Positions 1-64,000 of a DNA stretch of 64,000 bases are shown here, one piece after another. Under the pieces are notes generated by a model, which did no database searches, was not told the origin of the DNA, and worked only from the letters and a program-made list of their open reading frames with translations. The translations under genes and the position numbers were made by a program. Source of the stretch: Candidatus Bathyarchaeota archaeon (GTDB lineage: Archaea; Thermoproteota; Bathyarchaeia; Bathyarchaeales; Bathycorpusculaceae); the NCBI GenBank assembly GCA_026014545.1, contig JAOZIH010000001.1, positions 62,001-126,000 of the forward strand, given 5' to 3'. Position 1 is the stretch's first letter. Each line of letters opens with the position of its first letter.

Positions 1-1284
1 TTATGGGTAGAATCTGCGTGTGGTTCTTGGAAATGGAATGGCGTCTATGATGTTCTCTAAATCAAGCATCCAAGTTAGCAGTCTTTCAAGCCCTAAGCCG
101 AAGCCTACATGCGGCACAGTACCATAGCGACGGAGGTCCAAGTACCAGTCGTAATCTTCTTCCTTCAAGCCCATTTCGCGTATTCGCCGAATCAACGTGT
201 CCTTGTCGTCTTCTCTGACGCCGCCCGTGGATATCTCGCCTATCCTTGGAACCAGCATGTCCACTGACATGGCAATTTCAGGATGCTCTCGGTAAGTTTT
301 GCAGTAAAACGCTTTCACCGCCGCTGGATAATCATATATGAAGAAGGGCTTGTTGAATTCTTCAGCCAGTGCTTTCTCGTCGTCATAGCCGAAGTCGTCG
401 CCCCACTTGAGGGCAGACCCTTTCTTGGCGAGTCTCTCAACTGCTTCGGTGTAGGTTATTCTCGGGAAAGGCGTCTTAACAGACGACAGTTTGGTAACGT
501 CAGCGCCTAATTCTTCAAGCTGTTTCTTGCACTTATCAGCGGTTTGCTGGCAGATATACGCTAAGAGCTCTTCTTCGAAGCGCATCAAGTCATGCATGTC
601 GGCAAACGGCCATTCGCCTTCAATGTGCCAGTACTCTGTTAAATGCCTAATTGTGCGGCTTTTTTCAGCGCGGAACGAAGGCGCAATACAGTAAACCTTC
701 TCTAACGAGTAAATTAGGATTTCAAGGTAAAGCTGCGAGCTCTGCGTTAGATAGAGGTCTTGGTCAAAATACTTTAAGCCGAAAAGAGTTGAGCCGCCTT
801 CCACGGCTGCGGAGATGAACATGGGCGGGGAAACTTCTGTGAAATCTTGGCTTTTGAAGAATTCGCGAGTGAACCCCAAAACATTAGCTCGAATCTTCAT
901 TATAAGATTCATGCGGCGACTACGCAGCCACAAGTGGCGGACATCTCGGATGAACTGCTCACTCTTGTCTTTAGTTATGGGGAAAAGCTCAGCCAAGCCA
1001 ATAATAGATATGGCCTCAGCGACAATTTCGTAGCCGCCAGGCGCGCGCGGGTCAGACTTAACGGTGCCCTCAAGCGTCAAGGAAGATTCAATCGTCAATC
1101 GTTCCGCTTCACTCCACGCGGCGCTGTCCTTTCTAACGGTACACTGAATAACGCCTGTTGAATCTCGGATAAGTAGGAAAATCATTGTTTTTCCTTCTCG
1201 TTTACGGTAAACCCATCCTCTAACAGCAACTTTTTTGCCATCGCAGCAGCCGTCAAGGACCTCGCGAATCTTCACCAAAGTCAT
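1..1284 (-). CDS. asnS: Asparaginyl-tRNA synthetase (class IIb)
   Basis: Charges tRNA-Asn with asparagine in the cytosol. The 427-residue protein has an N-terminal OB-fold anticodon-binding domain (about residues 15-100) and a class II catalytic core. Motif 2 reads FRAEKSRTIRHLTEYW; the KSRT-RHL form is typical of AsnRS, whereas archaeal AspRS has EHNT in this position. Motif 3 is GFGLGLERLL near the C-terminus. The gene is complete although its stop codon is the first three bases of the window. The ATG is preceded by a GGGAG ribosome-binding site and a TATA-like CTTAAAATAG farther upstream. Having a dedicated AsnRS suggests direct charging rather than only the transamidation route. The remaining alternative, an AspRS-like asparagine synthetase paralogue, is less likely given the tRNA-binding domain. 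Confidence 0.93.
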   Translation of the reverse strand: MTLVKIREVLDGCCDGKKVAVRGWVYRKREGKTMIFLLIRDSTGVIQCTVRKDSAAWSEAERLTIESSLTLEGTVKSDPRAPGGYEIVAEAISIIGLAELFPITKDKSEQFIRDVRHLWLRSRRMNLIMKIRANVLGFTREFFKSQDFTEVSPPMFISAAVEGGSTLFGLKYFDQDLYLTQSSQLYLEILIYSLEKVYCIAPSFRAEKSRTIRHLTEYWHIEGEWPFADMHDLMRFEEELLAYICQQTADKCKKQLEELGADVTKLSSVKTPFPRITYTEAVERLAKKGSALKWGDDFGYDDEKALAEEFNKPFFIYDYPAAVKAFYCKTYREHPEIAMSVDMLVPRIGEISTGGVREDDKDTLIRRIREMGLKEEDYDWYLDLRRYGTVPHVGFGLGLERLLTWMLDLENIIDAIPFPRTTRRFYP

Positions 1285-1509
1285 TTTGCATCAACTGCTC
1301 CCTTTAGGTATTACGTTCAAACCTAAATTCCTATCTATTTTAAGCTTTAAACTTAACGTGAAATAACAAAGAAAAAGAATAAATCGAAAACGGCTGACAA
1401 ACAACTGTACAAGCCAGAAATTATACGCGCTTCCTAAATCCTCTGCCTTTTAAACAGTAAGGCAATAGAAAAAAAGAAAGGGAAAGAATCTCGGCGTCTG
1501 CTATTGCAG

Positions 1510-4059
1510 TTATGACCGCTTTCGGAGCACCAGTATGTTTATGATTGTGGCTACGATGATCACAATGATTATGCCAATTACTGCAGGCACAAAGTATATG
1601 TCCGCGATAGACTCGGCAGCGGTTGGCGGCGCTTCAGTGGCTGGCGGCGCTTCCTCTACATAGACAGCTGTTTCTGCATGCGAGCCGTAGTATGCCTTGG
1701 AGCCTGCGAAGCGTGCGATAATGGTGTACTTGCCGGGCACAGGCGGATCAAACGTGGCACTGTAGAAGCCAGACCCATCGCTTGTTGTTCTGGCAACCTC
1801 ATAATAGTTGTTGTTGGGATCAAGCACCTCGATGATGACTTCAACGCCCTTCACGTTAGCTGGGCATGGGAATTGCTTGTAGACGTAGAGCATCCAGTCA
1901 CTCATCGACTCGTCCGCCACGGCAGGCACGCCGTTCGGGAACCTCATAGCCAACGCTGGACTCTTCGTACCAGGCGAAACATCAGTGACCATACCTTTTA
2001 CGAGGATTTTGCTGCCGTGCGTAGCGATTTCAGGTGAAGCCTCAACAGTGGTTTTGCTTGGACCCTTGCCAATGGCGTAAATGCGCTGGTCATACGTGTC
2101 CATGGTTGCGATTATGCTGTCGCCGATAATTGCTGCGCCACCCCAGCGGGTCTGACGGAACATGCCATTAACGCGCCATATTACTTCGCCTGTTTCAGCG
2201 TCGAGGCATACGAAGGGTGCACCGCGGGGTATCGGGTTTTCTGCTGAGTGCTCCGTGTGGCCCATATAGATTTTGCCGTCTGCGATGATGGCTATCCATG
2301 CCCACCAGTAATTGCCTGTCACAGGCTCGGTATATTGATCGTCCAATTTGTATGTCCAGAGGGTGTCTCCTGTTTCGAGGTCGTAGCAGTAGAGTATGCC
2401 AGCTACGCCCGTGGAGTATAGTTTGCCGTAAGCGAAGAACCATGAGTGCTCGATAGCGCCGGCGCCGTAAGCGTTCAAGAAGTGTTCAGAATCGGTTTCC
2501 CAGAGGAAAGATCCTGTTTCTGTGCTGAAAGCGTAGTGCTTCCTAAGCTCTTTAGCCCACAATGCGATGATACCGTTTTCAGCTTCGTTAGTTGCGCCTA
2601 CGAAGTGTAAAGTGACTTGCGCGTCGCTCCAAACGGCGGGAGCTTCCCACCATTTGTCGAATAATGTTGACGTGGAAGTTGAAGCAGCATTCAAGCCTTT
2701 GAGGTTTAATGCCCAAACGCGCACATCAGTTTGGTTGAAGGATATCGTAACTATGCGGTCTTCAGGATAGATTTTCGTTGTGGTAGCGAAGCCGCCCACG
2801 CTGAAAGGTGTTAAGCCCGCCGGGATAGAAACGTTCCAAGAGTAGCATCTAGGATCAGAGGCGTTAATGGTTGAGCCGGAAACAAGCTGGCCTCCCCAGA
2901 AGTTGCTCCAACTGCCGCCGGTTGTTGGGTCAATCGCGAAACCTGGAGCGGTTTGCCCAGCTGCCGTCGAATTCCAGAGAGCCATCCAGCGATTAGCATA
3001 GTCTATCTGATAAATGAGGATCTCGCCGCTTGGACCGAAAACGCGCGTTCCAGAGGGCATGTTAATCATCGTGTAAGTCCATTCTCCAGTGAATGGGTCA
3101 TATGCTTTCCATGTCGAGCCGCCGCTTGTATCCCAGAGGTAGGTGTAGATGCCGTCATAGTTGTAGCTGTTGAAGTAGAAGACTTGCCCGAAAGAGAGCA
3201 CAGTGTTGTTTCTGAACCAAAGCTCTTCGCCTGTATGCAGATCAACCGCGACGATGCCTTTTTGACCTGCGTAGTCATCGTCTCTGTTGTAGTATAGAAC
3301 GCCGTATAGTATGACTGAATCTATGAATTTGCCCGCGTATGCGTCGCCTGTCTCAGATGCTGCGGGCACGCCAGTCCATAGGCCTCCGGCTAATCCTCCA
3401 CTAGTAAGCGGCTTTGTCCACAGCACATGCGCGGTCTCGGGTGCGTCGTCATTGTACAAAGCGAACGAGTTGTCAGGTCGCTGCACCCAGTTTCCAGAGA
3501 TTGAGTACCATTCGCGGAGCTGCGGGTCAATGGGTCGTGTCCAGTATTCTGATGGAAGTGGCATGCCTGGATACTCTGGTCGTGGCGTTTCGGTTACAAC
3601 AAGCTCTATTGTGTCGCTGGTGGCGGCTTCAACTACCGTTCCTGCGAGAATTAGAATGCCTCTTTCAAAGTCAAAGTAGGTGCTCGGGAACGCTTGCTCA
3701 GGAAAGTGAGCGGTCAGTTTGTATGTACCAGCTACGTTGGGTATGAATATTACTGCAGTTCCGCCTGTTGAGTCTGTTCTCGCAGGCCCTAACGTTTGGC
3801 TGGTGCCATCTGGCTTGACAACTGTCACCGTTAAACCTGTCCACCCATCCTGTGGGTAACCTAGCTGCTGCATAACGCCGAATCGTATCAGCACTTCTTG
3901 GCCGACGCCTACGGGATTAGGCACAGCATCGACAAAGGCGAAAGTTTTCATCCTTGCTGCTTGCGCTTTGATCGGTAAAACGACAAACGCAGAAGCCATA
4001 ATTAGTAGCAGAAACAAAGCAACCGTAGCACTAACAATTCTCCTTCTCCTATAAGTCAT
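1510..4059 (-). CDS. Secreted PQQ-type beta-propeller protein, membrane anchored (paralogue 1)
   Basis: An 849-residue exported protein of unknown function. It has an N-terminal signal peptide (RRRR then a hydrophobic run ending near AQA), an Ig-like domain (about 35-130), a large central region of PQQ/WD-like propeller repeats with recurring TGE-x-x-W and YCYDLETGDTLW-type strands, a second Ig-like domain (about 690-810) and a C-terminal transmembrane helix ending in RKRS. The topology implies an extracellular protein tethered to the membrane. No quinoprotein dehydrogenase catalytic motif is evident, so a binding or surface-layer role is an inference. The ATG follows a GGAGA site. It is the first of two tandem paralogues, with a third at 28080-30665, and a 129-bp tract is identical to paralogue 2. 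Confidence 0.85.
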   Translation of the reverse strand: MTYRRRRIVSATVALFLLLIMASAFVVLPIKAQAARMKTFAFVDAVPNPVGVGQEVLIRFGVMQQLGYPQDGWTGLTVTVVKPDGTSQTLGPARTDSTGGTAVIFIPNVAGTYKLTAHFPEQAFPSTYFDFERGILILAGTVVEAATSDTIELVVTETPRPEYPGMPLPSEYWTRPIDPQLREWYSISGNWVQRPDNSFALYNDDAPETAHVLWTKPLTSGGLAGGLWTGVPAASETGDAYAGKFIDSVILYGVLYYNRDDDYAGQKGIVAVDLHTGEELWFRNNTVLSFGQVFYFNSYNYDGIYTYLWDTSGGSTWKAYDPFTGEWTYTMINMPSGTRVFGPSGEILIYQIDYANRWMALWNSTAAGQTAPGFAIDPTTGGSWSNFWGGQLVSGSTINASDPRCYSWNVSIPAGLTPFSVGGFATTTKIYPEDRIVTISFNQTDVRVWALNLKGLNAASTSTSTLFDKWWEAPAVWSDAQVTLHFVGATNEAENGIIALWAKELRKHYAFSTETGSFLWETDSEHFLNAYGAGAIEHSWFFAYGKLYSTGVAGILYCYDLETGDTLWTYKLDDQYTEPVTGNYWWAWIAIIADGKIYMGHTEHSAENPIPRGAPFVCLDAETGEVIWRVNGMFRQTRWGGAAIIGDSIIATMDTYDQRIYAIGKGPSKTTVEASPEIATHGSKILVKGMVTDVSPGTKSPALAMRFPNGVPAVADESMSDWMLYVYKQFPCPANVKGVEVIIEVLDPNNNYYEVARTTSDGSGFYSATFDPPVPGKYTIIARFAGSKAYYGSHAETAVYVEEAPPATEAPPTAAESIADIYFVPAVIGIIIVIIVATIINILVLRKRS
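1867..1995. repeat. 129-bp tract identical to 4649-4777
   Basis: Read by eye, these 129 bases match positions 4649-4777 without a mismatch, inside the C-terminal Ig-like domain of PQQ paralogues 1 and 2. The flanking sequence diverges at many positions, including silent ones. This is the pattern expected from recent gene conversion between tandem copies. Confidence 0.85.
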
Positions 4060-4084
4060 TTCTGTTTTCTCCTAACCTTTATTT

Positions 4085-4100
4085 GGCGTCTTCCAACGCC
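4085..4100 (-). promoter_or_regulatory. Leader hairpin of PQQ paralogue 1
   Basis: A perfect 5-bp inverted repeat, GGCGT-N6-ACGCC, lies a few bases upstream of the GGAGA ribosome-binding site. A hairpin of different sequence occupies the same place before paralogues 2 and 3. It could be an RNA stem in the 5' UTR or a protein-binding site; the sequence cannot distinguish these. Confidence 0.45.
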
Positions 4101-4648
4101 ATTCCTAATCTTCTGAAGCGATGACTTATTAAACTTTTCTAACAATAACCATTTTCGATTCTGAGATTAAAATTTAAATCGCATTACTTACATTTATTTT
4201 TTAAACAAAATGTTACGTGCGCTTAGGGTTGCTTCGCTTTCAACTTACAGGGCAAGTAAACAAAAAAATAGGGGAAATTTTATTGGTTTTCGACTGTTTA
4301 CCGTTTCCGAAGCATTAGAATTAGTATCAGCCCAATGACGACTATTGCAACTATCGCTGCCGAACCTAGGCCCAAAACGTACGTGTCAGTCATTGACGCT
4401 GGTGTAGGCGTAGCCGCAGGAGCAAGTGGTGCTTCCTCAACGTATATGGCGGTCTTCGCGAATGAGCCATAATACGCCTTTGAGCCTGGGAACCTTGCGA
4501 TTACCGTGTACTCTCCTGGAACAGGCGGCTCAAAGGTCAATCTGAAGAAGCCGCTGTCGTCAGTTGTGGTTCGGCCAACCTCGTAGTAGTTCTTGTTCGG
4601 GTCATATACTTCGACAATGACTTCGACGCCTTTAACGTCTGCTGGCCG

Positions 4649-4777
4649 TGGGAATTGCTTGTAGACGTAGAGCATCCAGTCACTCATCGACTCGTCCGCC
4701 ACGGCAGGCACGCCGTTCGGGAACCTCATAGCCAACGCTGGACTCTTCGTACCAGGCGAAACATCAGTGACCATACC
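4649..4777. repeat. 129-bp tract identical to 1867-1995
   Basis: Partner of the identical tract in PQQ paralogue 1. Immediately outside the tract the two copies differ (for example TTTTACGAGG against CTCCACGAGG), giving sharp conversion boundaries. Confidence 0.85.
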
Positions 4778-6480
4778 CTCCACGAGGACTTTGCTGCCGT
4801 GCGTAGAAACTTTCGGAGATGCGGAAACTGAGGTAGCGCTTGGACCCTTACCTAATGCGAATATGAGCAGGTCGTAGGTGTCCATTTTTACGATTATGCT
4901 GTCTCCGATAAAGCCGCGTCCGCCCCAGTCGGTTCCACGGACAAGACCGTTAGCTCGCCATATTACTTCCCCCTGTAGTGGCGTTAAGGCAGACGTATGG
5001 TGCGCCTCGTGGCAGTGGATTGTTGTCTGAGTGTGCACTGTGCCGCAGGTAGATTTTGCCGTCAACGATGAAGTCAACGCGGATGTTCCAGTTGTTGCTC
5101 CATAGGATTTCGTTGTAGGGGTCGTAGGCCTCGTAGCTCCATAATTTCTCGCCTGTTTTGGCGTCATAGCAGTCTACTATGCCCTTGGTGCCGTGCGTGT
5201 AGACTTTGCCGTCGTGGATGATAGTCCATGTCTCGAGATAGCTTAAGTAGTGTTCAGGCGGCTCAGTTGGGCCCCACATGTACTCGCCTGTATCCAGGTT
5301 GTAGCAGTAGTTTGTGCCTAACTCTTTCATGTGTACTACGAAAACGCGGTCTTTCACACCTACGCGTGTGTAGCCCACGGTTACGTTGCCCGGCGGCACG
5401 TTATGGGTTTTATTGTATAGTAAGCGTCCCTCTTCGCCTGGTTTCAGGCTTATTGCCCAAATGGTGAAGGGCGGGTTGTTGAATGCTTCGCCGCCAAAGC
5501 CATAGGTGTTCCTGTAATAGCCGATTACCAAGTCTAGCGGTATGTAGTAACTTGGGCTTCCAGGTAAACCTGTTGGGATGGTCTTGTTCCATTGGTAGCC
5601 GTTAAGCCCCAGAGGAGTAGCACTTGTTACAGGGACAGGGCCTACCGCATTAATCACTTTGCCCTGCGGTCGCCATGAGCCGAATTGCGGGCTGTTTTCG
5701 GTTGTACCCCAGTAAGCGCTGATTACCGCAGTGGAGTTCCACATTGCTATCCAACCTGCTACTTGATTAATTTGGTATCTTAATAGCTCACCCATTGGAC
5801 CAACAACCGTGGTGCCGCTTGGAATGTTTGTCATCGTAAACAGCCAGCGTCCGTCTGTGATGTCAAAGGCGTGCCAGTTAGTGACGCCTCCAACCGTTTC
5901 TGATGTCCACAGGTAAGCGAAGGCGCCTTGAACATTGTACGAGTTGAACTCCATCACTTGACCGAAAGATAGTGTTTGGCGAGTCCCATTAGGCGGAATA
6001 AGCGCGCGCTTCCACAGTTCTTCGCCAGTGTGTATATCGACCGCAACCACGTAATTGTCAACGGCGGTGCCGCCTATAGTGTTAAACTTGTTGTAGAAGA
6101 CTTTCCCGTTAATGATCACTGTGCCAGAGAATTTGCCTTCATATGCGTCTCCGCAGAAATATGAGTAATCGCCAAGCGGTGCCCCAACGAGACCTCCTCC
6201 CTCTATCGGCTTTGTCCAGAGAACATGGGCTGTTTCCGGCGCGTCTTCATTGCCAGGCTCAATCGACCCAGCTAGTGTGTCCTGGAATTGATAGATGCCC
6301 AGCCAGTTTCCGCAGATGTTCTTCCATTCCCTAAACTGTGCGTCCACGGGGCGCGTCCAGTATTCTGTTGGAAGCGGCGCGCTAGGATAGATGGGTATCG
6401 GTTCGGGCAGAACCTCGAGCTCTAATATTGGGCTGTCGCCGGCTTCGAAATATATGTTATATCGCTGGCCTCCAGCAGTA

Positions 6481-6593
6481 AAGTTGTACCATTGTGCGGG
6501 GAAGTGTGTTTGCAGCTTGTAGGTGCCTGGCATGTCAGGTATGAATACGTAGCCTGTGCCGCCTGTTGAGTCAGTGCGGAACGGGCCAAGCGT
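6481..6593. repeat. 113-bp tract identical (inverted) to 28350-28462
   Basis: The coding strand here matches 28350-28462 with no mismatch over 113 bp, covering part of the N-terminal Ig-like domain of PQQ paralogues 2 and 3, which lie about 22 kb apart in opposite orientation. Neighbouring codons differ silently. Gene conversion between the inverted copies is the simplest explanation. Confidence 0.85.
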
Positions 6594-6881
6594 TGTAGTG
6601 GTGCCATCAGGCTTAGTAACAGTAACAGTCAAACCTGACCAGCTGTCCCGTGTGATCTGTAATTGCTGGGTAATTCCAATGTGCAGCAGGGTCTCTTGTC
6701 CTACGCCGACGGGGTTAGGTGTAGCGCCGATGAAAGGGTATGTTTTTTGATTGCCTACAAGTTGTCCGGCAGCTGGTAAAGCTGCAAGAGCAATTGACAC
6801 TGCAGTATTAGAATCAGAGAAAGGGCAGCGGCGGCAGTCTCTTTCGAGATTGCCATTCTCTCCATTCTCCTACAGTTTTAT

Positions 6882-6895
6882 GCGATTTACATCGC
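6882..6895 (-). promoter_or_regulatory. Leader hairpin of PQQ paralogue 2
   Basis: GCGAT-N4-ATCGC inverted repeat in the leader of paralogue 2. On the coding strand it follows a TATA-like AATTTAAAAGG and precedes GGAG. The same arms, with loop bases GTAA here and GCAA there, and the same surrounding order occur before paralogue 3. Confidence 0.5.
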
Positions 6896-7144
6896 AGTTT
6901 TCTCATTTGCACTTATTTGCCTTTTAAATTTTTCCAGCCGCAAACAAACATGGCAGAGTTACGTAAAGTTGACACTTAAAGGCAATTCTAAGGATGACGC
7001 GGCTGTGCTGTTTGGCGAATAACCTTAGGCTGCTTCACGGATTTCTGCATAAAATAAATTTAGCGCATACTTAACACTAAATAATTAGCGCGTAATGATA
7101 TTAAACAAAAGCATGTGGTAGCTTAATGATGGTGTTGAAGCAAG

Positions 7145-7789
7145 TTGCCGTTTATCTATGATTTTCCACTTTTCTTGATATCCATCGTTTTCATTTCTCT
7201 ATCAGGCGTGCTCTTGCCGGGACCGTTATTTGCAGTTACGGTTGCAAAGGCGGTGAGAAGTAAAACTGCAGGAGCTATTATCGCGCTTGGTCATGGAATA
7301 GTCGAATTTCCATTAATCTTTCTGCTTTATTTTGGGCTAAACCAATTCACAGCCATCCCGGAAGCGGTGCATATCGCGGTGGGGCTGGTTGGAGGTTTAC
7401 TTATGATGCTTACAGGTGTGCAAGCCTTCAGAAACCGAAACAGAACCAACGAAACTCATAGAGGTTTAAGCAGAGATTCCATCGTGGCGGGTGCATGGAC
7501 GACTGCTGCGAACGCGGGGTTCATTTTGTGGTGGTTAACGATTGGTCTCGCATTGATAATGAACGCAAAGCTATTTGGACTGCTGGGGTTTTCCATATTC
7601 GCAGTAGTCCACTGGCTTTGCGATTTTGCGTGGTACACGCTTGTGGCTGTGCTTATTTTCAAGTCGCAGCGCTTCTGGACTAAAAAAATGCATCAGGGTA
7701 TCACCTTTTTCTGCGTGGCAGTATTCTTATTTTTCGGTGCATGGTTTTTTAGCTCAGCGTTATGGCAAGCTATTATGGCGGTAACATAA
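7145..7789 (+). CDS. LysE/RhtB-family amino acid exporter
   Basis: A 214-residue integral membrane protein with about six hydrophobic segments. The N-terminal SLSGVLLPGPLFAVTVAKAV is the LysE family signature, where GPLF-x-x-x-x-x-A marks the first helix. Such proteins export amino acids or related small metabolites by proton antiport; the substrate cannot be read here. A TGA in frame at 7136-7138 forces a start at or after the TTG at 7145, which is preceded by GGTG at a spacing of about ten bases. The gene stands 16 bases before a macrodomain gene in the same direction and is probably co-transcribed with it. Confidence 0.8.
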   Translation: MPFIYDFPLFLISIVFISLSGVLLPGPLFAVTVAKAVRSKTAGAIIALGHGIVEFPLIFLLYFGLNQFTAIPEAVHIAVGLVGGLLMMLTGVQAFRNRNRTNETHRGLSRDSIVAGAWTTAANAGFILWWLTIGLALIMNAKLFGLLGFSIFAVVHWLCDFAWYTLVAVLIFKSQRFWTKKMHQGITFFCVAVFLFFGAWFFSSALWQAIMAVT

Positions 7790-7805
7790 AAAGGAGGCCT
7801 GTAAA

Positions 7806-8372
7806 ATGGCAGAGGAGTTTCCGGTCGGAAAAGCGGTTATACGCCTAGTGAAAGGCGATATAACAGAAATGGAAAAGGACGCCATAGTCAACGCTGCCAA
7901 CTCTTCACTTATGGGTGGAGGCGGAGTAGACGGCGCGATACACCGCAAAGGAGGACCAAAAATCCTTGAAGAATGCAAAAAAATACGTGCCACAGAATGG
8001 CCAAATGGGCTTCCCGTGGGTAAAGCGGTTATCACAAGCGCCGGTAACCTTAAGGCTAAATACGTTATTCACACGGTTGGGCCTATATGGCGTGGAGGCG
8101 ACTACGGCGAGGCTGAATTATTGACGCAAGCTTACCAGAATTCGCTGAGGCTTGCTGTGGCTAAAGGGTTGAAATCGATAGCTTTTCCTGCTATAAGCAC
8201 AGGCGCTTACGGCTACCCCGTTGAAACCGCTTGCCAAATAGCCTTAACCGCGGTGAAAGATTTTCTGCAAAAAGAAGACGGCTTAGACGAGGTTGTTTTT
8301 GTTTTATTTTCGGAAAGTGCATTTAGAATCTATTCAGATAAAGCTAAAGAAATATTTTCAGAACATCACTAA
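7806..8372 (+). CDS. Macrodomain protein (ADP-ribose hydrolase-like)
   Basis: A 188-residue single macrodomain covering nearly the whole protein. The diagnostic elements are present: DAIVNAANSSLMGGGGVDGAIH near residues 25-50 (shown shortened: NAANSSL and GGGGVDGAIH), then VIHTVGPIW and AFPAISTGAYGYP. This layout matches the YmdB/MacroD class, which hydrolyses O-acetyl-ADP-ribose or removes ADP-ribose from proteins. The start ATG has a strong AGGAGG site eight to ten bases upstream. It probably shares a transcript with the LysE-type exporter, although no functional link is evident. Substrate specificity is not determined. Confidence 0.9.
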   Translation: MAEEFPVGKAVIRLVKGDITEMEKDAIVNAANSSLMGGGGVDGAIHRKGGPKILEECKKIRATEWPNGLPVGKAVITSAGNLKAKYVIHTVGPIWRGGDYGEAELLTQAYQNSLRLAVAKGLKSIAFPAISTGAYGYPVETACQIALTAVKDFLQKEDGLDEVVFVLFSESAFRIYSDKAKEIFSEHH

Positions 8373-8479
8373 TGCAAGTGGCACTATGACCTAAAAATTG
8401 AATAACCGTGACAAAAATAGAGCAGCGCAAATTTTTTCACGACAGCTTGCTCTTGACATAGAAAACTTGCAAGGGCGCC

Positions 8480-8534
8480 TTCATATTTAGCGCATATTAG
8501 AAATTCATTGCAGAAACCTATAGAGGGCAGGTCT
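8480..8534 (+). repeat. Dispersed intergenic repeat, copy 1
   Basis: Shares with copies near 26385, 26450 and 49288 (inverted) the order TTCATATTT-x-GC, TATTAG, TTCATTGCAGAAACC, TAGAGGG and GGTCT. It lies between convergent genes ending at 8372 and 8664. It has no open frame and no terminal inverted repeats that I can see. A short TAGA/TCTA stem could form at its 3' end. Confidence 0.75.
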
Positions 8535-8663
8535 ACTCGCAAATGGCAACAGGCTCAATTAAAAGCGCATGAAGCAAACGGGCAAGATGCTATAAGCGCA
8601 GGTATTTTGCAAAATGAAATTTTTAATCGATTTTTCTGGGGAAAGATCCGCTAAAAAATTAGG

Positions 8664-9692
8664 TTAATCTCTGTTTGGCTCGATGATTATTTTTAGAGAT
8701 TCCTTTGCTTCCGCCATTAATCGGAAGCCTTCTGCTGCTTGCTTGATGCCGAATCTATGAGTGACCATATCTGCGACATTTAGTTTCTTTTGAGCCAGGA
8801 CTGCCAATGCTTCTTCGAGATCTCGTGGTGCAGCGCCATAACTGGTTTTTAGTGTTATCTCATCTCGCCAAAACGCGGTTATGGGTACAGGAATTTTGAC
8901 AGTTGGGTCAGGCACAGCAAAGAATAAAATTGTTCCGCCTTTGTCCACGCACTCTAACGCTGTTAGAGCAGCTTGCGTGGCGCCTGTGCATATCACCACT
9001 TGGTCAGCTAATCGTCCATCATTGAGCTCTTTCACTCTTTGCGGAATATTTTCTGCTGCATTTATGGTGTGGTGAGCACCGAATTTCTTCGCTAGGCTTA
9101 GACGATGCGGATTTATGTCTGTAGCTATTATCTTGTGGACACCTTTGAATTTTGCTAATTGCACGTGTAATAACCCGGCAATGCCGCTGCCGATAATTAG
9201 CAGCGCGTCATCTTCTCGGATTGCGGCGAGCCTTTGCCCTCTGATAACACACGCCAAGGGCTCGATGAATGTTCCTTCATCATATGTCATATCCGCTGGG
9301 AGCCTGTACACACCATGCTCAACATTTATTGAGGGCACACGAATGTACTGAGCAAAGCCGCCTGGAAAATAATTTGTTGTATGGAGTGTTTCGCAGGCTG
9401 TGTGGTGCCCACGCAGGCAGTAATGGCATTTGCCGCAAGGCACATGATGCGATACAAAAACGCGTTCGCCCACTTTGTACCCTTTAACTTTGGCGCCCAC
9501 TTTCTCGATTATGCCTGCTGCTTCATGGCCTAAAACTCTCGGCGCCTTTGGGACTCGGTACCATTCGGTGACGTCGCTTCCGCAGATGCCGCAAGCCATA
9601 ACTTTGACTAGCATTTCGTCCTCAGCGATTTCAGGGATTGGCATTTCTTGGATTCTTACATTTCTGTTGTTGTAGTAAATGGCGGCAAGCAT
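8664..9692 (-). CDS. Zinc-dependent medium-chain alcohol dehydrogenase
   Basis: A 342-residue MDR-family dehydrogenase. The catalytic zinc ligand region is ACGICGSD (about residues 34-41) with GHEAAG following. The structural zinc lobe is CGKC-x2-C-x6-C (residues about 92-106). The Rossmann fold has LIIGSGIAGLLHVQLAK at about residue 165. The family oxidises secondary alcohols, polyols or threonine with NAD(P). It lies 26 bases after an LsrF-like aldolase gene in the same direction, so the likely substrate is a polyol or sugar-derived alcohol feeding that enzyme; this is inference. Threonine or sorbitol dehydrogenase are the closest named alternatives. Confidence 0.88.
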   Translation of the reverse strand: MLAAIYYNNRNVRIQEMPIPEIAEDEMLVKVMACGICGSDVTEWYRVPKAPRVLGHEAAGIIEKVGAKVKGYKVGERVFVSHHVPCGKCHYCLRGHHTACETLHTTNYFPGGFAQYIRVPSINVEHGVYRLPADMTYDEGTFIEPLACVIRGQRLAAIREDDALLIIGSGIAGLLHVQLAKFKGVHKIIATDINPHRLSLAKKFGAHHTINAAENIPQRVKELNDGRLADQVVICTGATQAALTALECVDKGGTILFFAVPDPTVKIPVPITAFWRDEITLKTSYGAAPRDLEEALAVLAQKKLNVADMVTHRFGIKQAAEGFRLMAEAKESLKIIIEPNRD

Positions 9693-9717
9693 GGGTTCAC
9701 CAAAAAAAAGGAAGCGG

Positions 9718-10515
9718 CTACAGTTTGCCCGCTTTTATCTGCTCATATAGGTCGTTGGCTTCTTTGGCTGTGTAGTTTTCGTGGATTATTGCGCGGATGG
9801 CGCGGATTGCAGCTACCGGATGCTCTGTTTGCCAGATGTTTCTGCCAAGGTTGACGCCTATTGCGCCTTTCTGCATGCCATCATAGACGAAGTCGAATAC
9901 TTCCTGTTGTGTTTCGGTTTTGGGTCCACCAGCAATTACCACGGGAACAGGGCAACCATCAACGACTTTCTCAAAGCCCTCTTCGCAGTAATAGGTTTTC
10001 ACCACTCTGGCGCCTAGCTCTGCGGCGATGCGGCAGCATAAGGCCAAGTAGCGTGCGGTGCGCTTCTCAAGCTCCTTGCCAACGGCCGTAACTGCCATGA
10101 CGGGTATTCCATAGTTCTCGCAAGCATCTACAAGCTTCGCCAAGTTTGTCAAAGTTTGGTGCTCGTATTTGCTGCCTACGAAGATAGACATGGAAGCGGC
10201 GCTTGCGTTTAAGCGTATGATTTCCTCTATTGAAGTTGTTATTGCCTCGTTTGCTAGGTCCTCGCCTACCATGCTGGTTCCGCCTGAAACCCGCAATATG
10301 ATGGGTTTATTAACAGTTGGATCTACGCAGTTTCTAAGCACACCACGGGTAAGCATTACCGCGTCTGCATAGGGCAGCAGTGGCTTCAGGGTTTCTCCTG
10401 GCTTTTCAAGCTTAGTCGTTGGCCCTTGGAAGTATCCGTGGTCTATCGGCAGAAAAAGTGCTTTGCCGTCTGGTTGGATTAGGCGTGAAAGCCTGTTTTT
10501 CATTCCCCAATCCAT
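9718..10515 (-). CDS. LsrF/DhnA-type class I aldolase or thiolase
   Basis: A 265-residue (beta/alpha)8-barrel enzyme of the DhnA/LsrF family. Nearly every conserved block of bacterial LsrF is recognisable from memory: DWGMKNRLSRL, DHGYFQGPTT, TRGVLR, GSKYEHQTL, the Schiff-base lysine in VVKTYYCEEGFEKVV (about K173), CPVPVVIAGG and GRNIWQ-x-x-HPVA. LsrF cleaves 3-hydroxy-5-phosphonooxypentane-2,4-dione using CoA during autoinducer-2 breakdown. Archaeal relatives include FBP aldolase and the ADH synthase of aromatic biosynthesis. The family is firm, the substrate is not. No lsrK, lsrG or transporter is nearby, and its partners are a small Cys protein upstream and an alcohol dehydrogenase downstream. 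Confidence 0.85.
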   Translation of the reverse strand: MDWGMKNRLSRLIQPDGKALFLPIDHGYFQGPTTKLEKPGETLKPLLPYADAVMLTRGVLRNCVDPTVNKPIILRVSGGTSMVGEDLANEAITTSIEEIIRLNASAASMSIFVGSKYEHQTLTNLAKLVDACENYGIPVMAVTAVGKELEKRTARYLALCCRIAAELGARVVKTYYCEEGFEKVVDGCPVPVVIAGGPKTETQQEVFDFVYDGMQKGAIGVNLGRNIWQTEHPVAAIRAIRAIIHENYTAKEANDLYEQIKAGKL

Positions 10516-10518
10516 AGT

Positions 10519-10749
10519 TCATTTCTCCTTGGGACTTTTGGGTTTAAGAATTAAATAACCTTTCTCTATCAGCCAATGATGAAACTGCCATGTGGTGTAC
10601 TTGCATGCGGTGCTGCATGTCTGTCTGATGCGCTCGTATTCTTCGGGCTTATCCGCCAAGCGATTCAGTTCCATCTGCACTGGGCATTTTACGTCGTTGC
10701 AGAATTCTCTGCGCTTGTACTCGGTAAATCCTTCAAGCGACATGTGCAT
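10519..10749 (-). CDS. Small conserved-looking Cys protein upstream of LsrF-like gene
   Basis: About 76 residues. Four cysteines are arranged as FC-x4-CP and C-x3-C, with a C-terminal TTWQFHHWLIEKGYLI stretch; the spacing suggests a metal or Fe-S site. I do not recognise the family. The start is the ATG at 10749 (GGAG about eleven bases upstream) or the ATG at 10743, and a TATA-like AATATTTATTTAATG lies at about 10771-10785. It ends four bases before the aldolase start, so it is the first gene of a three-gene operon. Confidence 0.65.
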   Translation of the reverse strand: MHMSLEGFTEYKRREFCNDVKCPVQMELNRLADKPEEYERIRQTCSTACKYTTWQFHHWLIEKGYLILKPKSPKEK

Positions 10750-10998
10750 CAACAGCTAATCTCCACGTAGCATTAAATAAATATTAGGCATCGCGAGAAG
10801 CGCGCATTTTAGTGCTCGCAGAAGCTTATGCCGCTTCCGTAAATAGCTTAAACATAGGTTCACTGATTCTATGCTACGGTGCGGAACTGAAGTGGCTGTT
10901 TAGCACGTGCTTTGCTTAAAATTCGGTTAATGTTAGACAAGCTGTAATTCGATGACCACTTTTGCTTGTCGGAAATTAAAAAGGGAGATTTGTGGAAA

Positions 10999-11949
10999 CT
11001 AGTAGCGGTAGCGTGCTGTCAAAGTCGCGGTGACTATGTTCTCGCTTTCTGTGTTGCCTACTGTAATTTGAATGGGGCCAGGTAGCACCGGGAAGGCTGC
11101 TGCGCCATTTGTTCCTACAGTCACGTTGCAATCGTAGTTAACTTCGGCGTAGGAGTAAACTACTCGAATGTATGTTGTGGTGCTGTTTGATTCAACGCCG
11201 ATGGAAATGTAACCCGCGTAGAGCAAGTCTCCCTCGTAAACAACAGTTGTCGTGTTTGCCTCTTGAGTTACAGTTCGAGCGGAAAACAGATACTGCGACC
11301 CGTTAAGGTAAATTATGTTGCGATAGCTAATTATAGCTGACTGAAGCGCTGCCATGCTTGTGTTGGTCTGATTGAGTTGCTCTTGAAGGGTTGAAACCTG
11401 CGAGTTCAAAGATGCGATTTGCCCGTTTAAGGACAAAATTTGCGTGTTCAAAGATAAAATTGTGCTGTCTTTTTCTGCTATTTGAGCCTCCAAAGAGCTG
11501 GTCCTTGGCACATAGATTGCCAGTGCGCTAATTAAGCCCGCGGCAAGAATAATGCACACTAATCCCAAGGCGATTACTAGTGTTTTGCCAAAAGCTTTCT
11601 TCGGGGGCTTTTTGTCAAGTGCTTTCGCGGTTGCAAGCATGGGCAGTGGCTGAACGGAAACTTCGCTTGTAACAGGCTTAGCGGGCAGCGTTACTGGCTT
11701 CTCCTTTGGCGCGACTTCCGAAGCTTTCGGAGTACTTTCTGGCGCTTTAATGGGCGCTTGCGGCATAGGCGGTGAAGCCGCTAACGGCTTTTTTGGTTCC
11801 TGCAATCCTCTTGTGAACTCAAGCAAATCTTTACCCATCAGTTTAGCGATTTCCTCAGATGTTCCTTCCATTTCAATTTGAACTTCGCCTACCCGCAAGG
11901 AAATTTTCGAACGCTCTTTTTTCTGCTCATCCATCTCCGGCATTGTCAC
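10999..11949 (-). CDS. Membrane-anchored coiled-coil protein with N-terminal effector-like module
   Basis: A 316-residue protein of unknown function. Residues about 15-50 form a small predicted domain (SLRVGEVQIEMEGTSEEI) resembling the N-terminus of the protein at 24009-24407. A Pro/Ala/Lys-rich linker follows to about 120, then one membrane helix (about 124-147). Next is a short coiled coil of repeated ILSLN-x-QI-x-SLN-x-Q units, and last a beta-rich, N-glycosylation-motif-rich domain (about 215-316). The predicted topology puts the N-terminal module in the cytoplasm and the coiled coil and beta domain outside. It stands alone between an oppositely oriented gene and a 246-base spacer. Confidence 0.7.
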   Translation of the reverse strand: MTMPEMDEQKKERSKISLRVGEVQIEMEGTSEEIAKLMGKDLLEFTRGLQEPKKPLAASPPMPQAPIKAPESTPKASEVAPKEKPVTLPAKPVTSEVSVQPLPMLATAKALDKKPPKKAFGKTLVIALGLVCIILAAGLISALAIYVPRTSSLEAQIAEKDSTILSLNTQILSLNGQIASLNSQVSTLQEQLNQTNTSMAALQSAIISYRNIIYLNGSQYLFSARTVTQEANTTTVVYEGDLLYAGYISIGVESNSTTTYIRVVYSYAEVNYDCNVTVGTNGAAAFPVLPGPIQITVGNTESENIVTATLTARYRY

Positions 11950-12180
11950 ACCAGCATTTAGTTGACAAGTCTCTGTATATAAAAAATCTACGCATAAATT
12001 GAGAAGCGACCGGCGTTAACAGTAATCCTTTCATTTTATTAGCGCTTTCTCCCTTTCCTTTTTAGCTTGTTTGTCATTTCAGAGACGCTATTAAAAGATT
12101 TTTCAGAATTACCTCCAAATCAAGTGCTTTAATAAAGCTTAAATCTCCTGCTCTACACTTGGTGGATACGTGGAGTGTTT

Positions 12181-12507
12181 ATGGTTTATTGTTCAAATTG
12201 CGGTGAAAAAATTCCCAAAGACGCGAATTTCTGCCCAAAATGCGGCGCCAAAGCAATTAAGAACATGGAAACCGCGGCTCCGCCTGTTTCAGATGAAATG
12301 AGAGAGACGCTTAATAAAATAAGTCAAGAGCTAGAGAAGGCATTTGCCGTCGCCGCCAAGGAAATCAGCGCGGCGTTTCAAACTGTAAGCGAGAATATTA
12401 AGAAATCCCTTCAAAGAGAGGCTGTGGCTTGTCCTAGTTGCGGCGCGAAAAATCCAAGTGGTGCTGTTTTCTGTTATGAATGCGGAAAAAGAATAAAAAG
12501 TGAATAG
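12181..12507 (+). CDS. Double zinc-ribbon protein
   Basis: A 108-residue protein with two zinc ribbons, CSNC-x10-CPKC at the N-terminus and CPSC-x10-CYEC at the C-terminus, separated by a 45-residue amphipathic helix. Such proteins are common in archaea, often as adaptors or membrane-associated scaffolds; no specific role can be assigned. I prefer the ATG at 12181, with GTGGAG five bases upstream, over the GTG at 12175, because the first zinc knuckle then begins at residue 3. It precedes an ABC transporter operon by about 95 bases and may belong to it. Confidence 0.75.
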   Translation: MVYCSNCGEKIPKDANFCPKCGAKAIKNMETAAPPVSDEMRETLNKISQELEKAFAVAAKEISAAFQTVSENIKKSLQREAVACPSCGAKNPSGAVFCYECGKRIKSE

Positions 12508-12602
12508 TGCTATTGTAAGCGCCTTTTCAACTCGCCTATCTCTACCTTCTTTGGAGAGGTAATCTTAAGTTCTTGTTTGCCTTGAATAGCTCTGAAAGGC
12601 GC

Positions 12603-13526
12603 ATGTCTTCATCAGAAATTCTCATAAAAGCGCGCAATTTGACCAAGAAATTCGGCAGCTTCACCGCAGTGGACCACATAAACTTTGAAATCTACAAAGG
12701 CGAATGCGTAGGCTTTTTAGGACCTAACGGCGCGGGAAAAACAACAACTGTGCGTATGATTCACTGTTTTTGGCCCTTGACAGAGGGCGAGTTGTATGTG
12801 GCGGGCTTTAATGTCTCTACGCAAGCGTGCGAAATAAAACGCATAGTCGGCGTAGCCCCACAAGAAGACAACTTGGATCCAGACTTCACTGTCATAAAAA
12901 ACCTTCAAGTTTACGCCCGCTACTTTGACATTCCCAAAGCGGAAGCCACAAAGCGCGCTAAAGAGTTACTGAAATTTTTTCAGATAAAAGAAAAACAAGA
13001 CGTGCTTATCTCAGAATTGTCCACTGGCATGAAGCGCCGACTAATTTTGGCTAGAGCTCTAATCAACGAACCGCAAATTTTACTTCTTGACGAGCCTACT
13101 ACTGGGCTTGATCCGCAAGCGCGTCATATAGTTTGGGATGAAGTGCGCAGTTTAAGAAAACGCGGCGTCACAATAATATTGACTACGCATTACATGGAGG
13201 AAGCCACCGCACTCTGCGATAGGGTGCTGCTTATGGATAACGGCAAAATCATCGAGCAAGGCAACCCGTCGGCGCTCGTCAAAAAGCACATCGGCGCAGA
13301 AGTGCTGGAAATAGACAACGATGAAAAACTATTGCAAACGCTTAAAGCGGAGTTCCCCGCTGCCCGGTTTGAAGCCTTCGGCGACCGCATCCATGTTTTC
13401 ACCATGCAGCCGCATGGCGTTTTCGAACGCTTTCTCGAAAGAAACTCGCTAACACATGTTACAATTCGAAACGCCAACTTAGAAGACGTTTTTCTCAAGT
13501 TGACTGGAAGGAGGCTGCGGGATTGA
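12603..13526 (+). CDS. ABC-2 type exporter, ATP-binding subunit (NodI/DrrA type)
   Basis: A 307-residue ATPase energising the permease encoded next. Walker A is GPNGAGKTTT, the signature is ELSTGMKRRL (a degenerate LSGGQ, usual in the NodI/DrrA group), and Walker B is ILLLDEPTTGLDP, followed by the switch TTHYMEEA. The C-terminal ~70 residues form the small domain typical of drug and polysaccharide exporters. A TTG 30 bases upstream would add ten residues; I take the ATG at 12603 because the conserved domain begins shortly after it. It overlaps the permease gene by four bases. Confidence 0.9.
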   Translation: MSSSEILIKARNLTKKFGSFTAVDHINFEIYKGECVGFLGPNGAGKTTTVRMIHCFWPLTEGELYVAGFNVSTQACEIKRIVGVAPQEDNLDPDFTVIKNLQVYARYFDIPKAEATKRAKELLKFFQIKEKQDVLISELSTGMKRRLILARALINEPQILLLDEPTTGLDPQARHIVWDEVRSLRKRGVTIILTTHYMEEATALCDRVLLMDNGKIIEQGNPSALVKKHIGAEVLEIDNDEKLLQTLKAEFPAARFEAFGDRIHVFTMQPHGVFERFLERNSLTHVTIRNANLEDVFLKLTGRRLRD

Positions 13527-14326
13527 CGAAAATAGCCGACTCGCCTGCAAAGTTCGCCTTGCCGAAATTGACTTACCGCTTGTGGCATGTTTGGCGGCGG
13601 AACTTTGACGTGTTCATGAAAACTATAAAAGTCAATTTTCTGCCTTCGCTTATAGAGCCAATTCTTTACCTGCTAGCCTTGGGCTTCGGATTGGGCGGCT
13701 TCATTCAACCAATCGAAGGCGTACCCTACATCAACTTCATTGCGCCTGCGCTGGTGGCCATTTCTGCCATGTATGGTGGCTTCTTCGAGTGCACTTATGC
13801 CTCTTTCGTGCGTATGTACTTCCAGAAGACCTTCGACGCAATAATCGCTACACCTGTAAGTGTGGAAGAGGTCATAGCTGGCGAGTTGCTCTGGGGCGCC
13901 ACGCGCGCTGCTATAAACTCTACAACAGTGCTCGCTGTGATAGCGGCTTTCGGCTTAATTTCCAGCCCACTTGTCCTTCTGGTGCCTATAGTATCGCTTT
14001 TGGGTGGCTTGCTGTTTGCATGTTTAGCCATGTGTTTCACGGCGATTGCGCCCAACATAGACTTCTTCAATTATCCCGCGTTTCTGCTTATAACGCCGAT
14101 GTTTCTGCTAAGCGGAACTTTCTTCCCACTTTCACAACTGCCTCAGATGGTGGAGACAGCAGCGCTAATTTTTCTGCCGCTAACTCATTTGGTAAACCTT
14201 ATTCGTGGATTAGTGTTAGGCCGAGTTGAAGGCTCCATGCTGCTTAGCTTAGCATGGATTACTATAGTCACAGTAGCTTTGTTTTTGTTGAGTATAAACT
14301 TGATGAAAAAGAGGCTGATCAAATAA
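13523..14326 (+). CDS. ABC-2 type exporter, permease subunit
   Basis: A 267-residue membrane protein with six hydrophobic segments and the NodJ/ABC2 layout: a short cytosolic N-terminus, then PSLIEPILYLLALGFGLG, an FTAIAPNIDFFNYPAFL region and PMFLLSGTFFPLSQLP, which corresponds to the ABC-2 signature. It pairs with the preceding ATPase. The TTG start overlaps the ATPase stop by four bases and has GGAGG upstream. The substrate is unknown; drugs, lipids or glycans are typical. Confidence 0.88.
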   Translation: MTKIADSPAKFALPKLTYRLWHVWRRNFDVFMKTIKVNFLPSLIEPILYLLALGFGLGGFIQPIEGVPYINFIAPALVAISAMYGGFFECTYASFVRMYFQKTFDAIIATPVSVEEVIAGELLWGATRAAINSTTVLAVIAAFGLISSPLVLLVPIVSLLGGLLFACLAMCFTAIAPNIDFFNYPAFLLITPMFLLSGTFFPLSQLPQMVETAALIFLPLTHLVNLIRGLVLGRVEGSMLLSLAWITIVTVALFLLSINLMKKRLIK

Positions 14327-14347
14327 CGCGTATTCTGCGGCATTTTT

Positions 14348-14369
14348 AAATATGACGCACGTCATATTT
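14348..14369. promoter_or_regulatory. Perfect 22-bp palindrome over the promoter of the next gene
   Basis: Two exact 10-bp arms, AAATATGACG and CGTCATATTT, are separated by CA. The left arm overlaps the likely TATA box (TTTTTAAATA) and the palindrome ends 20 bases before the ATG at 14390. This is a strong candidate operator for a dimeric repressor. No second copy was seen in the window and the regulator is unknown. Confidence 0.7.
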
Positions 14370-14389
14370 TCCTTTAAAAACAAGCCGGA

Positions 14390-15199
14390 ATGCACTTGAA
14401 AAAACCTTTTACAACAACCATTATTATCACGACATTACTAATCATCAGTTCTGCGCTCACCTCATCTTATGCAAGCTACGTGTCCGCGGAAACTGTGGAC
14501 AACAGCCAGCTAATCATAACTGGTTTGGTAGCGAATCCTCTGAATCTAAGCCATGCTGAAATCGCTGCCATGCCTAAAAGCATAGTAAACGCCGCCATAA
14601 TATGTGTAGATTTTCCCGGCCATGTGGTTGCACAAGGCAACTGGGCTGGAGTAAAATTGCGAATCTTGCTGGAAGCCGCCAAGCCCTCAGCAGAAGCCGT
14701 TAAAATTGCTTTCTACGCTGATGACGGATACTCAACAGACCTGCCCATGGAAACTGTTATGCGCGACGACATAATCGTAGCCTACGAGAAAGACGGCGAG
14801 GCACTTGGCGCCTTACGCTTGGTGGTTCCCGGCAAATGGGGCTACAAATGGATAAACCAGCTAACACGCATTGAGCTTGTCGACTATGATTTCCTCGGCT
14901 TTTGGGAAAGCAGAGGCTACTCTGACGACGCAGACATATCCTCAAGCGAACTTAACATAAACGAGCCGTTATTACCCAGTAATGTCCCACTCTCCCCGCC
15001 TTTGGTTACTACACCTACTGCTGAGCCTTCACCTTCACCCTTTCAATCTTATACTAATTCGCCGGTGCCTTTTCAGCCATCACCAACTTCAACGTCAAGA
15101 AGACTGTGTGTACCGGCTGAGGCTGGCTATGTAATCGCCGTTGCAATAGCTGTAATATCACTTGCAGTAGTGCTGCTCAGACACAAAAATAGACTTTAA
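14390..15199 (+). CDS. Secreted molybdopterin-binding (sulfite oxidase-fold) domain protein
   Basis: A 269-residue protein with an N-terminal signal peptide, one SUOX/YedY-type oxidoreductase domain (about residues 38-175), a Pro/Ser/Thr-rich stalk (about 185-238) and a C-terminal membrane helix ending in HKNRL. Recognisable family elements are a cysteine in AAIICVDFPG (the position that ligates molybdenum in this fold), WAGVKLRILLE, DDGYSTDLP and LRLVVPGKWGYKWI. The substrate and electron partner cannot be read. The protein faces outside the cell. A perfect palindrome covers its promoter, so transcription is probably switched by a specific regulator. Confidence 0.78.
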   Translation: MHLKKPFTTTIIITTLLIISSALTSSYASYVSAETVDNSQLIITGLVANPLNLSHAEIAAMPKSIVNAAIICVDFPGHVVAQGNWAGVKLRILLEAAKPSAEAVKIAFYADDGYSTDLPMETVMRDDIIVAYEKDGEALGALRLVVPGKWGYKWINQLTRIELVDYDFLGFWESRGYSDDADISSSELNINEPLLPSNVPLSPPLVTTPTAEPSPSPFQSYTNSPVPFQPSPTSTSRRLCVPAEAGYVIAVAIAVISLAVVLLRHKNRL

Positions 15200-15221
15200 T
15201 ACTACATCTGACGCTTCGCGT

Positions 15222-15512
15222 TTATATGTCTAAGGCGTTTAAAAAAAGCCAGAAATCTTCCACGCTATTTATCTTTCGAATTTCCAAGTAATCTGGCTTA
15301 AAATCTGTCCCCTCGCCTGCATCCCCCTTGTAGAAACCCACGGTGTGTGGATAGTTATTTTCAAATTCCGGGTTCTCCAGAATTTCACGCAGTCTAACAA
15401 TCTTTGCAGCTTGCGCTGTGCCCTTACGCCTATCTATAAACACAACGCGGTAGTCAAGATACTTCCCTCTGTTGCCGTATTTCGGAAAGTAAACTAGCCA
15501 GTCGAGCTCCAT
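15222..15512 (-). CDS. Hypothetical protein
   Basis: A protein of about 96 residues that I do not recognise. It is rich in aromatic and charged residues (VYFPKYGNRGKYLDYRVVF, then KPDYLEIRK and EDFWLFLN), with no signal peptide or membrane segment, and is probably a small cytosolic alpha/beta protein. The start is uncertain: the ATG at 15512 is conservative, while a TTG at 15548 would add twelve residues and lies closer to the distance expected from a TATA-like TTTTTATTAAATG around 15570. It is transcribed alone, convergent to the sulfite-oxidase-fold gene and divergent from pyrH. Confidence 0.5.
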   Translation of the reverse strand: MELDWLVYFPKYGNRGKYLDYRVVFIDRRKGTAQAAKIVRLREILENPEFENNYPHTVGFYKGDAGEGTDFKPDYLEIRKINSVEDFWLFLNALDI

Positions 15513-15665
15513 AAAGTGAAAATTTTTTGTTTCGTTTTCCAACAGCAATCACTCAATCATTTAATAAAAATAATGATTTAAACATTCCACAATTACTAGC
15601 GCTATCCTTTGCCATAAAGAATTATAACATGATGCGCCAAAATAGGAAAAAGGATGGATTAACAA

Positions 15666-16340
15666 ATGCGTATCGTTTTGCGAATAGGAGGCTCAGTAGT
15701 AGCGTCGCCGGTGAACACCAGCTTGATTAGCAAGTATGCGGAAATTGTGCGAGCATTAAAAGAGCAGGGTAACGAGGTTGTAGTGGTTGTTGGCGGCGGC
15801 GCTTTAGCTCGCGAATTCATAGATATAGCAAAAAAACTGGGGCTTGATGAGCAAGCGCAGGATGAACTTGCCATATCTGTTTCGCGACTTTATGCACAAC
15901 TCTTCCTTAAAAAGCTCGGCGCCATAGGTTGCAAGCAAGTAGCCGTAACACTTGATGACGTGATTGAATACTTGAATGAAGGAAAAATTGTGGTGATGGG
16001 CGGCTTAAAGCCTGGAATAACCACCGACACGGTTGCCGCGTTGGCCGCTGAACATGTGAAGGCTGATTTGCTTGTTAAGGGTACTGATCAAGAGGGCGTC
16101 TACAATAAAGATCCGCGAAAGCATGCTGACGCCGTAAAGCTTGACAGGTTGTCCTTTGACGACTTAGCCAGCGTTTTCGCTGAGCATAAGCATAAAGCCG
16201 GGATACATCAAATCATCGATCCAGAGGCTATTAAGGCTTTGAAGCGTGGGCGCATGCGTCTTGTTGTTGTGAATGGCTTCAAACCGGAGAATATTTTAGC
16301 GGCAGTTAAAGGCGAAAACATCGGCACCGTGATCAGTTAA
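15666..16340 (+). CDS. pyrH: UMP kinase (archaeal type)
   Basis: Phosphorylates UMP to UDP with ATP in pyrimidine nucleotide synthesis. The 224-residue protein is an amino-acid-kinase-fold enzyme of usual archaeal length. Family elements are LRIGGSVVASPVN at the N-terminus, VVVVGGGALARE (glycine-rich loop), GGLKPGITTDTVAALAAEH (UMP contact) and LLVKGTDQEGVYNKDPR (ATP site). The ATG is preceded by GGATGG. The gene stands alone between a divergent hypothetical gene and the PadR-ABC operon. Confidence 0.93.
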   Translation: MRIVLRIGGSVVASPVNTSLISKYAEIVRALKEQGNEVVVVVGGGALAREFIDIAKKLGLDEQAQDELAISVSRLYAQLFLKKLGAIGCKQVAVTLDDVIEYLNEGKIVVMGGLKPGITTDTVAALAAEHVKADLLVKGTDQEGVYNKDPRKHADAVKLDRLSFDDLASVFAEHKHKAGIHQIIDPEAIKALKRGRMRLVVVNGFKPENILAAVKGENIGTVIS

Positions 16341-16384
16341 TTTTTGATTTATATTTATCTATATTTTCTATGCAATAAGTTTAA

Positions 16385-16400
16385 ATATCGCATTTGATAT
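16385..16400. promoter_or_regulatory. Inverted repeat at the padR promoter
   Basis: ATATC-N6-GATAT lies directly on the TATA-like TTTAAATATC and about 28 bases before the PadR start. PadR proteins commonly repress their own operon from such a position, so this is a candidate autoregulatory site. The arms are only five bases and A/T rich, so chance is not excluded. Confidence 0.35.
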
Positions 16401-16427
16401 CACCTATGAGCTCAATAGTGATACGTC

Positions 16428-16979
16428 ATGTTTCCTCCCATAAAACACTGGATGCGCCACACCGCCATGGTTCCAAAAGGGTTCATACGCTATCATGTGC
16501 TTGAGGCGCTGAGTCAAAAACCCATGTCAGGCTCAGAGATAATGACCGAGATTGAAAATCGAACTGGCGGCTTTTGGAAGCCCAGCCCAGGCTCCATATA
16601 TCCGCTTCTAGCCTGGTTACAGGATAATGGTTACATTCGCGAGTTGCCTGTTGAAAACGGGTTGAAGCGCTATGAGTTGACAGAACGCGGAAAAGCGCTG
16701 TATGAAGAACAGAAGAAAATAAGGCAGAAAGTTAGGGAGGAAGGCGGCTTCTTACCAATGCCCTTTATCGACAGTCTACTTTTCAAGATACCGCCGGAAA
16801 GGACAGTTGAAGTCCGCGAATCCATTAAGCGGTTAGTTATGGCCTTTTTCCAGCTGGGCTGCACACTGCAGGAAAAGTTTTCTGAGCAAGCATTGAATGA
16901 TGTCATCAAAGTCATAGATGAAACCTCCAAGAAGCTTGAGGAAATTAACCGAAAAGTTAGCGGTGGTAAATGTGACTGA
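16428..16979 (+). CDS. PadR-family transcriptional regulator
   Basis: A 183-residue regulator. The winged helix (about residues 18-95) has the PadR pattern: IRYHVLEALSQKPMSGSEI, then FWKPSPGSIYPLLAWLQDNG and YELTERGKALYEE. The C-terminal ~70 residues are helical and probably mediate dimerisation. The gene overlaps the following ABC ATPase by eight bases, placing the regulator at the head of the export operon, where PadR proteins typically repress a multidrug-type pump until a ligand binds. Its own promoter carries a small inverted repeat. Confidence 0.88.
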   Translation: MFPPIKHWMRHTAMVPKGFIRYHVLEALSQKPMSGSEIMTEIENRTGGFWKPSPGSIYPLLAWLQDNGYIRELPVENGLKRYELTERGKALYEEQKKIRQKVREEGGFLPMPFIDSLLFKIPPERTVEVRESIKRLVMAFFQLGCTLQEKFSEQALNDVIKVIDETSKKLEEINRKVSGGKCD

Positions 16980-17973
16980 GGAAGTAATCAAAGTTGAAGG
17001 TTTAACTAAAATCTTCAATAAGCACCTCGTGGCCGTAGACCATGTAAGCTTTAGCGTCAAGCAGGGTGAAATCTTCGGTTTCCTAGGCCCTAACGGCGCG
17101 GGGAAAACAACAACCATCAACATGCTCATAACCGTTCTAAAGCCCACTTCAGGCAAGGCGTCAATTTTAGGCTATGATATAGCCAAAGAGGCTAACGCTG
17201 TACGCTACTCCATAGGCGTCGTTCCGCAAGAGTACACGGCAGACGAAGACTTAACAGGAATAGAAAACATTCTCCTATGCGCCGACCTATATGGCATTCC
17301 AAGGGAGGTTTCGAAGAAACGCGCTGAAGAACTCTTGGAGCTTGTTGAATTAACCAAATTTAAAGATAAAAAAGTTCAAACGTACTCGGGTGGAATGCGC
17401 CGCCGACTTGAACTCGCTTGTGGCTTGATTAACCGGCCCAGAGTCCTTTTCTTGGATGAGCCAACATTAGGTTTGGATGTTCAGACAAGGGCTGCTACTT
17501 GGAATTACATTAAAAAACTGAAAAAAGAGTTCGGCATGACCCTTTTCATGACAACACATTACTTGGAGGAAGCCGATGCGCTTTGCGACCGCATAGCAAT
17601 AATTGATCATGGAAAGATTGTGGTGATCGGCACGCCGGACGAGTTGAAAGAGAACTTGGGCGGCGACATAATTACGTTGAGCATCAAGCAGGACGCTGAT
17701 ATTACGAATCTCGTCAAAAAAGTTGAGCGTGTAAAAGAAGTCAAGAAGGACGATGGCATGTACTTAATAAAATCAGAAAACGGTGAAGTAACTGCGCCAT
17801 TAATAATTGAATCATTGCGGAAAGAAGGTTATGTTGTAACCAAGCTTTCGCTTTCAAAACCAACATTAAACGAGGTTTACCTTCAATACACAGGGAGATC
17901 CATACGCGACACCGAAGAATCTCCTGAAACGGTTTTTGCGCAAAGACATACCATGAGGAGGGCAAGAATGTGA
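16972..17973 (+). CDS. ABC-2 type exporter, ATP-binding subunit
   Basis: A 333-residue DrrA-type ATPase: Walker A GPNGAGKTTT, signature YSGGMRRRLE, Walker B VLFLDEPTLGLDVQ, switch TTHYLEEADALCD, then a C-terminal DrrA-like extension (about residues 225-310). I place the start at the GTG at 16972, which has GGTGG five bases upstream; earlier GTG codons lie inside padR. It overlaps padR by 8 bp and the permease by 4 bp. With a PadR regulator at its head, export of a drug-like or lipid compound is the likely role. Confidence 0.9.
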   Translation: MTEEVIKVEGLTKIFNKHLVAVDHVSFSVKQGEIFGFLGPNGAGKTTTINMLITVLKPTSGKASILGYDIAKEANAVRYSIGVVPQEYTADEDLTGIENILLCADLYGIPREVSKKRAEELLELVELTKFKDKKVQTYSGGMRRRLELACGLINRPRVLFLDEPTLGLDVQTRAATWNYIKKLKKEFGMTLFMTTHYLEEADALCDRIAIIDHGKIVVIGTPDELKENLGGDIITLSIKQDADITNLVKKVERVKEVKKDDGMYLIKSENGEVTAPLIIESLRKEGYVVTKLSLSKPTLNEVYLQYTGRSIRDTEESPETVFAQRHTMRRARM

Positions 17974-18881
17974 GCACAGCAAATAATGTAACAAAAAGCA
18001 AGATACATGGGTTATGGGCTTTAACCAACCGTGAACTTAAAAAATGGTATAAAGCACCTGTCGTGTTCGTGCTTACATTGATCCAGCCAGTAATTTGGCT
18101 CGGCCTGCTAGGCAACGCTTTAAACCTAAGCAGCTTATTCAGCGCAGACTCCATCCAAATTCCACCAGATATAATAATGCAGTTCAGTCCAGCCCAAATC
18201 GCCGCTCTAAGCCAATTCTTTAATGGATTACAGGATCAAATAATGCGCAGCACGTTCGGAACGACAAGCTACTTGAGTTTCATGGCCGTCGGCATGATTG
18301 CGTTTACAGCGCTATTTACAACAATGTTCAGTGGCATGTCAGTTGTTTGGGATAGAAGGTTAGGCTTCTTGAATAAGGTTTTAAGCACTCCTGTCTCGCG
18401 TGGAGTTATAATAGTATCCAAGGTGCTCTCAGCCACGTTGAGGGCAATGTTCCAAGCGGCAATAATTTTGATAATAGCAATTCCCTTCGGCTTCACATTT
18501 GGCGCAGCATTCACGCCACTCAACATTCTCGGAGTATTCGCCATGCTATTCCTAATTTGCATGGGCTTGTCATCGATGTTCATAGCCATCAACGTTCGCT
18601 CAACAAGAATTGAAACGCCAATGGCAGTAACCAACTTGCTTAATCTGCCTTTGACATTCGCCAGCAGCGCCTTCTTCCCTATAGAGCGCATGCCCGAGTG
18701 GCTACAGGTAGTAGCAAAAGTTAATCCTCTGTCATACACTATTGATGGCATGCGCCAGCTCTTAATCTTTGACACTATAAACTATTCGCAGTTAGCATTA
18801 GACTTCGCATTCGTCGGCATATTTGCCCTCGTTCTGACATCCATAGGCATAGTGCTCTCATGGAGATTCCTCAACAAGTAA
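17970..18881 (+). CDS. ABC-2 type exporter, permease subunit (DrrB type)
   Basis: A 303-residue membrane protein with six predicted helices. The ABC-2 signature region is NLPLTFASSAFFPIERMPEW followed by NPLSYTIDGMRQLL. A large extracytoplasmic loop (about residues 45-95) separates the first two helices. The GTG start overlaps the ATPase stop by four bases and follows GAGGAGGG. It works with the ATPase at 16972-17973. Confidence 0.9.
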   Translation: MSTANNVTKSKIHGLWALTNRELKKWYKAPVVFVLTLIQPVIWLGLLGNALNLSSLFSADSIQIPPDIIMQFSPAQIAALSQFFNGLQDQIMRSTFGTTSYLSFMAVGMIAFTALFTTMFSGMSVVWDRRLGFLNKVLSTPVSRGVIIVSKVLSATLRAMFQAAIILIIAIPFGFTFGAAFTPLNILGVFAMLFLICMGLSSMFIAINVRSTRIETPMAVTNLLNLPLTFASSAFFPIERMPEWLQVVAKVNPLSYTIDGMRQLLIFDTINYSQLALDFAFVGIFALVLTSIGIVLSWRFLNK

Positions 18882-18907
18882 CAGTGTTTAAAGGAGGTTA
18901 AAGGGTT

Positions 18908-19603
18908 ATGGCACCACTTGTAGAAGCAATTGAGTTGAAGAAAACTTACATGTTAGGTAAAGTCCCTGTGGAAGCTCTCAGGGGCGTTAACTTGAAAGTT
19001 GAAAGTGGCGAGTTCCTCGCCATCCTCGGCCCCTCAGGAAGCGGCAAATCCACCATGCTAAACATGCTCGGCGCCTTAGATAAGCCGACTTCAGGAAAGC
19101 TGCTAATTGATGGCATTGACATTGCCACACTAAATGACAATCAACTGTCTGATCTTAGACGCCGAGTAGGCTTCGTTTTTCAATTCTTCAACCTTATCCC
19201 ACGCTTCACGGCAAGAGAAAACGTCGAGCTTGTCATGTCCATCGCAGACGTAGGCAAGGCTGAAAGGCGGAAACGCGCCGAGGAGCTTCTCGAAGCCGTC
19301 GGCCTAAAGGACCGCATGAATCATAAGCCTACTGAGCTAAGCGGCGGTCAACAGCAACGCGTCGCCATTGCCCGCGCTTTGGCGAATAACCCCAAATTTC
19401 TGTTAATGGATGAGCCTACGGGGAACGTGGATTCCAAGACGGCGCGTGAAATAATGAATCTGATTAAGCGACTTAATGAGGAGCGGGGTGTGACCATTAT
19501 TATGGTTACGCACGATCAGCATTTGGCAAGGGAAGCTAAACGTGTCGTTCAGATGTTTGATGGTGTAATAACTTCAGACGTGGTGAATGGTGAACCAACA
19601 TGA
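18908..19603 (+). CDS. MacB/LolD-type ABC transporter ATP-binding protein
   Basis: A 231-residue ATPase of the MacB/LolD/FtsE class. Walker A is GPSGSGKST, the Q-loop is VFQFFNLIPRFTA, the signature is LSGGQQQRVAIARAL and Walker B is FLLMDEPTGNVDS. A strong AAAGGAGG site precedes the ATG. It overlaps the FtsX-like permease gene by four bases (ATGA). These pairs act as mechanotransmission machines that drive extraction or efflux of lipids, peptides or proteins rather than classical translocation. It continues the PadR-headed operon with a 26-base gap. Confidence 0.93.
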   Translation: MAPLVEAIELKKTYMLGKVPVEALRGVNLKVESGEFLAILGPSGSGKSTMLNMLGALDKPTSGKLLIDGIDIATLNDNQLSDLRRRVGFVFQFFNLIPRFTARENVELVMSIADVGKAERRKRAEELLEAVGLKDRMNHKPTELSGGQQQRVAIARALANNPKFLLMDEPTGNVDSKTAREIMNLIKRLNEERGVTIIMVTHDQHLAREAKRVVQMFDGVITSDVVNGEPT

Positions 19604-20919
19604 AAGCAAGAGACATTTTCAGCTATTCTTTCAGCGCGATAAGGCTAAGGAAACTCCGTGCAGGCTTAACCACCTTAGGTGTGGTCATCGGCATCGCAGC
19701 TATAGTGGCTTTACTTTCTGTTACACAAGGATTGCAGAATACTATAACAAATCAACTTGAAACAGGCTTAGCAACGGATACGTTGATTGTTGTACCTGGC
19801 AGAGGCTTCTTCAGCGAAGGCGGCACAAGCATTGGTGGCGGCTTCGGTGTCGGTGGCTCTGACTTTAAATTGTTCATTAACGACACGGAAATCATCAATA
19901 GCCTATCTCTGGACATTGAGACTTCAGTTGCAATAATACGGAAAAACGTTTACCTCCAGTCTCAAGAACAAAGTCTTGTAGTAACTATTAGAGGTGTGGA
20001 TTTCGCCAAATATGCAGAAATTTATCATACTACTTTCGTGGCTGATAAAGGCACTATAAACTTGAACCCCGCAAATGACGAAATTGTCATTGGGAAAGCT
20101 TTACATGATCCATGGGAAAACGGTACTCTCCTATTTAATTTGGGCGAAGAACTTGAAATTATCTGGACCAACACTACAGCGCGCCCGCCAGAAAACGTAA
20201 GCTACACCGGCCGTGTTACTGCTGTGCTTCAGGAAATTGGCGGCTTCGGCGTTGGCGGACCTTCTGACGTAGGTGTTTATATTCCACTTGAGCAAGCGCA
20301 GCATTTCTTCGGAACTGAGGAATGTGATACTATAATTGTGAAGTTGAAAACCAGCGAAAGAGATGTGATCAACGCTGTGTCTGAGGCCATTACTGACGCG
20401 TATGGCGGCGAAGTTTCTGTTGTAACCTCAACAGCGGTGCTTAACATTATTAACCGTGTCTTCTCTGTAATTCAGCTTTTCTTGGCTGGAATAGCTGCTA
20501 TTTCGCTGCTGGTCGCTGGAATCGGCATAATGAATATAATGATTGTCTCGCTAATTGAGCGCACACGGGAAATCGGCATCCTCAAAGCCTTAGGCATGAA
20601 AAATAGGACAGTGCTCATGATTTTCCTAGGCGAGTCAGTGATAATTGGCTTAATAGGCGCGGTACTCGGCATAGGCGCCGGCTGGGCTTTAGCGAACGTG
20701 GTTGCTGTAGTCTTCAGTGAAGGCGGCCTCTTCGGTGGCATAGCCAGCGGGCAAAGCGCGCAAATAAGCAACGGCGGCTTAACAATAGTGCCCGTGTTAA
20801 CACCAACGGTTCTCGTGGGCGCCTTAATCTTCGGCGTCGGCGTCAGCGTAATATTCGCGCTTTACCCAGCGTGGCGTGCATCAAAGCTTAAACCCGTAGA
20901 AGCCTTAAGATACGAGTAA
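19600..20919 (+). CDS. MacB/FtsX-type ABC permease
   Basis: A 439-residue permease with the MacB four-helix topology. An N-terminal helix (about 20-45, LRAGLTTLGVVIGIAAIVAL) is followed by a large extracytoplasmic MacB_PCD domain (about 50-285) and three C-terminal helices containing SLIERTREIGILKALGM and a final PAWRASKLKPVEALRYE, all hallmarks of the family. Glycine-rich stretches around residue 70 (GGTSIGGGFGVGGS) lie in the periplasmic-type domain. It pairs with the ATPase at 18908-19603. The substrate is unknown. Confidence 0.92.
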   Translation: MKARDIFSYSFSAIRLRKLRAGLTTLGVVIGIAAIVALLSVTQGLQNTITNQLETGLATDTLIVVPGRGFFSEGGTSIGGGFGVGGSDFKLFINDTEIINSLSLDIETSVAIIRKNVYLQSQEQSLVVTIRGVDFAKYAEIYHTTFVADKGTINLNPANDEIVIGKALHDPWENGTLLFNLGEELEIIWTNTTARPPENVSYTGRVTAVLQEIGGFGVGGPSDVGVYIPLEQAQHFFGTEECDTIIVKLKTSERDVINAVSEAITDAYGGEVSVVTSTAVLNIINRVFSVIQLFLAGIAAISLLVAGIGIMNIMIVSLIERTREIGILKALGMKNRTVLMIFLGESVIIGLIGAVLGIGAGWALANVVAVVFSEGGLFGGIASGQSAQISNGGLTIVPVLTPTVLVGALIFGVGVSVIFALYPAWRASKLKPVEALRYE

Positions 20920-20947
20920 CCATGATATGTTGGCTGAGGCGTAAGCT

Positions 20948-21394
20948 GTGAAAAAGGAATATCCTGAAAGACCCGTTGTAGGCGTCGGCGCCATAATAAT
21001 CAAAGACGGCAAAATTCTGCTGGAAAAGAGAAAGAGTGCTCCAGCAAAAGGCGAATGGAGTGTTCCCGGTGGCTTGGTGGAGCTGGGCGAAAGCATTGAG
21101 CAAGCAGTAATTCGTGAGGTGAAAGAGGAGACGGGTTTAGATGTGGCGTCGCCGCGGCTTGTTGACGTGATTGATCACATCAGCTTGGATGAGAAGGGCG
21201 CAGTGAAATATCATTTCGTAATCATTGATTACTTTGTGACTGCTACAGGCGGCGAGTTAAGGGCGGCAAGCGACGCTGATGATCTAAAATGGGTTCCTCT
21301 GGATGAAGTGGAGCAATATGATTTGACGGAATCCTTCCGCCGCTTCTTTAGGCAAAATAGGCAGAAGCTGGAAAATCCTAATTTATATTTTTGA
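20948..21394 (+). CDS. Nudix hydrolase
   Basis: A 148-residue Nudix-fold pyrophosphohydrolase. The Nudix box is complete: GGLVELGESIEQAVIREV then KEETGL, about residues 37-60. The family cleaves nucleoside diphosphates linked to another moiety; the WSVPGG-x-VE-x-GE form resembles ADP-ribose or mutT-like enzymes. The GTG start lies 28 bases after the MacB permease, so it may be the last gene of that operon. Its last 17 bases overlap the convergent herA gene. Confidence 0.85.
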   Translation: MKKEYPERPVVGVGAIIIKDGKILLEKRKSAPAKGEWSVPGGLVELGESIEQAVIREVKEETGLDVASPRLVDVIDHISLDEKGAVKYHFVIIDYFVTATGGELRAASDADDLKWVPLDEVEQYDLTESFRRFFRQNRQKLENPNLYF

Positions 21395-22838
21395 AGAACA
21401 AGCGTGTTTCTCCCATTGTCTTAAGATCCAACGGTCTTATTCTTGCAACAATCGGAAAGTCACCTACAACCTTGCCTAGCGCTAAGCAGTGATGCGGTGG
21501 CAGATCCCGGGCAATAGAGCGAATGGTCTCGGCGTCTATGCGGGAAGCGCGGGAAACCACGTCTAAGTCATGCTCGTTTGTGAAGTTGAAGAGGAAGATG
21601 TTGTCTGCTTGGCGGTAGATGTTTTCGCGTATGGTGTCAGGCTGATTGGTGATGAAAGTGGTAAATATGCCGAAATGCCTCATGCGGGTGACAATATCGT
21701 CCCAGTAGGTTTCGCGCAGATAAAGATGCGCTTCCTCAGCGAAAAGGAACACGGCTTTAAGCCTCCAGCTCTGCAGGGCGTCAACAAGCTTGCCTAAAAT
21801 GTATTCAACAACTATTTGGCGGTCTATGGTGGACGTGTTGCGTAGGTTTATGATTATGGCGCCGCCTTGCTCATTTGCCTTTAGTAGACATTCGTCCAGC
21901 AGCGTGGCTTCTGCAGGGTTATCGGTGAAAAATCCCGAGTTGACCAGCGCGTGATACCTTGATAAGAGTGCGTCGCGGACATGTTGATTGCAGTTTAGGT
22001 TTCGTATAGCTTCGCCCAGTTCGTGCAGCGTGAGACAGCCTTTTTCCTTTAGGTGTTTCCAGATGCGTCTGAACTCGCGTGCTGATGTGCCGGGCAAGTG
22101 AAGCGCGTGGGTTAGTATGCCCATCACCACGTTCAGGTGTAGCTGTTCAAGAGCTACTTTGAAGTTCTGCGCCGGCGTCAACGTGTGAATCTTGTCGTAG
22201 TGGATGTTTCTTTTTCCGTCTGCCGTTAAGCCTAGGCTGGTGTATTCGCCGTTGAGGTCGAAGACGACTACGGTTGCTTTGTACCCTACAAGGCTAACCA
22301 TGAGGAGCTTGGATAAGTGTGATTTGCCGCAGCCCTTCTTACCCGTGATTATGTTTAATGTGCCGTCTACTGCTGAGGCGTCTATAGTCAATAGCGAGGC
22401 GTCTTTTGTGCTGCCGAGCGTTATTGGCAGTTTTCCATTTACGTTTGCCAGCTTCATCAGCATAGGAATCGAAAGCTTTTTGATTGTGGACTGTGAACGG
22501 CTTGGAAGCCAGCTGCTGCTCGGGCTTAGCAGGCCATTCTCCAGCGTTGCCCGTATCTTGCAAATAAGCAAACTAGCATCTTGGATGTACGTGATGTGCG
22601 GAGCGATTTCCAGCGGGTCGATGTCTTCGCCTTGAATTGGTTCACCGCCGTCAGGCAATGTACGTAGTAACTCCTCAAGCACACCGGGAATGCAGGCGAA
22701 TTGCACGTCAATCACTTGTGCAATAAGGGCTTTCCCCGCGTCTTGATCCTCCACCAGCAAATAGTCGCCTTTCTCCGCGTTCTCGTTGGGGAAGCTTAGG
22801 ATGTGGAGGACGTTGCCTTCCTTCTTGTAGAGTTTCAT
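21378..22838 (-). CDS. herA: HerA-like DNA translocase ATPase
   Basis: A 486-residue HerA/FtsK-superfamily ATPase. It has an N-terminal beta-barrel HAS domain (about 1-110), Walker A ITGKKGCGKSHLSKLL (about 164-178), Walker B VFLFAEEAHLYLRET with EEAH in place of the usual DEAH, and a downstream sensor and arginine region (NQPDTIRENIYRQADNIFL). HerA forms hexameric rings that drive the NurA nuclease in end resection with Mre11-Rad50. Here it overlaps nurA by four bases; mre11 and rad50 are not in the window. The gene order nurA-herA without them is the unusual point. Confidence 0.88.
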   Translation of the reverse strand: MKLYKKEGNVLHILSFPNENAEKGDYLLVEDQDAGKALIAQVIDVQFACIPGVLEELLRTLPDGGEPIQGEDIDPLEIAPHITYIQDASLLICKIRATLENGLLSPSSSWLPSRSQSTIKKLSIPMLMKLANVNGKLPITLGSTKDASLLTIDASAVDGTLNIITGKKGCGKSHLSKLLMVSLVGYKATVVVFDLNGEYTSLGLTADGKRNIHYDKIHTLTPAQNFKVALEQLHLNVVMGILTHALHLPGTSAREFRRIWKHLKEKGCLTLHELGEAIRNLNCNQHVRDALLSRYHALVNSGFFTDNPAEATLLDECLLKANEQGGAIIINLRNTSTIDRQIVVEYILGKLVDALQSWRLKAVFLFAEEAHLYLRETYWDDIVTRMRHFGIFTTFITNQPDTIRENIYRQADNIFLFNFTNEHDLDVVSRASRIDAETIRSIARDLPPHHCLALGKVVGDFPIVARIRPLDLKTMGETRLFFKNIN

Positions 22839-23917
22839 GCGTAGCCTTCACCCTTGCCGAATGGCCCGAATAAGAGGCGATGCATGTCAGGTCGGTTAAT
22901 CATTTTTATACCATGCTTCCGCGTGATGAAATGTTGCATTGCAAGAACTTCATTCGCAGTGAACGTACATAGAATATGCGCTAACCGCAGCGTTTCCGGG
23001 TAACTCTGCATACAGAGGTCGTTGCCCAAAAGCTTCTCAATTGATTCTATCTTCTGCTGATGAGCGATTTCTCTGTCGATGTCTAGGCGGAAGGCGTAGC
23101 TTGCCCTGTTCAAGCGTGCCACGTAGACATCGCCAAGCGGCACTGTCGGCGGCTTGAATTGCAAGCCGGCGGTTTCCAGTAGGTACGGCGGTTCTTGCTC
23201 TGGAAGGAGGTCGGTGATGAGGTAGCCGTTAACTCTTAGTGTGGTCATTTTTGAGAAGGCAAGCACTACATTGCCGTTTCTTCTTGCTTCATCAAGAATT
23301 TCCTTCAGACGCTGCACGGGCGTGTCAAATGTTCCAGCGGTTAATGAGCCGTCAAAGAGTATTAGCCCGTTGGTTACGGTTTTTGCGAGCACTGATTGCA
23401 GCCAGCGCTCAAGTAGGTTTGCCAGTCGCGTGGGCATCTGCATGAGATTCGGTGCTGCTTGGTGGCTACTTACTGATTGTGTATGGAAGCATGCGGTTTC
23501 TAGCGTGTGGTAGACTTCTTTTTTGTTTTCTTCGGTTATGTGAAATATGAATGGGCCTAGGCGTTTGTAGTGGTAGGTGCGGTTTTGTTTTCGGACGGTG
23601 GCGCCGCGTATGGCGAGTATGATGCCTTTGCTTGTTTCGCCGATTTTTATTGTGGATGTGTCCACTGCGGCAATTGGCGTTTCCTGATGATTTGCTTTTA
23701 GCAGTATTGGTGTGCGTTTGAGTTGCATGTGCTGCGGCGCGTGCTCCTTGTTGCAGAATTGTTGAAAGGTTTGTTGATTTAGTTGAAAAGTTGTGTTGTG
23801 CACTTGTCTCAGCGAGTGGAGGCTTAGCTCCAAAAATTGTTGCGTTAATGTTGTGTCGGGCGTGATTTGTGGAAAGTTATATTTGGGTGTTGTTGTTATT
23901 GTATATTGTTCAATCAC
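22835..23917 (-). CDS. nurA: NurA-domain nuclease
   Basis: A nuclease of about 360 residues that partners HerA. NurA motifs are visible: IAAVDTSTIKI (about residue 100, acidic metal ligand), GLILFDGSLTAG (second acidic motif) and VVLAFSKM (conserved lysine), then a C-terminal region with EVLAMQHFITRKHG. The Mn-dependent RNase H-like fold degrades 5' ends. I chose the GTG at 23917, with GGTGA five bases upstream, over TTG at 23929 or GTG at 23926. It is the first gene of the nurA-herA operon and shares a short divergent promoter region with the winged-helix gene at 24009. Confidence 0.85.
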   Translation of the reverse strand: MIEQYTITTTPKYNFPQITPDTTLTQQFLELSLHSLRQVHNTTFQLNQQTFQQFCNKEHAPQHMQLKRTPILLKANHQETPIAAVDTSTIKIGETSKGIILAIRGATVRKQNRTYHYKRLGPFIFHITEENKKEVYHTLETACFHTQSVSSHQAAPNLMQMPTRLANLLERWLQSVLAKTVTNGLILFDGSLTAGTFDTPVQRLKEILDEARRNGNVVLAFSKMTTLRVNGYLITDLLPEQEPPYLLETAGLQFKPPTVPLGDVYVARLNRASYAFRLDIDREIAHQQKIESIEKLLGNDLCMQSYPETLRLAHILCTFTANEVLAMQHFITRKHGIKMINRPDMHRLLFGPFGKGEGYA

Positions 23918-23962
23918 TAAATTCACCAATAATCAATAAGGTTTAAATGCATTATTTAAGTG

Positions 23963-23985
23963 TTGTGCATGTGCATCTTGCACAA
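23963..23985. promoter_or_regulatory. Inverted repeat between divergent nurA and winged-helix genes
   Basis: TTGTGCA-N9-TGCACAA is a perfect 7-bp inverted repeat, with an additional TGTGCATGTGCA direct repeat inside. TATA-like elements for both directions (GGTTTAAATG and, on the other strand, CTTAAATAATG) lie just to its left. The site could let one regulator control both transcripts; the adjacent winged-helix protein is an obvious candidate. Confidence 0.5.
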
Positions 23986-24008
23986 TACAATAAGCAACAG
24001 GTGGCAAC

Positions 24009-24407
24009 TTGACAGAAAAAACGCAAAAACCCCCAATACGCGTAAAAATGAAAATAGGCGACATAGAATTCGAAATCGAATCCCAAGAAGACCAGCTACA
24101 AGCAGCCGTCGACCGCATACTCGCCACAGTCACAGAACACATGAAAACCGCCAGCCTCACCGAACGCCAGGCGCCGTCACCACGCGCAGAAACATGCAAA
24201 GGCGTAATCCAAAAACTCTGGGAAGAAAACTGGTTCAGCCAGCCACGAGGCCTAAGCGAAGTCCACAGCGAAATGGCACGCCGAGGCTTCCACTACGATC
24301 GCACCGCTGTGGCTCACGCGCTGATTGATTTGGTGAAAGACGGCATTTTGACTCGTGAGGGAAAACCGCGGCGGTATCAGTATGCTCAGAAGCGTCCTCC
24401 GCCGTGA
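24009..24407 (+). CDS. Winged-helix protein with N-terminal sensor-like module
   Basis: A 132-residue protein in two parts. Residues about 8-45 (IRVKMKIGDIEFEIESQED) resemble the N-terminal module of the membrane protein at 10999-11949. Residues about 60-125 form a predicted winged helix (GLSEVHSEMARRGFHYDRTAVAHAL, then LVKDGILTREGKPRRYQY). It is probably a DNA-binding regulator. The TTG start has GGTGGC just upstream. It is divergent from nurA-herA across a 91-base region holding a perfect inverted repeat, so it may regulate itself and the resection genes. That role is inference. Confidence 0.65.
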   Translation: MTEKTQKPPIRVKMKIGDIEFEIESQEDQLQAAVDRILATVTEHMKTASLTERQAPSPRAETCKGVIQKLWEENWFSQPRGLSEVHSEMARRGFHYDRTAVAHALIDLVKDGILTREGKPRRYQYAQKRPPP

Positions 24408-24433
24408 TGTGTTCCGAAAAGTTTAATTGTTTT

Positions 24434-24453
24434 GTACTACTCTTTTGTAGTAC
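24434..24453. promoter_or_regulatory. Perfect palindromic operator of the AbrB/PIN toxin-antitoxin genes
   Basis: GTACTAC-N6-GTAGTAC, exact over both 7-bp arms, ends nine bases before the antitoxin start and lies downstream of a TATA-like AGTTTAATTG. This is where an AbrB-type antitoxin would be expected to bind for autorepression. Confidence 0.7.
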
Positions 24454-24462
24454 GGTGTTCAT

Positions 24463-24708
24463 GTGGCATCGAAAACAAAAGTCACCCGCAAATATCAGGT
24501 GACAATTCCGAAGGAAGTTCGCAAAAAAGTCGGCGTTGAAGTAGGCGACGAATTCAAAGTAATGGATAAGGGCGAGGCTATTGTTTTGGAAAAAATAAGC
24601 AAACCGCGGAACCTGTTGTCGTTCGCTGGTTGCTGGAAGGAATACCCCGAAGACCCTGAAGAATTCATGAAAGAAATCCGAAAACTGTGGTCAACTTGGA
24701 AAGCATAG
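24463..24708 (+). CDS. vapB: AbrB/SpoVT-type antitoxin
   Basis: An 81-residue antitoxin. The N-terminal swapped-hairpin DNA-binding domain has the typical TRKYQVTIPKEVRKKVGVEVGDEFKV (about residues 6-32, given in part), and the C-terminal ~35 residues (FAGCWKEYPEDPEEFMKEI) would wrap the toxin. The GTG start has GGTG five bases upstream. It overlaps the PIN toxin gene, and a perfect palindrome sits at its promoter, fitting autoregulation. Confidence 0.88.
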   Translation: MASKTKVTRKYQVTIPKEVRKKVGVEVGDEFKVMDKGEAIVLEKISKPRNLLSFAGCWKEYPEDPEEFMKEIRKLWSTWKA

Positions 24709-25133
24709 CGCGCGTGTGCATAGACACCGACGTTCTAATAGACTACTTAAGAAAACCATCACTTGAAGTTAGACGTGTCATGGAGTGCATTTTTGAGAAG
24801 AAGCTGAATGCTTGCATAACCAGCATAAACGCGTTTGAGATATGGTTCGGCGCATACTTAGCACTCCATGACAAAGCCAAGCTTGCTCAGTGCACCAAGG
24901 AGTTTCTCAGTCAAATGGAAGTTGTGGATTTTAATTATAACAGCGCAGTAGAGGCGGGGCGTGTTTTGGCTGATTTAAGAAAATGCGGAGAACCCATCGA
25001 AATAAGAGACCTCTTTGTTGGCTGCATCTGCAAGGTCAGCGGCATGACACTAATTACCAGAAACCTGAAGCATTACAAGCGCATAAGTGGCCTAAGGGTT
25101 TTAACACCAGAACAAACAGTCAGAATATTTTAA
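24687..25133 (+). CDS. vapC: PIN-domain toxin (VapC type)
   Basis: A PIN-fold ribonuclease toxin of up to 148 residues. The acidic residues expected at the active site are present: DTDVLIDYL at the N-terminus, a glutamate in INAFEIWFGA, and an aspartate in IRDLFVGC followed by LITRNLKHYKRI. VapC toxins cut RNA and are silenced by the partner antitoxin encoded just before. The start is ambiguous: GTG at 24687 overlaps the antitoxin gene by 22 bases, whereas GTG at 24714 would begin MCIDTDVL, the more usual VapC N-terminus. Confidence 0.85.
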   Translation: MVNLESIARVCIDTDVLIDYLRKPSLEVRRVMECIFEKKLNACITSINAFEIWFGAYLALHDKAKLAQCTKEFLSQMEVVDFNYNSAVEAGRVLADLRKCGEPIEIRDLFVGCICKVSGMTLITRNLKHYKRISGLRVLTPEQTVRIF

Positions 25134-25391
25134 TCAACTATCAAAGACGCTATTATTGTACAAGAAAGGAAAATCACGTAGATATCAATACGCATAAAAA
25201 AGACCATCACCATAATCATCAAACCTTCACCTTATGAGATATTACAAGTATAAACCTTGAATCAGAACCAAGCGTTAAAAACCCTATTCTTCTAGGATTT
25301 CGAATGCACATTCAATCTAAAGGTTATGCAAAGAATAGTTAAATTTTAGTATCGAATTGGATATATACAGACCTAATTGGAGGAACCTATC

Positions 25392-26169
25392 GTGTCATTT
25401 TTAAATCAGAGCGATTGGATCAACATAGGAGTTGCCATAAGTTCACTCATCGTATCCATTAGCTCTCTAGTGGTCTCTTCTTATCTAATATTGAAGCATA
25501 GGCGAGAACTCTCATTTTCTGAACAGATTGCAAATGCTCGAGTTCCTCTATAAAGAATACATCAATCGTGAACTTGCAAAGCCTATCACAATAGATGGAC
25601 AAGAGTATAATACCCTCAGAGAAGCTCGTAATGCAATTACAAAAAGAATTGGAAAAAAGGAAAGGCAGGGATTGACTTCAATTAAAGATGAAGCATGGAA
25701 TGAGTTTACTTACCAATTATCAATAGCACTGCAAAATGTTGGACTGATGATTCTTGCGGGGGCAGTTCCAATAAAACTTGTCCTCCCAAATGTTGCGGGT
25801 CTGATAGTAGAGGATTGGAATCTCTACTCAAAAATAGTTGAAGCGCGTCGAACTGTTGCGCCCATGCTGAAAACCAGCAAGAAGCTAAGTGCCCCAATCT
25901 ACTTTCAACGTAGACACGCTGAATGGCTCGCTACAGCTGCTGCAATTTACTTGCACAACTACTGGGAAGGAGAAGGGTTGAATGAATGGTTGCATCAATT
26001 TCAAGACTTCGAGAAGCTTGAAAAAAGGGAGCGAGAACTCCGAGGGGCAGAGCCATATTTGGTACTTGACAAGACTTCTAAAGAAATTGATGACTTTCTC
26101 TACGGTTCCCCCCCAAAACAAACCGAGTTAGAAGTAAATATCTGCAATCCCTCAAAAAAGATGCCGTGA
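25392..26169 (+). pseudogene. Membrane-anchored helical protein with a frameshift
   Basis: The gene begins at the GTG at 25392, eight bases after a strong GGAGG, and encodes one N-terminal membrane helix (VAISSLIVSISSLVVSSYLI) followed by KHRRELSFSEQIANA. That frame stops at 25550. A second frame from 25528 carries the rest: EFLYKEYINRELAKPI and about 200 more helical residues. Removing one base near 25537 joins them smoothly. I know many one-helix proteins with this start and a soluble helical domain (DUF4760-like), so a single ancestral gene is likely. Alternatives are an assembly error or two coupled genes, but the second frame has no ribosome-binding site. Confidence 0.55.
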
Positions 26170-26383
26170 AAACCGTTTTTTCGTATAACAGGAAGGTTAG
26201 CTGCGCCGAGCCTTCTAGTTTAAGATTGTTTGTGAAATTGGTGAATTTGTAAATTTAGTTAGCCCTCATACACTCGCTGGTTCTTCCCGTGTTTTCGGTT
26301 AAATCGCCACGTAGGCTGTGGAAACCGGCAAGTCAGCCTAAACCGATTCGCTGGTTATTCTGTTAAAGCTTGGCACGCAGGAA

Positions 26384-26441
26384 AACCTCATATTTGGCGG
26401 CTATTAGGAATTCATTGCAGAAACCAGTAGAGGGTAGGTCT
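26384..26441 (+). repeat. Dispersed intergenic repeat, copy 2
   Basis: Contains CTCATATTTGGCGGCTATTAG, then ATTCATTGCAGAAACC and TAGAGGGTAGGTCT (each block given separately). It shares GGCGGCTATTAG exactly with copy 4 at 49232-49288. The spacing between blocks is the same as in copies 1 and 4. Confidence 0.75.
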
Positions 26442-26449
26442 CTGTTAAC

Positions 26450-26498
26450 GCCGAAGCCTATTAGCCAATCAATGCAGAAAACAGTAGAGGGGGATCCT
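26450..26498 (+). repeat. Dispersed intergenic repeat, copy 3 (partial)
   Basis: A second, shorter copy in tandem with copy 2: GCCTATTAGCCAATCAATGC, AGAAAACAGTAGAGG and GGGATCCT. It lacks the CATATTT block. It ends eight bases from the stop codon of the CDF transporter gene. Confidence 0.6.
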
Positions 26499-26505
26499 AT
26501 CGCCT

Positions 26506-27867
26506 TTATGGTTCTATGTGAACCGTGACCACTGTATTGCTAAACCGCTCTTTTATTGCATGCTCGATGCGCGATGCCGTGGTGTGCGCCTTTTTCAGCG
26601 ACACTTTCTTTGCGAAGCAGCAGTCTATATTCACGTAAACTTTGCCCTCCGCGCCATACGTTACTATACGCTTCGCATAAAACTCGTGCTCACCTTGCTC
26701 AGTTAACGTTTGAATTATATCCCGCAGCTCCTTCTCATCTATTTTCTGCACTTGTGTCTCTGAACCGTAGGGCTCCACATGAACTGACACATGCTCAAGC
26801 TGTTTTATCCCCGACTGAATGCGGTGTTCGATTTCCTCAGCGATTTTATGGGCTTCCTCTACCGACAAATGTGGATCCACGTATGCGTGAAGAGTCACAT
26901 AAAGTTTGCCGCCAGCATATACCGTGGCTACATCATGCACTTCGCTCACGTCATCAACCATTGCCAACTGCTCTATGCGTTGCTTTACACTTTCCTCTTC
27001 TTCTGAGGGCTCAATGTGAATTGCTATGGCAATGTTTCCAAACCGTTTTTTCAAGTCTTCCTCAATTTCAGAAGCCAAGCCATGGGCTTTATCAAGGCTC
27101 ATTAAGCTGGAAACTTGAAGCGCACATTCAGCAAAAATTTTTGAGCCCACTTTTCGCACCTTGAGGTCTCGGCAGCCGCGAACGCCCTCATGAGCTGAGA
27201 TTTCTCGCCTTAGCTGCTGAACAAGCCCCTCAGATGCTGCGTCGCTTAGTTCTTTTATACTGCCTCTTGCAAGCTTAACGCTCATATAGCTAAGCAAAGC
27301 ACCCAGCACTATCGATGACAGCGAATCACTCTGATTAAACCCAACCATGGATAGGCCGAACCCAAGAAAGGCAATCACCGTAGAGCTCAAATCAGCTAAA
27401 GCATGGTAAAATCCTGCTTTAACCGTGCTACTTTCGCTACCAGTAGCATTCCTGAAAATAGCCAGCCGCAAAATATCTATTGAAAAGGTGTAGCCTATGG
27501 CAATGAACCCCAAAAAGCCAAAGTCGGCATTCACTCCCTCGCCTTGAAGCAACTTCGCAATGGCCTCAAAAATTACGAAAACGCTAACTCCGATGAGCAC
27601 GATGCTGCCTAACAAGCCGCCTATAGACTCGAACTTTTCATGCCCATATGTATGCTCCTCATCTGGCGGCTTAAGCGACGCCTTAGTCGCTAAATAAAGC
27701 ATAACACCCGCCATAACGTCAAGCACCGCATGCAACCCGTCGCTGAGAATTGCTAAGCTAGACGCAAGCAGACCCAAAAGAACTTCGATAACCACCACGC
27801 TGACTATGGCAATTGTAGAAAATTTCAGGGCGCCAAGCTTGTAAGCGCCTTCTGAAGCAGCTGACAT
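26506..27867 (-). CDS. Cation diffusion facilitator with three tandem cytosolic domains
   Basis: A 453-residue divalent metal exporter. The N-terminal six-helix region (about 15-210) carries the two metal-site motifs: SDGLHAVLD in helix 2 and HALADLSS in helix 5. HxxxD at both points suggests zinc. After it come three copies of the ferredoxin-like cytosolic dimerisation domain (about 212-285, 290-363 and 375-453), each ending in a variant of VTVHIEP or VSVHVEP and containing a SL-x-KAH or SVEEAH helix. Ordinary CDF proteins have one. Extra domains could sense metal or add partners. Start taken at the ATG at 27867. Confidence 0.9.
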   Translation of the reverse strand: MSAASEGAYKLGALKFSTIAIVSVVVIEVLLGLLASSLAILSDGLHAVLDVMAGVMLYLATKASLKPPDEEHTYGHEKFESIGGLLGSIVLIGVSVFVIFEAIAKLLQGEGVNADFGFLGFIAIGYTFSIDILRLAIFRNATGSESSTVKAGFYHALADLSSTVIAFLGFGLSMVGFNQSDSLSSIVLGALLSYMSVKLARGSIKELSDAASEGLVQQLRREISAHEGVRGCRDLKVRKVGSKIFAECALQVSSLMSLDKAHGLASEIEEDLKKRFGNIAIAIHIEPSEEEESVKQRIEQLAMVDDVSEVHDVATVYAGGKLYVTLHAYVDPHLSVEEAHKIAEEIEHRIQSGIKQLEHVSVHVEPYGSETQVQKIDEKELRDIIQTLTEQGEHEFYAKRIVTYGAEGKVYVNIDCCFAKKVSLKKAHTTASRIEHAIKERFSNTVVTVHIEP

Positions 27868-28036
27868 CAACAATCAGACTATATGCACAGAGCAAGGGCG
27901 ATTTAAGAATTACGGGCAACATGCAAATTGTTATTCTTCAAAAACATTCACTTCTAAAGTTTCCCTTCGGAAAAACTTGGTGCAGTGCTATTTTTGGATA
28001 AAATTTTTAAGGCAAGTGAAACCAAAACAGTAAACC

Positions 28037-28050
28037 GCGATGCAAATCGC
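28037..28050 (+). promoter_or_regulatory. Leader hairpin of PQQ paralogue 3
   Basis: GCGAT-N4-ATCGC, with the same arms as in the leader of paralogue 2. It is flanked upstream by AAATTTTTAAGG and downstream by ATAGGAGAATCGAGA, aligning with AATTTAAAAGG and GTAGGAGAATGGAGA of that gene. The alignment also fixes the TTG at 28080 as the start. Confidence 0.5.
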
Positions 28051-28079
28051 ATCGCAAAAATATAGGAGAATCGAGAAGA

Positions 28080-30665
28080 TTGGGACTTTCAAAAAGAACC
28101 ATTGCTGCTGCAGTTTCTTTGTTTCTGATTTTCGCTATGACCACTTCAATAGCCATTTTACCCGTAGGCTGCCAAATTAACTGGGAAGGCCACTCAAAAT
28201 CATACGCGTACATCGGCGCTGTACCTAACCCCGCATATGTAGGCGAAGAAGTCTTACTTCACATAGGCATCACACGAGAACTACAGATCACCCAAGACGG
28301 CTGGAACGGTTTGACTGTTACCGTCACTAAGCCTGATGGCACTACTAAGACGCTTGGCCCGTTCCGCACTGACTCAACAGGCGGCACAGGCTACGTATTC
28401 ATACCTGACATGCCAGGCACCTACAAGCTGCAAACACACTTCCCCGCACAATGGTACAACTTCAGCCAATTTGATATATTCTCTGGGCAACAGCAAAACG
28501 TACGCATATACTATGAAGCTGACGACAGCCCAATACTGGAACTCCAAGTGTTGGAAGGAACTCCTACATATTGGCCCGGCGTTCCCCTTCCAACAGAATA
28601 CTGGACTCGCCCAATAGACAGCCAAAACCGCGAGTGGGCAGTAATCGCTGGAAGCTGGCTTGACCCTGGCGGCATCTATGGACAACAGGAAGCCAAAGGC
28701 CAGGAAGACGCGCCGGAAACAGCACATGTACTCTGGCAAAAACCGCTGCAAATAGGAGGATTGGCTGGGGGCGAACTTTCTGAGCCCGCGGCCATCTTTC
28801 CAGGAGACGCGTACGAAGGCAAATGGAGCAACAGCCTAGTTATAATGGGTGTGCTCATATACCAGAAGTTTGACAGTGTCGGAGGTAACTCCGTCGCCAA
28901 CTGGGTTGTTGCTGTTGACATACACACCGGCGAAGTACTATGGGAGAAGGAGCTCAAAAACCCAAATGGAAGCCGCGTAACACCCTTATTTGGACAAGTA
29001 ATGTACTGGAAGAGCTTTAACACGCAAGGTGTTCACGCATATCTATGGGCTGGAGTTTCCGGCGGATTCTTCGGCGCAGCACCAACCACTTGGGAAGCAT
29101 TTGACCCTTACACTGGACGATGGCTATTCACCTTTAGAAACGTGCCAAGCGGCAACCGCGTGCGCGGACCAAATGGGGAGATCATCATTTACACGGTTAA
29201 CCTGCAGAGAGGCTACATGACAATGTGGAATTCTACGGCTGTCATTAGCGCTTACTGGGGCACAACTGAGAACAGCCCCATGTTCGGCTCATGGCAGCCG
29301 CAAGGCAAAACCATTGACGCTACAGGCACAGTCCCCGTAACCTCAGCAACACCCTTTGGGCTAAATGGCTACCAGAAAAACATTACAATACCAAGAGGTT
29401 TGCCGGGAAGCGTCTCTTACGTTTTCCTTGAGGACACAGTATTTGGCTATTACCGAGGCAACACCATAGGCACATTCAGCACACTATCATACAATGATCC
29501 CCCATTCACAATATGGGCCTTCGACGCCAAAACAGGTAACCTGAAATTTAACAAAACCCACGCTGCGCCACCAGGAAACGTTAGTCTATCCGTCGCCGCT
29601 GCAAGCGTCGAAGACCGCGTTGTAGCTATTTGGTGCAAGGAACTCTGCCAATTCTGGGCATACAGCCTTGACACAGGCGAAAAGCTCTGGGGACCAACGG
29701 AACCACAGCATTATCTGGACATCTACGCAATGTATCCAACAATTAAATATGGAATACTCTATTCAAACGGCATGAGCGGAATAATGTACGCCTACAACGC
29801 CACGACAGGAAAACTGCTCTGGACATATTCGTACCCTGATCCATACCGCGAGACACTCTGGTCAAACTACTGGTCATCCCTAAGACCACGCATAATCGCT
29901 GACGGCAAAATCTACCTCGGCCAAAGCGAACACTCAGTCAACCAGCCGCAACCTCGCGGCGCACCATTCGTCTGCTTGAACGCAACAACAGGCGAAGTCA
30001 TATGGTCAATTTACGGCATGTTCCGACAAACCGACTGGGGCGGACCCGCAGTCATGGGTGACAGCATCATTGCAACCATGGACACATACAACCAAATGAT
30101 ATACGCCATTGGCAAGGGCCCAAGCAAAACCACAGTGACGGCATCTCCGAAGGTTTCTGTGCACGGCAATAAGGTGCTCGTTGAAGGCATGGTCACAGAC
30201 ATCTCACCAGCAACAGAAGATACTGTCATCCGAAAGCGGTTCCCGAACGGCGTTCCCGCAGTAGCAGATGAAAGCATGAGTGACTGGATGTTGTATGTGT
30301 ACAAACAGTTCTCGTGTCCAGCTGACGTGAGGGGCGTTGAAGTTGTTATTGAGGTGCTTGACCCCAACAACAACTATTATGAGGTTGCCAGAGCCACCAC
30401 GGATGGCAGCGGCTTCTACAGCGCCACCTTCACGCCACCAGTCCCCGGCAAATACACCATAATCGCCAAGTTCGTAGGCTCTAAGGCATACTACGGCTCG
30501 CATGCAGAAACAGCAGTGTTCGTCGAAGAGGCTCCTGCTGCTCCTGAACCTACACCCACGCCTGCGTCAATGACTGACATGTATGTGATGGGCTTCGGAA
30601 TAGGCATGATCGTCACTATCATCGTAGTCGGCTTACTGCTCTATTTGCTTCTTAGAAAAAGATGA
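28080..30665 (+). CDS. Secreted PQQ-type beta-propeller protein, membrane anchored (paralogue 3)
   Basis: An 861-residue intact member of the three-gene family. It has a signal peptide (GLSKRTIAAAVSLFLIF onward), an Ig-like domain (about 40-145), a central propeller with TGEVLWEKEL, TGRWLFTF and TGKLLWTYSY blades (about 190-680), a C-terminal Ig-like domain (about 700-825) and a membrane helix ending LLLRKR. It is predicted to be extracellular and anchored by the tail. The TTG start is supported by alignment of its leader with that of paralogue 2. It shares a 113-bp identical tract with that gene. Ligand and function are unknown; no dehydrogenase active site is visible. Confidence 0.85.
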   Translation: MGLSKRTIAAAVSLFLIFAMTTSIAILPVGCQINWEGHSKSYAYIGAVPNPAYVGEEVLLHIGITRELQITQDGWNGLTVTVTKPDGTTKTLGPFRTDSTGGTGYVFIPDMPGTYKLQTHFPAQWYNFSQFDIFSGQQQNVRIYYEADDSPILELQVLEGTPTYWPGVPLPTEYWTRPIDSQNREWAVIAGSWLDPGGIYGQQEAKGQEDAPETAHVLWQKPLQIGGLAGGELSEPAAIFPGDAYEGKWSNSLVIMGVLIYQKFDSVGGNSVANWVVAVDIHTGEVLWEKELKNPNGSRVTPLFGQVMYWKSFNTQGVHAYLWAGVSGGFFGAAPTTWEAFDPYTGRWLFTFRNVPSGNRVRGPNGEIIIYTVNLQRGYMTMWNSTAVISAYWGTTENSPMFGSWQPQGKTIDATGTVPVTSATPFGLNGYQKNITIPRGLPGSVSYVFLEDTVFGYYRGNTIGTFSTLSYNDPPFTIWAFDAKTGNLKFNKTHAAPPGNVSLSVAAASVEDRVVAIWCKELCQFWAYSLDTGEKLWGPTEPQHYLDIYAMYPTIKYGILYSNGMSGIMYAYNATTGKLLWTYSYPDPYRETLWSNYWSSLRPRIIADGKIYLGQSEHSVNQPQPRGAPFVCLNATTGEVIWSIYGMFRQTDWGGPAVMGDSIIATMDTYNQMIYAIGKGPSKTTVTASPKVSVHGNKVLVEGMVTDISPATEDTVIRKRFPNGVPAVADESMSDWMLYVYKQFSCPADVRGVEVVIEVLDPNNNYYEVARATTDGSGFYSATFTPPVPGKYTIIAKFVGSKAYYGSHAETAVFVEEAPAAPEPTPTPASMTDMYVMGFGIGMIVTIIVVGLLLYLLLRKR
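28350..28462. repeat. 113-bp tract identical (inverted) to 6481-6593
   Basis: Partner tract of PQQ paralogue 2 in the N-terminal Ig-like domain; differences resume immediately on both sides. Confidence 0.85.
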
Positions 30666-30748
30666 ATGCAGCAACAGAAAGCACATAAACTTCCCCCTTT
30701 TTCTTTTCAAGTTCTCAACCTATTACGCAGAAAATGCTGCTGTAGATT

Positions 30749-30994
30749 TCACTCATTAGGCAAATGGTCGCTTTGCGCTTTAGTTTTCCATCTAAACGAT
30801 AACAGTAACAACAAAGTTACCAACGCTAGAAATAGCCCGCCGAATATTGAGAGAGGTATCCTGAATATAGGTTCGCCGTGCAGAACCCTGTTTGAAGGGA
30901 GAGCCAGCGCGTATGATGCTATGAAGAGAGCAAAAAATATTGTACCTATTCCCTGCGTCAAAAATATTAGTGTGACAAGCAGGTTTCTCTTCAA
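30749..30994 (-). CDS. Small two-helix membrane protein
   Basis: An 81-residue protein with two hydrophobic helices (about 5-30 and 46-68) and a basic C-terminal tail (RWKTKAQ). The TTG start has GAGG eight bases upstream. I do not recognise a family. It lies alone between the PQQ gene and a convergent neighbour. The composition (K/R at membrane borders, no charged residues within helices) supports a real protein, though the evidence is modest. Confidence 0.45.
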   Translation of the reverse strand: MKRNLLVTLIFLTQGIGTIFFALFIASYALALPSNRVLHGEPIFRIPLSIFGGLFLALVTLLLLLSFRWKTKAQSDHLPNE

Positions 30995-31202
30995 TTGTGC
31001 AGCCTCGCTACGCGCTTAAGTATGCCCTGTTTTCCTTATAAGGCTGTTCTTTTTAGGATAGTGCTTGGAAAACCGCAATTATAATATACTCAACATGGCA
31101 AAATCACGCCTAAAGAGGATGGGCTGAAAAATAACAGAAGTAAATCGTCATCTACCGTTAAAACTTGGGCTTTTACTGGTTTCCCTTTCATGGTTCTCCT
31201 AT

Positions 31203-32039
31203 ATGCTCTATGAATTCGCTAACGGCATAATCAACCGCGGACCACTTGACGTATTTTTCATATTGATAACCGATGTGCCAGGCTGCATAGGCCTCGGTTT
31301 CAGAACAGCAGCGGGATTCATCGCCGTTGTCATCAGCCTATTCTACATCGCCAAAAAAGCCTTATCAAAACCAGAACTGCTGATGGCACTTCGACTGGTT
31401 GTGCTTTTTGAGGCGGGCTACTGGTTCCTAAGCTTCTTCATGTCCGGCATCTGGGGTCTCGTAGCATTTGCAGATCCATCCGTGGGATTCGGAGGGCTAA
31501 TCTTGATGACAATCATGAACACGCTGCCCTGCTTTGTGCAGTCAATAGGCCTCGTCAGCGTACTAATCAAGCTATTTCTGGAGTTAGCCCCAAACAAGCC
31601 GCCGAAGAACGCCATAAAATGGGGGTTGATTACAGGTGCTTTTTATGTTTTCGTTTTCTGGCTGAACAATACAGGCATGTGGATTGCTGCGCTGGTTGAA
31701 AAGGGCATAGACTACATCACGCTTTATCCCAGTAACATGTTCAGCTTCCTTTTCTCCACAGTAGGCCTTTATCTGCTGGCGCTTTACACGGCGTACTTCG
31801 CAAAGAAATCCATGCGTGCCGAATCCATAGAAATGATAAACTTGCACACCGTAGGCGCCATTGTAACGCTCGTCGGCCTATATTTTGGGACTAACTATGT
31901 TATGTGGATCTTCTTAGGCAGCGTCGGCGGATGGGGCTCATGGTACGCGTGGATTTTGGGGCACAATTTGGACCTGTGGACTATGTCGCTACCGCTTGTT
32001 GGGTTGCCTATGCTTTTTCAACCTAAATTAAAAAGCTAA
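31203..32039 (+). CDS. Polytopic membrane protein, N-terminus uncertain
   Basis: A 278-residue protein with seven or so hydrophobic segments and no family I recognise. From the ATG at 31203 it lacks an obvious first helix. The 25 codons upstream are open in the same frame and encode KLGLLLVSLSWFSY, a typical membrane helix. They are preceded by an in-frame TGA at 31125-31127, and before that by ATG GCA AAA at 31095 just after a TATA-like ATAATATAC. The sequence fits an original start at 31095 with a TGG (Trp) codon changed to TGA. Otherwise translation starts inside at 31203. Confidence 0.65.
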   Translation: MLYEFANGIINRGPLDVFFILITDVPGCIGLGFRTAAGFIAVVISLFYIAKKALSKPELLMALRLVVLFEAGYWFLSFFMSGIWGLVAFADPSVGFGGLILMTIMNTLPCFVQSIGLVSVLIKLFLELAPNKPPKNAIKWGLITGAFYVFVFWLNNTGMWIAALVEKGIDYITLYPSNMFSFLFSTVGLYLLALYTAYFAKKSMRAESIEMINLHTVGAIVTLVGLYFGTNYVMWIFLGSVGGWGSWYAWILGHNLDLWTMSLPLVGLPMLFQPKLKS

Positions 32040-32149
32040 TTCCGCTATGCATAGTTGCAAACGCTAAATTCTTCAATTTTGGCCAATAGTGGTTAAATAA
32101 GAGACTTTTTACCTAAATAATACGCGCCGAACTGAGGCAAAGAACTGCG

Positions 32150-34072
32150 ATGCTGATACAGGAAGTCATCTTGGAGAACTTCATGAGCTACGAGTACGCT
32201 AGGGTGCCCTTTAAACCAGGCGTGAACGTTATCTGCGGTCCGAACGGCGCTGGGAAATCATCACTGCTCTTGGCTATTTCCGTGGCGCTGGGGCAGTCTT
32301 ACACTGAGCGCTCAAGAAAACTAAGCGATCTGATTCGTTGGGGTAAAGACAGAGCGCGTGTTACGCTCATTTTGGATAATAGCAAGCGAGGCGGCAGGCG
32401 TCCAGTGCCTAAGTACAGCAAAGACCGAATTTTTCTAACCCGCGTTCTGCGCCGCGATGGCAAATACTGGTTTGAGCTGGAAAATCGCGCGGCCACGAAG
32501 GAGGATGTTGAACGCTTGCTGGGCAGATTCGGCGTTGACCCCGACAACATGCTTATTATTATGCACCAGAGCATGGTGGAACAGTTCACCGTGCTCTCCA
32601 GCGTGGAGAAGTTGCGCATGGTTGAGGCGGCTGTGGGTTTAGAACCGTTCCGCGAGAATGTGCTGGAGGCTCAGCGCAAATTAACGCGCATTCTCAGCCA
32701 GGAAGAGTCTGTCAGCAAGCTGCTTGAGTCGGCGGAGCAGACCTTGAGTTACTGGCGTGAGCAATACGAGCGTTATCAGGAGAAAAAGCAGCTGCAGACC
32801 AAACGGCGTTTCCTTGAGCGCGAGTCGGCGTGGGCTGAGGTGGAACGCCGCGAGAGCACGCTTAAAGCGTTGGAGGCAGAGCGGCACAGAAACGAGGAAA
32901 ATCTGAGCCGAGTTGAAGCTGAAATAAAAACTGTGAAGGGTGATCTGGAAAACTTGCAGAGCCAGCAGCGCACGTTAAGAGAGGCGCTAAAGGAGGCTTT
33001 CAGCGAGCGGTTGAGTTTTGAGCGTGAGATTGCCGAGAACGAAGCCACCTTAGCCTTGTGCGAGCAGCTGCTTACAGAGGCTTTGCTTCTGGAGTCGACG
33101 ATTCAGAAAAACTCAGGCCAGTTCAAACTGATGCGCAGTGAAAACTTGCGGGCAATGCTTGAAAATGCTAGGCGACATCTTTCAACGGTAAATTCAAGAT
33201 TGAAAGAAAATCAGGCTCGAATGCAAAGTTTGGAAGAAGACGCTGGCAAAGTGGCAGAGGAAATTTTAGATAACCGCGTTCAACTTGCTCTGCTGCAGTA
33301 TCGCAGAGAAACCGCCGTGACTGATTTAGAGCGAATAGACGCGGCGCTTAAAGAAGCAAAAGCCACCCTAAGCGAGGTTATCGCCAAGGCGGAGCAGACT
33401 GGCACCCGAATTGCCGTGCTGAAAAGCACCGCGGAAATTCAAGATGAAATCCGCGTTACAGAGGGGCATTTGGCGGCGCTTGCCGACGTTTCCGAGGATA
33501 TAGAACGCATGTACGAGTCTTACTCTAAGCTTTATCTGGAGTTAAAGGAGAAGGCGCAGCTGGTTGCCGAGAACCGCGAGAAGACTCTTGAAGAAGTGAA
33601 AGTGCGCATGGACGCATGGCGAAGCGTCATGCAGAGCTTGCTGGATCGCGTGAACCTTGAGTATCAGAAGATTCTGAGCCAGATGCTTGCGACGGGCGAG
33701 GTGCGGCTTGCCAACGGGCACGATATTGAAACTGCAGGCTTAGAGATTCTTGTAGGCTTTAAAGGCGGAAAACCCGTTCCTTTGGATTCTTACACTCAAA
33801 GCGGCGGCGAAAGAACCACGGCAACCATGAGCTTCCTTCTTGCGTTGCAGCAACATGTGCGCTCGCCGTTTAGGGCAGTGGATGAATATGACATTCACAT
33901 GGACCCCAGAAACAGGGAGATGATTGCACGCATGCTTTTGTCGCTGATAAAGGATGCCACCGCGCAGTATATCGTTATCACGCCAAGCCAAATTACTTTC
34001 GCACAGGAAAACGTGAACATCATCACGGTGCAGAATGTTGAAGGTAAATCAGTAGTCCGTGAGGTTACGTAG
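32150..34072 (+). CDS. Compact Smc5/6-like SMC ATPase
   Basis: A 640-residue SMC-family ATPase. The N-terminal head has Walker A CGPNGAGKSS (about 29-38) and a Q-loop region IIMHQSMVEQF. About 165-490 is heptad-rich coiled coil. The C-terminal head has TQSGGERTTATMSFLLALQ (signature, from about 549), Walker B FRAVDEYDIHMDPRNRE (D578, E579) and YIVITPSQI. The spelling QSGGER-x-x-x-TM-x-x-L-x-ALQ, PFR-x-VDE and MDPRNR is that of eukaryotic Smc5, and DEYDIHMD recalls Smc6; archaeal Smc has LSGGE and LFDEIDAALD-like motifs. There is no ~150-residue hinge and no CxxC zinc hook; the arms must meet in a very short turn near residue 310. It heads an overlapping operon with a kleisin-like and a KITE-like gene. 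The Smc5/6 assignment is by motif recall, not by alignment. Confidence 0.85.
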   Translation: MLIQEVILENFMSYEYARVPFKPGVNVICGPNGAGKSSLLLAISVALGQSYTERSRKLSDLIRWGKDRARVTLILDNSKRGGRRPVPKYSKDRIFLTRVLRRDGKYWFELENRAATKEDVERLLGRFGVDPDNMLIIMHQSMVEQFTVLSSVEKLRMVEAAVGLEPFRENVLEAQRKLTRILSQEESVSKLLESAEQTLSYWREQYERYQEKKQLQTKRRFLERESAWAEVERRESTLKALEAERHRNEENLSRVEAEIKTVKGDLENLQSQQRTLREALKEAFSERLSFEREIAENEATLALCEQLLTEALLLESTIQKNSGQFKLMRSENLRAMLENARRHLSTVNSRLKENQARMQSLEEDAGKVAEEILDNRVQLALLQYRRETAVTDLERIDAALKEAKATLSEVIAKAEQTGTRIAVLKSTAEIQDEIRVTEGHLAALADVSEDIERMYESYSKLYLELKEKAQLVAENREKTLEEVKVRMDAWRSVMQSLLDRVNLEYQKILSQMLATGEVRLANGHDIETAGLEILVGFKGGKPVPLDSYTQSGGERTTATMSFLLALQQHVRSPFRAVDEYDIHMDPRNREMIARMLLSLIKDATAQYIVITPSQITFAQENVNIITVQNVEGKSVVREVT

Positions 34073-34899
34073 TGCACTCCAAAAAAGAGCAAAAGAAACT
34101 TGGCAGAGAAAAACTGCAGCGCATTATAGAGATGTGCCTGGCAATTGAAAATCACACGGTAGACCCTTTCATGCTGGATGTTGACAACATACTTGCAATT
34201 GTCAAAGAGTATTTTCCGCAGTGGGAGCAAGCTGAAGAGCTTAACTTGGATGCAGAAGCCATTCACCATTTAGCCTCAGTTATAAAGCTCCAAAGCGAGT
34301 GGGTTAAGCACCGTAGCACATCGCTTTACACAGACCCATTTCTGCTTGAAGAAAAACTCACGCAGGCAACCAAAGAAGAAATGCTAAGCATATTCCTCAA
34401 GGCTTGGCATCCCATAGTTGAGCTGGAGCAGCTTAGCCTCCACAGCTTCGCTGAGGCGTTGCGGTACTGGGAAACGCTGGTGCCGCTTAAGGACAGGTGG
34501 CCTGAGCTGGCAGTTCCAGAAGTTGCCGCGGGCACCGCCACAAGAGACGAATTAGTTAAACAGCGCATTCTCAGCGACAAAGTCTTCTCGGAAGAGCTGG
34601 AATGCTATTGGCAAGAGCTGAAAGCGAAAGTTGGCGAGAAAGGTTCTGACGGAAAAATGCCATACTGGGACTTCATCGGCGCCGACACTTATGAGGAAAC
34701 GGTGCAGCGCGCTTTCCTGACAAGTTTTCTGGTAACCTACGGCTACGCCGCTTTGGAGATTCATCCTTTGGAGGAGGCTGTTTTCATTAAGCCGCTTGAA
34801 AAACCCTTATCGAAAATTAGCGCGCAACAGTTGATTTCAATTCCGATATCGGTTACTTTTGAGAATTGGCAAAAGTGGAAAAGAGGCGAATTAAAGTGA
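34072..34899 (+). CDS. Kleisin-like (ScpA/Nse4-type) protein
   Basis: A 275-residue protein. The N-terminal ~90 residues follow the ScpA pattern: HTVDPFMLDVDNILAIV, a middle helix, then LNLDAEAIHHLASVIKLQSE, which corresponds to the DPWDIDI and LLRIKSE parts of ScpA that bind the SMC neck. The C-terminal part (AFLTSFLVTYGYAALEIHPLEEAVF) resembles the kleisin winged helix that closes the ring on the other SMC head. The middle is helical and would carry the KITE-binding segment. The GTG start overlaps the SMC stop by one base and the gene overlaps the next by four. Similarity is judged by eye, so the kleisin assignment rests partly on the operon. Confidence 0.65.
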   Translation: MHSKKEQKKLGREKLQRIIEMCLAIENHTVDPFMLDVDNILAIVKEYFPQWEQAEELNLDAEAIHHLASVIKLQSEWVKHRSTSLYTDPFLLEEKLTQATKEEMLSIFLKAWHPIVELEQLSLHSFAEALRYWETLVPLKDRWPELAVPEVAAGTATRDELVKQRILSDKVFSEELECYWQELKAKVGEKGSDGKMPYWDFIGADTYEETVQRAFLTSFLVTYGYAALEIHPLEEAVFIKPLEKPLSKISAQQLISIPISVTFENWQKWKRGELK

Positions 34900-35528
34900 G
34901 CAAGCGAAAAGGTTTGTATGCAAGCAAAATGAAGCGGGCGACGCATATGCTGTTTTACAGGCGCCATCAGAAGCCTGGCGTTAAAGGCTGGGAGCTGCGT
35001 AGAGTTTTAGGCTCAGATTACCCGAAAGTATTGGAAATTCTTGATGATTACTTGAAAAGCTTGGACTTGCAGGTTAAAACCGTTTTTGAAGAGGGAAAAA
35101 CGCCAGCTGGAAAGCCTTCGCTGGAAGAATTAGACAAAGCGCGATTCTACATTACGCTAAGGGGCGAGTTGACGCCGAAAGAAGCGAAAATGATTGGCTG
35201 GCGAATAGACGACTTAGCTGGCTTAGCCGTTGCCATTGTCTACATAATCAGCAAGAAGGGCCAAGCGCCACGTAAGGACGTGGAGGCAATGCTAAGCGAA
35301 AAGCTGCCAGGCTGGAAGGTTGGTTTAAACGTTGAGCGTTACATTCGCTATGGCTACCTACAGCAAGATGACAAGGAGCAGTTGTATCTGGACTGGCGAA
35401 CTTTAGCAGAAGTGGATGAGAAGGCGCTGACAGACTTTCTTCTGAAAAGTGAAGCGCAGACAACCTTGCCGACTGAAGGTGCCGAGGAAAACCTTGACAT
35501 CGAAGAGGAAGATAGCGAAACATCATAA
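34896..35528 (+). CDS. KITE-like tandem winged-helix protein (ScpB/Nse3-type)
   Basis: A 210-residue protein starting at GTG 34896 (GTGA overlap with the kleisin stop, GAGG upstream). Two winged-helix-like regions are visible: about 15-75 (KPGVKGWELRRVLGSDYPKV) and about 100-175 (DDLAGLAVAIVYIISKKGQA, then VERYIRYGYLQQDDKEQLYL). The second resembles the MAGE/Nse3 domain, in which a GLL-x-IVL helix is followed by a KYL-x-Y wing and a W-x-x-R-A-x-E end; here DWRTLAEVDEKAL. The C-terminus is acidic. KITE proteins dimerise on the kleisin and bind DNA. ScpB-like and Nse3-like readings both fit. Confidence 0.6.
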   Translation: MSKRKGLYASKMKRATHMLFYRRHQKPGVKGWELRRVLGSDYPKVLEILDDYLKSLDLQVKTVFEEGKTPAGKPSLEELDKARFYITLRGELTPKEAKMIGWRIDDLAGLAVAIVYIISKKGQAPRKDVEAMLSEKLPGWKVGLNVERYIRYGYLQQDDKEQLYLDWRTLAEVDEKALTDFLLKSEAQTTLPTEGAEENLDIEEEDSETS

Positions 35529-35556
35529 CAAGGAAACAAAAAAGGAGAAGGGTTGT

Positions 35557-37413
35557 TTAGCTCAGCTTGATTTCTGCTATGAACGCCAGTGTGTCTAAGC
35601 TGTTTAGCTGCACTTTCGCGTTGGACACTGTGTAAAGCGTGTTGCCAATGTAAAGTGCACGACGCACGCCCCAGTCGCCCTCAACTCCCATGTCAGTTTG
35701 CGGTTGATGCGTCACGTTGCCCCTCAACTCGAAACCGTCTGCCAAAGTCACCTTGAAAACGTATGCTCCTTGGAAATAGTATGCCTGCGTGCCGCTGTCT
35801 TTGCTGCCTGAGTCGACTACGCCATAGTTGTTTACTGAAATTGGAATCACCAGTAGCTCCTTCTCTCTGTTAAATAGAAACGCCTTCGGCTCGTAGAGCG
35901 CTTCTGAATCTGTCCATTCGCCTTCTACAATGTACTTGGCTATTTCCTTTGGATCGTTAACGTTTGTGACGTCGAACAGCGAAAGCTTAACAGTATTGTT
36001 CTCTTTGCCTAAGCCGATGACATGGTTCGCGTCGAAGAGATGTAGATAGCTCGAGTAGCCTGGAATCTTTAGTTCTCCGGCGACTTTCGGCGCCGTGGGA
36101 TTGCGCAAGTCGATTACGAAGAAGGGATCTACCTGCCTGAACGTGACGACGTAACCCTTGTCGCCCATGAATCGCACCGCGTATATGCGTTCATCTTCAG
36201 CTAGGCCCTCTAGTTTGCCCACGATTGCTAGGCTCTTATCCAGCACGTAAACATTGTTTGTCTGCGTCTTCTCGTTCTGCGAAGTTGTGGCTATCCTAAA
36301 GTTGCCGTTGTACTCATCCATTGAGTACTGGTTAAGCACATAGCCGGGGACACTGCCCTTTGCTTCAAACGTTAACGTGGCGCCGTTTATGCGCACCCGG
36401 TAGATAGCTGTGTACTGGCCTTCATTCCATGTTGAATATGTCACGTAGATATTGCTTGTGGATACGTACATGACGCTGGTGCCGCCCATCAGCACAGTCA
36501 GGTTAGTAGGCTGCTGCGCGTCGTCCAAGATGTTTACGGCGATGAAGGAGGTGAAGGTGAAGTACCTGTCCACTGTGTCGGAGTAGTACACGCTTGATGG
36601 TGCAATGGGTGTTACTTTCTTTTCCTGATAGAGCACTGGAAGCGTCACGGTATCATTCAAGACATAGGCGGGCTGGTTAATGACTACGTACACGTAGTTG
36701 CCTATCATTCTGGAGCTGAAGTAGCCGCCGCTTATTGACAGGTTTCGGGCGAGAAGGGGATATGCTTTATCAGATATGTCATAGACGTACAGGAATGTGC
36801 TGCCGCTAATAGGACCGGGGTAAATCAAAGTTTCTGGGCCGTCCGAGCGGAAGATAACTGGCTGGTAGCGGTTGGCGATGACTACGAGTCTGCTGCTGTC
36901 TTCACTTAAGTATAAGCCCTCGGGGTAAGTGTAGTTTTCAAGCGTGATTTTCGCGATAACCTTGGGATCTTGCGGGTCAGCCTTGAGTATGTAAATGGCG
37001 CTTTGCGGTTCTGGATAGCCATAAGTTGTGGCTGCTACGTAAATGTATTTGCCATCGGTCTTCACGATGTCGGCTTCGTCAACTCCTGCAACCTGAATAT
37101 TTGTGGTGGAATAACCATTTGTCGCTGCTTCACCGCTCTTTGTAATAGGCGCAGGTACAGCCAGCGCGTATTGAGTATCGCTTCTTGCCCAATAAGGATA
37201 AACCGAGATGCCAGCAGAATTTGCAACCAAGTAGTCCCTGAGTTCCTCGTAGGATGAGAAAGTTTTCATGTTTGCAACGTAAGGCGTCTCAGTTGGCGGA
37301 AACATCGCAGGCGTCGTGCCATAAGTGTAAATTAAAGCAACGAGAACTATGGCGGAGAGCACTGCAGCTAATCCGTACATCGACGTTTTTTTCTTGACTT
37401 CTTGTTGAACCAT
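35557..37413 (-). CDS. Secreted beta-propeller protein (COG4880-like)
   Basis: A 618-residue protein with an N-terminal signal anchor (about 10-30), a short linker with MKTFSSYEELRDYL, and a C-terminal beta-propeller. The segment TTNIQVAGVDEADIVKTDGK (about 100-120) is the hallmark of the archaeal/bacterial COG4880 family, described as secreted with a propeller distantly related to WD40. It is predicted to be extracellular; no enzyme activity is known to me. The ATG has GGTGA upstream. About 60 bases before the start lies a perfect TAGAACA-N3-TGTTCTA palindrome whose relative precedes the adjacent membrane-bound winged-helix regulator. Confidence 0.85.
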   Translation of the reverse strand: MVQQEVKKKTSMYGLAAVLSAIVLVALIYTYGTTPAMFPPTETPYVANMKTFSSYEELRDYLVANSAGISVYPYWARSDTQYALAVPAPITKSGEAATNGYSTTNIQVAGVDEADIVKTDGKYIYVAATTYGYPEPQSAIYILKADPQDPKVIAKITLENYTYPEGLYLSEDSSRLVVIANRYQPVIFRSDGPETLIYPGPISGSTFLYVYDISDKAYPLLARNLSISGGYFSSRMIGNYVYVVINQPAYVLNDTVTLPVLYQEKKVTPIAPSSVYYSDTVDRYFTFTSFIAVNILDDAQQPTNLTVLMGGTSVMYVSTSNIYVTYSTWNEGQYTAIYRVRINGATLTFEAKGSVPGYVLNQYSMDEYNGNFRIATTSQNEKTQTNNVYVLDKSLAIVGKLEGLAEDERIYAVRFMGDKGYVVTFRQVDPFFVIDLRNPTAPKVAGELKIPGYSSYLHLFDANHVIGLGKENNTVKLSLFDVTNVNDPKEIAKYIVEGEWTDSEALYEPKAFLFNREKELLVIPISVNNYGVVDSGSKDSGTQAYYFQGAYVFKVTLADGFELRGNVTHQPQTDMGVEGDWGVRRALYIGNTLYTVSNAKVQLNSLDTLAFIAEIKLS

Positions 37414-37467
37414 ACTTTTTTCACCTGATCTAAGTGTAACATCACCGTTGAATATTATCCTAAGCCG

Positions 37468-37484
37468 TAGAACAGCTTGTTCTA
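37468..37484. promoter_or_regulatory. Operator-like palindrome 1, TAGAACA-N3-TGTTCTA
   Basis: A perfect 7-bp inverted repeat with a 3-base spacer. It lies about 20 bases (centre to centre) upstream of the TATA-like GGATAATATTC of the beta-propeller gene, and just past the stop of the regulator gene. A near-identical site has the same geometry in front of the regulator gene. Confidence 0.65.
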
Positions 37485-37488
37485 AAAA

Positions 37489-37938
37489 TTAGAACGGTCG
37501 CATAATCCATACGCGGTAGGCCTCATACCAGAAGATTGCGCAAACAATGGCGCCGAAAATGGTGATGAACAAGTTTTCGCGCATAAACAGGTTCTGCATC
37601 AGAAACAGCAGGTAAGCCACATAGAAAACGGTTGAGAACAGCGCGTAGAAGAAGTATCTGGGGAAGAGTAGCTTGCCAAGTTTCACGTAGTGGCGGAGCA
37701 CACCAATTTTCACTTGGTTAACAAGCACGTAGTGTCCGCCGATTTCTTGCTTCTCAACCAAGCCTAACTCGCGCAGCTGTTCAAGGTGATGATTGGCCAC
37801 GCTTGGGCTGCTAAAGCGCAGGGCGCGCTGAACTTCCCGTGCGCTTACCGGGTTTCCATGTCTAAGCAGGTACCAGTAGACCTTCCAAGCTTTGCCTCGG
37901 AGGGCATACTCGAATTTTGTTTCGTCATCAGTGCTCAT
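37489..37938 (-). CDS. Membrane-anchored winged-helix regulator
   Basis: A 149-residue protein with an N-terminal winged helix of ArsR/MarR-like form (about residues 10-80: GKAWKVYWYLLRHGNPVSAR, then SPSVANHHLEQLRELGLVE and the wing GGHYVLVN) and two C-terminal membrane helices (about 92-113 and 122-142). It is a one-component regulator tethered to the membrane. The ATG at 37938 has GGGTG nine bases upstream; a GTG at 37950 is an alternative. Matching palindromes lie upstream of this gene and of the following propeller gene, so autoregulation and control of that surface protein are plausible. DNA binding by this protein is inferred. Confidence 0.8.
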   Translation of the reverse strand: MSTDDETKFEYALRGKAWKVYWYLLRHGNPVSAREVQRALRFSSPSVANHHLEQLRELGLVEKQEIGGHYVLVNQVKIGVLRHYVKLGKLLFPRYFFYALFSTVFYVAYLLFLMQNLFMRENLFITIFGAIVCAIFWYEAYRVWIMRPF

Positions 37939-37994
37939 TAGCCAAGGCACCCTACGCTAATACATATCAGGTATCTGCTTATAAGACCAATTCT

Positions 37995-38011
37995 TAGAAC
38001 AGACTGTTCCT
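37995..38011. promoter_or_regulatory. Operator-like palindrome 2, TAGAACA-N3-TGTTCCT
   Basis: The same left arm and spacer length as the site at 37468-37484, with one arm mismatch. It overlaps the stop of the gene ending at 38010 and lies about 20 bases upstream of the TATA-like TCTTATAAG of the regulator gene. Confidence 0.6.
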
Positions 38012-39122
38012 AGAAAGTTTTTGGCGCCCAGAATTTGCGATTCTTCAATTTCTTTGCCACTTCAGGCTTTTCCCTCTCCAACTCTTCTATAATCACAGCC
38101 TTGATCAGCCTCGTGGAAACAGGCGGATCCATCTTGCTCAGCTTAACTTGAACTTGCTTAACAATTTTATCGGCAAGTTCATCGTCGACGCCGATTTTTT
38201 TAAGTGAATTAACGATTTTTTGGATTTTAAACTCCTCGATAGCTCCTGACTTTTGCTCTACGCTGATGGCTGGCTGCTTCTGGATTTCAGCAGGTAACGC
38301 GACAACTAGAGACGCTTTTGCGCCGCGGATTTTTTCAAGTAACCCCGTGTCAGCTACTATGGTGATGACTTTTTGCTCCTCGTCTATGCCTTTAACTTCA
38401 ATCTTCTCGATAACTTCATTATTGTCCAAGAAAATTTTCACAAAATCACCTGCTGCTAATTGGGCAGGAATGACCTGGTATGCTATTGGTAGCGCCACGC
38501 TTCCTTCAGGAATAGATACGCTTAAACCTTTTTCCTTAGCCGCTATCGCCAAGTGAATAACCTTTCCAGTTGGATCTAACTCGATTTCAACATCGCCTAT
38601 GCCCCAATCTGTAATCAGCCTCCTTTTCACTCTTGCTGCAAGCTCTTCCACCGGTAGGTCCGCCGGCAAGGTCAATTCTCTCTCAGACAACTCCGCCTTC
38701 AGAGAAAAAGGAACTTTCGGCTTCGCGGCAATGTCATATATTAAACGTGCATTGGGCAGTTTAACAGTGGTATACGCGGTTTTCTTCGTGCCGATGCCGA
38801 ATAGTGACACGCCCTTCTTGGGAATTTTCGCCGCTATTTTATCTCCGGTGTTAACTCCCCAAACAATAAAGATGCTTACTGCCACAATTTTGAGTGCTCC
38901 CCCGAAGGTAGGCTGCTCCAAGATTGCAAGCAATCCGCCTGCGAAACCCAAAAAGCCTAGCCCAAACAGAATGCCGATAAAAGAGGATAATTTTTCATCT
39001 GTGAAATATCTGTATACTGCGGATAGAAGCATTACTATGAAAAAGGCGACGGCGCCGTAGACTAAGCCCCAAAGGAGCCCCAATATAGATTCCGCGATAA
39101 GTTCATACATGCCTTGACTCAC
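38010..39122 (-). CDS. Membrane protein with C-terminal ATP-cone-like domain
   Basis: A 370-residue protein. Two or three membrane helices (about 5-100) are followed by a soluble region. This includes a beta-rich segment (about 130-290) and a C-terminal domain (about 300-360: IEEFKIQKIVNSLKKIGV, then PVSTRLIKAVIIEELEREKP) that follows the ATP-cone pattern found in NrdR and class I/III ribonucleotide reductases. ATP-cones bind ATP/dATP and report adenine nucleotide levels. I do not know a family joining this module to a membrane domain. The GTG start at 39122 or the ATG at 39110 are both possible; a TATA-like GATAAAACG near 39140 would make the latter almost leaderless. Confidence 0.65.
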   Translation of the reverse strand: MSQGMYELIAESILGLLWGLVYGAVAFFIVMLLSAVYRYFTDEKLSSFIGILFGLGFLGFAGGLLAILEQPTFGGALKIVAVSIFIVWGVNTGDKIAAKIPKKGVSLFGIGTKKTAYTTVKLPNARLIYDIAAKPKVPFSLKAELSERELTLPADLPVEELAARVKRRLITDWGIGDVEIELDPTGKVIHLAIAAKEKGLSVSIPEGSVALPIAYQVIPAQLAAGDFVKIFLDNNEVIEKIEVKGIDEEQKVITIVADTGLLEKIRGAKASLVVALPAEIQKQPAISVEQKSGAIEEFKIQKIVNSLKKIGVDDELADKIVKQVQVKLSKMDPPVSTRLIKAVIIEELEREKPEVAKKLKNRKFWAPKTF

Positions 39123-39230
39123 GCGTTCATAAATAGCGTTTTATCGCATAAAAACATCATCTTTCTACATTAAGCAAGTCACCTAAGTTATGGGAAAAAG
39201 AACGGTTGGATGCTTCAAAGTAAGCGGAGA

Positions 39231-39893
39231 TTAGGTGTTTTCAGTAGGCAATTTTCCCTTGGATAGATCCGCTGAAAGCCCAGGAGGCAAGTCAGGAAGC
39301 TTTGAATCAATTTTCTGCTCGGCAACAGCAGCTGCCTCGGAAAGTATTTTCGCCGCGTCCTCGTTGACGCTGTTAAAGTTCAAGGATAAGCCGGAGCTTG
39401 CGCCGCAATCGAACATTAAGCCGCTTAGCATATTGCTTATGTCGCCCAGTTCGTTTTCAGCCTCAGGCAGCACACCGCACAAGCCCACATTTAATGAACG
39501 TAGCACGCTTATGCATGGGCCCAGCGTTGCCACCATATCACCGAACTCCGTGATTGTCCGCATTCTCAGCAGCACTTGGTCTAGAGCAAGTCTTGCGTTC
39601 ATGATAAGCCGCTCCATTCTGCGAACCTCAGCCAGCTCGTTAGCGTAAATGTTGGCGTGAGCCGTATCATGCTGCTCGTAAGCAGCAACTATCTTCGTGA
39701 ACAGCGCCTTGTCTTTTTGACTAAACCTTTCCGAAGCTTGATCCAGCCTTTGAATTTGAAGCTCCAAACGCTTAATTGCGTAGTCTAAACGTGGCTTCAG
39801 CGCCTGCGGCGGAGCGAATGAGGCGCGTATTGTGTCAACGAACGATGTTTCGCCTCGTTTGCTTTCCCATTTTTTGGCAAATTTTTCAGACAT
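39231..39893 (-). CDS. cdvB: CdvB-type ESCRT-III (Snf7-fold) protein
   Basis: A 220-residue ESCRT-III homologue, the membrane-remodelling protein that constricts the division neck in many TACK and Asgard archaea. Residues about 30-165 form the alpha1-alpha4 core (LKPRLDYAIKRLELQIQRLD, KALFTKIVAAYEQHD, YANELAEVRRMERLI, ISNMLSGLM). The C-terminus has KLPDLPPGL, resembling a MIM2 proline motif that recruits the Vps4/CdvC ATPase. The C-terminal winged helix that binds CdvA in Sulfolobus CdvB is absent. The ATG at 39893 follows GAGGG, and a TATA-like CTTAAAATAAC lies upstream within what a longer reading would translate. cdvA and cdvC are not in the window. Confidence 0.85.
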   Translation of the reverse strand: MSEKFAKKWESKRGETSFVDTIRASFAPPQALKPRLDYAIKRLELQIQRLDQASERFSQKDKALFTKIVAAYEQHDTAHANIYANELAEVRRMERLIMNARLALDQVLLRMRTITEFGDMVATLGPCISVLRSLNVGLCGVLPEAENELGDISNMLSGLMFDCGASSGLSLNFNSVNEDAAKILSEAAAVAEQKIDSKLPDLPPGLSADLSKGKLPTENT

Positions 39894-40121
39894 TGTGATG
39901 CCCTCGGCGGATAATGTTATTTTAAGCATACTTATGTATTGTTAATATGGAAAAAACATGTAGGTGTATATGTCAAGTTGCTAGGTATACTTAAACCATG
40001 CTGCGTCACAAAGCCTATGCAACAAGCACACTGTCTCAAACCCAGCCACTTTATAATAATCAAAAATCCACCGCTGGTTACCTGCTGTCACACTTGGAGG
40101 CACATAACCATTAGGGCGCAT

Positions 40122-40688
40122 TTAAACTGCGCGAAGCAGGTTTCTGATTGCCATGGCGACTTCCTCTTTCGATTTGCTTGCGTTAATAATTGTCCATTTT
40201 CCAATTAATGCCAAAGAAAGCGCTTTCGCCCTTACTTTTCTAAGCGCATCCAAGCTTTCAAACATCTCTTGGTTTCTGCGAGTTCGGCATATTCGTTTGT
40301 AAGCCTCATCAGGCGTAATATCCAGAAAAAGCAGGGCATCTGATTTCGGCACAACAAGGGCGAAAAAGTGGTATGCAATTCTATGCAATGGCGCGGGCAA
40401 ATAGGCTGTGCCCATTAAATAGCGCACAAAAATTATGTGGTCATACTTTTGCCAAGTGTAGATTAGAATCGAGCGAATCACGTCCATCATGTAGAAAAGT
40501 GCGGAGGCAAAATGCGCGTTTTTTCCTTTTGCGTAAAGAAACTGCCTTGCTTTCGAGCCGAAAAAATTGTCACTTGACGGGTGGAACCGAAGACAAACCG
40601 TTTGTCCCTTGGCTGTTAGAAACTTGAAGAGTTGAATGGCTTGAGTGCTTTTTCCAGAGGCATCTAACCCGTCGATAACTATGAACAC
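40122..40688 (-). CDS. Thymidylate kinase-like nucleotide kinase
   Basis: A 188-residue P-loop kinase. Walker A is VIDGLDASGKSTQA (residues about 4-17), the TMPK form. The usual DR(Y/F) motif is VRYLMGTAYLPAP, and the lid region is RICRTRRNQEMFE. dTMP kinase makes dTDP, but the sequence is short and divergent, so a related substrate is possible. It ends the run UbiA - CTP-dependent kinase-like - TMPK-like, all on the minus strand with gaps of about four bases, which hints at a lipid-linked role. Confidence 0.7.
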   Translation of the reverse strand: MFIVIDGLDASGKSTQAIQLFKFLTAKGQTVCLRFHPSSDNFFGSKARQFLYAKGKNAHFASALFYMMDVIRSILIYTWQKYDHIIFVRYLMGTAYLPAPLHRIAYHFFALVVPKSDALLFLDITPDEAYKRICRTRRNQEMFESLDALRKVRAKALSLALIGKWTIINASKSKEEVAMAIRNLLRAV

Positions 40689-40692
40689 GGTG

Positions 40693-41415
40693 CTAAGCGC
40701 CTCCGCTTAAAATCAGGAATGTTAAAGCGCTTAATAGCGGCACTGTCATGTTATCAAATCCTAAAGGCGAAAGACTCTCCGCTAAAGCAGCGATTAGCGC
40801 TACGCCCAGCGCGGCTTGAAGCACATCCACGATTGAAAACGGATATAATATGGAGAAAAATAGCAGGCTAACGGCTAAACTTATGAAGCTCGCAAAAAAC
40901 ATGGCAACTGAACCTTCAAGGCTTTTCGCGGCGAAGATGCGAAAGCGTCTCTTCCCGTATTTTTCGCCCACTAAAGCGGCGGAGGCATCGCCATAAGCCA
41001 TTGGTAAAACTCCAGCCGCAACAATGTATGGTTTGGCAGAAAAGAACAACGCTAGAATAGTGTAAGATACAGCGTAGAAGACGAGGCCGAATTGATGTCC
41101 TTCCTCCGTTATGCCCGTCAAGCCCTTCATTTTTTCATAGAAACGTTTAGAAGGCGAGTGAGGTGTGGCAAAGAAAGTTACAAGCACAAATGGGGCTGCG
41201 ACAAGAAACGGGAAATTAAGCGGGAAAGAATTGTAGGTGAAAAAGGGAATTATGAAAGGAAGATTTCCAATCATCACATGCAGAAACTTTCTAGCAGATT
41301 TACGTGAAATAAGTCGGTTGTCAGCCATTTTTCCTGAAAGCAAAATTATAATCAGAATGTAAGTGTAGCACATGGTTAGCAGCGCCAAGTTTGCGAGTGC
41401 TTCGCTGTTTAACAT
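40693..41415 (-). CDS. Dolichol/phytol kinase-like integral membrane protein
   Basis: A 240-residue protein with seven or so membrane helices. The SEC59/VTE5/CdsA-superfamily marks are RKSARKFLHVMIG (about 36-48) and GDASAALVGEKYGKRRF followed by KSLEGSVAMF (about 135-165). Members phosphorylate polyprenols or phytol using CTP, or make CDP-activated lipids. Next to a UbiA-type prenyltransferase, a role in archaeal isoprenoid lipid or dolichol recycling is likely. The exact acceptor cannot be decided. Confidence 0.78.
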   Translation of the reverse strand: MLNSEALANLALLTMCYTYILIIILLSGKMADNRLISRKSARKFLHVMIGNLPFIIPFFTYNSFPLNFPFLVAAPFVLVTFFATPHSPSKRFYEKMKGLTGITEEGHQFGLVFYAVSYTILALFFSAKPYIVAAGVLPMAYGDASAALVGEKYGKRRFRIFAAKSLEGSVAMFFASFISLAVSLLFFSILYPFSIVDVLQAALGVALIAALAESLSPLGFDNMTVPLLSALTFLILSGGA

Positions 41416-41419
41416 TTGC

Positions 41420-42271
41420 TCACCTGAAGGCGCCGAAAATAAACGCCAAAAAGCCGAGAATAAACCATAGGAGAACCAATTTTTTTATTCGACGTGCGTT
41501 TTCCCGTGAATAGTCCTTGAGGAGAAGAGCCGAGGAAACTGCGAACCCCGCGTCTGTTATTAGAACGAATGGTATGAACCAGAATGAGACTATGCCTAAA
41601 AGCCATGGAAGCGGCGTCAACGAAACAGCCAACAAATAAAACACGACTGCGGCGGCTGCAGCGGTTCTTTCGCCGTAATGCACTGCCAGCGTCTTAATGC
41701 CCTCCGCCCTGTCGCCCTTGACGTCCACTATGCCCTTTGTAATTTCTCTGCCCGTGTTAGAGAGAAACGCCATAAGAGCAAAAAGCAGAACATTAAGCGG
41801 CACATATCCGAGACTGATTATGCTGCCGTAGATGAAGGGGATAGCCACGCAGGTGCTGACGAGAAGGTTGCCGGGTAAACCACTGCGCTTGCCAACTGTA
41901 ACGTAAGTCACCATAACTGCCCAAGCGATAACCGCAACAGCTAAACACAAAAGGCTTGTAAGGTAAGCGAAAACAAAACCTACTGTTGAAAAGGCAAAAA
42001 CGAAAATCAAAGCCTCACGTGGACTCACTAAGCCGCTTGGAATGGGACGAGACGGCTCGTTAATAGCATCAATCGCCCTGTCGTAATAATCATTAATAGC
42101 CATTGACGCGGCGGTTAACGTAAAACCAGTTAAAAAGCCATAGAAAACGCCGAGCCAGCTGAAATCCGAGAACTGCGGTTTCGCTAAAACTGAGCCTACA
42201 AACACTGCGAAGCCCATCATTGCACAGTTAACGGGACGCATCAGCCGTATAAAGCCGCTTACCTTACTCAT
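41420..42271 (-). CDS. UbiA prenyltransferase, probable DGGGP synthase
   Basis: A 283-residue membrane enzyme with about eight helices. The two Asp-rich motifs are NDYYDRAIDAINEPSRPIP (about residues 60-80) and the second, DVKGDRAEGIKTLA (about 180-195). These are the UbiA signatures; the short N-terminus and LMRPVNCAMMG match archaeal digeranylgeranylglyceryl phosphate synthase, which adds the second geranylgeranyl chain to the glycerol-1-phosphate backbone of membrane lipids. Start at ATG 42271; TTG at 42280 is an alternative. It is first in a three-gene minus-strand cluster. Confidence 0.85.
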   Translation of the reverse strand: MSKVSGFIRLMRPVNCAMMGFAVFVGSVLAKPQFSDFSWLGVFYGFLTGFTLTAASMAINDYYDRAIDAINEPSRPIPSGLVSPREALIFVFAFSTVGFVFAYLTSLLCLAVAVIAWAVMVTYVTVGKRSGLPGNLLVSTCVAIPFIYGSIISLGYVPLNVLLFALMAFLSNTGREITKGIVDVKGDRAEGIKTLAVHYGERTAAAAAVVFYLLAVSLTPLPWLLGIVSFWFIPFVLITDAGFAVSSALLLKDYSRENARRIKKLVLLWFILGFLAFIFGAFR

Positions 42272-42411
42272 CAGAGACAACCTTTATTGGAGAAACATTA
42301 GCTTTGTCCAAGTTATAAAATTCTCCGTTAAGGCAACAGCGCTACTTTCTTGCTGATTCAACCGTGCCATTTTTAAGATAGAACCAAAACGATTAGGCGA
42401 AGGAATCAGTT

Positions 42412-42852
42412 ATGAACGAGAACACAGATGCTACCGCAACTTGCACGCCAAAGAGAAACCGACTAAAAAGAACAATATGGTTCCTCGCGGGCACTGTTTG
42501 TGTGGCTCTTGGCGCCGTTGGCACTGTGCTGCCGATTTTGCCGACAACTCCGTTTCTTCTGGCAGCCGCGGCATGCTACTGCAAAAGCTCAGAAAGGGCA
42601 TACAGGTGGTTACTGAACAATAAATGGTTTGGAGAATACATAAGAAACTACAAAGAAGGCAGAGGCATACCGAAGAAAACCAAGATTATAGCTCTAAGCG
42701 TGTTATGGGTAACAATAGGCTTTTCAACGGTTTTCGCGCTGCCTCGCCTTTTGCCTGAAATGCTAGTCTTGCCGATGCAGTTAGCCATGGTCGCGGTGGC
42801 AGTTGCGGTCAGCGTGCACATCTTAAAGCTGCCGACTTTCAGGAAAGCATAG
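42412..42852 (+). CDS. DUF454 (YbaN-like) membrane protein
   Basis: A 146-residue inner-membrane protein. The DUF454 pattern is clear: LGAVGTVLPILPTTPFLLAAA (in part) at about 38-58, the CYCKSSERAYRWLLNNKWFGEYI segment (in part), then KTKIIALSVLWVTIGFS. Function is unknown across the family. It is divergent from the UbiA gene and stands 88 bases before a sugar nucleotidyltransferase in the same direction. Confidence 0.85.
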   Translation: MNENTDATATCTPKRNRLKRTIWFLAGTVCVALGAVGTVLPILPTTPFLLAAAACYCKSSERAYRWLLNNKWFGEYIRNYKEGRGIPKKTKIIALSVLWVTIGFSTVFALPRLLPEMLVLPMQLAMVAVAVAVSVHILKLPTFRKA

Positions 42853-42940
42853 TTCATTCTGCTTGAGGACAAAGGCGAATAAAAAAGGTTAATACGTTTC
42901 AAAACCAGATAGTTAACAAAAATGATGTGGACGGAAACTT

Positions 42941-44236
42941 TTGAGTAACAACTACGCTCCCCTAGTTGGTGACGACTACGCGCCAGAAAGGCTGCGTGTT
43001 ATAATCCCCGTAGGTGGAAAAGCAACACGCCTCTTGCCGCTCACAGCAGAAACAAGCAAAGCATGCCTTCGCCTGCTGAACAGACCTCTCGTGGAGTTCT
43101 CGCTGCTGACACTTGCCCGCCAAGGAATACGCCACTTCATCTTCGGAGTAAAAGGCTACACAAACTATCGCGACTTATACGATTATTTCGAGTCTGGATA
43201 TGGCTTCTCCGTGCGATACGACATCAAACCGCGAATCCACATAAAATACCAGCCTAACGTGGAAGACCTTGGAAGCGCAGACTCAGCGAGAATAAACATG
43301 GAGTATTACGAGATTAACAATCTTGTTTTTGCAGTGCAAGGCGACAACATCTTTGAAGTCAACGTGAAAGACCTTATGCAGTTTCACCGAGATAAGGGTG
43401 CATTGATGACCATAGTGCTCAGGGAAGTGCAGAACGTTGAAGGCTTAGGCATAGCGGACATCGACAAGAACAACCGCATTCGCCGCTTTGTAGAGAAGCC
43501 TCTGCCCAAGGAAGCACCCAGTAACCTTGCTAATACAGGCTTGTACGTTCTTTCGCCAGAGGTAAAAAAGGTCTTCAAAGAAAAAGGCGTTAAGCAAATA
43601 ATCGAGGAGAAACAACGTTTAGATTTTGGCTACGATTTCATTCCATACTTGACTCAGACGGGACGCCCAGTTTACGGCTACACATTAAAGGGAAACTGGT
43701 TTGACGTGGGCACACCACACAACTATTTAGAAGCCATGAAGAAACTGCTCCACGGCGGCTTCAGCATGCTCACAGATTTCGGCGGAAGAATAAGCGAAAA
43801 GCAGCAAATTTGGATTCAAGGCGAAAGCAACGATGCAGAACAGCGAAGACAGGAAATTATTCATAAAATCAAAAGAAAACTGATAGAGATTGAAGGTGCA
43901 GTGCTTATTGGCCGACACTGCCAAATCGAAGATGGCGTAAGAATTGTGAATTCCTGCATTGACAATTACACGAGAATTGGTAAGGGCGCCACAATAGAAA
44001 ACTCGGCTGTTCTAGACAGAGTTATAATCGGCGAAAAAGCTGAGATTCGAGACAGCATAATCGGCAGACACGCAACAATTAACTCCAGCAGCAGAAAACC
44101 AACAAAAATAACGTCAGTCTCCGTTATTGCTGATGACGTAGTAATCGAGGAAGGGTGCAGTCTGACAGCGACAAAAATTTATCCGCATCAACGAGTGAGA
44201 GGCGAATTCGAAAATCAAATTCTAATGACCACTTAA
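42941..44236 (+). CDS. Sugar-1-phosphate nucleotidyltransferase with beta-helix domain
   Basis: A 431-residue enzyme. The N-terminal nucleotidyltransferase domain (about 18-260) starts with VIIPVGGKATRLLPLT and carries FVEKP and NTGLYVLSP. The C-terminal part (about 325-420) is a left-handed beta-helix of hexapeptide type (GAVLIGRHCQIEDGV, GEKAEIRDSIIG). The family makes NDP-sugars (GDP-mannose, UDP- or dTDP-glucose); the sugar and base cannot be fixed from the sequence. The initial G-G-K-A-T-R differs from the more usual G-x-G-T-R loop. The TTG start is preceded by GGA. The gene ends overlapping convergent endA by four bases. Confidence 0.85.
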   Translation: MSNNYAPLVGDDYAPERLRVIIPVGGKATRLLPLTAETSKACLRLLNRPLVEFSLLTLARQGIRHFIFGVKGYTNYRDLYDYFESGYGFSVRYDIKPRIHIKYQPNVEDLGSADSARINMEYYEINNLVFAVQGDNIFEVNVKDLMQFHRDKGALMTIVLREVQNVEGLGIADIDKNNRIRRFVEKPLPKEAPSNLANTGLYVLSPEVKKVFKEKGVKQIIEEKQRLDFGYDFIPYLTQTGRPVYGYTLKGNWFDVGTPHNYLEAMKKLLHGGFSMLTDFGGRISEKQQIWIQGESNDAEQRRQEIIHKIKRKLIEIEGAVLIGRHCQIEDGVRIVNSCIDNYTRIGKGATIENSAVLDRVIIGEKAEIRDSIIGRHATINSSSRKPTKITSVSVIADDVVIEEGCSLTATKIYPHQRVRGEFENQILMTT

Positions 44237-44787
44237 GCCTTAAACCACTTAAAAATTAAGTAGCTCGTTTTTTCCGCTTCCAAATCAGGCACCGCAATTA
44301 TGAAGCGCTTTCGCACGGTGGTTGCCAATCGCCCCGCCTTTACGATTTCGGTGGCTGAGATGACGGCGTCGGCTTTCTTAACTGAAACCATGTATGGTGC
44401 ATGCTCCACACCCGGTCCGTACTTGTAAACAGCAAAGTCGCAGCCAAATTTTATCCCAGGCGTAACTATTAGCCCGCTGTTCCGTAAGTCACTGTAAACC
44501 GCGTATTTTTCGTCGAACTCATCGTAAAGTTGCCGTGCCCTCTGCTTAAGTTCTTTAAGCCCGACCTTTCGCTTTTCTGAGCCTTCGTAAACTGTTATTC
44601 TTCCCTTTTCAGCGAGGTACAAGCCTTCCATCAAATCCAATATTAAGGGAACATTAAACTCGGGAATTTTCGGCTTAGGAATTCCAAGCGGCTTCCCGAA
44701 ATACTCTGTTTTGTATAGTTGTGTGCCTTCCGCTGGGTTCCAGACTACCAAGAAATTTTCGATTAATTCAACTTTAATTTTCGCCAT
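44233..44787 (-). CDS. endA: tRNA-splicing endonuclease
   Basis: A 184-residue enzyme of the homotetrameric archaeal EndA type, which cuts bulge-helix-bulge introns from pre-tRNA. The C-terminal catalytic domain (about 85-184) has YAVYSDLRNSGLIVTPGIKF, then FAVYKYGPGVEHAPY, with Tyr, His and the later Lys in TVRKRFIIAV forming the Y-H-K triad. The N-terminal ~75 residues match the usual small domain. It lies 19 bases downstream of a PhoU-like gene, so the two may be co-transcribed. Confidence 0.92.
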   Translation of the reverse strand: MAKIKVELIENFLVVWNPAEGTQLYKTEYFGKPLGIPKPKIPEFNVPLILDLMEGLYLAEKGRITVYEGSEKRKVGLKELKQRARQLYDEFDEKYAVYSDLRNSGLIVTPGIKFGCDFAVYKYGPGVEHAPYMVSVKKADAVISATEIVKAGRLATTVRKRFIIAVPDLEAEKTSYLIFKWFKA

Positions 44788-44806
44788 GCAACTTTCGCAC
44801 TCGTTG

Positions 44807-45508
44807 TTACATTATGAATGCAAGCATACGCGCAGCATCAGCGGCGTCTTCCGCCTTGTCGGCAGTATTCTCTAATAATTGCAGAACATCCTTTAGGAGA
44901 AGCAACACCGGCAGGTCCAGTTTGCTACTGAGCACCTTTATTGAAAGGGCCCTGTAGATGTCATCCACCACTCTTTCAGCGACTTCAACATCTTTAGTTT
45001 TCTCTAATGTTTTCGCTGAACCGTAGCTGAGAACCATCATTGTCTCTCTCAGTCTAAGCACCGTGTCGAGAACCGCTTCAGACAGCTTCAGCATGTCAGT
45101 TTTTATGTCGTCTGGCACTTTCCAATCATGCTCCATTATCTCGATGAGGTAATAGGCTATACCTTCTGAGAAGTCTGCGATTTCGCTTGAAAGGTTCGTG
45201 AACCGCAGATAATCTTCTCTGTTTATGAGTATTGCGCCTATTTCAGCGAGTTCTTGGGAAACTAGGCGCCTAGCAGCAATAACTTCCTCCTCGCCCTTTT
45301 TAATCTCGTTAAAGAGTTGTCTTGCGGCGCCTTTGTCATTCTTTAGGAAGTGCTCAACCATTTGGGGAATTTTTCTGGCAACATCTACAACTTTGCGTAG
45401 GTTATCTTGGCAAGCGCTTAATGCTCTGCGCTTCACGCGCTGCTCTGTTTCTGCTGGAAGCACCAAACTGTTTCCCGCCTCCCCTATGTACGCTTCTTTT
45501 TTCACCAT
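44807..45508 (-). CDS. PhoU-like / DUF47 protein
   Basis: A 233-residue all-helical protein of the DUF47 (COG1392) family, built of two PhoU-like three-helix bundles. Acidic metal-binding repeats are seen in SSEIADFSEGIAYYLIE and LLENTADKAEDAADAAR. Members accompany Pit-type phosphate transporters and may regulate them; none is in the window. The ATG at 45508 is about 24 bases from a TATA-like ATTTTTTAATCC, so a leaderless transcript is likely and a TTG at 45520 is disfavoured. It precedes endA. Confidence 0.82.
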   Translation of the reverse strand: MVKKEAYIGEAGNSLVLPAETEQRVKRRALSACQDNLRKVVDVARKIPQMVEHFLKNDKGAARQLFNEIKKGEEEVIAARRLVSQELAEIGAILINREDYLRFTNLSSEIADFSEGIAYYLIEIMEHDWKVPDDIKTDMLKLSEAVLDTVLRLRETMMVLSYGSAKTLEKTKDVEVAERVVDDIYRALSIKVLSSKLDLPVLLLLKDVLQLLENTADKAEDAADAARMLAFIM

Positions 45509-45538
45509 GTAGTAATGCAAGTGGATTAAAAAATGTAA

Positions 45539-47299
45539 CTACTTGGCTTGAACCAAAGTGCCTAATTCTTCAAAGTTTATTTTCCCGCTGAAATACTTAT
45601 GCAAAAGCTCAGGCAAATCTTTGATTGAGACTCTGACTTGCTGCCAAGAGTCGCGGTCGCGGACTGTAACAGTGTCGTCGTTTAGTGTATCATAATCTAT
45701 GGTTACGCCTAATGGGATGCCTGCTTCGTCGGCGCGGGCGTATCTTCTGCCTATGGAACCTGTGTCATCAAACTCTGCTGAAAAGCCCTCATTTACCAAT
45801 AGCCTGTGTACTTCCTCTGCTTTTTCCACAATGTCGTCTTTGCTTACTAACGGATATACACCGATCTGTGTTGGCGCAAGGTCTCGTGGGAAACTCAAGA
45901 TGACGCGGTCGTCTTTTGTGTGGTAAGCATACTCCAGTGCCACGTAGAAGAGCCTGTCGCAGCCAAAACTGGGCTCCACAACATGCGGGATGAAGCGTTT
46001 TCCTCTTACAACGGTTTTTTGGCGGCTTACGTTCACATGCTCACGCAGAATTTTATAGTTCTGAATCTGGTAATAGCCATGCTTTTCCAGCGCAGCAGCA
46101 ACCTCTTCTGCGGGAACACTGGCAAGTAGCTGTGCAACTTTTGCGGCTTCCGCCTTGAAGACAGGCCCGAGTTTAGCCATTATGGGTTTCACGACAAACT
46201 GCTCTTCCTCTATTGGTGTCTCGTATTCCTTGTAGACGCGGAGGTCGACGCCGCTAGCTTCCATGTGGCACTTGAGGTCGTAGTCTGTGCGGTACGCGTG
46301 TCCTGAAACTTCAATCCAGCCCCAGCGGTCAACCAGCACTTCTTGGTCAAAGCTTTGAGTTGAGTAATGCGCCTTTTCCCAAGGAAGCTTTTCGATAAAG
46401 CGTTGCTTTTCCGCGGGCACACCAATTTCTATCAGCAACTTTTTCGCCATTGCCATGAAGAAGGCTTGCCACTCTGAGCTAATCAGTTTCTGTTTTAGGG
46501 CTTCTTTAACTGTTATGTTAAGAATCTCGTCTGAGCCCTTCAGCCGCTTCTCTGCTGTGAGAATAGGCAAGGTCTCGTTTTCCACGTCCTTCAGCAAATG
46601 GCAGTTAGGGGTTTCTGGGTCAAAAAAGAATTCTAAGTCAGCTATTGTGAACTCCCTTAGACGAATGAGGCCCTGCCTTGGCGAAATTTCGTTTCGTAAA
46701 GCGTGGCCTATTTGCAGAACGCCGAAGGGCAACCTTTCGCGAGCTATGGTGTAGAGGCGATTGAATTCCACGAATATGCCCTGTGCCGCTTCCGGTCTGC
46801 CGTAACCCGTTGCACCCGAATATGGGCCTATGGTGGTTTCAAACATTGTCAGGAATTGCTGTGGCTCGTTGAAGGTGCCGCCGCAATCTGGGCATGTGAT
46901 GGCGTTTTTCTCGATTGCCTGCTTTATTTCGGTTAAGCTCATTTTTTCAGCTTCGGCAGCGCTTATTTTTGCGTATTCCTCAAGGAGGTGGTCTGCGCGG
47001 AAGCGTTTACCGCATTTGGCGCATTCAACCATGGGCTCTTTGAAGTGGCCAACATGGCCCGATGCTTCAAACACTTTGCCCGGCGTTATTACGGATGATT
47101 CTATTTCAAGAATGCCTAGTTTGTTAACGAAAAGTTCTCGAAGTTTCCGCTCAATATTCTGTTTAAGCTTTGCGCCTAGTGGGCCATAAGTTACGAAGCC
47201 GCCTGCGCCGCCGTAAATTTCATAGGCTTGCCAAAAGAAGCCTCTGCGGCGGGCTAGCTCGTTGATTAGGGTGAACTTGTCAGTTTTTGTTTCCGTCAT
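45539..47299 (-). CDS. glyS: Glycyl-tRNA synthetase (alpha2 type)
   Basis: Attaches glycine to tRNA-Gly. The 586-residue length and sequence fit the archaeal/eukaryotic class IIa dimer. The N-terminal motif 1 region begins RRGFFWQAYEIYGG. A zinc-finger-like CAKCGKRF with CPDCGGTF lies about residues 92-145, motif 2 is GHALRNEISPRQGLIRLREF, motif 3 is EPSFGCDRLFY, and the anticodon-binding domain ends the protein. All expected parts are present and uninterrupted. Confidence 0.95.
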   Translation of the reverse strand: MTETKTDKFTLINELARRRGFFWQAYEIYGGAGGFVTYGPLGAKLKQNIERKLRELFVNKLGILEIESSVITPGKVFEASGHVGHFKEPMVECAKCGKRFRADHLLEEYAKISAAEAEKMSLTEIKQAIEKNAITCPDCGGTFNEPQQFLTMFETTIGPYSGATGYGRPEAAQGIFVEFNRLYTIARERLPFGVLQIGHALRNEISPRQGLIRLREFTIADLEFFFDPETPNCHLLKDVENETLPILTAEKRLKGSDEILNITVKEALKQKLISSEWQAFFMAMAKKLLIEIGVPAEKQRFIEKLPWEKAHYSTQSFDQEVLVDRWGWIEVSGHAYRTDYDLKCHMEASGVDLRVYKEYETPIEEEQFVVKPIMAKLGPVFKAEAAKVAQLLASVPAEEVAAALEKHGYYQIQNYKILREHVNVSRQKTVVRGKRFIPHVVEPSFGCDRLFYVALEYAYHTKDDRVILSFPRDLAPTQIGVYPLVSKDDIVEKAEEVHRLLVNEGFSAEFDDTGSIGRRYARADEAGIPLGVTIDYDTLNDDTVTVRDRDSWQQVRVSIKDLPELLHKYFSGKINFEELGTLVQAK

Positions 47300-47439
47300 T
47301 TTGTCAAACCCTTTTTTAGGGTAAGCAGCGACTTGGCATTAAAGCATTGCTCTGCTGCACAACCTTTTTCATTGCGATGCTCAGGCGATAAAGTTGGGAG
47401 AAAAAAATATGTTTATGCTTTAGGCGCGCGCTGTGCTTT

Positions 47440-48426
47440 TCACGGTACGAATTGCTTGTAGACAGGGTGTCCTTTAAAGCGTAGGATTGTTTCCGAGCGC
47501 TCTATAGTTCCGCTTGGTAATCTCATACATATTGAGTGTACAACTGCGCCGTATGGTGTTAGGCGCACTCCGTCCAAGAGTTCGCCTTTTGTGATACCTG
47601 AAGCGGCGAAAACGAGTTCTTTGCCTTTTGCAAGCTCATCTTCCGTGTAGGTTTTGTCAACATCGACTCCTGCTTGCTTCAGCCTTTCCATCCTGTTGGG
47701 GTCGTCGCTTTTGTCTCGCCATACCTTCACGAGCATTGTTCCTCCAAGACATTTTACTGCTGTCGCGGCGATTGTTGCTTCTGGGCCTGCTCCTGCGCCT
47801 AAAAGTAGGTCAACGCCTGATTCAGGCATGCATGAGACTACAGCGGCGGCTATATCGCCGTCTGGGATTAATATAATGCGTACGCCGAGGTTTCGGAGAA
47901 TTTTGAGCAGTTCGGCGTGTCTTTCACGTTCCAACATTATCACGGTTAGGTTTGATAGTGGCAGATTTTTTTCGCGTGCTACGGTACGGACGATTGTTTC
48001 GATGGACATATCTAAGGAGATTTTGCCTATTGAGTGGCAGTCTGTGGCAACTTTGAAGTAATAACCGTCATCTGGGAGCACTTGGAAGCAACCGGCTGGC
48101 GCGCATGCTAAGGCGGATATGGCGTCTTTTCTGCCTTTTGAAGCAGCAGTGGTGCCATCCACTGGGTCTACGACGAACTCCACTTTGGGTCCGCGACCTG
48201 TACCTACTTTCTCTTTTTGGATGAATGCTGGTGCATGATCTTTTGGGCCTTCACAGTTGATGACTTCGCCATCTATGTCTGTTTGCGCCAGGACGGCTCT
48301 TGAGAACTCTATGGCTTTAGCGTCTATTAGGTCACAGTTTCCTTGTCCGACATGTAGCGCAGCGCCTACCGCCGCGGCAACTGTGATACGGGTTAGTGAT
48401 GGCGCTAAGGCTCTAAGCGAAACCAT
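47440..48426 (-). CDS. glpX: GlpX-type (class II) fructose-1,6-bisphosphatase
   Basis: A 328-residue phosphatase. GlpX blocks are evident: DIDGEVINCEGPKDHAP (metal-binding glutamate), KVGTGRGPKVEFVVDPVDGT, VIMLERERHAEL, IPDGDIAAAV, SGVDLLLGAGAGPEATIAA and KCLGGTMLVKV. The enzyme converts FBP to fructose 6-phosphate in gluconeogenesis. Most archaea use the bifunctional FBP aldolase/phosphatase instead, so the bacterial-type enzyme is notable. Sedoheptulose-bisphosphatase activity is a known alternative in the family. It is transcribed alone on the minus strand, 140 bases downstream of glyS in the opposite reading order. Confidence 0.88.
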   Translation of the reverse strand: MVSLRALAPSLTRITVAAAVGAALHVGQGNCDLIDAKAIEFSRAVLAQTDIDGEVINCEGPKDHAPAFIQKEKVGTGRGPKVEFVVDPVDGTTAASKGRKDAISALACAPAGCFQVLPDDGYYFKVATDCHSIGKISLDMSIETIVRTVAREKNLPLSNLTVIMLERERHAELLKILRNLGVRIILIPDGDIAAAVVSCMPESGVDLLLGAGAGPEATIAATAVKCLGGTMLVKVWRDKSDDPNRMERLKQAGVDVDKTYTEDELAKGKELVFAASGITKGELLDGVRLTPYGAVVHSICMRLPSGTIERSETILRFKGHPVYKQFVP

Positions 48427-48504
48427 GATACTGCTTCTCCATGTTGTAACTGCCTATTTACTGGGTAATGCGAGTAATTAAAATATGCGCATTTTCCGGC
48501 TGAT

Positions 48505-49134
48505 TCAAGCGGCGCCAAGCCAGATACCTATGTGCTGCCCGAGATATGCAAGTAAAGTGAAGGTTATTAGTCTGGGCACAAAGCTTAGTAGGAGAAATGT
48601 AGCGGGATGCGCTTTGAGAAAACCGCAGATGAAAGCAAGAAGCTCGACAGGCAGCACGGGGATAAGCCCGAATATAACGTAGATTATCCAGCCCCATTTG
48701 TTCCAAGCGCGTTTTGCTTCTTCGAAGTGCACAGCAGATATTCTTTTTTCAATGTATGGTCGTCCAAAGCGGTAGGCTAAACCGTAATTTATGCTCATGC
48801 CGATGGTAAAGCCTGCGGTTGCCACTAGTATAAGCAGCAAAGGGTCAATAAAGGAGGATGCAACGGCCACTAACGCGGGGCTTCCTAAAGGCACGATTGT
48901 TCCGGCGGCTACGGTTACGATGAAAACACCGGCAAGTCCATAGTCTGCGAAGAAAGTGCCTATGTCGGCGAAGAATGGCGTTGCGACGATGTTGAAGACT
49001 TTGAGGAGCCAAATTATGATTACGACGGCTGCTATGGCGAGTATGGCAAGTTTTATAGATGAACGCATCCATGAAGCCTTAAGCAAATCCGCTATGCTAT
49101 ATTCCGTCTTCTGCTGCTGCGCCTTCAATACCAT
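48505..49134 (-). CDS. DedA/VTT-domain membrane protein
   Basis: A 209-residue protein with four or five hydrophobic segments. The VTT (SNARE-associated, DedA) pattern is seen in GTIVPLGSPALVAVAS, the re-entrant TAGFTIGMSINYGLAYRFGR and IPVLPVELLAFICGF. DedA proteins are lipid scramblases or flippases (undecaprenyl phosphate in bacteria); an archaeal polyprenyl substrate would be analogous. It lies between glpX and an EamA-type transporter, both on the same strand. Confidence 0.82.
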   Translation of the reverse strand: MVLKAQQQKTEYSIADLLKASWMRSSIKLAILAIAAVVIIIWLLKVFNIVATPFFADIGTFFADYGLAGVFIVTVAAGTIVPLGSPALVAVASSFIDPLLLILVATAGFTIGMSINYGLAYRFGRPYIEKRISAVHFEEAKRAWNKWGWIIYVIFGLIPVLPVELLAFICGFLKAHPATFLLLSFVPRLITFTLLAYLGQHIGIWLGAA

Positions 49135-49231
49135 CCACTAGCAGAAAAGAAAATTAACTTTCTAAAAAGCCTTTGCGGAACCTAAATCTATTCTCCTAAA
49201 TCAAACTTCTGCACGTGCTGTTTCCGCGGGA

Positions 49232-49288
49232 TAGACCCCCTCTATAGGTTTCTGCAATGAACCACTAATAGCCGCCAAATATGAAGGT
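49232..49288 (-). repeat. Dispersed intergenic repeat, copy 4
   Basis: On the minus strand this reads TTCATATTTGGCGGCTATTA, GTGGTTCATTGCAGAAACC, TATAGAGGGGGTCT. It ends eight bases from the stop of the EamA-type gene at 49296. Of the four copies this one and copy 2 are the most alike. Confidence 0.75.
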
Positions 49289-49295
49289 GCACGTT

Positions 49296-50183
49296 TTATA
49301 CTACCAGCCATGTTCCTATGAACATGAGAGTTATGGCTGAAATTTTCATTAGCAGTGTTTTTTTGTTTATTTCTTCTTTGAGAATACGTGGCGAAAGGAT
49401 GCTTAGAATAACTGTGTAGAAGAAGACATAGAATGGTTGCAGCCCGAATAGGGACGAAGCTAAAGAGGCATCTGCTAATGACAGGGCGATTAGAGAGCAG
49501 ATGGTGCCTATGACGTAAAGGCCTTCTCCGATGAATGTTGTAAACACAGTCTTTTTGCCCACAGCTGAAACTGCTTCAACAATTTCTCTGCGTGGTTTCG
49601 GCAGAGTCAAAAGAAATAAAGCTGCTGTGAAAGTTCCAAGAACGTTCCAGAAAAACACTGACCAGAAATTCAGATAACCCACGAGAGTCTTGTCCACAAC
49701 TGTATACGCAGCAATAATTATTCCAAAGGGCACCATGAACTTCAGCACTCCTGAGAAGGGTTTTATGCTTGCTTTCTTGTAAGAAATCAGCACTGAGGCA
49801 AGGACTATCAGAGCAATTCCCATATATCTGTGTGCTCCAAGAATTTCATTGAGAAAAAGTACTGAAAATAATACAACGAATACGGGTATAAGCTGAAAGA
49901 GAGTAACAATCCGCGATACTTCTTCCTTTATCAGGGCTTTTGAGTAAAACCAGAATGCTATCAGCGGCATCACGCCAGCTAGGAAGGCAAAAAGAGAATA
50001 GGGAAAAGAGTAGGCAACAGCGCCGGCCATGAAGACCATAAATGCCAAAATTGCGTCCATGGAGATGGCAGTAAAAATCAGCGGCAAATTGCTCTTGAAC
50101 TTGTTGGTTAGGAGAAACTTTATGAAAACGTTGTTCATGGCCCAGAATGCAGGCGCCAACAACGCATATATGTACCATTCCAT
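49296..50183 (-). CDS. EamA/DMT-family transporter
   Basis: A 295-residue protein with ten hydrophobic helices in two repeated halves, the EamA (drug/metabolite transporter) topology: AFWAMNNVFIKFLL at the start, LFLNEILGAHRYMGIALIVL at the end of the first half, and SPRILKEEINKKTLLMKISA at the end of the second. The substrate is unknown. The minus-strand gene is followed within eight bases by a copy of the dispersed repeat. Confidence 0.82.
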   Translation of the reverse strand: MEWYIYALLAPAFWAMNNVFIKFLLTNKFKSNLPLIFTAISMDAILAFMVFMAGAVAYSFPYSLFAFLAGVMPLIAFWFYSKALIKEEVSRIVTLFQLIPVFVVLFSVLFLNEILGAHRYMGIALIVLASVLISYKKASIKPFSGVLKFMVPFGIIIAAYTVVDKTLVGYLNFWSVFFWNVLGTFTAALFLLTLPKPRREIVEAVSAVGKKTVFTTFIGEGLYVIGTICSLIALSLADASLASSLFGLQPFYVFFYTVILSILSPRILKEEINKKTLLMKISAITLMFIGTWLVV

Positions 50184-50342
50184 GAAGGGTCAGCCGTGAT
50201 TATTCAACGGATACTAATAAACTTTGAATGCACAGCCTTTACTCAATATCAAGCTGTAGCTGAAAACTGCTTGAATCTAACAACAACTATTTAATTAAGA
50301 TAAAGCAATCCACTAGGTAGCTTGTGAAATAATGAGGCTTCA

Positions 50343-51608
50343 ATGATGAAGGCTATTATAATTCAGTTTCCCTTTGGCGTTGTAGCTTTTGACGAGCAAG
50401 GTAAAATTGCGGATAAAATGCTATTCTCAAATAAGCCGTTGGCAGCCGCCAAAAGCATTTTGAATATCGAATCAGGAAAAATCTCTGAGGTTGCCTCTTT
50501 GTTAAAGGCGCTTCAGAATCGTGGATATGAAACTTTCATTTTTGAAAACACTGCGCTAGCAACAGCTGCGCAACAAAAACTAGGTATTAACACTGAGGCC
50601 CTAAAGGTTTCCGAAGCAGCAGCCCTGCGTAGCCGCATGGAGCAGGTGGCTGTCGAAACAGGTTTTGCTAAAGAGGCAAAAGCGCTTGCGGAATGGAACC
50701 GTAGTGTCAGCATGGAACTGGCTAAGCTACGGGTTAAAGGCGCAATTGAAAAAAGAGATCTAATCATTGCGCAGGCTATTCAGGCCCTCGATGATCTAGA
50801 TAAAACCTTAAACTTGTTCATGGGGAGACTCCGCGAGTGGTATGGCATTCATTTTCCAGAACTTGACCGCCTAGTCGAGAAACACGAAACTTATGCCCGC
50901 CTAGTCGCAAAGGTAGGTTACCGAGACAACTTCTCAATTGAAACTCTTGAAAAAGAGGGAATACCCAAGGAGAAAGCCGAAGCAATCGCTAAAGCAGCGG
51001 ACTTATCCATGGGCGCAGACATGGCAGAGCAAGACTTAGCGGAGATTCAATCTTTAAGCACGGAGGTTCTTAGCATGTATAAACTTCGAGATGACCTGGA
51101 AAGCTACATTGACCGAACAATGGAGGAAGTTGCGCCTAACACACGTGCATTAGCTGGCGCACTTCTGGGTGCACGCTTAATTGCCATAGCCGGCAGTCTC
51201 CAAAACTTGGCCATGCGTCCAGCAAGCACAATTCAGGTTTTAGGCGCAGAAAAAGCGCTGTTCCGCTCGCTGAAAACAGGCGCTCGCCCACCAAAGCATG
51301 GCTTAATCTTTCAGCATACACTTCTGCATGACGCTAAGAGGTGGCAACGCGGTAAAATCGCCCGGGTTTTAGCTGGAAAACTCACTATCGCGGCTAGGGC
51401 AGATGCGTTCGGCGGAAAATACGTGGGTGATGCCTTAAAAGCAGATATAGAGAAAAGACTCGCGGAGATTCGCGAGAAGTATAAAGAGCCTCCGCCACCG
51501 AAAGAGAAGAAGCCGAAAATTGAGCTTGGCAAGCAGAAGCCCATGCATAAGGAGCAGCAGCGGCAAGATAAGAGATGGAGAAAGAATAAACGTGAACGTA
51601 AAGGTTAA
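50343..51608 (+). CDS. nop5: Nop5/Nop56-type C/D box RNP protein
   Basis: A 421-residue scaffold of the archaeal C/D box RNP that guides 2'-O-methylation of rRNA and tRNA. It has an N-terminal fibrillarin-binding domain (about 1-110), a coiled coil (about 115-235) and a Nop domain (about 240-370: PNTRALAGALLGARLIAIAG, PASTIQVLGAEKALFRSL, PKHGLIFQHTLLHDA). A lysine-rich tail (PPPKEKKPK, KRWRKNKRERKG) ends the protein. GAGG precedes the ATG. It overlaps the fibrillarin gene by 17 bases, the usual partner order. Confidence 0.95.
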   Translation: MMKAIIIQFPFGVVAFDEQGKIADKMLFSNKPLAAAKSILNIESGKISEVASLLKALQNRGYETFIFENTALATAAQQKLGINTEALKVSEAAALRSRMEQVAVETGFAKEAKALAEWNRSVSMELAKLRVKGAIEKRDLIIAQAIQALDDLDKTLNLFMGRLREWYGIHFPELDRLVEKHETYARLVAKVGYRDNFSIETLEKEGIPKEKAEAIAKAADLSMGADMAEQDLAEIQSLSTEVLSMYKLRDDLESYIDRTMEEVAPNTRALAGALLGARLIAIAGSLQNLAMRPASTIQVLGAEKALFRSLKTGARPPKHGLIFQHTLLHDAKRWQRGKIARVLAGKLTIAARADAFGGKYVGDALKADIEKRLAEIREKYKEPPPPKEKKPKIELGKQKPMHKEQQRQDKRWRKNKRERKG

Positions 51609-52290
51609 GCCTCACCCACGGTTCGCGGAGATATACCAAGTCACCTTTGAAGACGGCGCGCAGCGGCTGGCCACGCGGAACTTGGCGCCGGGCAGAGCAG
51701 TCTACGGCGAACGGCTAATCCGCTTCAAAGGCGTGGAATACCGAGTTTGGGACGCGTTCAGAAGCAAGTTGGCCGCTGCCATACTAAAGGGCGTGCAAGC
51801 AGTGCCCATAGCGCCTGGTGATAAAGTACTCTACTTAGGCGCTGCGTCGGGAACCACCGCGAGCCACGTTTCAGACATCGTCGGCGAAAAAGGCCACGTT
51901 TACTGCGTGGAATTCGCGGCGCGGTCTCTGCGAGACTTAGTCGATAACGTCTGCGCTTACAGACCGAACATGTCACCGTTCCTAGCCGATGCGCGTTTTC
52001 CAGAGCAGTACGCCATGTTCATCCCGGGAAAAGTTGACTCGATATACTGCGACGTAGCACAGCCGGAGCAAGCCAAGATTTTAGCGGATAACGCTGACGT
52101 TTTCCTTAAGCCCGCTGGCTGGGTTATGCTGGCAGTGAAAGCCCAAAGTATCGACGTAACGAAGGATCCGCATACAATTTACAGGCAAGAAGCTGAAGTC
52201 CTTAGGAAACGCGGCTTCGATGTCTGCGAGGTTGTGCAGTTGGAACCTTACGATAAGGCTCATGCCATGGTGGTTGCTCAGCGCGCCTAA
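51592..52290 (+). CDS. flpA: Fibrillarin-like rRNA/tRNA 2'-O-methyltransferase
   Basis: A 232-residue SAM-dependent methyltransferase, the catalytic subunit of C/D box RNPs. After the N-terminal beta domain comes the Rossmann fold with KVLYLGAASGTTASHVSDIV (SAM loop), VYCVEFAARSLRDL, a D in FLADARFPEQY and SIYCDVAQPEQAKIL, matching the fibrillarin active site. The GTG at 51592 gives MNVKVKPHP, as in relatives, with GGAG about eleven bases upstream. Longer readings would extend into nop5. It is translationally coupled to nop5. Confidence 0.93.
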   Translation: MNVKVKPHPRFAEIYQVTFEDGAQRLATRNLAPGRAVYGERLIRFKGVEYRVWDAFRSKLAAAILKGVQAVPIAPGDKVLYLGAASGTTASHVSDIVGEKGHVYCVEFAARSLRDLVDNVCAYRPNMSPFLADARFPEQYAMFIPGKVDSIYCDVAQPEQAKILADNADVFLKPAGWVMLAVKAQSIDVTKDPHTIYRQEAEVLRKRGFDVCEVVQLEPYDKAHAMVVAQRA

Positions 52291-52429
52291 CATCAAACAG
52301 ATTTTCAAATAGATTACAGTTGAGTGATATTCCTGCGTTTTAACGAAAACACCTGTTAGACGACTGAATTAAGAACTCGATAAAAACGCTTTAATCGTAG
52401 AAACAAATTTGAATATATTAGAGATAAAA

Positions 52430-52528
52430 ATGAAAGCTAATGCGCTTATTCGTTTTCTCATTCTTACATTGTTGGCGGTGATTAGTTTTGAGTTGCTGAG
52501 TTACCTTAAGAAAAGCAAGAGTTGGTGA
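52430..52528 (+). CDS. Possible 32-residue single-helix membrane peptide
   Basis: ATG AAA start, a hydrophobic stretch (LIRFLILTLLAVISFELLSY) and a basic tail KKSKSW, ending inside the start region of the next gene. A TATA-like GAATATATTA lies just upstream. It would be a short leader gene of the beta-helix operon. The evidence is limited to composition and position. Confidence 0.35.
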   Translation: MKANALIRFLILTLLAVISFELLSYLKKSKSW

Positions 52529-53818
52529 TTGTGAAAAAAGACGCATTCCCGCTAATACTTTGTCTGGCTATGCTGTTTTCTGCGATAATTGAAGCACAAC
52601 ACGTTAACTTTGCAAGTGCAAATTTTATACCGCCACCCCCAGAGCTTCCATATGCATACATTAAAGCTGATGGAACAGCAGAGCCTGAAACGCTCCCTAT
52701 TCACCGCGACGGCAATACCTACACTCTCAACGGCAACATCACAAACTACACTTTAGTTATCCAGCGTAGCGACGTAGTGCTGGATGGCGCGGGCTATACG
52801 CTTCATGGAAACGACACGGGAAGAGGAATTATTTTGGAAAACGTAAATAATGTGACCGTTAGAAAACTGTCATTAAGAAAGCTGCGCTTTGGCATATACT
52901 TCCTTCAGTCTTCAAGATGCGCAGTCACCCAAAACGACATAGCATTTAGAAGTTGGCATCTTCTTAGGGTCTTCGTCAAATAATAACATAGCCGGGAATA
53001 ACATAACAGAAAACTTTCAAGGCACCCTGCTCATAGAGTATTCCAAATACAATAGCATAGTTGAAAACTGCATCTCAGAAAATAGCATGGCAGGCATACT
53101 TCTTGAGTTTGCGAACAATCACAGTTCCAACTACAACAACATAATCCGAAACGCCATGGCTAACAACGGAGTTTTTGGCATACGCGTCTCCTCTTCGTAT
53201 AATTGTCGCATAGAAGGAAACAATATCACAGGCAGCGAATATAGAATCCAGCTTCATGGTTCAGCCTGCAGAAACAACAGGTTAATTGGAAACTGGATAA
53301 CAAACTGTCGCTCCGCTGTTCAGATGTCAGGTGACTGCAATCATAACACAATAGCTGAAAACGTAATTGCAAACAATCAAGTCGGCGTTGACATTTTCGC
53401 TTCAAACAATAACGAATTCTACCGCAATGACTTCGCCAAAAATAACTTGCAGGTTAATAACGGCTGCGTGGAAAACGGCAACTTAACCATAGGCGTGTCA
53501 ATAAACACATGGAGCCGCGGTTCTGAGGGAAACTTTTGGAGCGATTACAATGGAACAGATTTTAACGGCGACGGCATAGGCGACACACCCTACATGATTG
53601 ACGCAAATAACAAGGACTACCGCCCATTTATGAAGCCACTAGCCTTCCCAAACGTCACTATCCCAGATTCAAATGAAGTAAAGGAAAATGGTCCAACAAC
53701 CCAAAATGCAGAGCCATTCCCAAATGTTCTGGCAATAACCATTTCGGTTATCTCCTTCGCTGCGGTTTTTGCTGGTTTGCTAGTTTACTTCAAGAAGCAA
53801 AAAGGTCGGCATTTATGA
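52522..53818 (+). pseudogene. NosD-like parallel beta-helix surface protein with a frameshift
   Basis: Encodes an exported protein with a signal peptide (PLILCLAMLFSAIIEA), right-handed beta-helix repeats rich in NN-x-I and ENCI-type turns, and a C-terminal membrane helix (ITISVISFAAVFAGLLVYF). The frame breaks near 52945-52947, a run of three T. The first part ends at 52983. Dropping one T continues as ALEVGIFLGSSSNNNIAGNN and joins the second part (53087 on) without loss. Start candidates are TTG 52522, GTG 52525 or GTG 52531. Such proteins are cell-surface or carbohydrate-acting; here a full product needs frameshifting or a sequencing correction. It overlaps the next gene by four bases. 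Confidence 0.7.
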
Positions 53819-54993
53819 ACGGAAAAGTTTTAGCAATAACTCTAATCTTGATGGCACTTGCAACTGTCCTATTAACTGAAACACGGTTAGTAAATATTGC
53901 ATATACGAATTTTTTCCCTGAACCTATTCCGCAGGGCATCCGTATAGAAAGTGATGGAAGCGTTAATGGAACGGACAAGATACAACGTAATGGGGATATC
54001 TACACTTTTACAGGTAACATTTACAGCACGCTTGTGGTTCTCTGCGACAACATAATCATCTATGGCGCAGGTTACGCTCTCCAAGGAAATGGGGATTCCA
54101 CGGGAATTTTTCTGCAAGACCGAGTTAATGTTACAATAAAAAATATGAAGATAAGCAACTTTTTCCTGCGGTATTAAGCTACCTTTGGGGTCTATTGAGG
54201 AAGTTCGAGAAGGAACACAATTTCAGGAAACAACATAACAGGAAACGATGTTGGCATACAGTTCAGCCTATTCACTGGAAACAACTTTGTCTACAATAAT
54301 GTGATAGCGAACAACTCGTATGGCATTAAAGTATTCGACTCTACAAATAATACATTTAGAAATAACCGTCTGGAAAGTAATCGGTTTAATTTGTGGATTG
54401 ACATTGAAACCTCAGTTCAAGCCGCATATTACTTTAACAGCATAGATACTTCAAACACGGTAGATGGCAAACCAATCTATTATTGGGTTAATCAGCATGA
54501 CAAAACTGTGCCACAAGACGCAGGATACGTAACGCTCATAAGCTGCAATAGAATCACAGTGCAGAACCTCAATCTCGCCAACAACGGGCAGGGCGTGCTA
54601 CTTGTGGGCACAAACAACTCGCTGATAATAAAAAACCGAATAACAAGTAATTACTATGGCATAGCGCTTTACGTTCCCTATGAACCATGTGCCAACAACA
54701 CCATAACTGGCAACGAGATAATCGCAAGCACAAAAGAGGCTATTTACGTGTGGAGCGACCATCCAAACAACATTTATAATAACATTATAACAGCGGCTCC
54801 AGAGACTACCTCGCCTTCTGCTTCTCCATGGCAGCCCCCTTCGATTTCTCAATCGCCTACAACGATGCCGTCCAACACAGAGACCGAGCTACCCATGATG
54901 TGGGTAGCAGTTGCCTTCGCATCAGCAACCATTGTGATTTTAGGTTTGCTACTCTACTTCAAAAAAACACAAGCATTAAGTTTTTACTTTTAA
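53815..54993 (+). pseudogene. NosD-like beta-helix surface protein with a compensated double frameshift
   Basis: A second anchored beta-helix protein, starting at ATG 53815 (ATGA overlap with the previous gene). It has a signal peptide (VLAITLILMALATVLL), beta-helix repeats, a Ser/Pro/Thr stalk and a membrane helix (WVAVAFASATIVILGLLLYF). Two in-frame stops occur at 54175-54177 and 54196-54198. Between them another frame reads FFCGIKLPLGSIEEV, and the original frame resumes as SSRRNTISGNN. This indicates an extra base near 54165 and a missing one near 54200. If real, the protein is truncated to about 120 residues and released without its anchor. Confidence 0.7.
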
Positions 54994-55024
54994 AGGACTG
55001 GATAAAGACAACTGAAGACTATCT

Positions 55025-56317
55025 TTAAAGAAGAGGGCACTCGCTTTTTTGACGAATATCTTCTTCCTGTTTCAGCATGGCGATGGTGTTTGCAGGTATA
55101 TCTCGGTAAACCGTGAAGTTTGCACCTATCCAGCTGTTTTGGCCTACTTTTACGCCGGGCATCAGAAGCGCGTTTACGCCTGTCTTTACACTGTCGCCTA
55201 AGATTGCGCCGAGCTTCCGCCGTCCAGTATCAACAACATCGCCCTTCACTAGCATTTTCACGTGCCCATCATCCAGCCTCAGGTTTGCGGTTATTGTGCC
55301 TGCGGCTAAATTGCAGTGCTCGCATAGTATGCTATCGCCAACATACGCCAGATGGCCCACATGCGTGTAGTCCATTATAATGCTGTTTTTGACTTCGCAG
55401 GCGTTGCCTATCCGCACGTTTCGGCCTATACTGGTGCATGGCCGAATATAGCAGTTAGGGCCGATGTCGCTGCCCTCATCGATGAAGACTGGGCCTTCAA
55501 TGTAGGCGCCAGAGCGGATGCGGGCGGTTTCCGCAACAGTAACTGGCCCTATCAAATGGGCGCCCTGCTCCACGATGCCATAAACCTTGTGCTTCATCCG
55601 CTTTAGCACCCAGCTGTTCGCGTCTAACAAGTCCCATGGCCTTCCAATGTCAAACCAGTCGCTTCGGGAAATTTCAGCGGCTAACACGGTCTTGCCGTCT
55701 TTGATCAGCAGCGAAAGCGCGTCGGTAAGTTCCCATTCGCCGCGAACAGAAGCTTTTATCTGCCGTAGCTTCTCGAAGATTTCTTGAGAAAGCACGTATA
55801 TCCCAGCGTTTGCCAAGTTTGACGGTGCCTCACCAGCTGCAGGCTTCTCGACTATGCGCTTAACTCCTTTTTTGCCGTCAAGCTCCACGACGCCGTAGCT
55901 TTCGGGCTTGTCTACGGGAACAACGGCCATAACGGCAGCTGCATCCTCAGTTTCATAACGGTGAAGAACAGCCTTCAGAATGTCTGATGCAAACAATAGG
56001 TCGCCATAAACAAGAGCGAAATCGCCGTCCACGTAGGGCTCAACCGTGCTCACAGCGTTGCCTGTTCCGAGGACAGCTTTCTGCTCAACATATGCGATTT
56101 TCACGCCAAATTTTTCTCCGTCACCAAAATATCTGCGAATGGCATCACTCATGTAATGCGTAACGATAACTATGTCTGTTAATCCATGAGACCTTAACGC
56201 GTCAATGCAGTGCTCGAGAATTGCTTTTCCGCCAAGTTTTATCAAATGTTTCGGGCGCGTGGCTGTTATGGGCTGAAGCCTAACGCCCTCGCCTGCTGCT
56301 AAAACAACAGCTTTCAT
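55025..56317 (-). CDS. GlmU-like bifunctional sugar-1-phosphate nucleotidylyltransferase/acetyltransferase
   Basis: A 430-residue enzyme. The N-terminal nucleotidyltransferase domain (about 1-235) has VVLAAGEGVRLQPIT and VEKP, and the C-terminal left-handed beta-helix (about 245-425) carries hexapeptide repeats (GPVTVAETARI, GPNCYIRPCTSIGRNV). Archaeal relatives make UDP-GlcNAc and dTDP- or UDP-glucose from sugar-1-phosphates. The ATG at 56317 overlaps the upstream mutase stop by four bases with GAGG ten bases before it; an ATG three codons earlier is too close to that site. It is cotranscribed with the mutase. Confidence 0.86.
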   Translation of the reverse strand: MKAVVLAAGEGVRLQPITATRPKHLIKLGGKAILEHCIDALRSHGLTDIVIVTHYMSDAIRRYFGDGEKFGVKIAYVEQKAVLGTGNAVSTVEPYVDGDFALVYGDLLFASDILKAVLHRYETEDAAAVMAVVPVDKPESYGVVELDGKKGVKRIVEKPAAGEAPSNLANAGIYVLSQEIFEKLRQIKASVRGEWELTDALSLLIKDGKTVLAAEISRSDWFDIGRPWDLLDANSWVLKRMKHKVYGIVEQGAHLIGPVTVAETARIRSGAYIEGPVFIDEGSDIGPNCYIRPCTSIGRNVRIGNACEVKNSIIMDYTHVGHLAYVGDSILCEHCNLAAGTITANLRLDDGHVKMLVKGDVVDTGRRKLGAILGDSVKTGVNALLMPGVKVGQNSWIGANFTVYRDIPANTIAMLKQEEDIRQKSECPLL

Positions 56318-57687
56318 TTCGTCCATTCCTCAATTTGCTGCTTAATTAATGCGGCTCCTCTGCTCATTATGGCTTCTGCAGCTTTTAACGATTCACCTTC
56401 CACCGTCAGCCGAATCAGTGGCTCGGTTCCAGAAGCCCTTATCAAAAGCCAACCGCTCTTAAGCGCCAGCCGAACACCATCAACAGTGGATAACGCAGTA
56501 TACTCTGGAAAAGCAGTCAAAAGCGGCTTCTCGATGCTTGCCACAACCTTATGTTTCAAATCGTTTCTGCAGGGTATATTCTCCCTTAATGTCACGTATT
56601 CTGGCACTTCGGCGACGAATTCGCTTAGGCGCTTGTTTTCTTCCTCTAACGCTTTCAGAAGAAGCATGGCGGAAAGCGGGCCGTCAGGGCAATAATGAAA
56701 ACGTGGATGCACCCAAGCTCCGCATGGTTCTCCGCCGAATACAGCGTTTTCGCGTTTTATGGCTTCTGAAATGTAGACGTCGCCTACCTTGGCTCTGACA
56801 ACTCGGCCGCCGTATTTCGCAGCCATTCGTTCAACACACATAGAAGCCTCAACATTAGTAACCACTACCCCGCCGCCAGCGGTTTTCAGCGCGTAAGCTG
56901 CATAGGCGGCCAGCGAACGGTCAAAGTCCACAAAGCAGCCCTTCTCGTCGACGAATGCAACGCGGTCGCCGTCGCCGTCAAAAGCCACGCCAACATTAGC
57001 GCCAAGCGCTTTAACAGCATGCGCCAAATCCCGCAGGGACTCCGCAGTGGGCTCAGAGCTGCGAGCTGGGAAGAACCCGTCAGGCTGCGCATTCAACGCG
57101 GTCACCTTGCAGCCCGCAGCCTTCAAGACGGTGGGGCCTACGCTAAAAGTTGCGCCGCAGCCAGGATCAACAACAACATGCCATTTTTTGCGCAGCGCAG
57201 CGGCTTCTCGCACCATTTCAACGTAAACTGGGACAGCATCCACCCATGAAGTGCTGCCAAGTTCCCGCCAATCAGTCAATTTAAAGCTGTTTTCGGCGAT
57301 TAGCGCTTCTACGGCATTTTGGCTTTCGTTAGTGTAGGATAGGCTGTCTCCGGTGAAGATTTTTATGCCATTATATTGCGGCGGATTATGTGATGCAGTA
57401 AGCATGAAACCCACATCTGCCCGAAGCGCTTTGGTTGCATACGCTAAAGCAGGAGTAGGCAGTGGCCCGGCCAAAGAAACATCCACGCCGCACGCGAGCA
57501 GCCCCGCAACCAGCGCGTCTTCAAGCATCGGGCCGGAAACTCGCGTGTCTCGTGCCACAAGCGCCCGCCGCGCCTTCGAGTAAGTCGCCACAGCCAAGCC
57601 AACTTTGCACGCCAGTGTCGGCGTCAAGTCAACGTTGGCTAAGCCGCGTACTCCAGAGCTTCCAAACAGCTTACCCAAGCGCATCAT
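56314..57687 (-). CDS. Phosphoglucosamine mutase/phosphomannomutase family
   Basis: A 457-residue alpha-D-phosphohexomutase. The catalytic phosphoserine loop is LTASHNPPQYNG (S99). The metal loop is AFDGDGDRVAF, the sugar loop is GGEPCGAW, and the phosphate-binding loop near the C-terminus is RASGTEPLIRL. It interconverts hexose-6-phosphate and hexose-1-phosphate; coupling to a GlmU-like enzyme suggests GlcN-1-P for UDP-GlcNAc synthesis, needed for archaeal N-glycans. Mannose or glucose as substrate are possible. It is the first gene of the two-gene minus-strand operon. Confidence 0.88.
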   Translation of the reverse strand: MMRLGKLFGSSGVRGLANVDLTPTLACKVGLAVATYSKARRALVARDTRVSGPMLEDALVAGLLACGVDVSLAGPLPTPALAYATKALRADVGFMLTASHNPPQYNGIKIFTGDSLSYTNESQNAVEALIAENSFKLTDWRELGSTSWVDAVPVYVEMVREAAALRKKWHVVVDPGCGATFSVGPTVLKAAGCKVTALNAQPDGFFPARSSEPTAESLRDLAHAVKALGANVGVAFDGDGDRVAFVDEKGCFVDFDRSLAAYAAYALKTAGGGVVVTNVEASMCVERMAAKYGGRVVRAKVGDVYISEAIKRENAVFGGEPCGAWVHPRFHYCPDGPLSAMLLLKALEEENKRLSEFVAEVPEYVTLRENIPCRNDLKHKVVASIEKPLLTAFPEYTALSTVDGVRLALKSGWLLIRASGTEPLIRLTVEGESLKAAEAIMSRGAALIKQQIEEWTK

Positions 57688-57870
57688 CTCACATTAACTT
57701 GAAGGTGCCTCTGTTGTTAAAAAGCTAATTTTGCTTAAAACAATTTAGCTCCTTCAAGGAAACACGTGTGTAATGGTATGACGCATGTTTGTAGACTTCG
57801 TGGAAAATGGTTTCAGCTTGAAAGAAACGCTTATTTAGTTGATTACACCTTGCCTAAAAAGTATTAGGCG

Positions 57871-58836
57871 ATGAAGCTCGCCTTTAACCGCCCTTGTACC
57901 CTGTTTATTGCAAGGGCTGATAGCTTCTACTGGCAATCAAAAACACGAGTGGATGCTAGATTGCGCGAAATAGGGCGGTTCAATTCAGGAATTACAGAAG
58001 GAGCTTCATCAGTAGTCAAAAAGGTAATTAGGTATGTTGTGAATAGGCAGAATGATGACGGCGGATACGCTTTCGTTCAGGGCACAGACTCAAACGCGCA
58101 GGACACCTACTATGGACTGGCAATTCTAAACCGTTTGGGCGCCTCTTTTCCGAACGTGGAACGAACAGTTAAGTGGCTACGCGACTTTGAGCCGGACAGC
58201 CACTATTCACATTACTATGTGGCCAAGGCGCTCATGCTCTGCGGCGAGAAACCGCATAAGACGCTTAAAGAATTTCTTCTTTCGCAAACCTCGAAAAACG
58301 AGTTTGGAACAGTAAACGTTTATGTCGAAATTGCCTCTGAGTTTCAGTTTTTATCCATGCTTACTGAACTCGCCAAAATGGTTAACATCAAAATCGACCA
58401 TGACAAAGTAGCACGGTGGCTGCTAAGCTTTCAGAACAGCGACGGCGGCTTCGGAGCGCACGACTATTCCAGTCTTAACTCAACCTACTATGCGTTAGCG
58501 GCGCTTTCCAACGTAAATTACCCTGTTAAATCGCTTAGACAAACGGTGCAATACGTTAGAGAATGCGAGAAACCCTATGGCGGCTTCACCATTGTGCCGG
58601 ACAGCGTTAACCCATACATGGAACACGTATACTACGGCACGGCAGCGCTTACTCTTTTAGGCGAAAAAGTAAGATATCCCGAACAGACCATTGAGTTCAT
58701 TTTGAAATGCCAGAACTTAAACGGCGGATTCGCGCGGTCAGACCTTGGAATATCCACATTTGAAGATACGTACTATGCCATAAGCGTGCTGCAAATTATT
58801 GAAGAAGGGAGAGGCTCAATATTAGCTTCGACGTAG
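57871..58836 (+). CDS. Alpha/alpha-toroid (prenyltransferase/terpene cyclase-like repeat) protein
   Basis: A 321-residue protein of repeated helical hairpins of the protein prenyltransferase beta-subunit / squalene cyclase fold: QNDDGGYAFVQG, DTYYGLAILNRLG, QNSDGGFGAHDYSSLNSTYY, KPYGGFTIVPDS, QNLNGGFARSD and FEDTYYAISVLQII. The zinc ligands of farnesyltransferase (the D-x-C pair and the late His) are not at the expected places and no DxDD cyclase motif is seen. It may therefore be a non-catalytic or differently acting member. The ATG at 57871 gives an N-terminus without a signal peptide. The 3' end overlaps the probable start of the next gene. Confidence 0.72.
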   Translation: MKLAFNRPCTLFIARADSFYWQSKTRVDARLREIGRFNSGITEGASSVVKKVIRYVVNRQNDDGGYAFVQGTDSNAQDTYYGLAILNRLGASFPNVERTVKWLRDFEPDSHYSHYYVAKALMLCGEKPHKTLKEFLLSQTSKNEFGTVNVYVEIASEFQFLSMLTELAKMVNIKIDHDKVARWLLSFQNSDGGFGAHDYSSLNSTYYALAALSNVNYPVKSLRQTVQYVRECEKPYGGFTIVPDSVNPYMEHVYYGTAALTLLGEKVRYPEQTIEFILKCQNLNGGFARSDLGISTFEDTYYAISVLQIIEEGRGSILAST

Positions 58837-59558
58837 CATACCTACGCATCAAAAGAGCCATTGGAAGCAGCGAAGAATGTTTTTTCTGCAAATTAGAAGA
58901 AGAAATTGAAAACAAATATGTGAATGACTATCTGTCTGAGTTGGTCATGGATTCCGCGGCAAGGCAAAAAATCATTGAAAATAGGGGCTTCTGCAACTAC
59001 CACTTCTACAAGATGCTTACTGCAGCAAGCAAACCCACAAGCCCTGACGGGCACGGGATAGCCTTGATTAACAAAAGCATTATAGAAACGCTCATAGAAG
59101 ATTTCCATAAACGGAAAGCACAGCAGAATAGTAACTTTGACAAACTACTTGTCACTGAAAACAGTTGCCTTGTTTGTGTTCATATTGCCAAATTTTCGGA
59201 GAGATATATAAGCAAGACGCTAGAGCTTATCTCTTCAGGCAACAAGGAATTTTTGAGTATCCTAGAGAAGTCAAAGGGCTTTTGCATTCCACACTTTGTA
59301 ATGTTAATCCATAACGCCACAACTTTACCCTTTCAAAACCAGAAAATCATTAATACACTAGTAGAAGTTGAAGAGAAAAACCTCCGCAGGCTTCAGTCAG
59401 AGCTTGCTGAATACATAAAAAGACAAAGCTATGAATTTTCCGAAAGAGACCGCGCCGCCATTGCAGGCATAGTAACACGCAGCGTCAAAAAACTCACAGG
59501 AAAACTAGGAATAGAAAAAGAACTCAGGGAAATAGTAAAAGCAGTAAATGATAAGTGA
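58821..59558 (+). CDS. DUF6062-like double Cys-His protein
   Basis: A protein of about 245 residues with two similar halves. Each half has a C-x-x-C (ECFFCKLEEE; SCLVCVHIAK) followed some 35-55 residues later by GFC-x-x-HF (RGFCNYHFYKM; KGFCIPHFVML). This matches my memory of DUF6062, a putative metal- or Fe-S-binding family. The first CxxC lies upstream of the GTG at 58920, which would therefore cut the domain. No ATG, GTG or TTG precedes it in frame after the stop at 58800-58802. The best candidate is ATT at 58821, six bases after GAGG and inside the preceding gene. A non-AUG start or a sequence error are both possible. Confidence 0.6.
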   Translation: MSFDVAYLRIKRAIGSSEECFFCKLEEEIENKYVNDYLSELVMDSAARQKIIENRGFCNYHFYKMLTAASKPTSPDGHGIALINKSIIETLIEDFHKRKAQQNSNFDKLLVTENSCLVCVHIAKFSERYISKTLELISSGNKEFLSILEKSKGFCIPHFVMLIHNATTLPFQNQKIINTLVEVEEKNLRRLQSELAEYIKRQSYEFSERDRAAIAGIVTRSVKKLTGKLGIEKELREIVKAVNDK

Positions 59559-60046
59559 AAATTATGATGTCTGAACGAGACGCAGTTAAAGGTAAAGTAA
59601 TTGTTAGCGCCTATGCTGTAATCGAAGGGGAAGGCAACGTAATCCTTTTCATAAATGAGGGAGATGTGCCCTATAACAAATTATGGGTTATCCCTGGCGG
59701 TTATGTCAAACCTAACGAAACTGTAGAGCAAACCGTTATACGCGAAGTTGCAGAAGAAACAGGATTAAAAATCGCGCCCACCAAGCTGATTGGCATATAT
59801 GATGATTTTCTTTACGATAAAGATGAACCAATCCACCACCTTATTATCGCCTACAAGACAGAAGTTGTTGGCGGCCAAATAATCTTCTCTCAAGAAGCCA
59901 AAGCATACAGATGGCTAAGCGTATCCGAAGCTATTGTCACCCGTGAAGTCCCAGAAGTCTTCAAGAGAATCCTGAAAGATTTTGAAAAACAAAGCACTAC
60001 AGGAGTCATCTCAAGATTAAGCAGATATCTCACTAGTCAAAGATGA
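59555..60046 (+). CDS. Nudix hydrolase
   Basis: A 163-residue Nudix protein. The box is GGYVKPNETVEQTVIREV then AEETGL (about residues 48-70), with WVIPGG just before. The protein overlaps the DUF6062-like gene by four bases (GTG start) and so belongs to the toroid - Cys-His - Nudix operon. The substrate is unknown; ADP-ribose, NADH or isopentenyl-diphosphate-like compounds are family possibilities. Confidence 0.85.
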   Translation: MKIMMSERDAVKGKVIVSAYAVIEGEGNVILFINEGDVPYNKLWVIPGGYVKPNETVEQTVIREVAEETGLKIAPTKLIGIYDDFLYDKDEPIHHLIIAYKTEVVGGQIIFSQEAKAYRWLSVSEAIVTREVPEVFKRILKDFEKQSTTGVISRLSRYLTSQR

Positions 60047-60196
60047 TTTTTGCCTAATGTTTCTTTTTGCTTACGGCGCTACATTCTGGATTGCAGTTGC
60101 GATAGATGCTGCCGATTTGCAAAGCAACATTACAAAATTAGGCTTCTTCTGCAATAAACTTTAATAGGAAAACGCTGCATCTCGGCTAAATTCAAT

Positions 60197-60260
60197 TTGG
60201 CTATGGCATTAGCCGTGGCATATTGCCAAAACCGCATTCCAAGCATGCTGATAATGCCTT
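60197..60260 (+). ncRNA. Fluoride (crcB-motif) riboswitch
   Basis: It sits 30 bases before crcB. Stem 1 is GGCT (60199-60202) with AGCC (60211-60214) around the loop ATGGCATT. Loop bases GGCATT (60205-60210) can pair perfectly with AATGCC (60253-60258), the pseudoknot of the fluoride aptamer. Stem 2 is GCAT (60234-60237) with ATGC (60245-60248), preceded by AAAACC and followed by the conserved TGAT. The order loop AUG, AAACC, stem, UGAU, pseudoknot is that of known crcB RNAs; an extra GGCA-TAT-TGCC hairpin lies between the two stems. A TATA-like ACTTTAATAGG at about 60158-60168 places transcription start just before the RNA. Confidence 0.72.
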
Positions 60261-60290
60261 TCATAAGCAACTGCGCTGAAGTGGATAACA

Positions 60291-60677
60291 ATGAAAGGCG
60301 TTGAATTTGCTCTGTTAGCAATAGGCGCGATAGCCGGCGCATACTTACGCTACAGAATCGTAGAATCGCCCGTAACCATTGGAAACTTGCCCATTAACGT
60401 TTTAATCGTCAACGTTCTCGGTAGCTTCATCTTGGGGCTTTTCTCAGTAATGTCTACCACGTTTAATCTAGACCAGAAATATACTCTTTTTGTGGCTGTC
60501 GGCTTCTGCGGTTCATTCACAACCATGTCATCGTTTGAACTTGAAACCGTCAACCTAATGGACACACAAGGACTAGGGATTGCCGCTCTGGAAATTGCAG
60601 CCAACGTTGGATTATCTTTTATAGCTGTAGTGGCTGGTAGATTATTAGGCTACGCCATACTGGAGATGGTACTGTAA
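60291..60677 (+). CDS. crcB: CrcB/Fluc fluoride channel
   Basis: A 128-residue four-helix membrane protein that exports fluoride as a dual-topology dimer. Family marks are AGAYLRYRI at the N-terminus, LPINVLIVNVLGSFILG in helix 2 and GFCGSFTTMSSFELE in helix 3, containing the Phe-box and the sodium-site TTMSSF. It lies downstream of a fluoride riboswitch and overlaps by one base with a DUF190 gene. Confidence 0.93.
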   Translation: MKGVEFALLAIGAIAGAYLRYRIVESPVTIGNLPINVLIVNVLGSFILGLFSVMSTTFNLDQKYTLFVAVGFCGSFTTMSSFELETVNLMDTQGLGIAALEIAANVGLSFIAVVAGRLLGYAILEMVL

Positions 60678-60988
60678 TGAAAATGAAAATGTGGGATGTA
60701 ACCATCAGAATCAAGAAAAACGATGAACTTGACGGTAAACGGTTACATGTGCTTGTTATGGATTTGCTGATTAATGCAGGCGTAGCCGGCGCGACAATCT
60801 GGACGGGTGTAGACGGCTTTGGCAAACGTGGCAAATCTACTCTGCATCTTGAAGGTGTAGCAGTCAACATGCCCTTAATAATAGAGGTAATAGATGAGCA
60901 GGCTAAGCTTGAGCCGCTACTGCCTGAACTCAAGAGAATAATCGGCGACAACGGAATAGTAAGCATTCAAGAAGTTTACGTCGTATAA
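60677..60988 (+). CDS. DUF190 (PII-like) protein
   Basis: A 103-residue PII-like alpha/beta protein (COG1993): VTIRIKKNDELDGKRLHVLV, GVAGATIWTGVDGFGKRG, PLIIEVIDEQAKLEPLLPEL. DUF190 genes often accompany crcB and may sense a nucleotide or aid fluoride resistance. The ATG overlaps the crcB stop by one base, so it shares the riboswitch-controlled transcript. Confidence 0.88.
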   Translation: MKMKMWDVTIRIKKNDELDGKRLHVLVMDLLINAGVAGATIWTGVDGFGKRGKSTLHLEGVAVNMPLIIEVIDEQAKLEPLLPELKRIIGDNGIVSIQEVYVV

Positions 60989-61001
60989 GACAAAAAACAC
61001 G

Positions 61002-62093
61002 TTATTCTTGCCATGCATTCTCAATAAATTTAGTCAGCGCCTGCCTTGTTGGGTGTGCGCCATCTAGTGAAGCCAGATAGTAAGCGGCAACAGCGTTTGC
61101 CAATGCAAGGCGGCACTCGTCTGACACGCCAGCGGCATCGCCTATGATGTTACCCGCGTTCCAAGCATCACCTGCACCAGTCGCCCGTAAAGCACTGACT
61201 TTTAATGCGGGAATCACAATCTCCTTCTTCTTGGCTATTGACGCGGCGAAAGCGGTAGTGTGCAGGTCGATTCTGGCAGTCAAGTGTTTAGCTAAAACCC
61301 TTGCGGCTTCCATGGCTAAAGCTTCAAAGCTCAAGTTTTGCTCATTTCTGATTATTTCTTCGCTGAATAGCGAAGCGTAGCAGATGGCTTCATTCTCGTT
61401 TAAGCTCAAAATATCCACTTTCGGCGTTTGCAGAACTTTTTGGATTAACCCTGGAAGCTTTTCTTTATTCGGCATCGGATCTGCCGTGTCATAGTAAGTC
61501 TTGCCTTTCCCATTCGCTTTTGCTCTGCCGAAAACTGCTTCAGCCAGTTGCGTGCCGTATTTTCGGGTTCCAGCCCAGTTGAATATGCAAACGTAATCTG
61601 CGCTTTCAATTAAAGCGTAATCGCTTTCAGACAAATCTGCGGGGCCGAATTCCTCGAGGGAACCTAAATCTCTGAGCATGACATTTGCTTTTCCATATTT
61701 TGACCAGAACTCAAGCGCTGTCGTCAACGAAGCCTTGCCTGCGATTTTGACGTGAGAAAGGTCAACACGTGCTTGTTTAAGATGAAACTTTAACTGTTGA
61801 AAGCCAGCTTGGCTGGTGCAGACTATCAGCGCAACTTCCGCGCCTAATGCGGCCAAAGCGGAGGCAGTGTTAACCGCGTTTCCGCCTCGCAGGTCTGTCT
61901 GCGCAATACCGTCGATGCTGCCGCCTTTGCGGTCGGCCACATCAGTAACCAGCTGGGAGAAACAGGCAACGTCAAGGTTTATGTCTATTAGGCGGTCTTG
62001 GAAAAAGTCAGGCATCACAACTACGCGTGGCCTATTGACTTTGCCTTTTTCAAGAAAACTGAGGAGTTCCTTCTTGAGTTGTTTATGTGTCAT
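61002..62093 (-). CDS. PfkB-family carbohydrate kinase
   Basis: A 363-residue ribokinase-fold enzyme. The N-terminal signature is RGGNAVNTASALAALGAEVA (about 68-88) and the C-terminal catalytic loop is RATGAGDAWNAGNI (Asp near 316). The family phosphorylates sugars or nucleosides. It starts with a 20-residue basic helix before the fold (THKQLKKELLSFLEKGK) and has unusually long inter-motif regions. The substrate cannot be fixed; fructose-6-P, ribose or a nucleoside are open. It is convergent to the DUF190 gene. Confidence 0.85.
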   Translation of the reverse strand: MTHKQLKKELLSFLEKGKVNRPRVVVMPDFFQDRLIDINLDVACFSQLVTDVADRKGGSIDGIAQTDLRGGNAVNTASALAALGAEVALIVCTSQAGFQQLKFHLKQARVDLSHVKIAGKASLTTALEFWSKYGKANVMLRDLGSLEEFGPADLSESDYALIESADYVCIFNWAGTRKYGTQLAEAVFGRAKANGKGKTYYDTADPMPNKEKLPGLIQKVLQTPKVDILSLNENEAICYASLFSEEIIRNEQNLSFEALAMEAARVLAKHLTARIDLHTTAFAASIAKKKEIVIPALKVSALRATGAGDAWNAGNIIGDAAGVSDECRLALANAVAAYYLASLDGAHPTRQALTKFIENAWQE

Positions 62094-62191
62094 ATAGTGC
62101 GCCTGTATGGTTATTTTTCCGTAAAGCTAAAATAACATTTCCTCTATACCAGTAGGGTTTGCTGGAGATTTCGTGGTAAACTGGTTTAGAG

Positions 62192-62449
62192 ATGAGAGGG
62201 AGCATGAAGTTTAAAACTGAAATGTGCATGCTGGTGCTGGCGCTTGTGCTGTTCGGCGTAAGCGCCTTTCTATACTCATATCAAGCATCAAGTGGAGAGC
62301 TTGCTGCCAGCGCGGCTTTGGGCAGCTATCCATATAGAAGCTATGCGTTAACGTTTGTGGGCTTTGGCTCGCTTTTGACCTTTGTTGCCTCGGTTTCTTT
62401 CTCTAAGCGTAGCAGAAACTTGCAGCGAGATCGCCGACATAAGCTTTAG
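62192..62449 (+). CDS. Small two-helix membrane protein
   Basis: An 85-residue protein with two hydrophobic helices (about 10-30 and 50-67) and a basic tail (KRSRNLQRDRRHKL). The start may be ATG 62192 or ATG 62204. No family is recognised. It runs between divergent PfkB and convergent prepilin peptidase genes and overlaps the latter by four bases. Confidence 0.5.
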   Translation: MRGSMKFKTEMCMLVLALVLFGVSAFLYSYQASSGELAASAALGSYPYRSYALTFVGFGSLLTFVASVSFSKRSRNLQRDRRHKL

Positions 62450-63261
62450 CCTAGGATAAAGTTGATAAGCAACCATATGATGTCGCCGATTAGCAGCGCA
62501 GCTATTAATCCCGCGGTTACAAAGATAAGCATAGGAAGCCCAGGCGTAGCCCACACATCAGCGCTTATTTTTCCCGTTTCAGCAGCTTTGGCAAGGCGCT
62601 CAACAATCTGGTTGCGGCGTTCATCGTTTGGCACTATGACAAGCTTTCTTTTAAGCTCTGCTTCTTCCGCTTTGATGTCTTCCATGGGGTAGATGTGCCA
62701 TATTTTCTGCAGCTTGGCTATTGGAAACTTGTGGCCTGTTATCAGCACCGCAAACTTTTTCCATGGGCTTTCCGCTGCGAGGGTGCCTTCAAAGAGCCGC
62801 TGCTTGGTTCTTAAGCGCCAAGCGAAGTTGCGGATTAGCATGTAGATGCCGCTTGCCGCAGCGAACAGCACAGAGTTGCTGAAGATCGCGAGTGGAAAAA
62901 GATTCTGCGCAAGGGGCGAAATCGCCGTGGCTACAATTGGCGTGAGTAGCGCTTCTGGGTAAAAGGGCAGTGCGAGGGCTATGCACATGAATGCTTTGGA
63001 GTCTGCGCCGCCGAATGCGCCTGTGTAGAATAGTAGCAGGGCGATGGCGGCGGTGGCGGCGAAGCTTATGGCGTAGGGCAGAAGCTTTGACGTGTCGTAT
63101 AGGCATAGTTCCGCGAGTGTTAGCGTAAGTGCGGCTGGCGCGTAGATTGCCCATGCGCGGTTGGTGACTTCTCGGGTTTTGTAGTCTCGCCATGACGCAT
63201 AAATTAGGATGACAAGAGAAATCGTGATTTTTGCTGCGATTATAGCCTGGAGGGGTTGCAA
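62446..63261 (-). CDS. Archaeal type IV prepilin peptidase (A24, FlaK/PibD-like)
   Basis: A 271-residue membrane aspartic protease that cleaves class III signal peptides. The two catalytic aspartates are in ASWRDYKTREVTN (about residue 25) and GAFGGADSKAF, which carries the G-x-G-D-like GGAD (about residue 85). Six or so membrane helices surround a cytosolic insertion (about 160-230, KKFAVLITGHKF through PNDERRNQI). It is encoded 106 bases downstream of a type IV pilin gene on the same strand, its likely substrate. Confidence 0.86.
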   Translation of the reverse strand: MQPLQAIIAAKITISLVILIYASWRDYKTREVTNRAWAIYAPAALTLTLAELCLYDTSKLLPYAISFAATAAIALLLFYTGAFGGADSKAFMCIALALPFYPEALLTPIVATAISPLAQNLFPLAIFSNSVLFAAASGIYMLIRNFAWRLRTKQRLFEGTLAAESPWKKFAVLITGHKFPIAKLQKIWHIYPMEDIKAEEAELKRKLVIVPNDERRNQIVERLAKAAETGKISADVWATPGLPMLIFVTAGLIAALLIGDIIWLLINFILG

Positions 63262-63366
63262 TTTGCTTTCGCACCGTTGTGCTAGTTGTGGCGGGTTAAA
63301 TAAAAAGGTGTTTCGCGAGTTTAGCAGTTTTTGGGAAAATGTGAGGGTGGATGGGCTGGTAGGAGG

Positions 63367-63801
63367 TTAGGGTGCTTGTTCGGTGAAAGATAGCGTTGCG
63401 CCGCTGCTGGGCACCACTTTGAAGTAGTAGGTTTGTTTTGATTGCCAGTCGAAGTTTACTGTGAAGCTTACAACAGTGTTTGGCTCTATTGTTATTGTAG
63501 CTGGGTTGGTGTCGTAGGCTTGTGTGGTTGTAGGTGATTCGCCTATGTAGACTTTGACTATTTGTCCTGCGGCTGTTCCGGAGTTGCCGATGTCTATGGC
63601 TATCTGCTTCGTTGAGCCGTCGATGAAGTTTACGTTTGCTTTGTAGGGTATGAAGCTTGCTTGCTGGGTTGTGCTGCCCATGTAGGTGGTTATCCATGCG
63701 TAGGTTATTACGGTGGCTGCCACGGCGATTACTATAAGCAGTAGCGTGGCAAGTATGGGTGATATAGCTTTTTCATGGTTGAATCTTTTGTGTGTGTTCA
63801 T
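63367..63801 (-). CDS. Archaeal type IV pilin-like protein
   Basis: A 144-residue secreted subunit with a class III signal: MNTHKRFNHEKAISPILATL, where cleavage is expected before AISP, followed by a long hydrophobic helix (ILATLLLIVIAVAATVITYA). This is the archaeal pilin N-terminal domain (DUF1628/Pilin_N). The rest is a beta-sandwich-like domain, with GNSGTAAGQIVKVYIGES and TIEPNTVVSFTVNF, resembling a CARDB-type fold. It is paired with the prepilin peptidase gene. A TATA-like AGTTAAATAC lies at about 63855. Confidence 0.85.
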   Translation of the reverse strand: MNTHKRFNHEKAISPILATLLLIVIAVAATVITYAWITTYMGSTTQQASFIPYKANVNFIDGSTKQIAIDIGNSGTAAGQIVKVYIGESPTTTQAYDTNPATITIEPNTVVSFTVNFDWQSKQTYYFKVVPSSGATLSFTEQAP

Positions 63802-64000
63802 GTTTTTCTCAGCCTTTCCTGTTTACTTATGGTGAATATGAATATTGTATTTAACTTGTATGAAGCTTGAATATGCATTATGGATAATTCGGAAAACGAA
63901 CAGAAAAAGCGGGCTTTGCAATGGTGCGCGCGGCAAAGCTATAGCCTCTCCATAAATGAGTTTAACTTCCATGTGGTTTAGCGGCTGACATGGCGGCTTA

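Follow-up and report, generated by a model that had tools for sequence, protein, structure and literature searches.

The window, a 64,000-nucleotide stretch of DNA from a Candidatus Bathyarchaeota genome, contains three overlapping genes which raise the question of whether an archaeon encodes a relative of the entire core of the eukaryotic Smc5/6 complex, and of what such a small assembly could be used for. The three ORFs (32150–35528, + strand) encode an SMC ATPase of 640 aa, a kleisin of 275 aa and a KITE protein of ~210 aa, and were found where a preliminary description had placed an SMC-kleisin-KITE operon whose genes overlap by 1 and 4 bases. The SMC stop codon TAG (34070–34072) ends on the first base of the kleisin start codon GTG (34072), and the kleisin stop codon TGA (34897–34899) overlaps the KITE start codon GTG (34896) within the four bases GTGA. 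This grouping goes beyond chance, as the three genes occur together in 79 of 80 Bathyarchaeia loci, nearly always adjacent, and in 17 of the 20 loci sampled phylum-wide. The former set represents the best 80 loci from a contig scan with the window SMC protein, nearly all of them from Bathyarchaeia; the whole-genome searches were centred on the phylum of the window.

A hinge-less SMC ATPase with an Smc5/6-type head

The head of the SMC ATPase (32150–34072, + strand) falls into the Smc5/6 clade, and not with canonical SMC or Rad50 proteins. When compared to the PDB, the window SMC matched Smc5 at 1.4e-36 and the best prokaryotic SMC at 1.7e-24, and a profile search returned Smc6 (5e-54) and Smc5 (1.6e-47) ahead of prokaryotic Smc (1e-35). 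As a control, the genome's own canonical SMC gave the reverse pattern, with prokaryotic Smc at 1.7e-105, Smc2–4 at ~1e-53 and Smc5 at just 8e-12. In a tree of head domains, sampled with four eukaryotic Smc5/6 sequences and no Smc1–4, a clade of Smc5, Smc6 and the short archaeal SMCs was recovered with support of 99.7/100 and weak internal branching, and Rad50-like proteins fell outside. Both the scores and the tree bear out the earlier proposal that the head resembles Smc5/6 and not the canonical archaeal Smc. This kinship of the motor is not in itself new, since archaeal ‘SMC5/6-related’ SMCs grouping with eukaryotic SMC5/6 (100%/0.99) are already on record in a published study (PMC9389158, citing Yoshinaga & Inagaki 2021), and these very probably include the present family. 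As far as covered here, that study describes neither a kleisin or KITE partner nor the absence of a hinge for its archaeal SMCs, and the consulted papers that cite the van Hooff et al. 2024 preprint (10.1101/2024.01.07.573240) are silent on its archaeal findings.

The catalytic motifs were compared across 49 relatives and a further 20 sampled phylum-wide. The Walker A motif GPNGAGKS (residues 30–37; 32237–32260) was invariant except for residue 34 (Ala or Ser), and the ABC signature SGGER (residues 551–555; 33800–33814) was fully invariant, as were Asp578 and the catalytic Glu579 of the Walker B segment FRAVDE (residues 574–579; 33869–33886), two residues that alignments show to be shared with Smc5 and Smc6. 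Of the motifs originally singled out, QSGGER, PFRAVDEY (within PFRAVDEYD), MDPRNR and ITPSQ were confirmed as present, with their core residues invariant in both sets.

In the AlphaFold2 model (pLDDT 85), the head is followed by a long arm helix (residues 165–321, ~157 residues; 32642–33112), an 8-residue apex loop in the usual place of the hinge (residues 322–329; 33113–33136) and a returning arm (residues 330–511; 33137–33682), which is predicted to run as a helix over residues 330–417 and to lead back to the head in a kinked manner, with the kinked element at residues 418–449. Residues 433–478 of this arm are rich in conserved residues among the 49 relatives. Pfam SMC_hinge gave no match in the window SMC, and none in 20 relatives among the matches listed; a CxxC zinc hook was likewise absent from the arms in both alignments (49 and 20 sequences). 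A protein with neither hinge nor zinc hook had been anticipated from the letters of the window.

Nse4-like and Nse1/Nse3-like partners

The kleisin (34072–34899, + strand) is, judged by its sequence, Nse4-like. Its profile matched Nse4 (1.3e-6) and EID3 (5.5e-6) in the PDB, and ScpA only at 0.017; Pfam ScpA had no match among close or distant family members. The C-terminal region (residues ~198–269; 34663–34878) holds a Pfam Nse4_C match at residues 204–269, which for the window kleisin alone scores 20.6, under the Pfam gathering score of 26; the domain was matched in 47 of 57 close and 16 of 23 distant members. The same search found nothing in 14 control genomes, and within the genome of the window it picked out the kleisin gene only. 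The second gene was rightly recognised as a kleisin in the preliminary description, and its ScpA-like label gives way to an Nse4-like one.

For the KITE protein (34896–35528, + strand; GTG start, 210 aa), the listed ORF is open upstream to a TTG at 34866, and the conserved part starts at ~34896–34902. As the sequence profile had no significant match in the PDB, a fold search was needed. The AlphaFold2 model, of moderate quality (pLDDT 75, pTM 0.54), contains two winged helices (residues 2–88, 34899–35159; residues 104–165, 35205–35390), and Nse1/MAGE-G1 folds, with Nse3/MAGE-G1 among the best, took ranks 1–4 ahead of JetB, ScpB and MukE. Pfam MAGE and SMC_Nse1 were the two commonest weak matches among distant members, the best reaching 2.8e-4 in one member and the window KITE having none, and Pfam ScpB did not match the family. 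A RING domain was not found on the KITE protein, and 40 relatives have 0–2 cysteines each. The modelled fold is that of a KITE protein most like Nse1/Nse3, in line with the tandem winged-helix, Nse3/MAGE-like protein first suspected.

Distribution and gene neighbourhood

The kleisin was found in 160 of 398 sampled genomes. At least 15 related genomes, including some assembled as a single contig, lack the genes of the complex. In the genome of the window, a Bathyarchaeia-type MAG, the search for a canonical system that had been proposed from the start located Smc-ScpA-ScpB at a separate locus (G000:C2:3-4824). Both systems are present in this genome and 77 others, and the remaining 82 of the 160 kleisin genomes gave no Pfam hinge match. 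Five of these 82 were checked individually: three (G004, G030 and G062) lack any long SMC, and the other two carry SMCs of 1128 and 1159 aa. The hinge-family screen was rejected as a clean test for canonical SMC because of the latter two genomes. In a few lineages, the hinge-less protein may have no other SMC alongside it apart from Rad50-like proteins.

Rpo1/L30e/NusA genes, an unknown protein of 230 aa and an Lhr-type helicase recur as neighbours of the operon, the helicase adjoining it in 13 of the 20 distant loci. No JetD-type nuclease recurs among the flanking ORFs, which were family-searched in part, nor does any other effector recur beside the operon. Searches of viral contigs gave no relatives for KITE and, for SMC, only distant ABC/SMC-like ATPases (22–49% over parts); plasmids held no close relative, the best being an annotated SMC with 25% identity.

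A putative minimal DNA clamp and its alternatives

Three largely independent lines, the SMC head, the kleisin and the KITE fold, lead to Smc5/6. We consider it probable (roughly 70%) that the three genes encode a minimal yet complete putative SMC-kleisin-KITE complex of the Smc5/6 lineage which acts as a DNA clamp, and the suggestion of an archaeal relative of the Smc5/6-Nse4-Nse3 core is supported by the same lines. The archaeal set shares with eukaryotic Smc5/6 (Smc5, Smc6, Nse4, Nse1 and Nse3) the head clade with motifs PFRxxDE, MDxxNR and ITP, the Nse4-type kleisin C-terminus and the Nse1/Nse3-type tandem winged-helix KITE. In contrast to the eukaryotic complex, it has a single gene each for SMC and KITE, where eukaryotes have pairs, arms of only ~20 nm with no hinge, no RING on the KITE protein, and no Nse2, Nse5 or Nse6 partner found beside the operon.

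The layout is also that of canonical archaeal Smc-ScpA(-ScpB), and the top NCBIfam match of the ATPase is SMC_prok_A, yet far under its cut-off (198 vs 729 bits). A divergent, hinge-less duplicate of that system, whose Smc5/6 resemblance would be a long-branch effect, is nevertheless very improbable: the canonical set has its own locus in the same genome, with an SMC of ~1180 aa that contains a hinge, ScpA and ScpB families and the reversed similarity pattern, and besides the head tree, the two partners lead, each on its own, to Nse4 and Nse1/3, Pfam giving no match to ScpA or ScpB for either. Still harder to credit is a short repair ATPase of the Rad50, RecN or ASRP type with unrelated partner genes. 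The short arms and weak profile matches to Rad50 (77 bits) and ASRP (74 bits) would fit, and ASRP (coalescin/Sph) is likewise a short prokaryotic SMC-like ATPase, but the scores lie far under the ASRP cut-off of 300 and those of Rad50, the zinc hook is missing from the aligned sequences, and Rad50-like proteins branch outside the head clade.

A Wadjet (JetABCD)- or Lamassu-type defence system that senses foreign DNA would fit the lineages devoid of the operon. The ATPase scores 112 bits with the PADLOC model mad3 and 83 bits with LmuB, and in size it is near LmuB, another short prokaryotic SMC-like protein (~650 aa; PMC10586767). Wadjet JetABCD and MukBEF also encode SMC, kleisin and KITE together, and JetB was the next KITE fold after Nse1/Nse3. 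The archaeal head sequence is however of another type, PADLOC gave no match for kleisin or KITE, and the invariant Glu579 differs from the Walker B Glu-to-Gln substitution carried by most LmuB (PMC10586767); with no recurrent nuclease or other effector, no viral KITE relative and no close plasmid relative, the defence role raised at the outset finds little support and appears quite improbable. Somewhat less remote, although still unlikely, is an Smc5/6-type complex for general chromosome organisation, standing in for condensin or Smc-ScpAB instead of serving repair. The 82 genomes with no hinge match, and the three among them lacking any long SMC, speak for it; against it stand the 78 genomes with both systems, the 1128- and 1159-aa SMCs, and the absent hinge, without which a closed ring suited to long-range folding is not obvious.

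The preferred reading, a minimal Smc5/6-type clamp, would probably have its role in chromosome maintenance or repair, as a homodimeric ATP-driven device. Two copies of the single SMC would bring their heads into engagement around ATP, with the kleisin linking one SMC at its neck to the second at its cap in the manner of Nse4 or ScpA, and two KITE copies on the middle part of the kleisin may help to keep double-stranded DNA atop the engaged heads until ATP hydrolysis opens the clamp. Since the ~20-nm arms have no known domain to close them at their distal ends, local clamping or translocation in short steps, at DNA that is damaged or branched, would be likelier than long-range loop extrusion, and the operon would represent a chromosomal maintenance factor lost in some lineages.

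In published trees, the SMCs of Smc5/6 derive from a different ancestor than Smc1–4. More tentatively, and at somewhat less than even odds, the hinge-less motor, working as a homodimer with one KITE, could be an archaeal sister of the Smc5/6 core that predates the Smc5/Smc6 and Nse1/Nse3 duplications, implying that an Smc5/6-type DNA clamp can do without a ring closed by a hinge. To the published kinship of the motor, the present analysis adds the partners resembling Nse4 and Nse1/3, the conserved operon and the lack of a hinge in the motor. If motor, kleisin and KITE form one complex, the whole core and not the ATPase alone would predate eukaryotes, and three small genes would suffice for its study. 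The missing hinge offers a natural way to find out what an SMC complex requires for clamping or moving DNA, and in many archaea of one large phylum the origin and working of Smc5/6, a complex that protects the genome in humans and yeast, could be studied on a minimal relative.

Operon structure and distribution

The three overlapping ORFs of the preliminary description are real, with the overlaps it had reported: the SMC ATPase gene opens the operon (32150-34072, + strand) and is followed on the same strand by the kleisin gene (34072-34899, GTG start) and the KITE gene (34896-35528, GTG start, open upstream to a TTG at 34866). The MAG containing the window (1.86 Mb, 98% complete) additionally encodes a canonical Smc, ScpA and ScpB set, clustered elsewhere (C2:3-4824). 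When species genomes were scanned, the named nearest relatives among the best 80 loci were almost throughout Bathyarchaeota (53–81% identity), and 79 of the 80 encoded SMC, kleisin and KITE, adjacent in almost every case. In locus L058 (2027-10066), the SMC gene is followed by unrelated genes, with kleisin and KITE absent from the next 6 kb, and in Bathyarchaeota BA2 (L084:8046-10582) an insert of ~2.5 kb with small opposite-strand ORFs separates the SMC and kleisin genes.

Across the phylum, the kleisin profile matched 160 of 398 genomes and 80 of 163 genera. The three genes were consecutive, or nearly so, in 17 of 20 loci sampled phylum-wide; of the exceptions, L128 and L131 have no adjoining SMC gene and L140 only a weak SMC match. 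Distant SMCs with a full ORF comprise 574–699 residues. Kleisin and hinge matches co-occurred in 78 of the 398 genomes, with kleisin alone in 82 and hinge alone in 97. The kleisin-only class is mixed, as two of five genomes examined encode a long SMC and three none. Two long SMCs (G017:C1:287617-290934, 1128 residues; G098:C1:355433-358834, 1159 residues) lack a Pfam SMC_hinge match, which points to divergent or altered hinges. Both kleisin and KITE were absent from at least 15 genomes of the same family or order, single-contig ones included, and the system can thus be lost.

Kinship of the subunits with Smc5/6

Compared to solved structures, the window SMC was most similar to Smc5 (1.4e-36), then Smc6, then prokaryotic SMC (1.7e-24), and the family profile likewise favored Smc6 (5e-54) and Smc5 (1.6e-47) over prokaryotic Smc (1e-35). 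The genome's own canonical SMC, included as a control, gave the reverse order (prokaryotic Smc 1.7e-105, Smc2-4 ~1e-53, Smc5 8e-12). In a tree of heads only (37 sequences, 384 columns), all 20 short archaeal SMCs joined human and yeast Smc5 and Smc6 with support of 99.7/100, and canonical SMC and Rad50-like proteins branched separately; the tree contained four eukaryotic sequences, with Smc1-4 left out, and branching order within the clade was weak. Profiles, control and tree agree in grouping the head with Smc5/6. A fold search with the SMC model ranked Smc6 first, with other SMC heads so close behind that it is not discriminating alone. The best PADLOC match of SMC residues 436–640 (window 33455-34069) was mad3 (112 bits), from the MADS defence system, ahead of LmuB.

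In the AlphaFold2 model of the SMC (pLDDT 85), the head carries a pair of long arm helices with an apex of 8 residues; the N-terminal arm helix spans about 157 residues (~23 nm, taking 0.15 nm per residue). The lack of a hinge and of a zinc hook noted earlier is upheld by this model, by the absence of hinge families among the matches listed for 20 members, and by the absence of CxxC from every aligned arm. Canonical SMCs and eukaryotic Smc5/6 alike bear hinges, so the simplest reading is hinge loss on the stem of the short archaeal SMC family.

Pfam Nse4_C matched 47 of 57 close kleisins (best 1.8e-6); among the distant ones the tally was 16 of 23 (best 5.6e-9). None of 14 control genomes gave a match, and in the window's genome the operon kleisin alone did. 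The distant-kleisin profile retrieved yeast Nse4 at 1.3e-6 and human EID3 at 5.5e-6, whereas the next match, ScpA, reached only 0.017. The protein described as ScpA-like is better termed Nse4-like.

A tandem pair of winged helices makes up the KITE in its AlphaFold2 model (pLDDT 75). The four best fold matches all came from the NSE1-MAGE-G1 and Nse1-Nse3-Nse4 complexes (individual chains, E 3e-5 to 1.4e-4); JetB ranked next, and ScpB and MukE lower. The commonest Pfam matches among 23 members, MAGE (8, best 2.8e-4) and SMC_Nse1 (5, best 1.6e-3), are singly weak, and it is their agreement with the SMC and kleisin results that makes them persuasive. A working KITE has been argued to be generally absent from archaeal canonical Smc complexes (PMC7055376), which makes its conservation here more notable.

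Gene neighborhood and the question of defence

Genes for Rpo1, L30e and NusA-like proteins are frequently found close to the operon in Bathyarchaeia. A 230-residue protein without Pfam match is encoded near the operon in 33 loci (27 from Bathyarchaeia, 6 distant), divergently and upstream in 32 of them (e.g. L050:3923-4615, - strand), and is a possible functional partner; in the window's own genome it is found ~55 kb from the operon (G000:C33:38294-38989). In 13 of 20 distant loci (among L121-L139, e.g. L133:3988-6840) an Lhr-type helicase gene adjoins the operon; in most of them it is convergent with the KITE gene, which it overlaps or abuts. HerA and NurA form an archaeal DNA-end resection pair, and genes for a HerA-type helicase (Pfam DUF87) and a NurA-domain protein lie upstream of the operon at a distance of about 8 kb (window 21378-23929, - strand).

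No recurrent nuclease or other effector was found among the neighbors. The role in defence considered in the preliminary description is made unlikely by the housekeeping-like gene setting, by the lack of close relatives in viral and plasmid collections and by retention of the catalytic glutamate.

Relation to the Smc5/6 complex and proposed mechanism

The proposal of a minimal archaeal relative of the Smc5/6 core was correct in its main point, and the operon is conserved. It is a relative of that core and not a Smc5/6 complex, because three features of the latter fail here: the hinge, the paired SMCs and KITEs, of which no pairs were found, and the RING, absent from a KITE with only 0–2 cysteines. 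The kinship of the motor is not new, as PMC9389158 (2022), citing Yoshinaga & Inagaki 2021, places eukaryotic SMC5/6 and 'SMC5/6-related' archaeal SMCs in one clade (100%/0.99). The Nse4-like and Nse1/3-like partners, the operon and the hinge absence were undescribed in the literature searched, outside which lies the likeliest source, van Hooff et al. 2024.

In the proposed mechanism, two SMC heads would engage upon ATP binding and be bridged by the kleisin, on which a pair of KITEs would sit and aid DNA grip on the heads, by analogy to Smc5/6. As no known dimerisation domain would join the far ends of the hinge-less arms, which may instead be closed by arm-arm contact or another closing factor, a local clamp is more likely than long-range extrusion.
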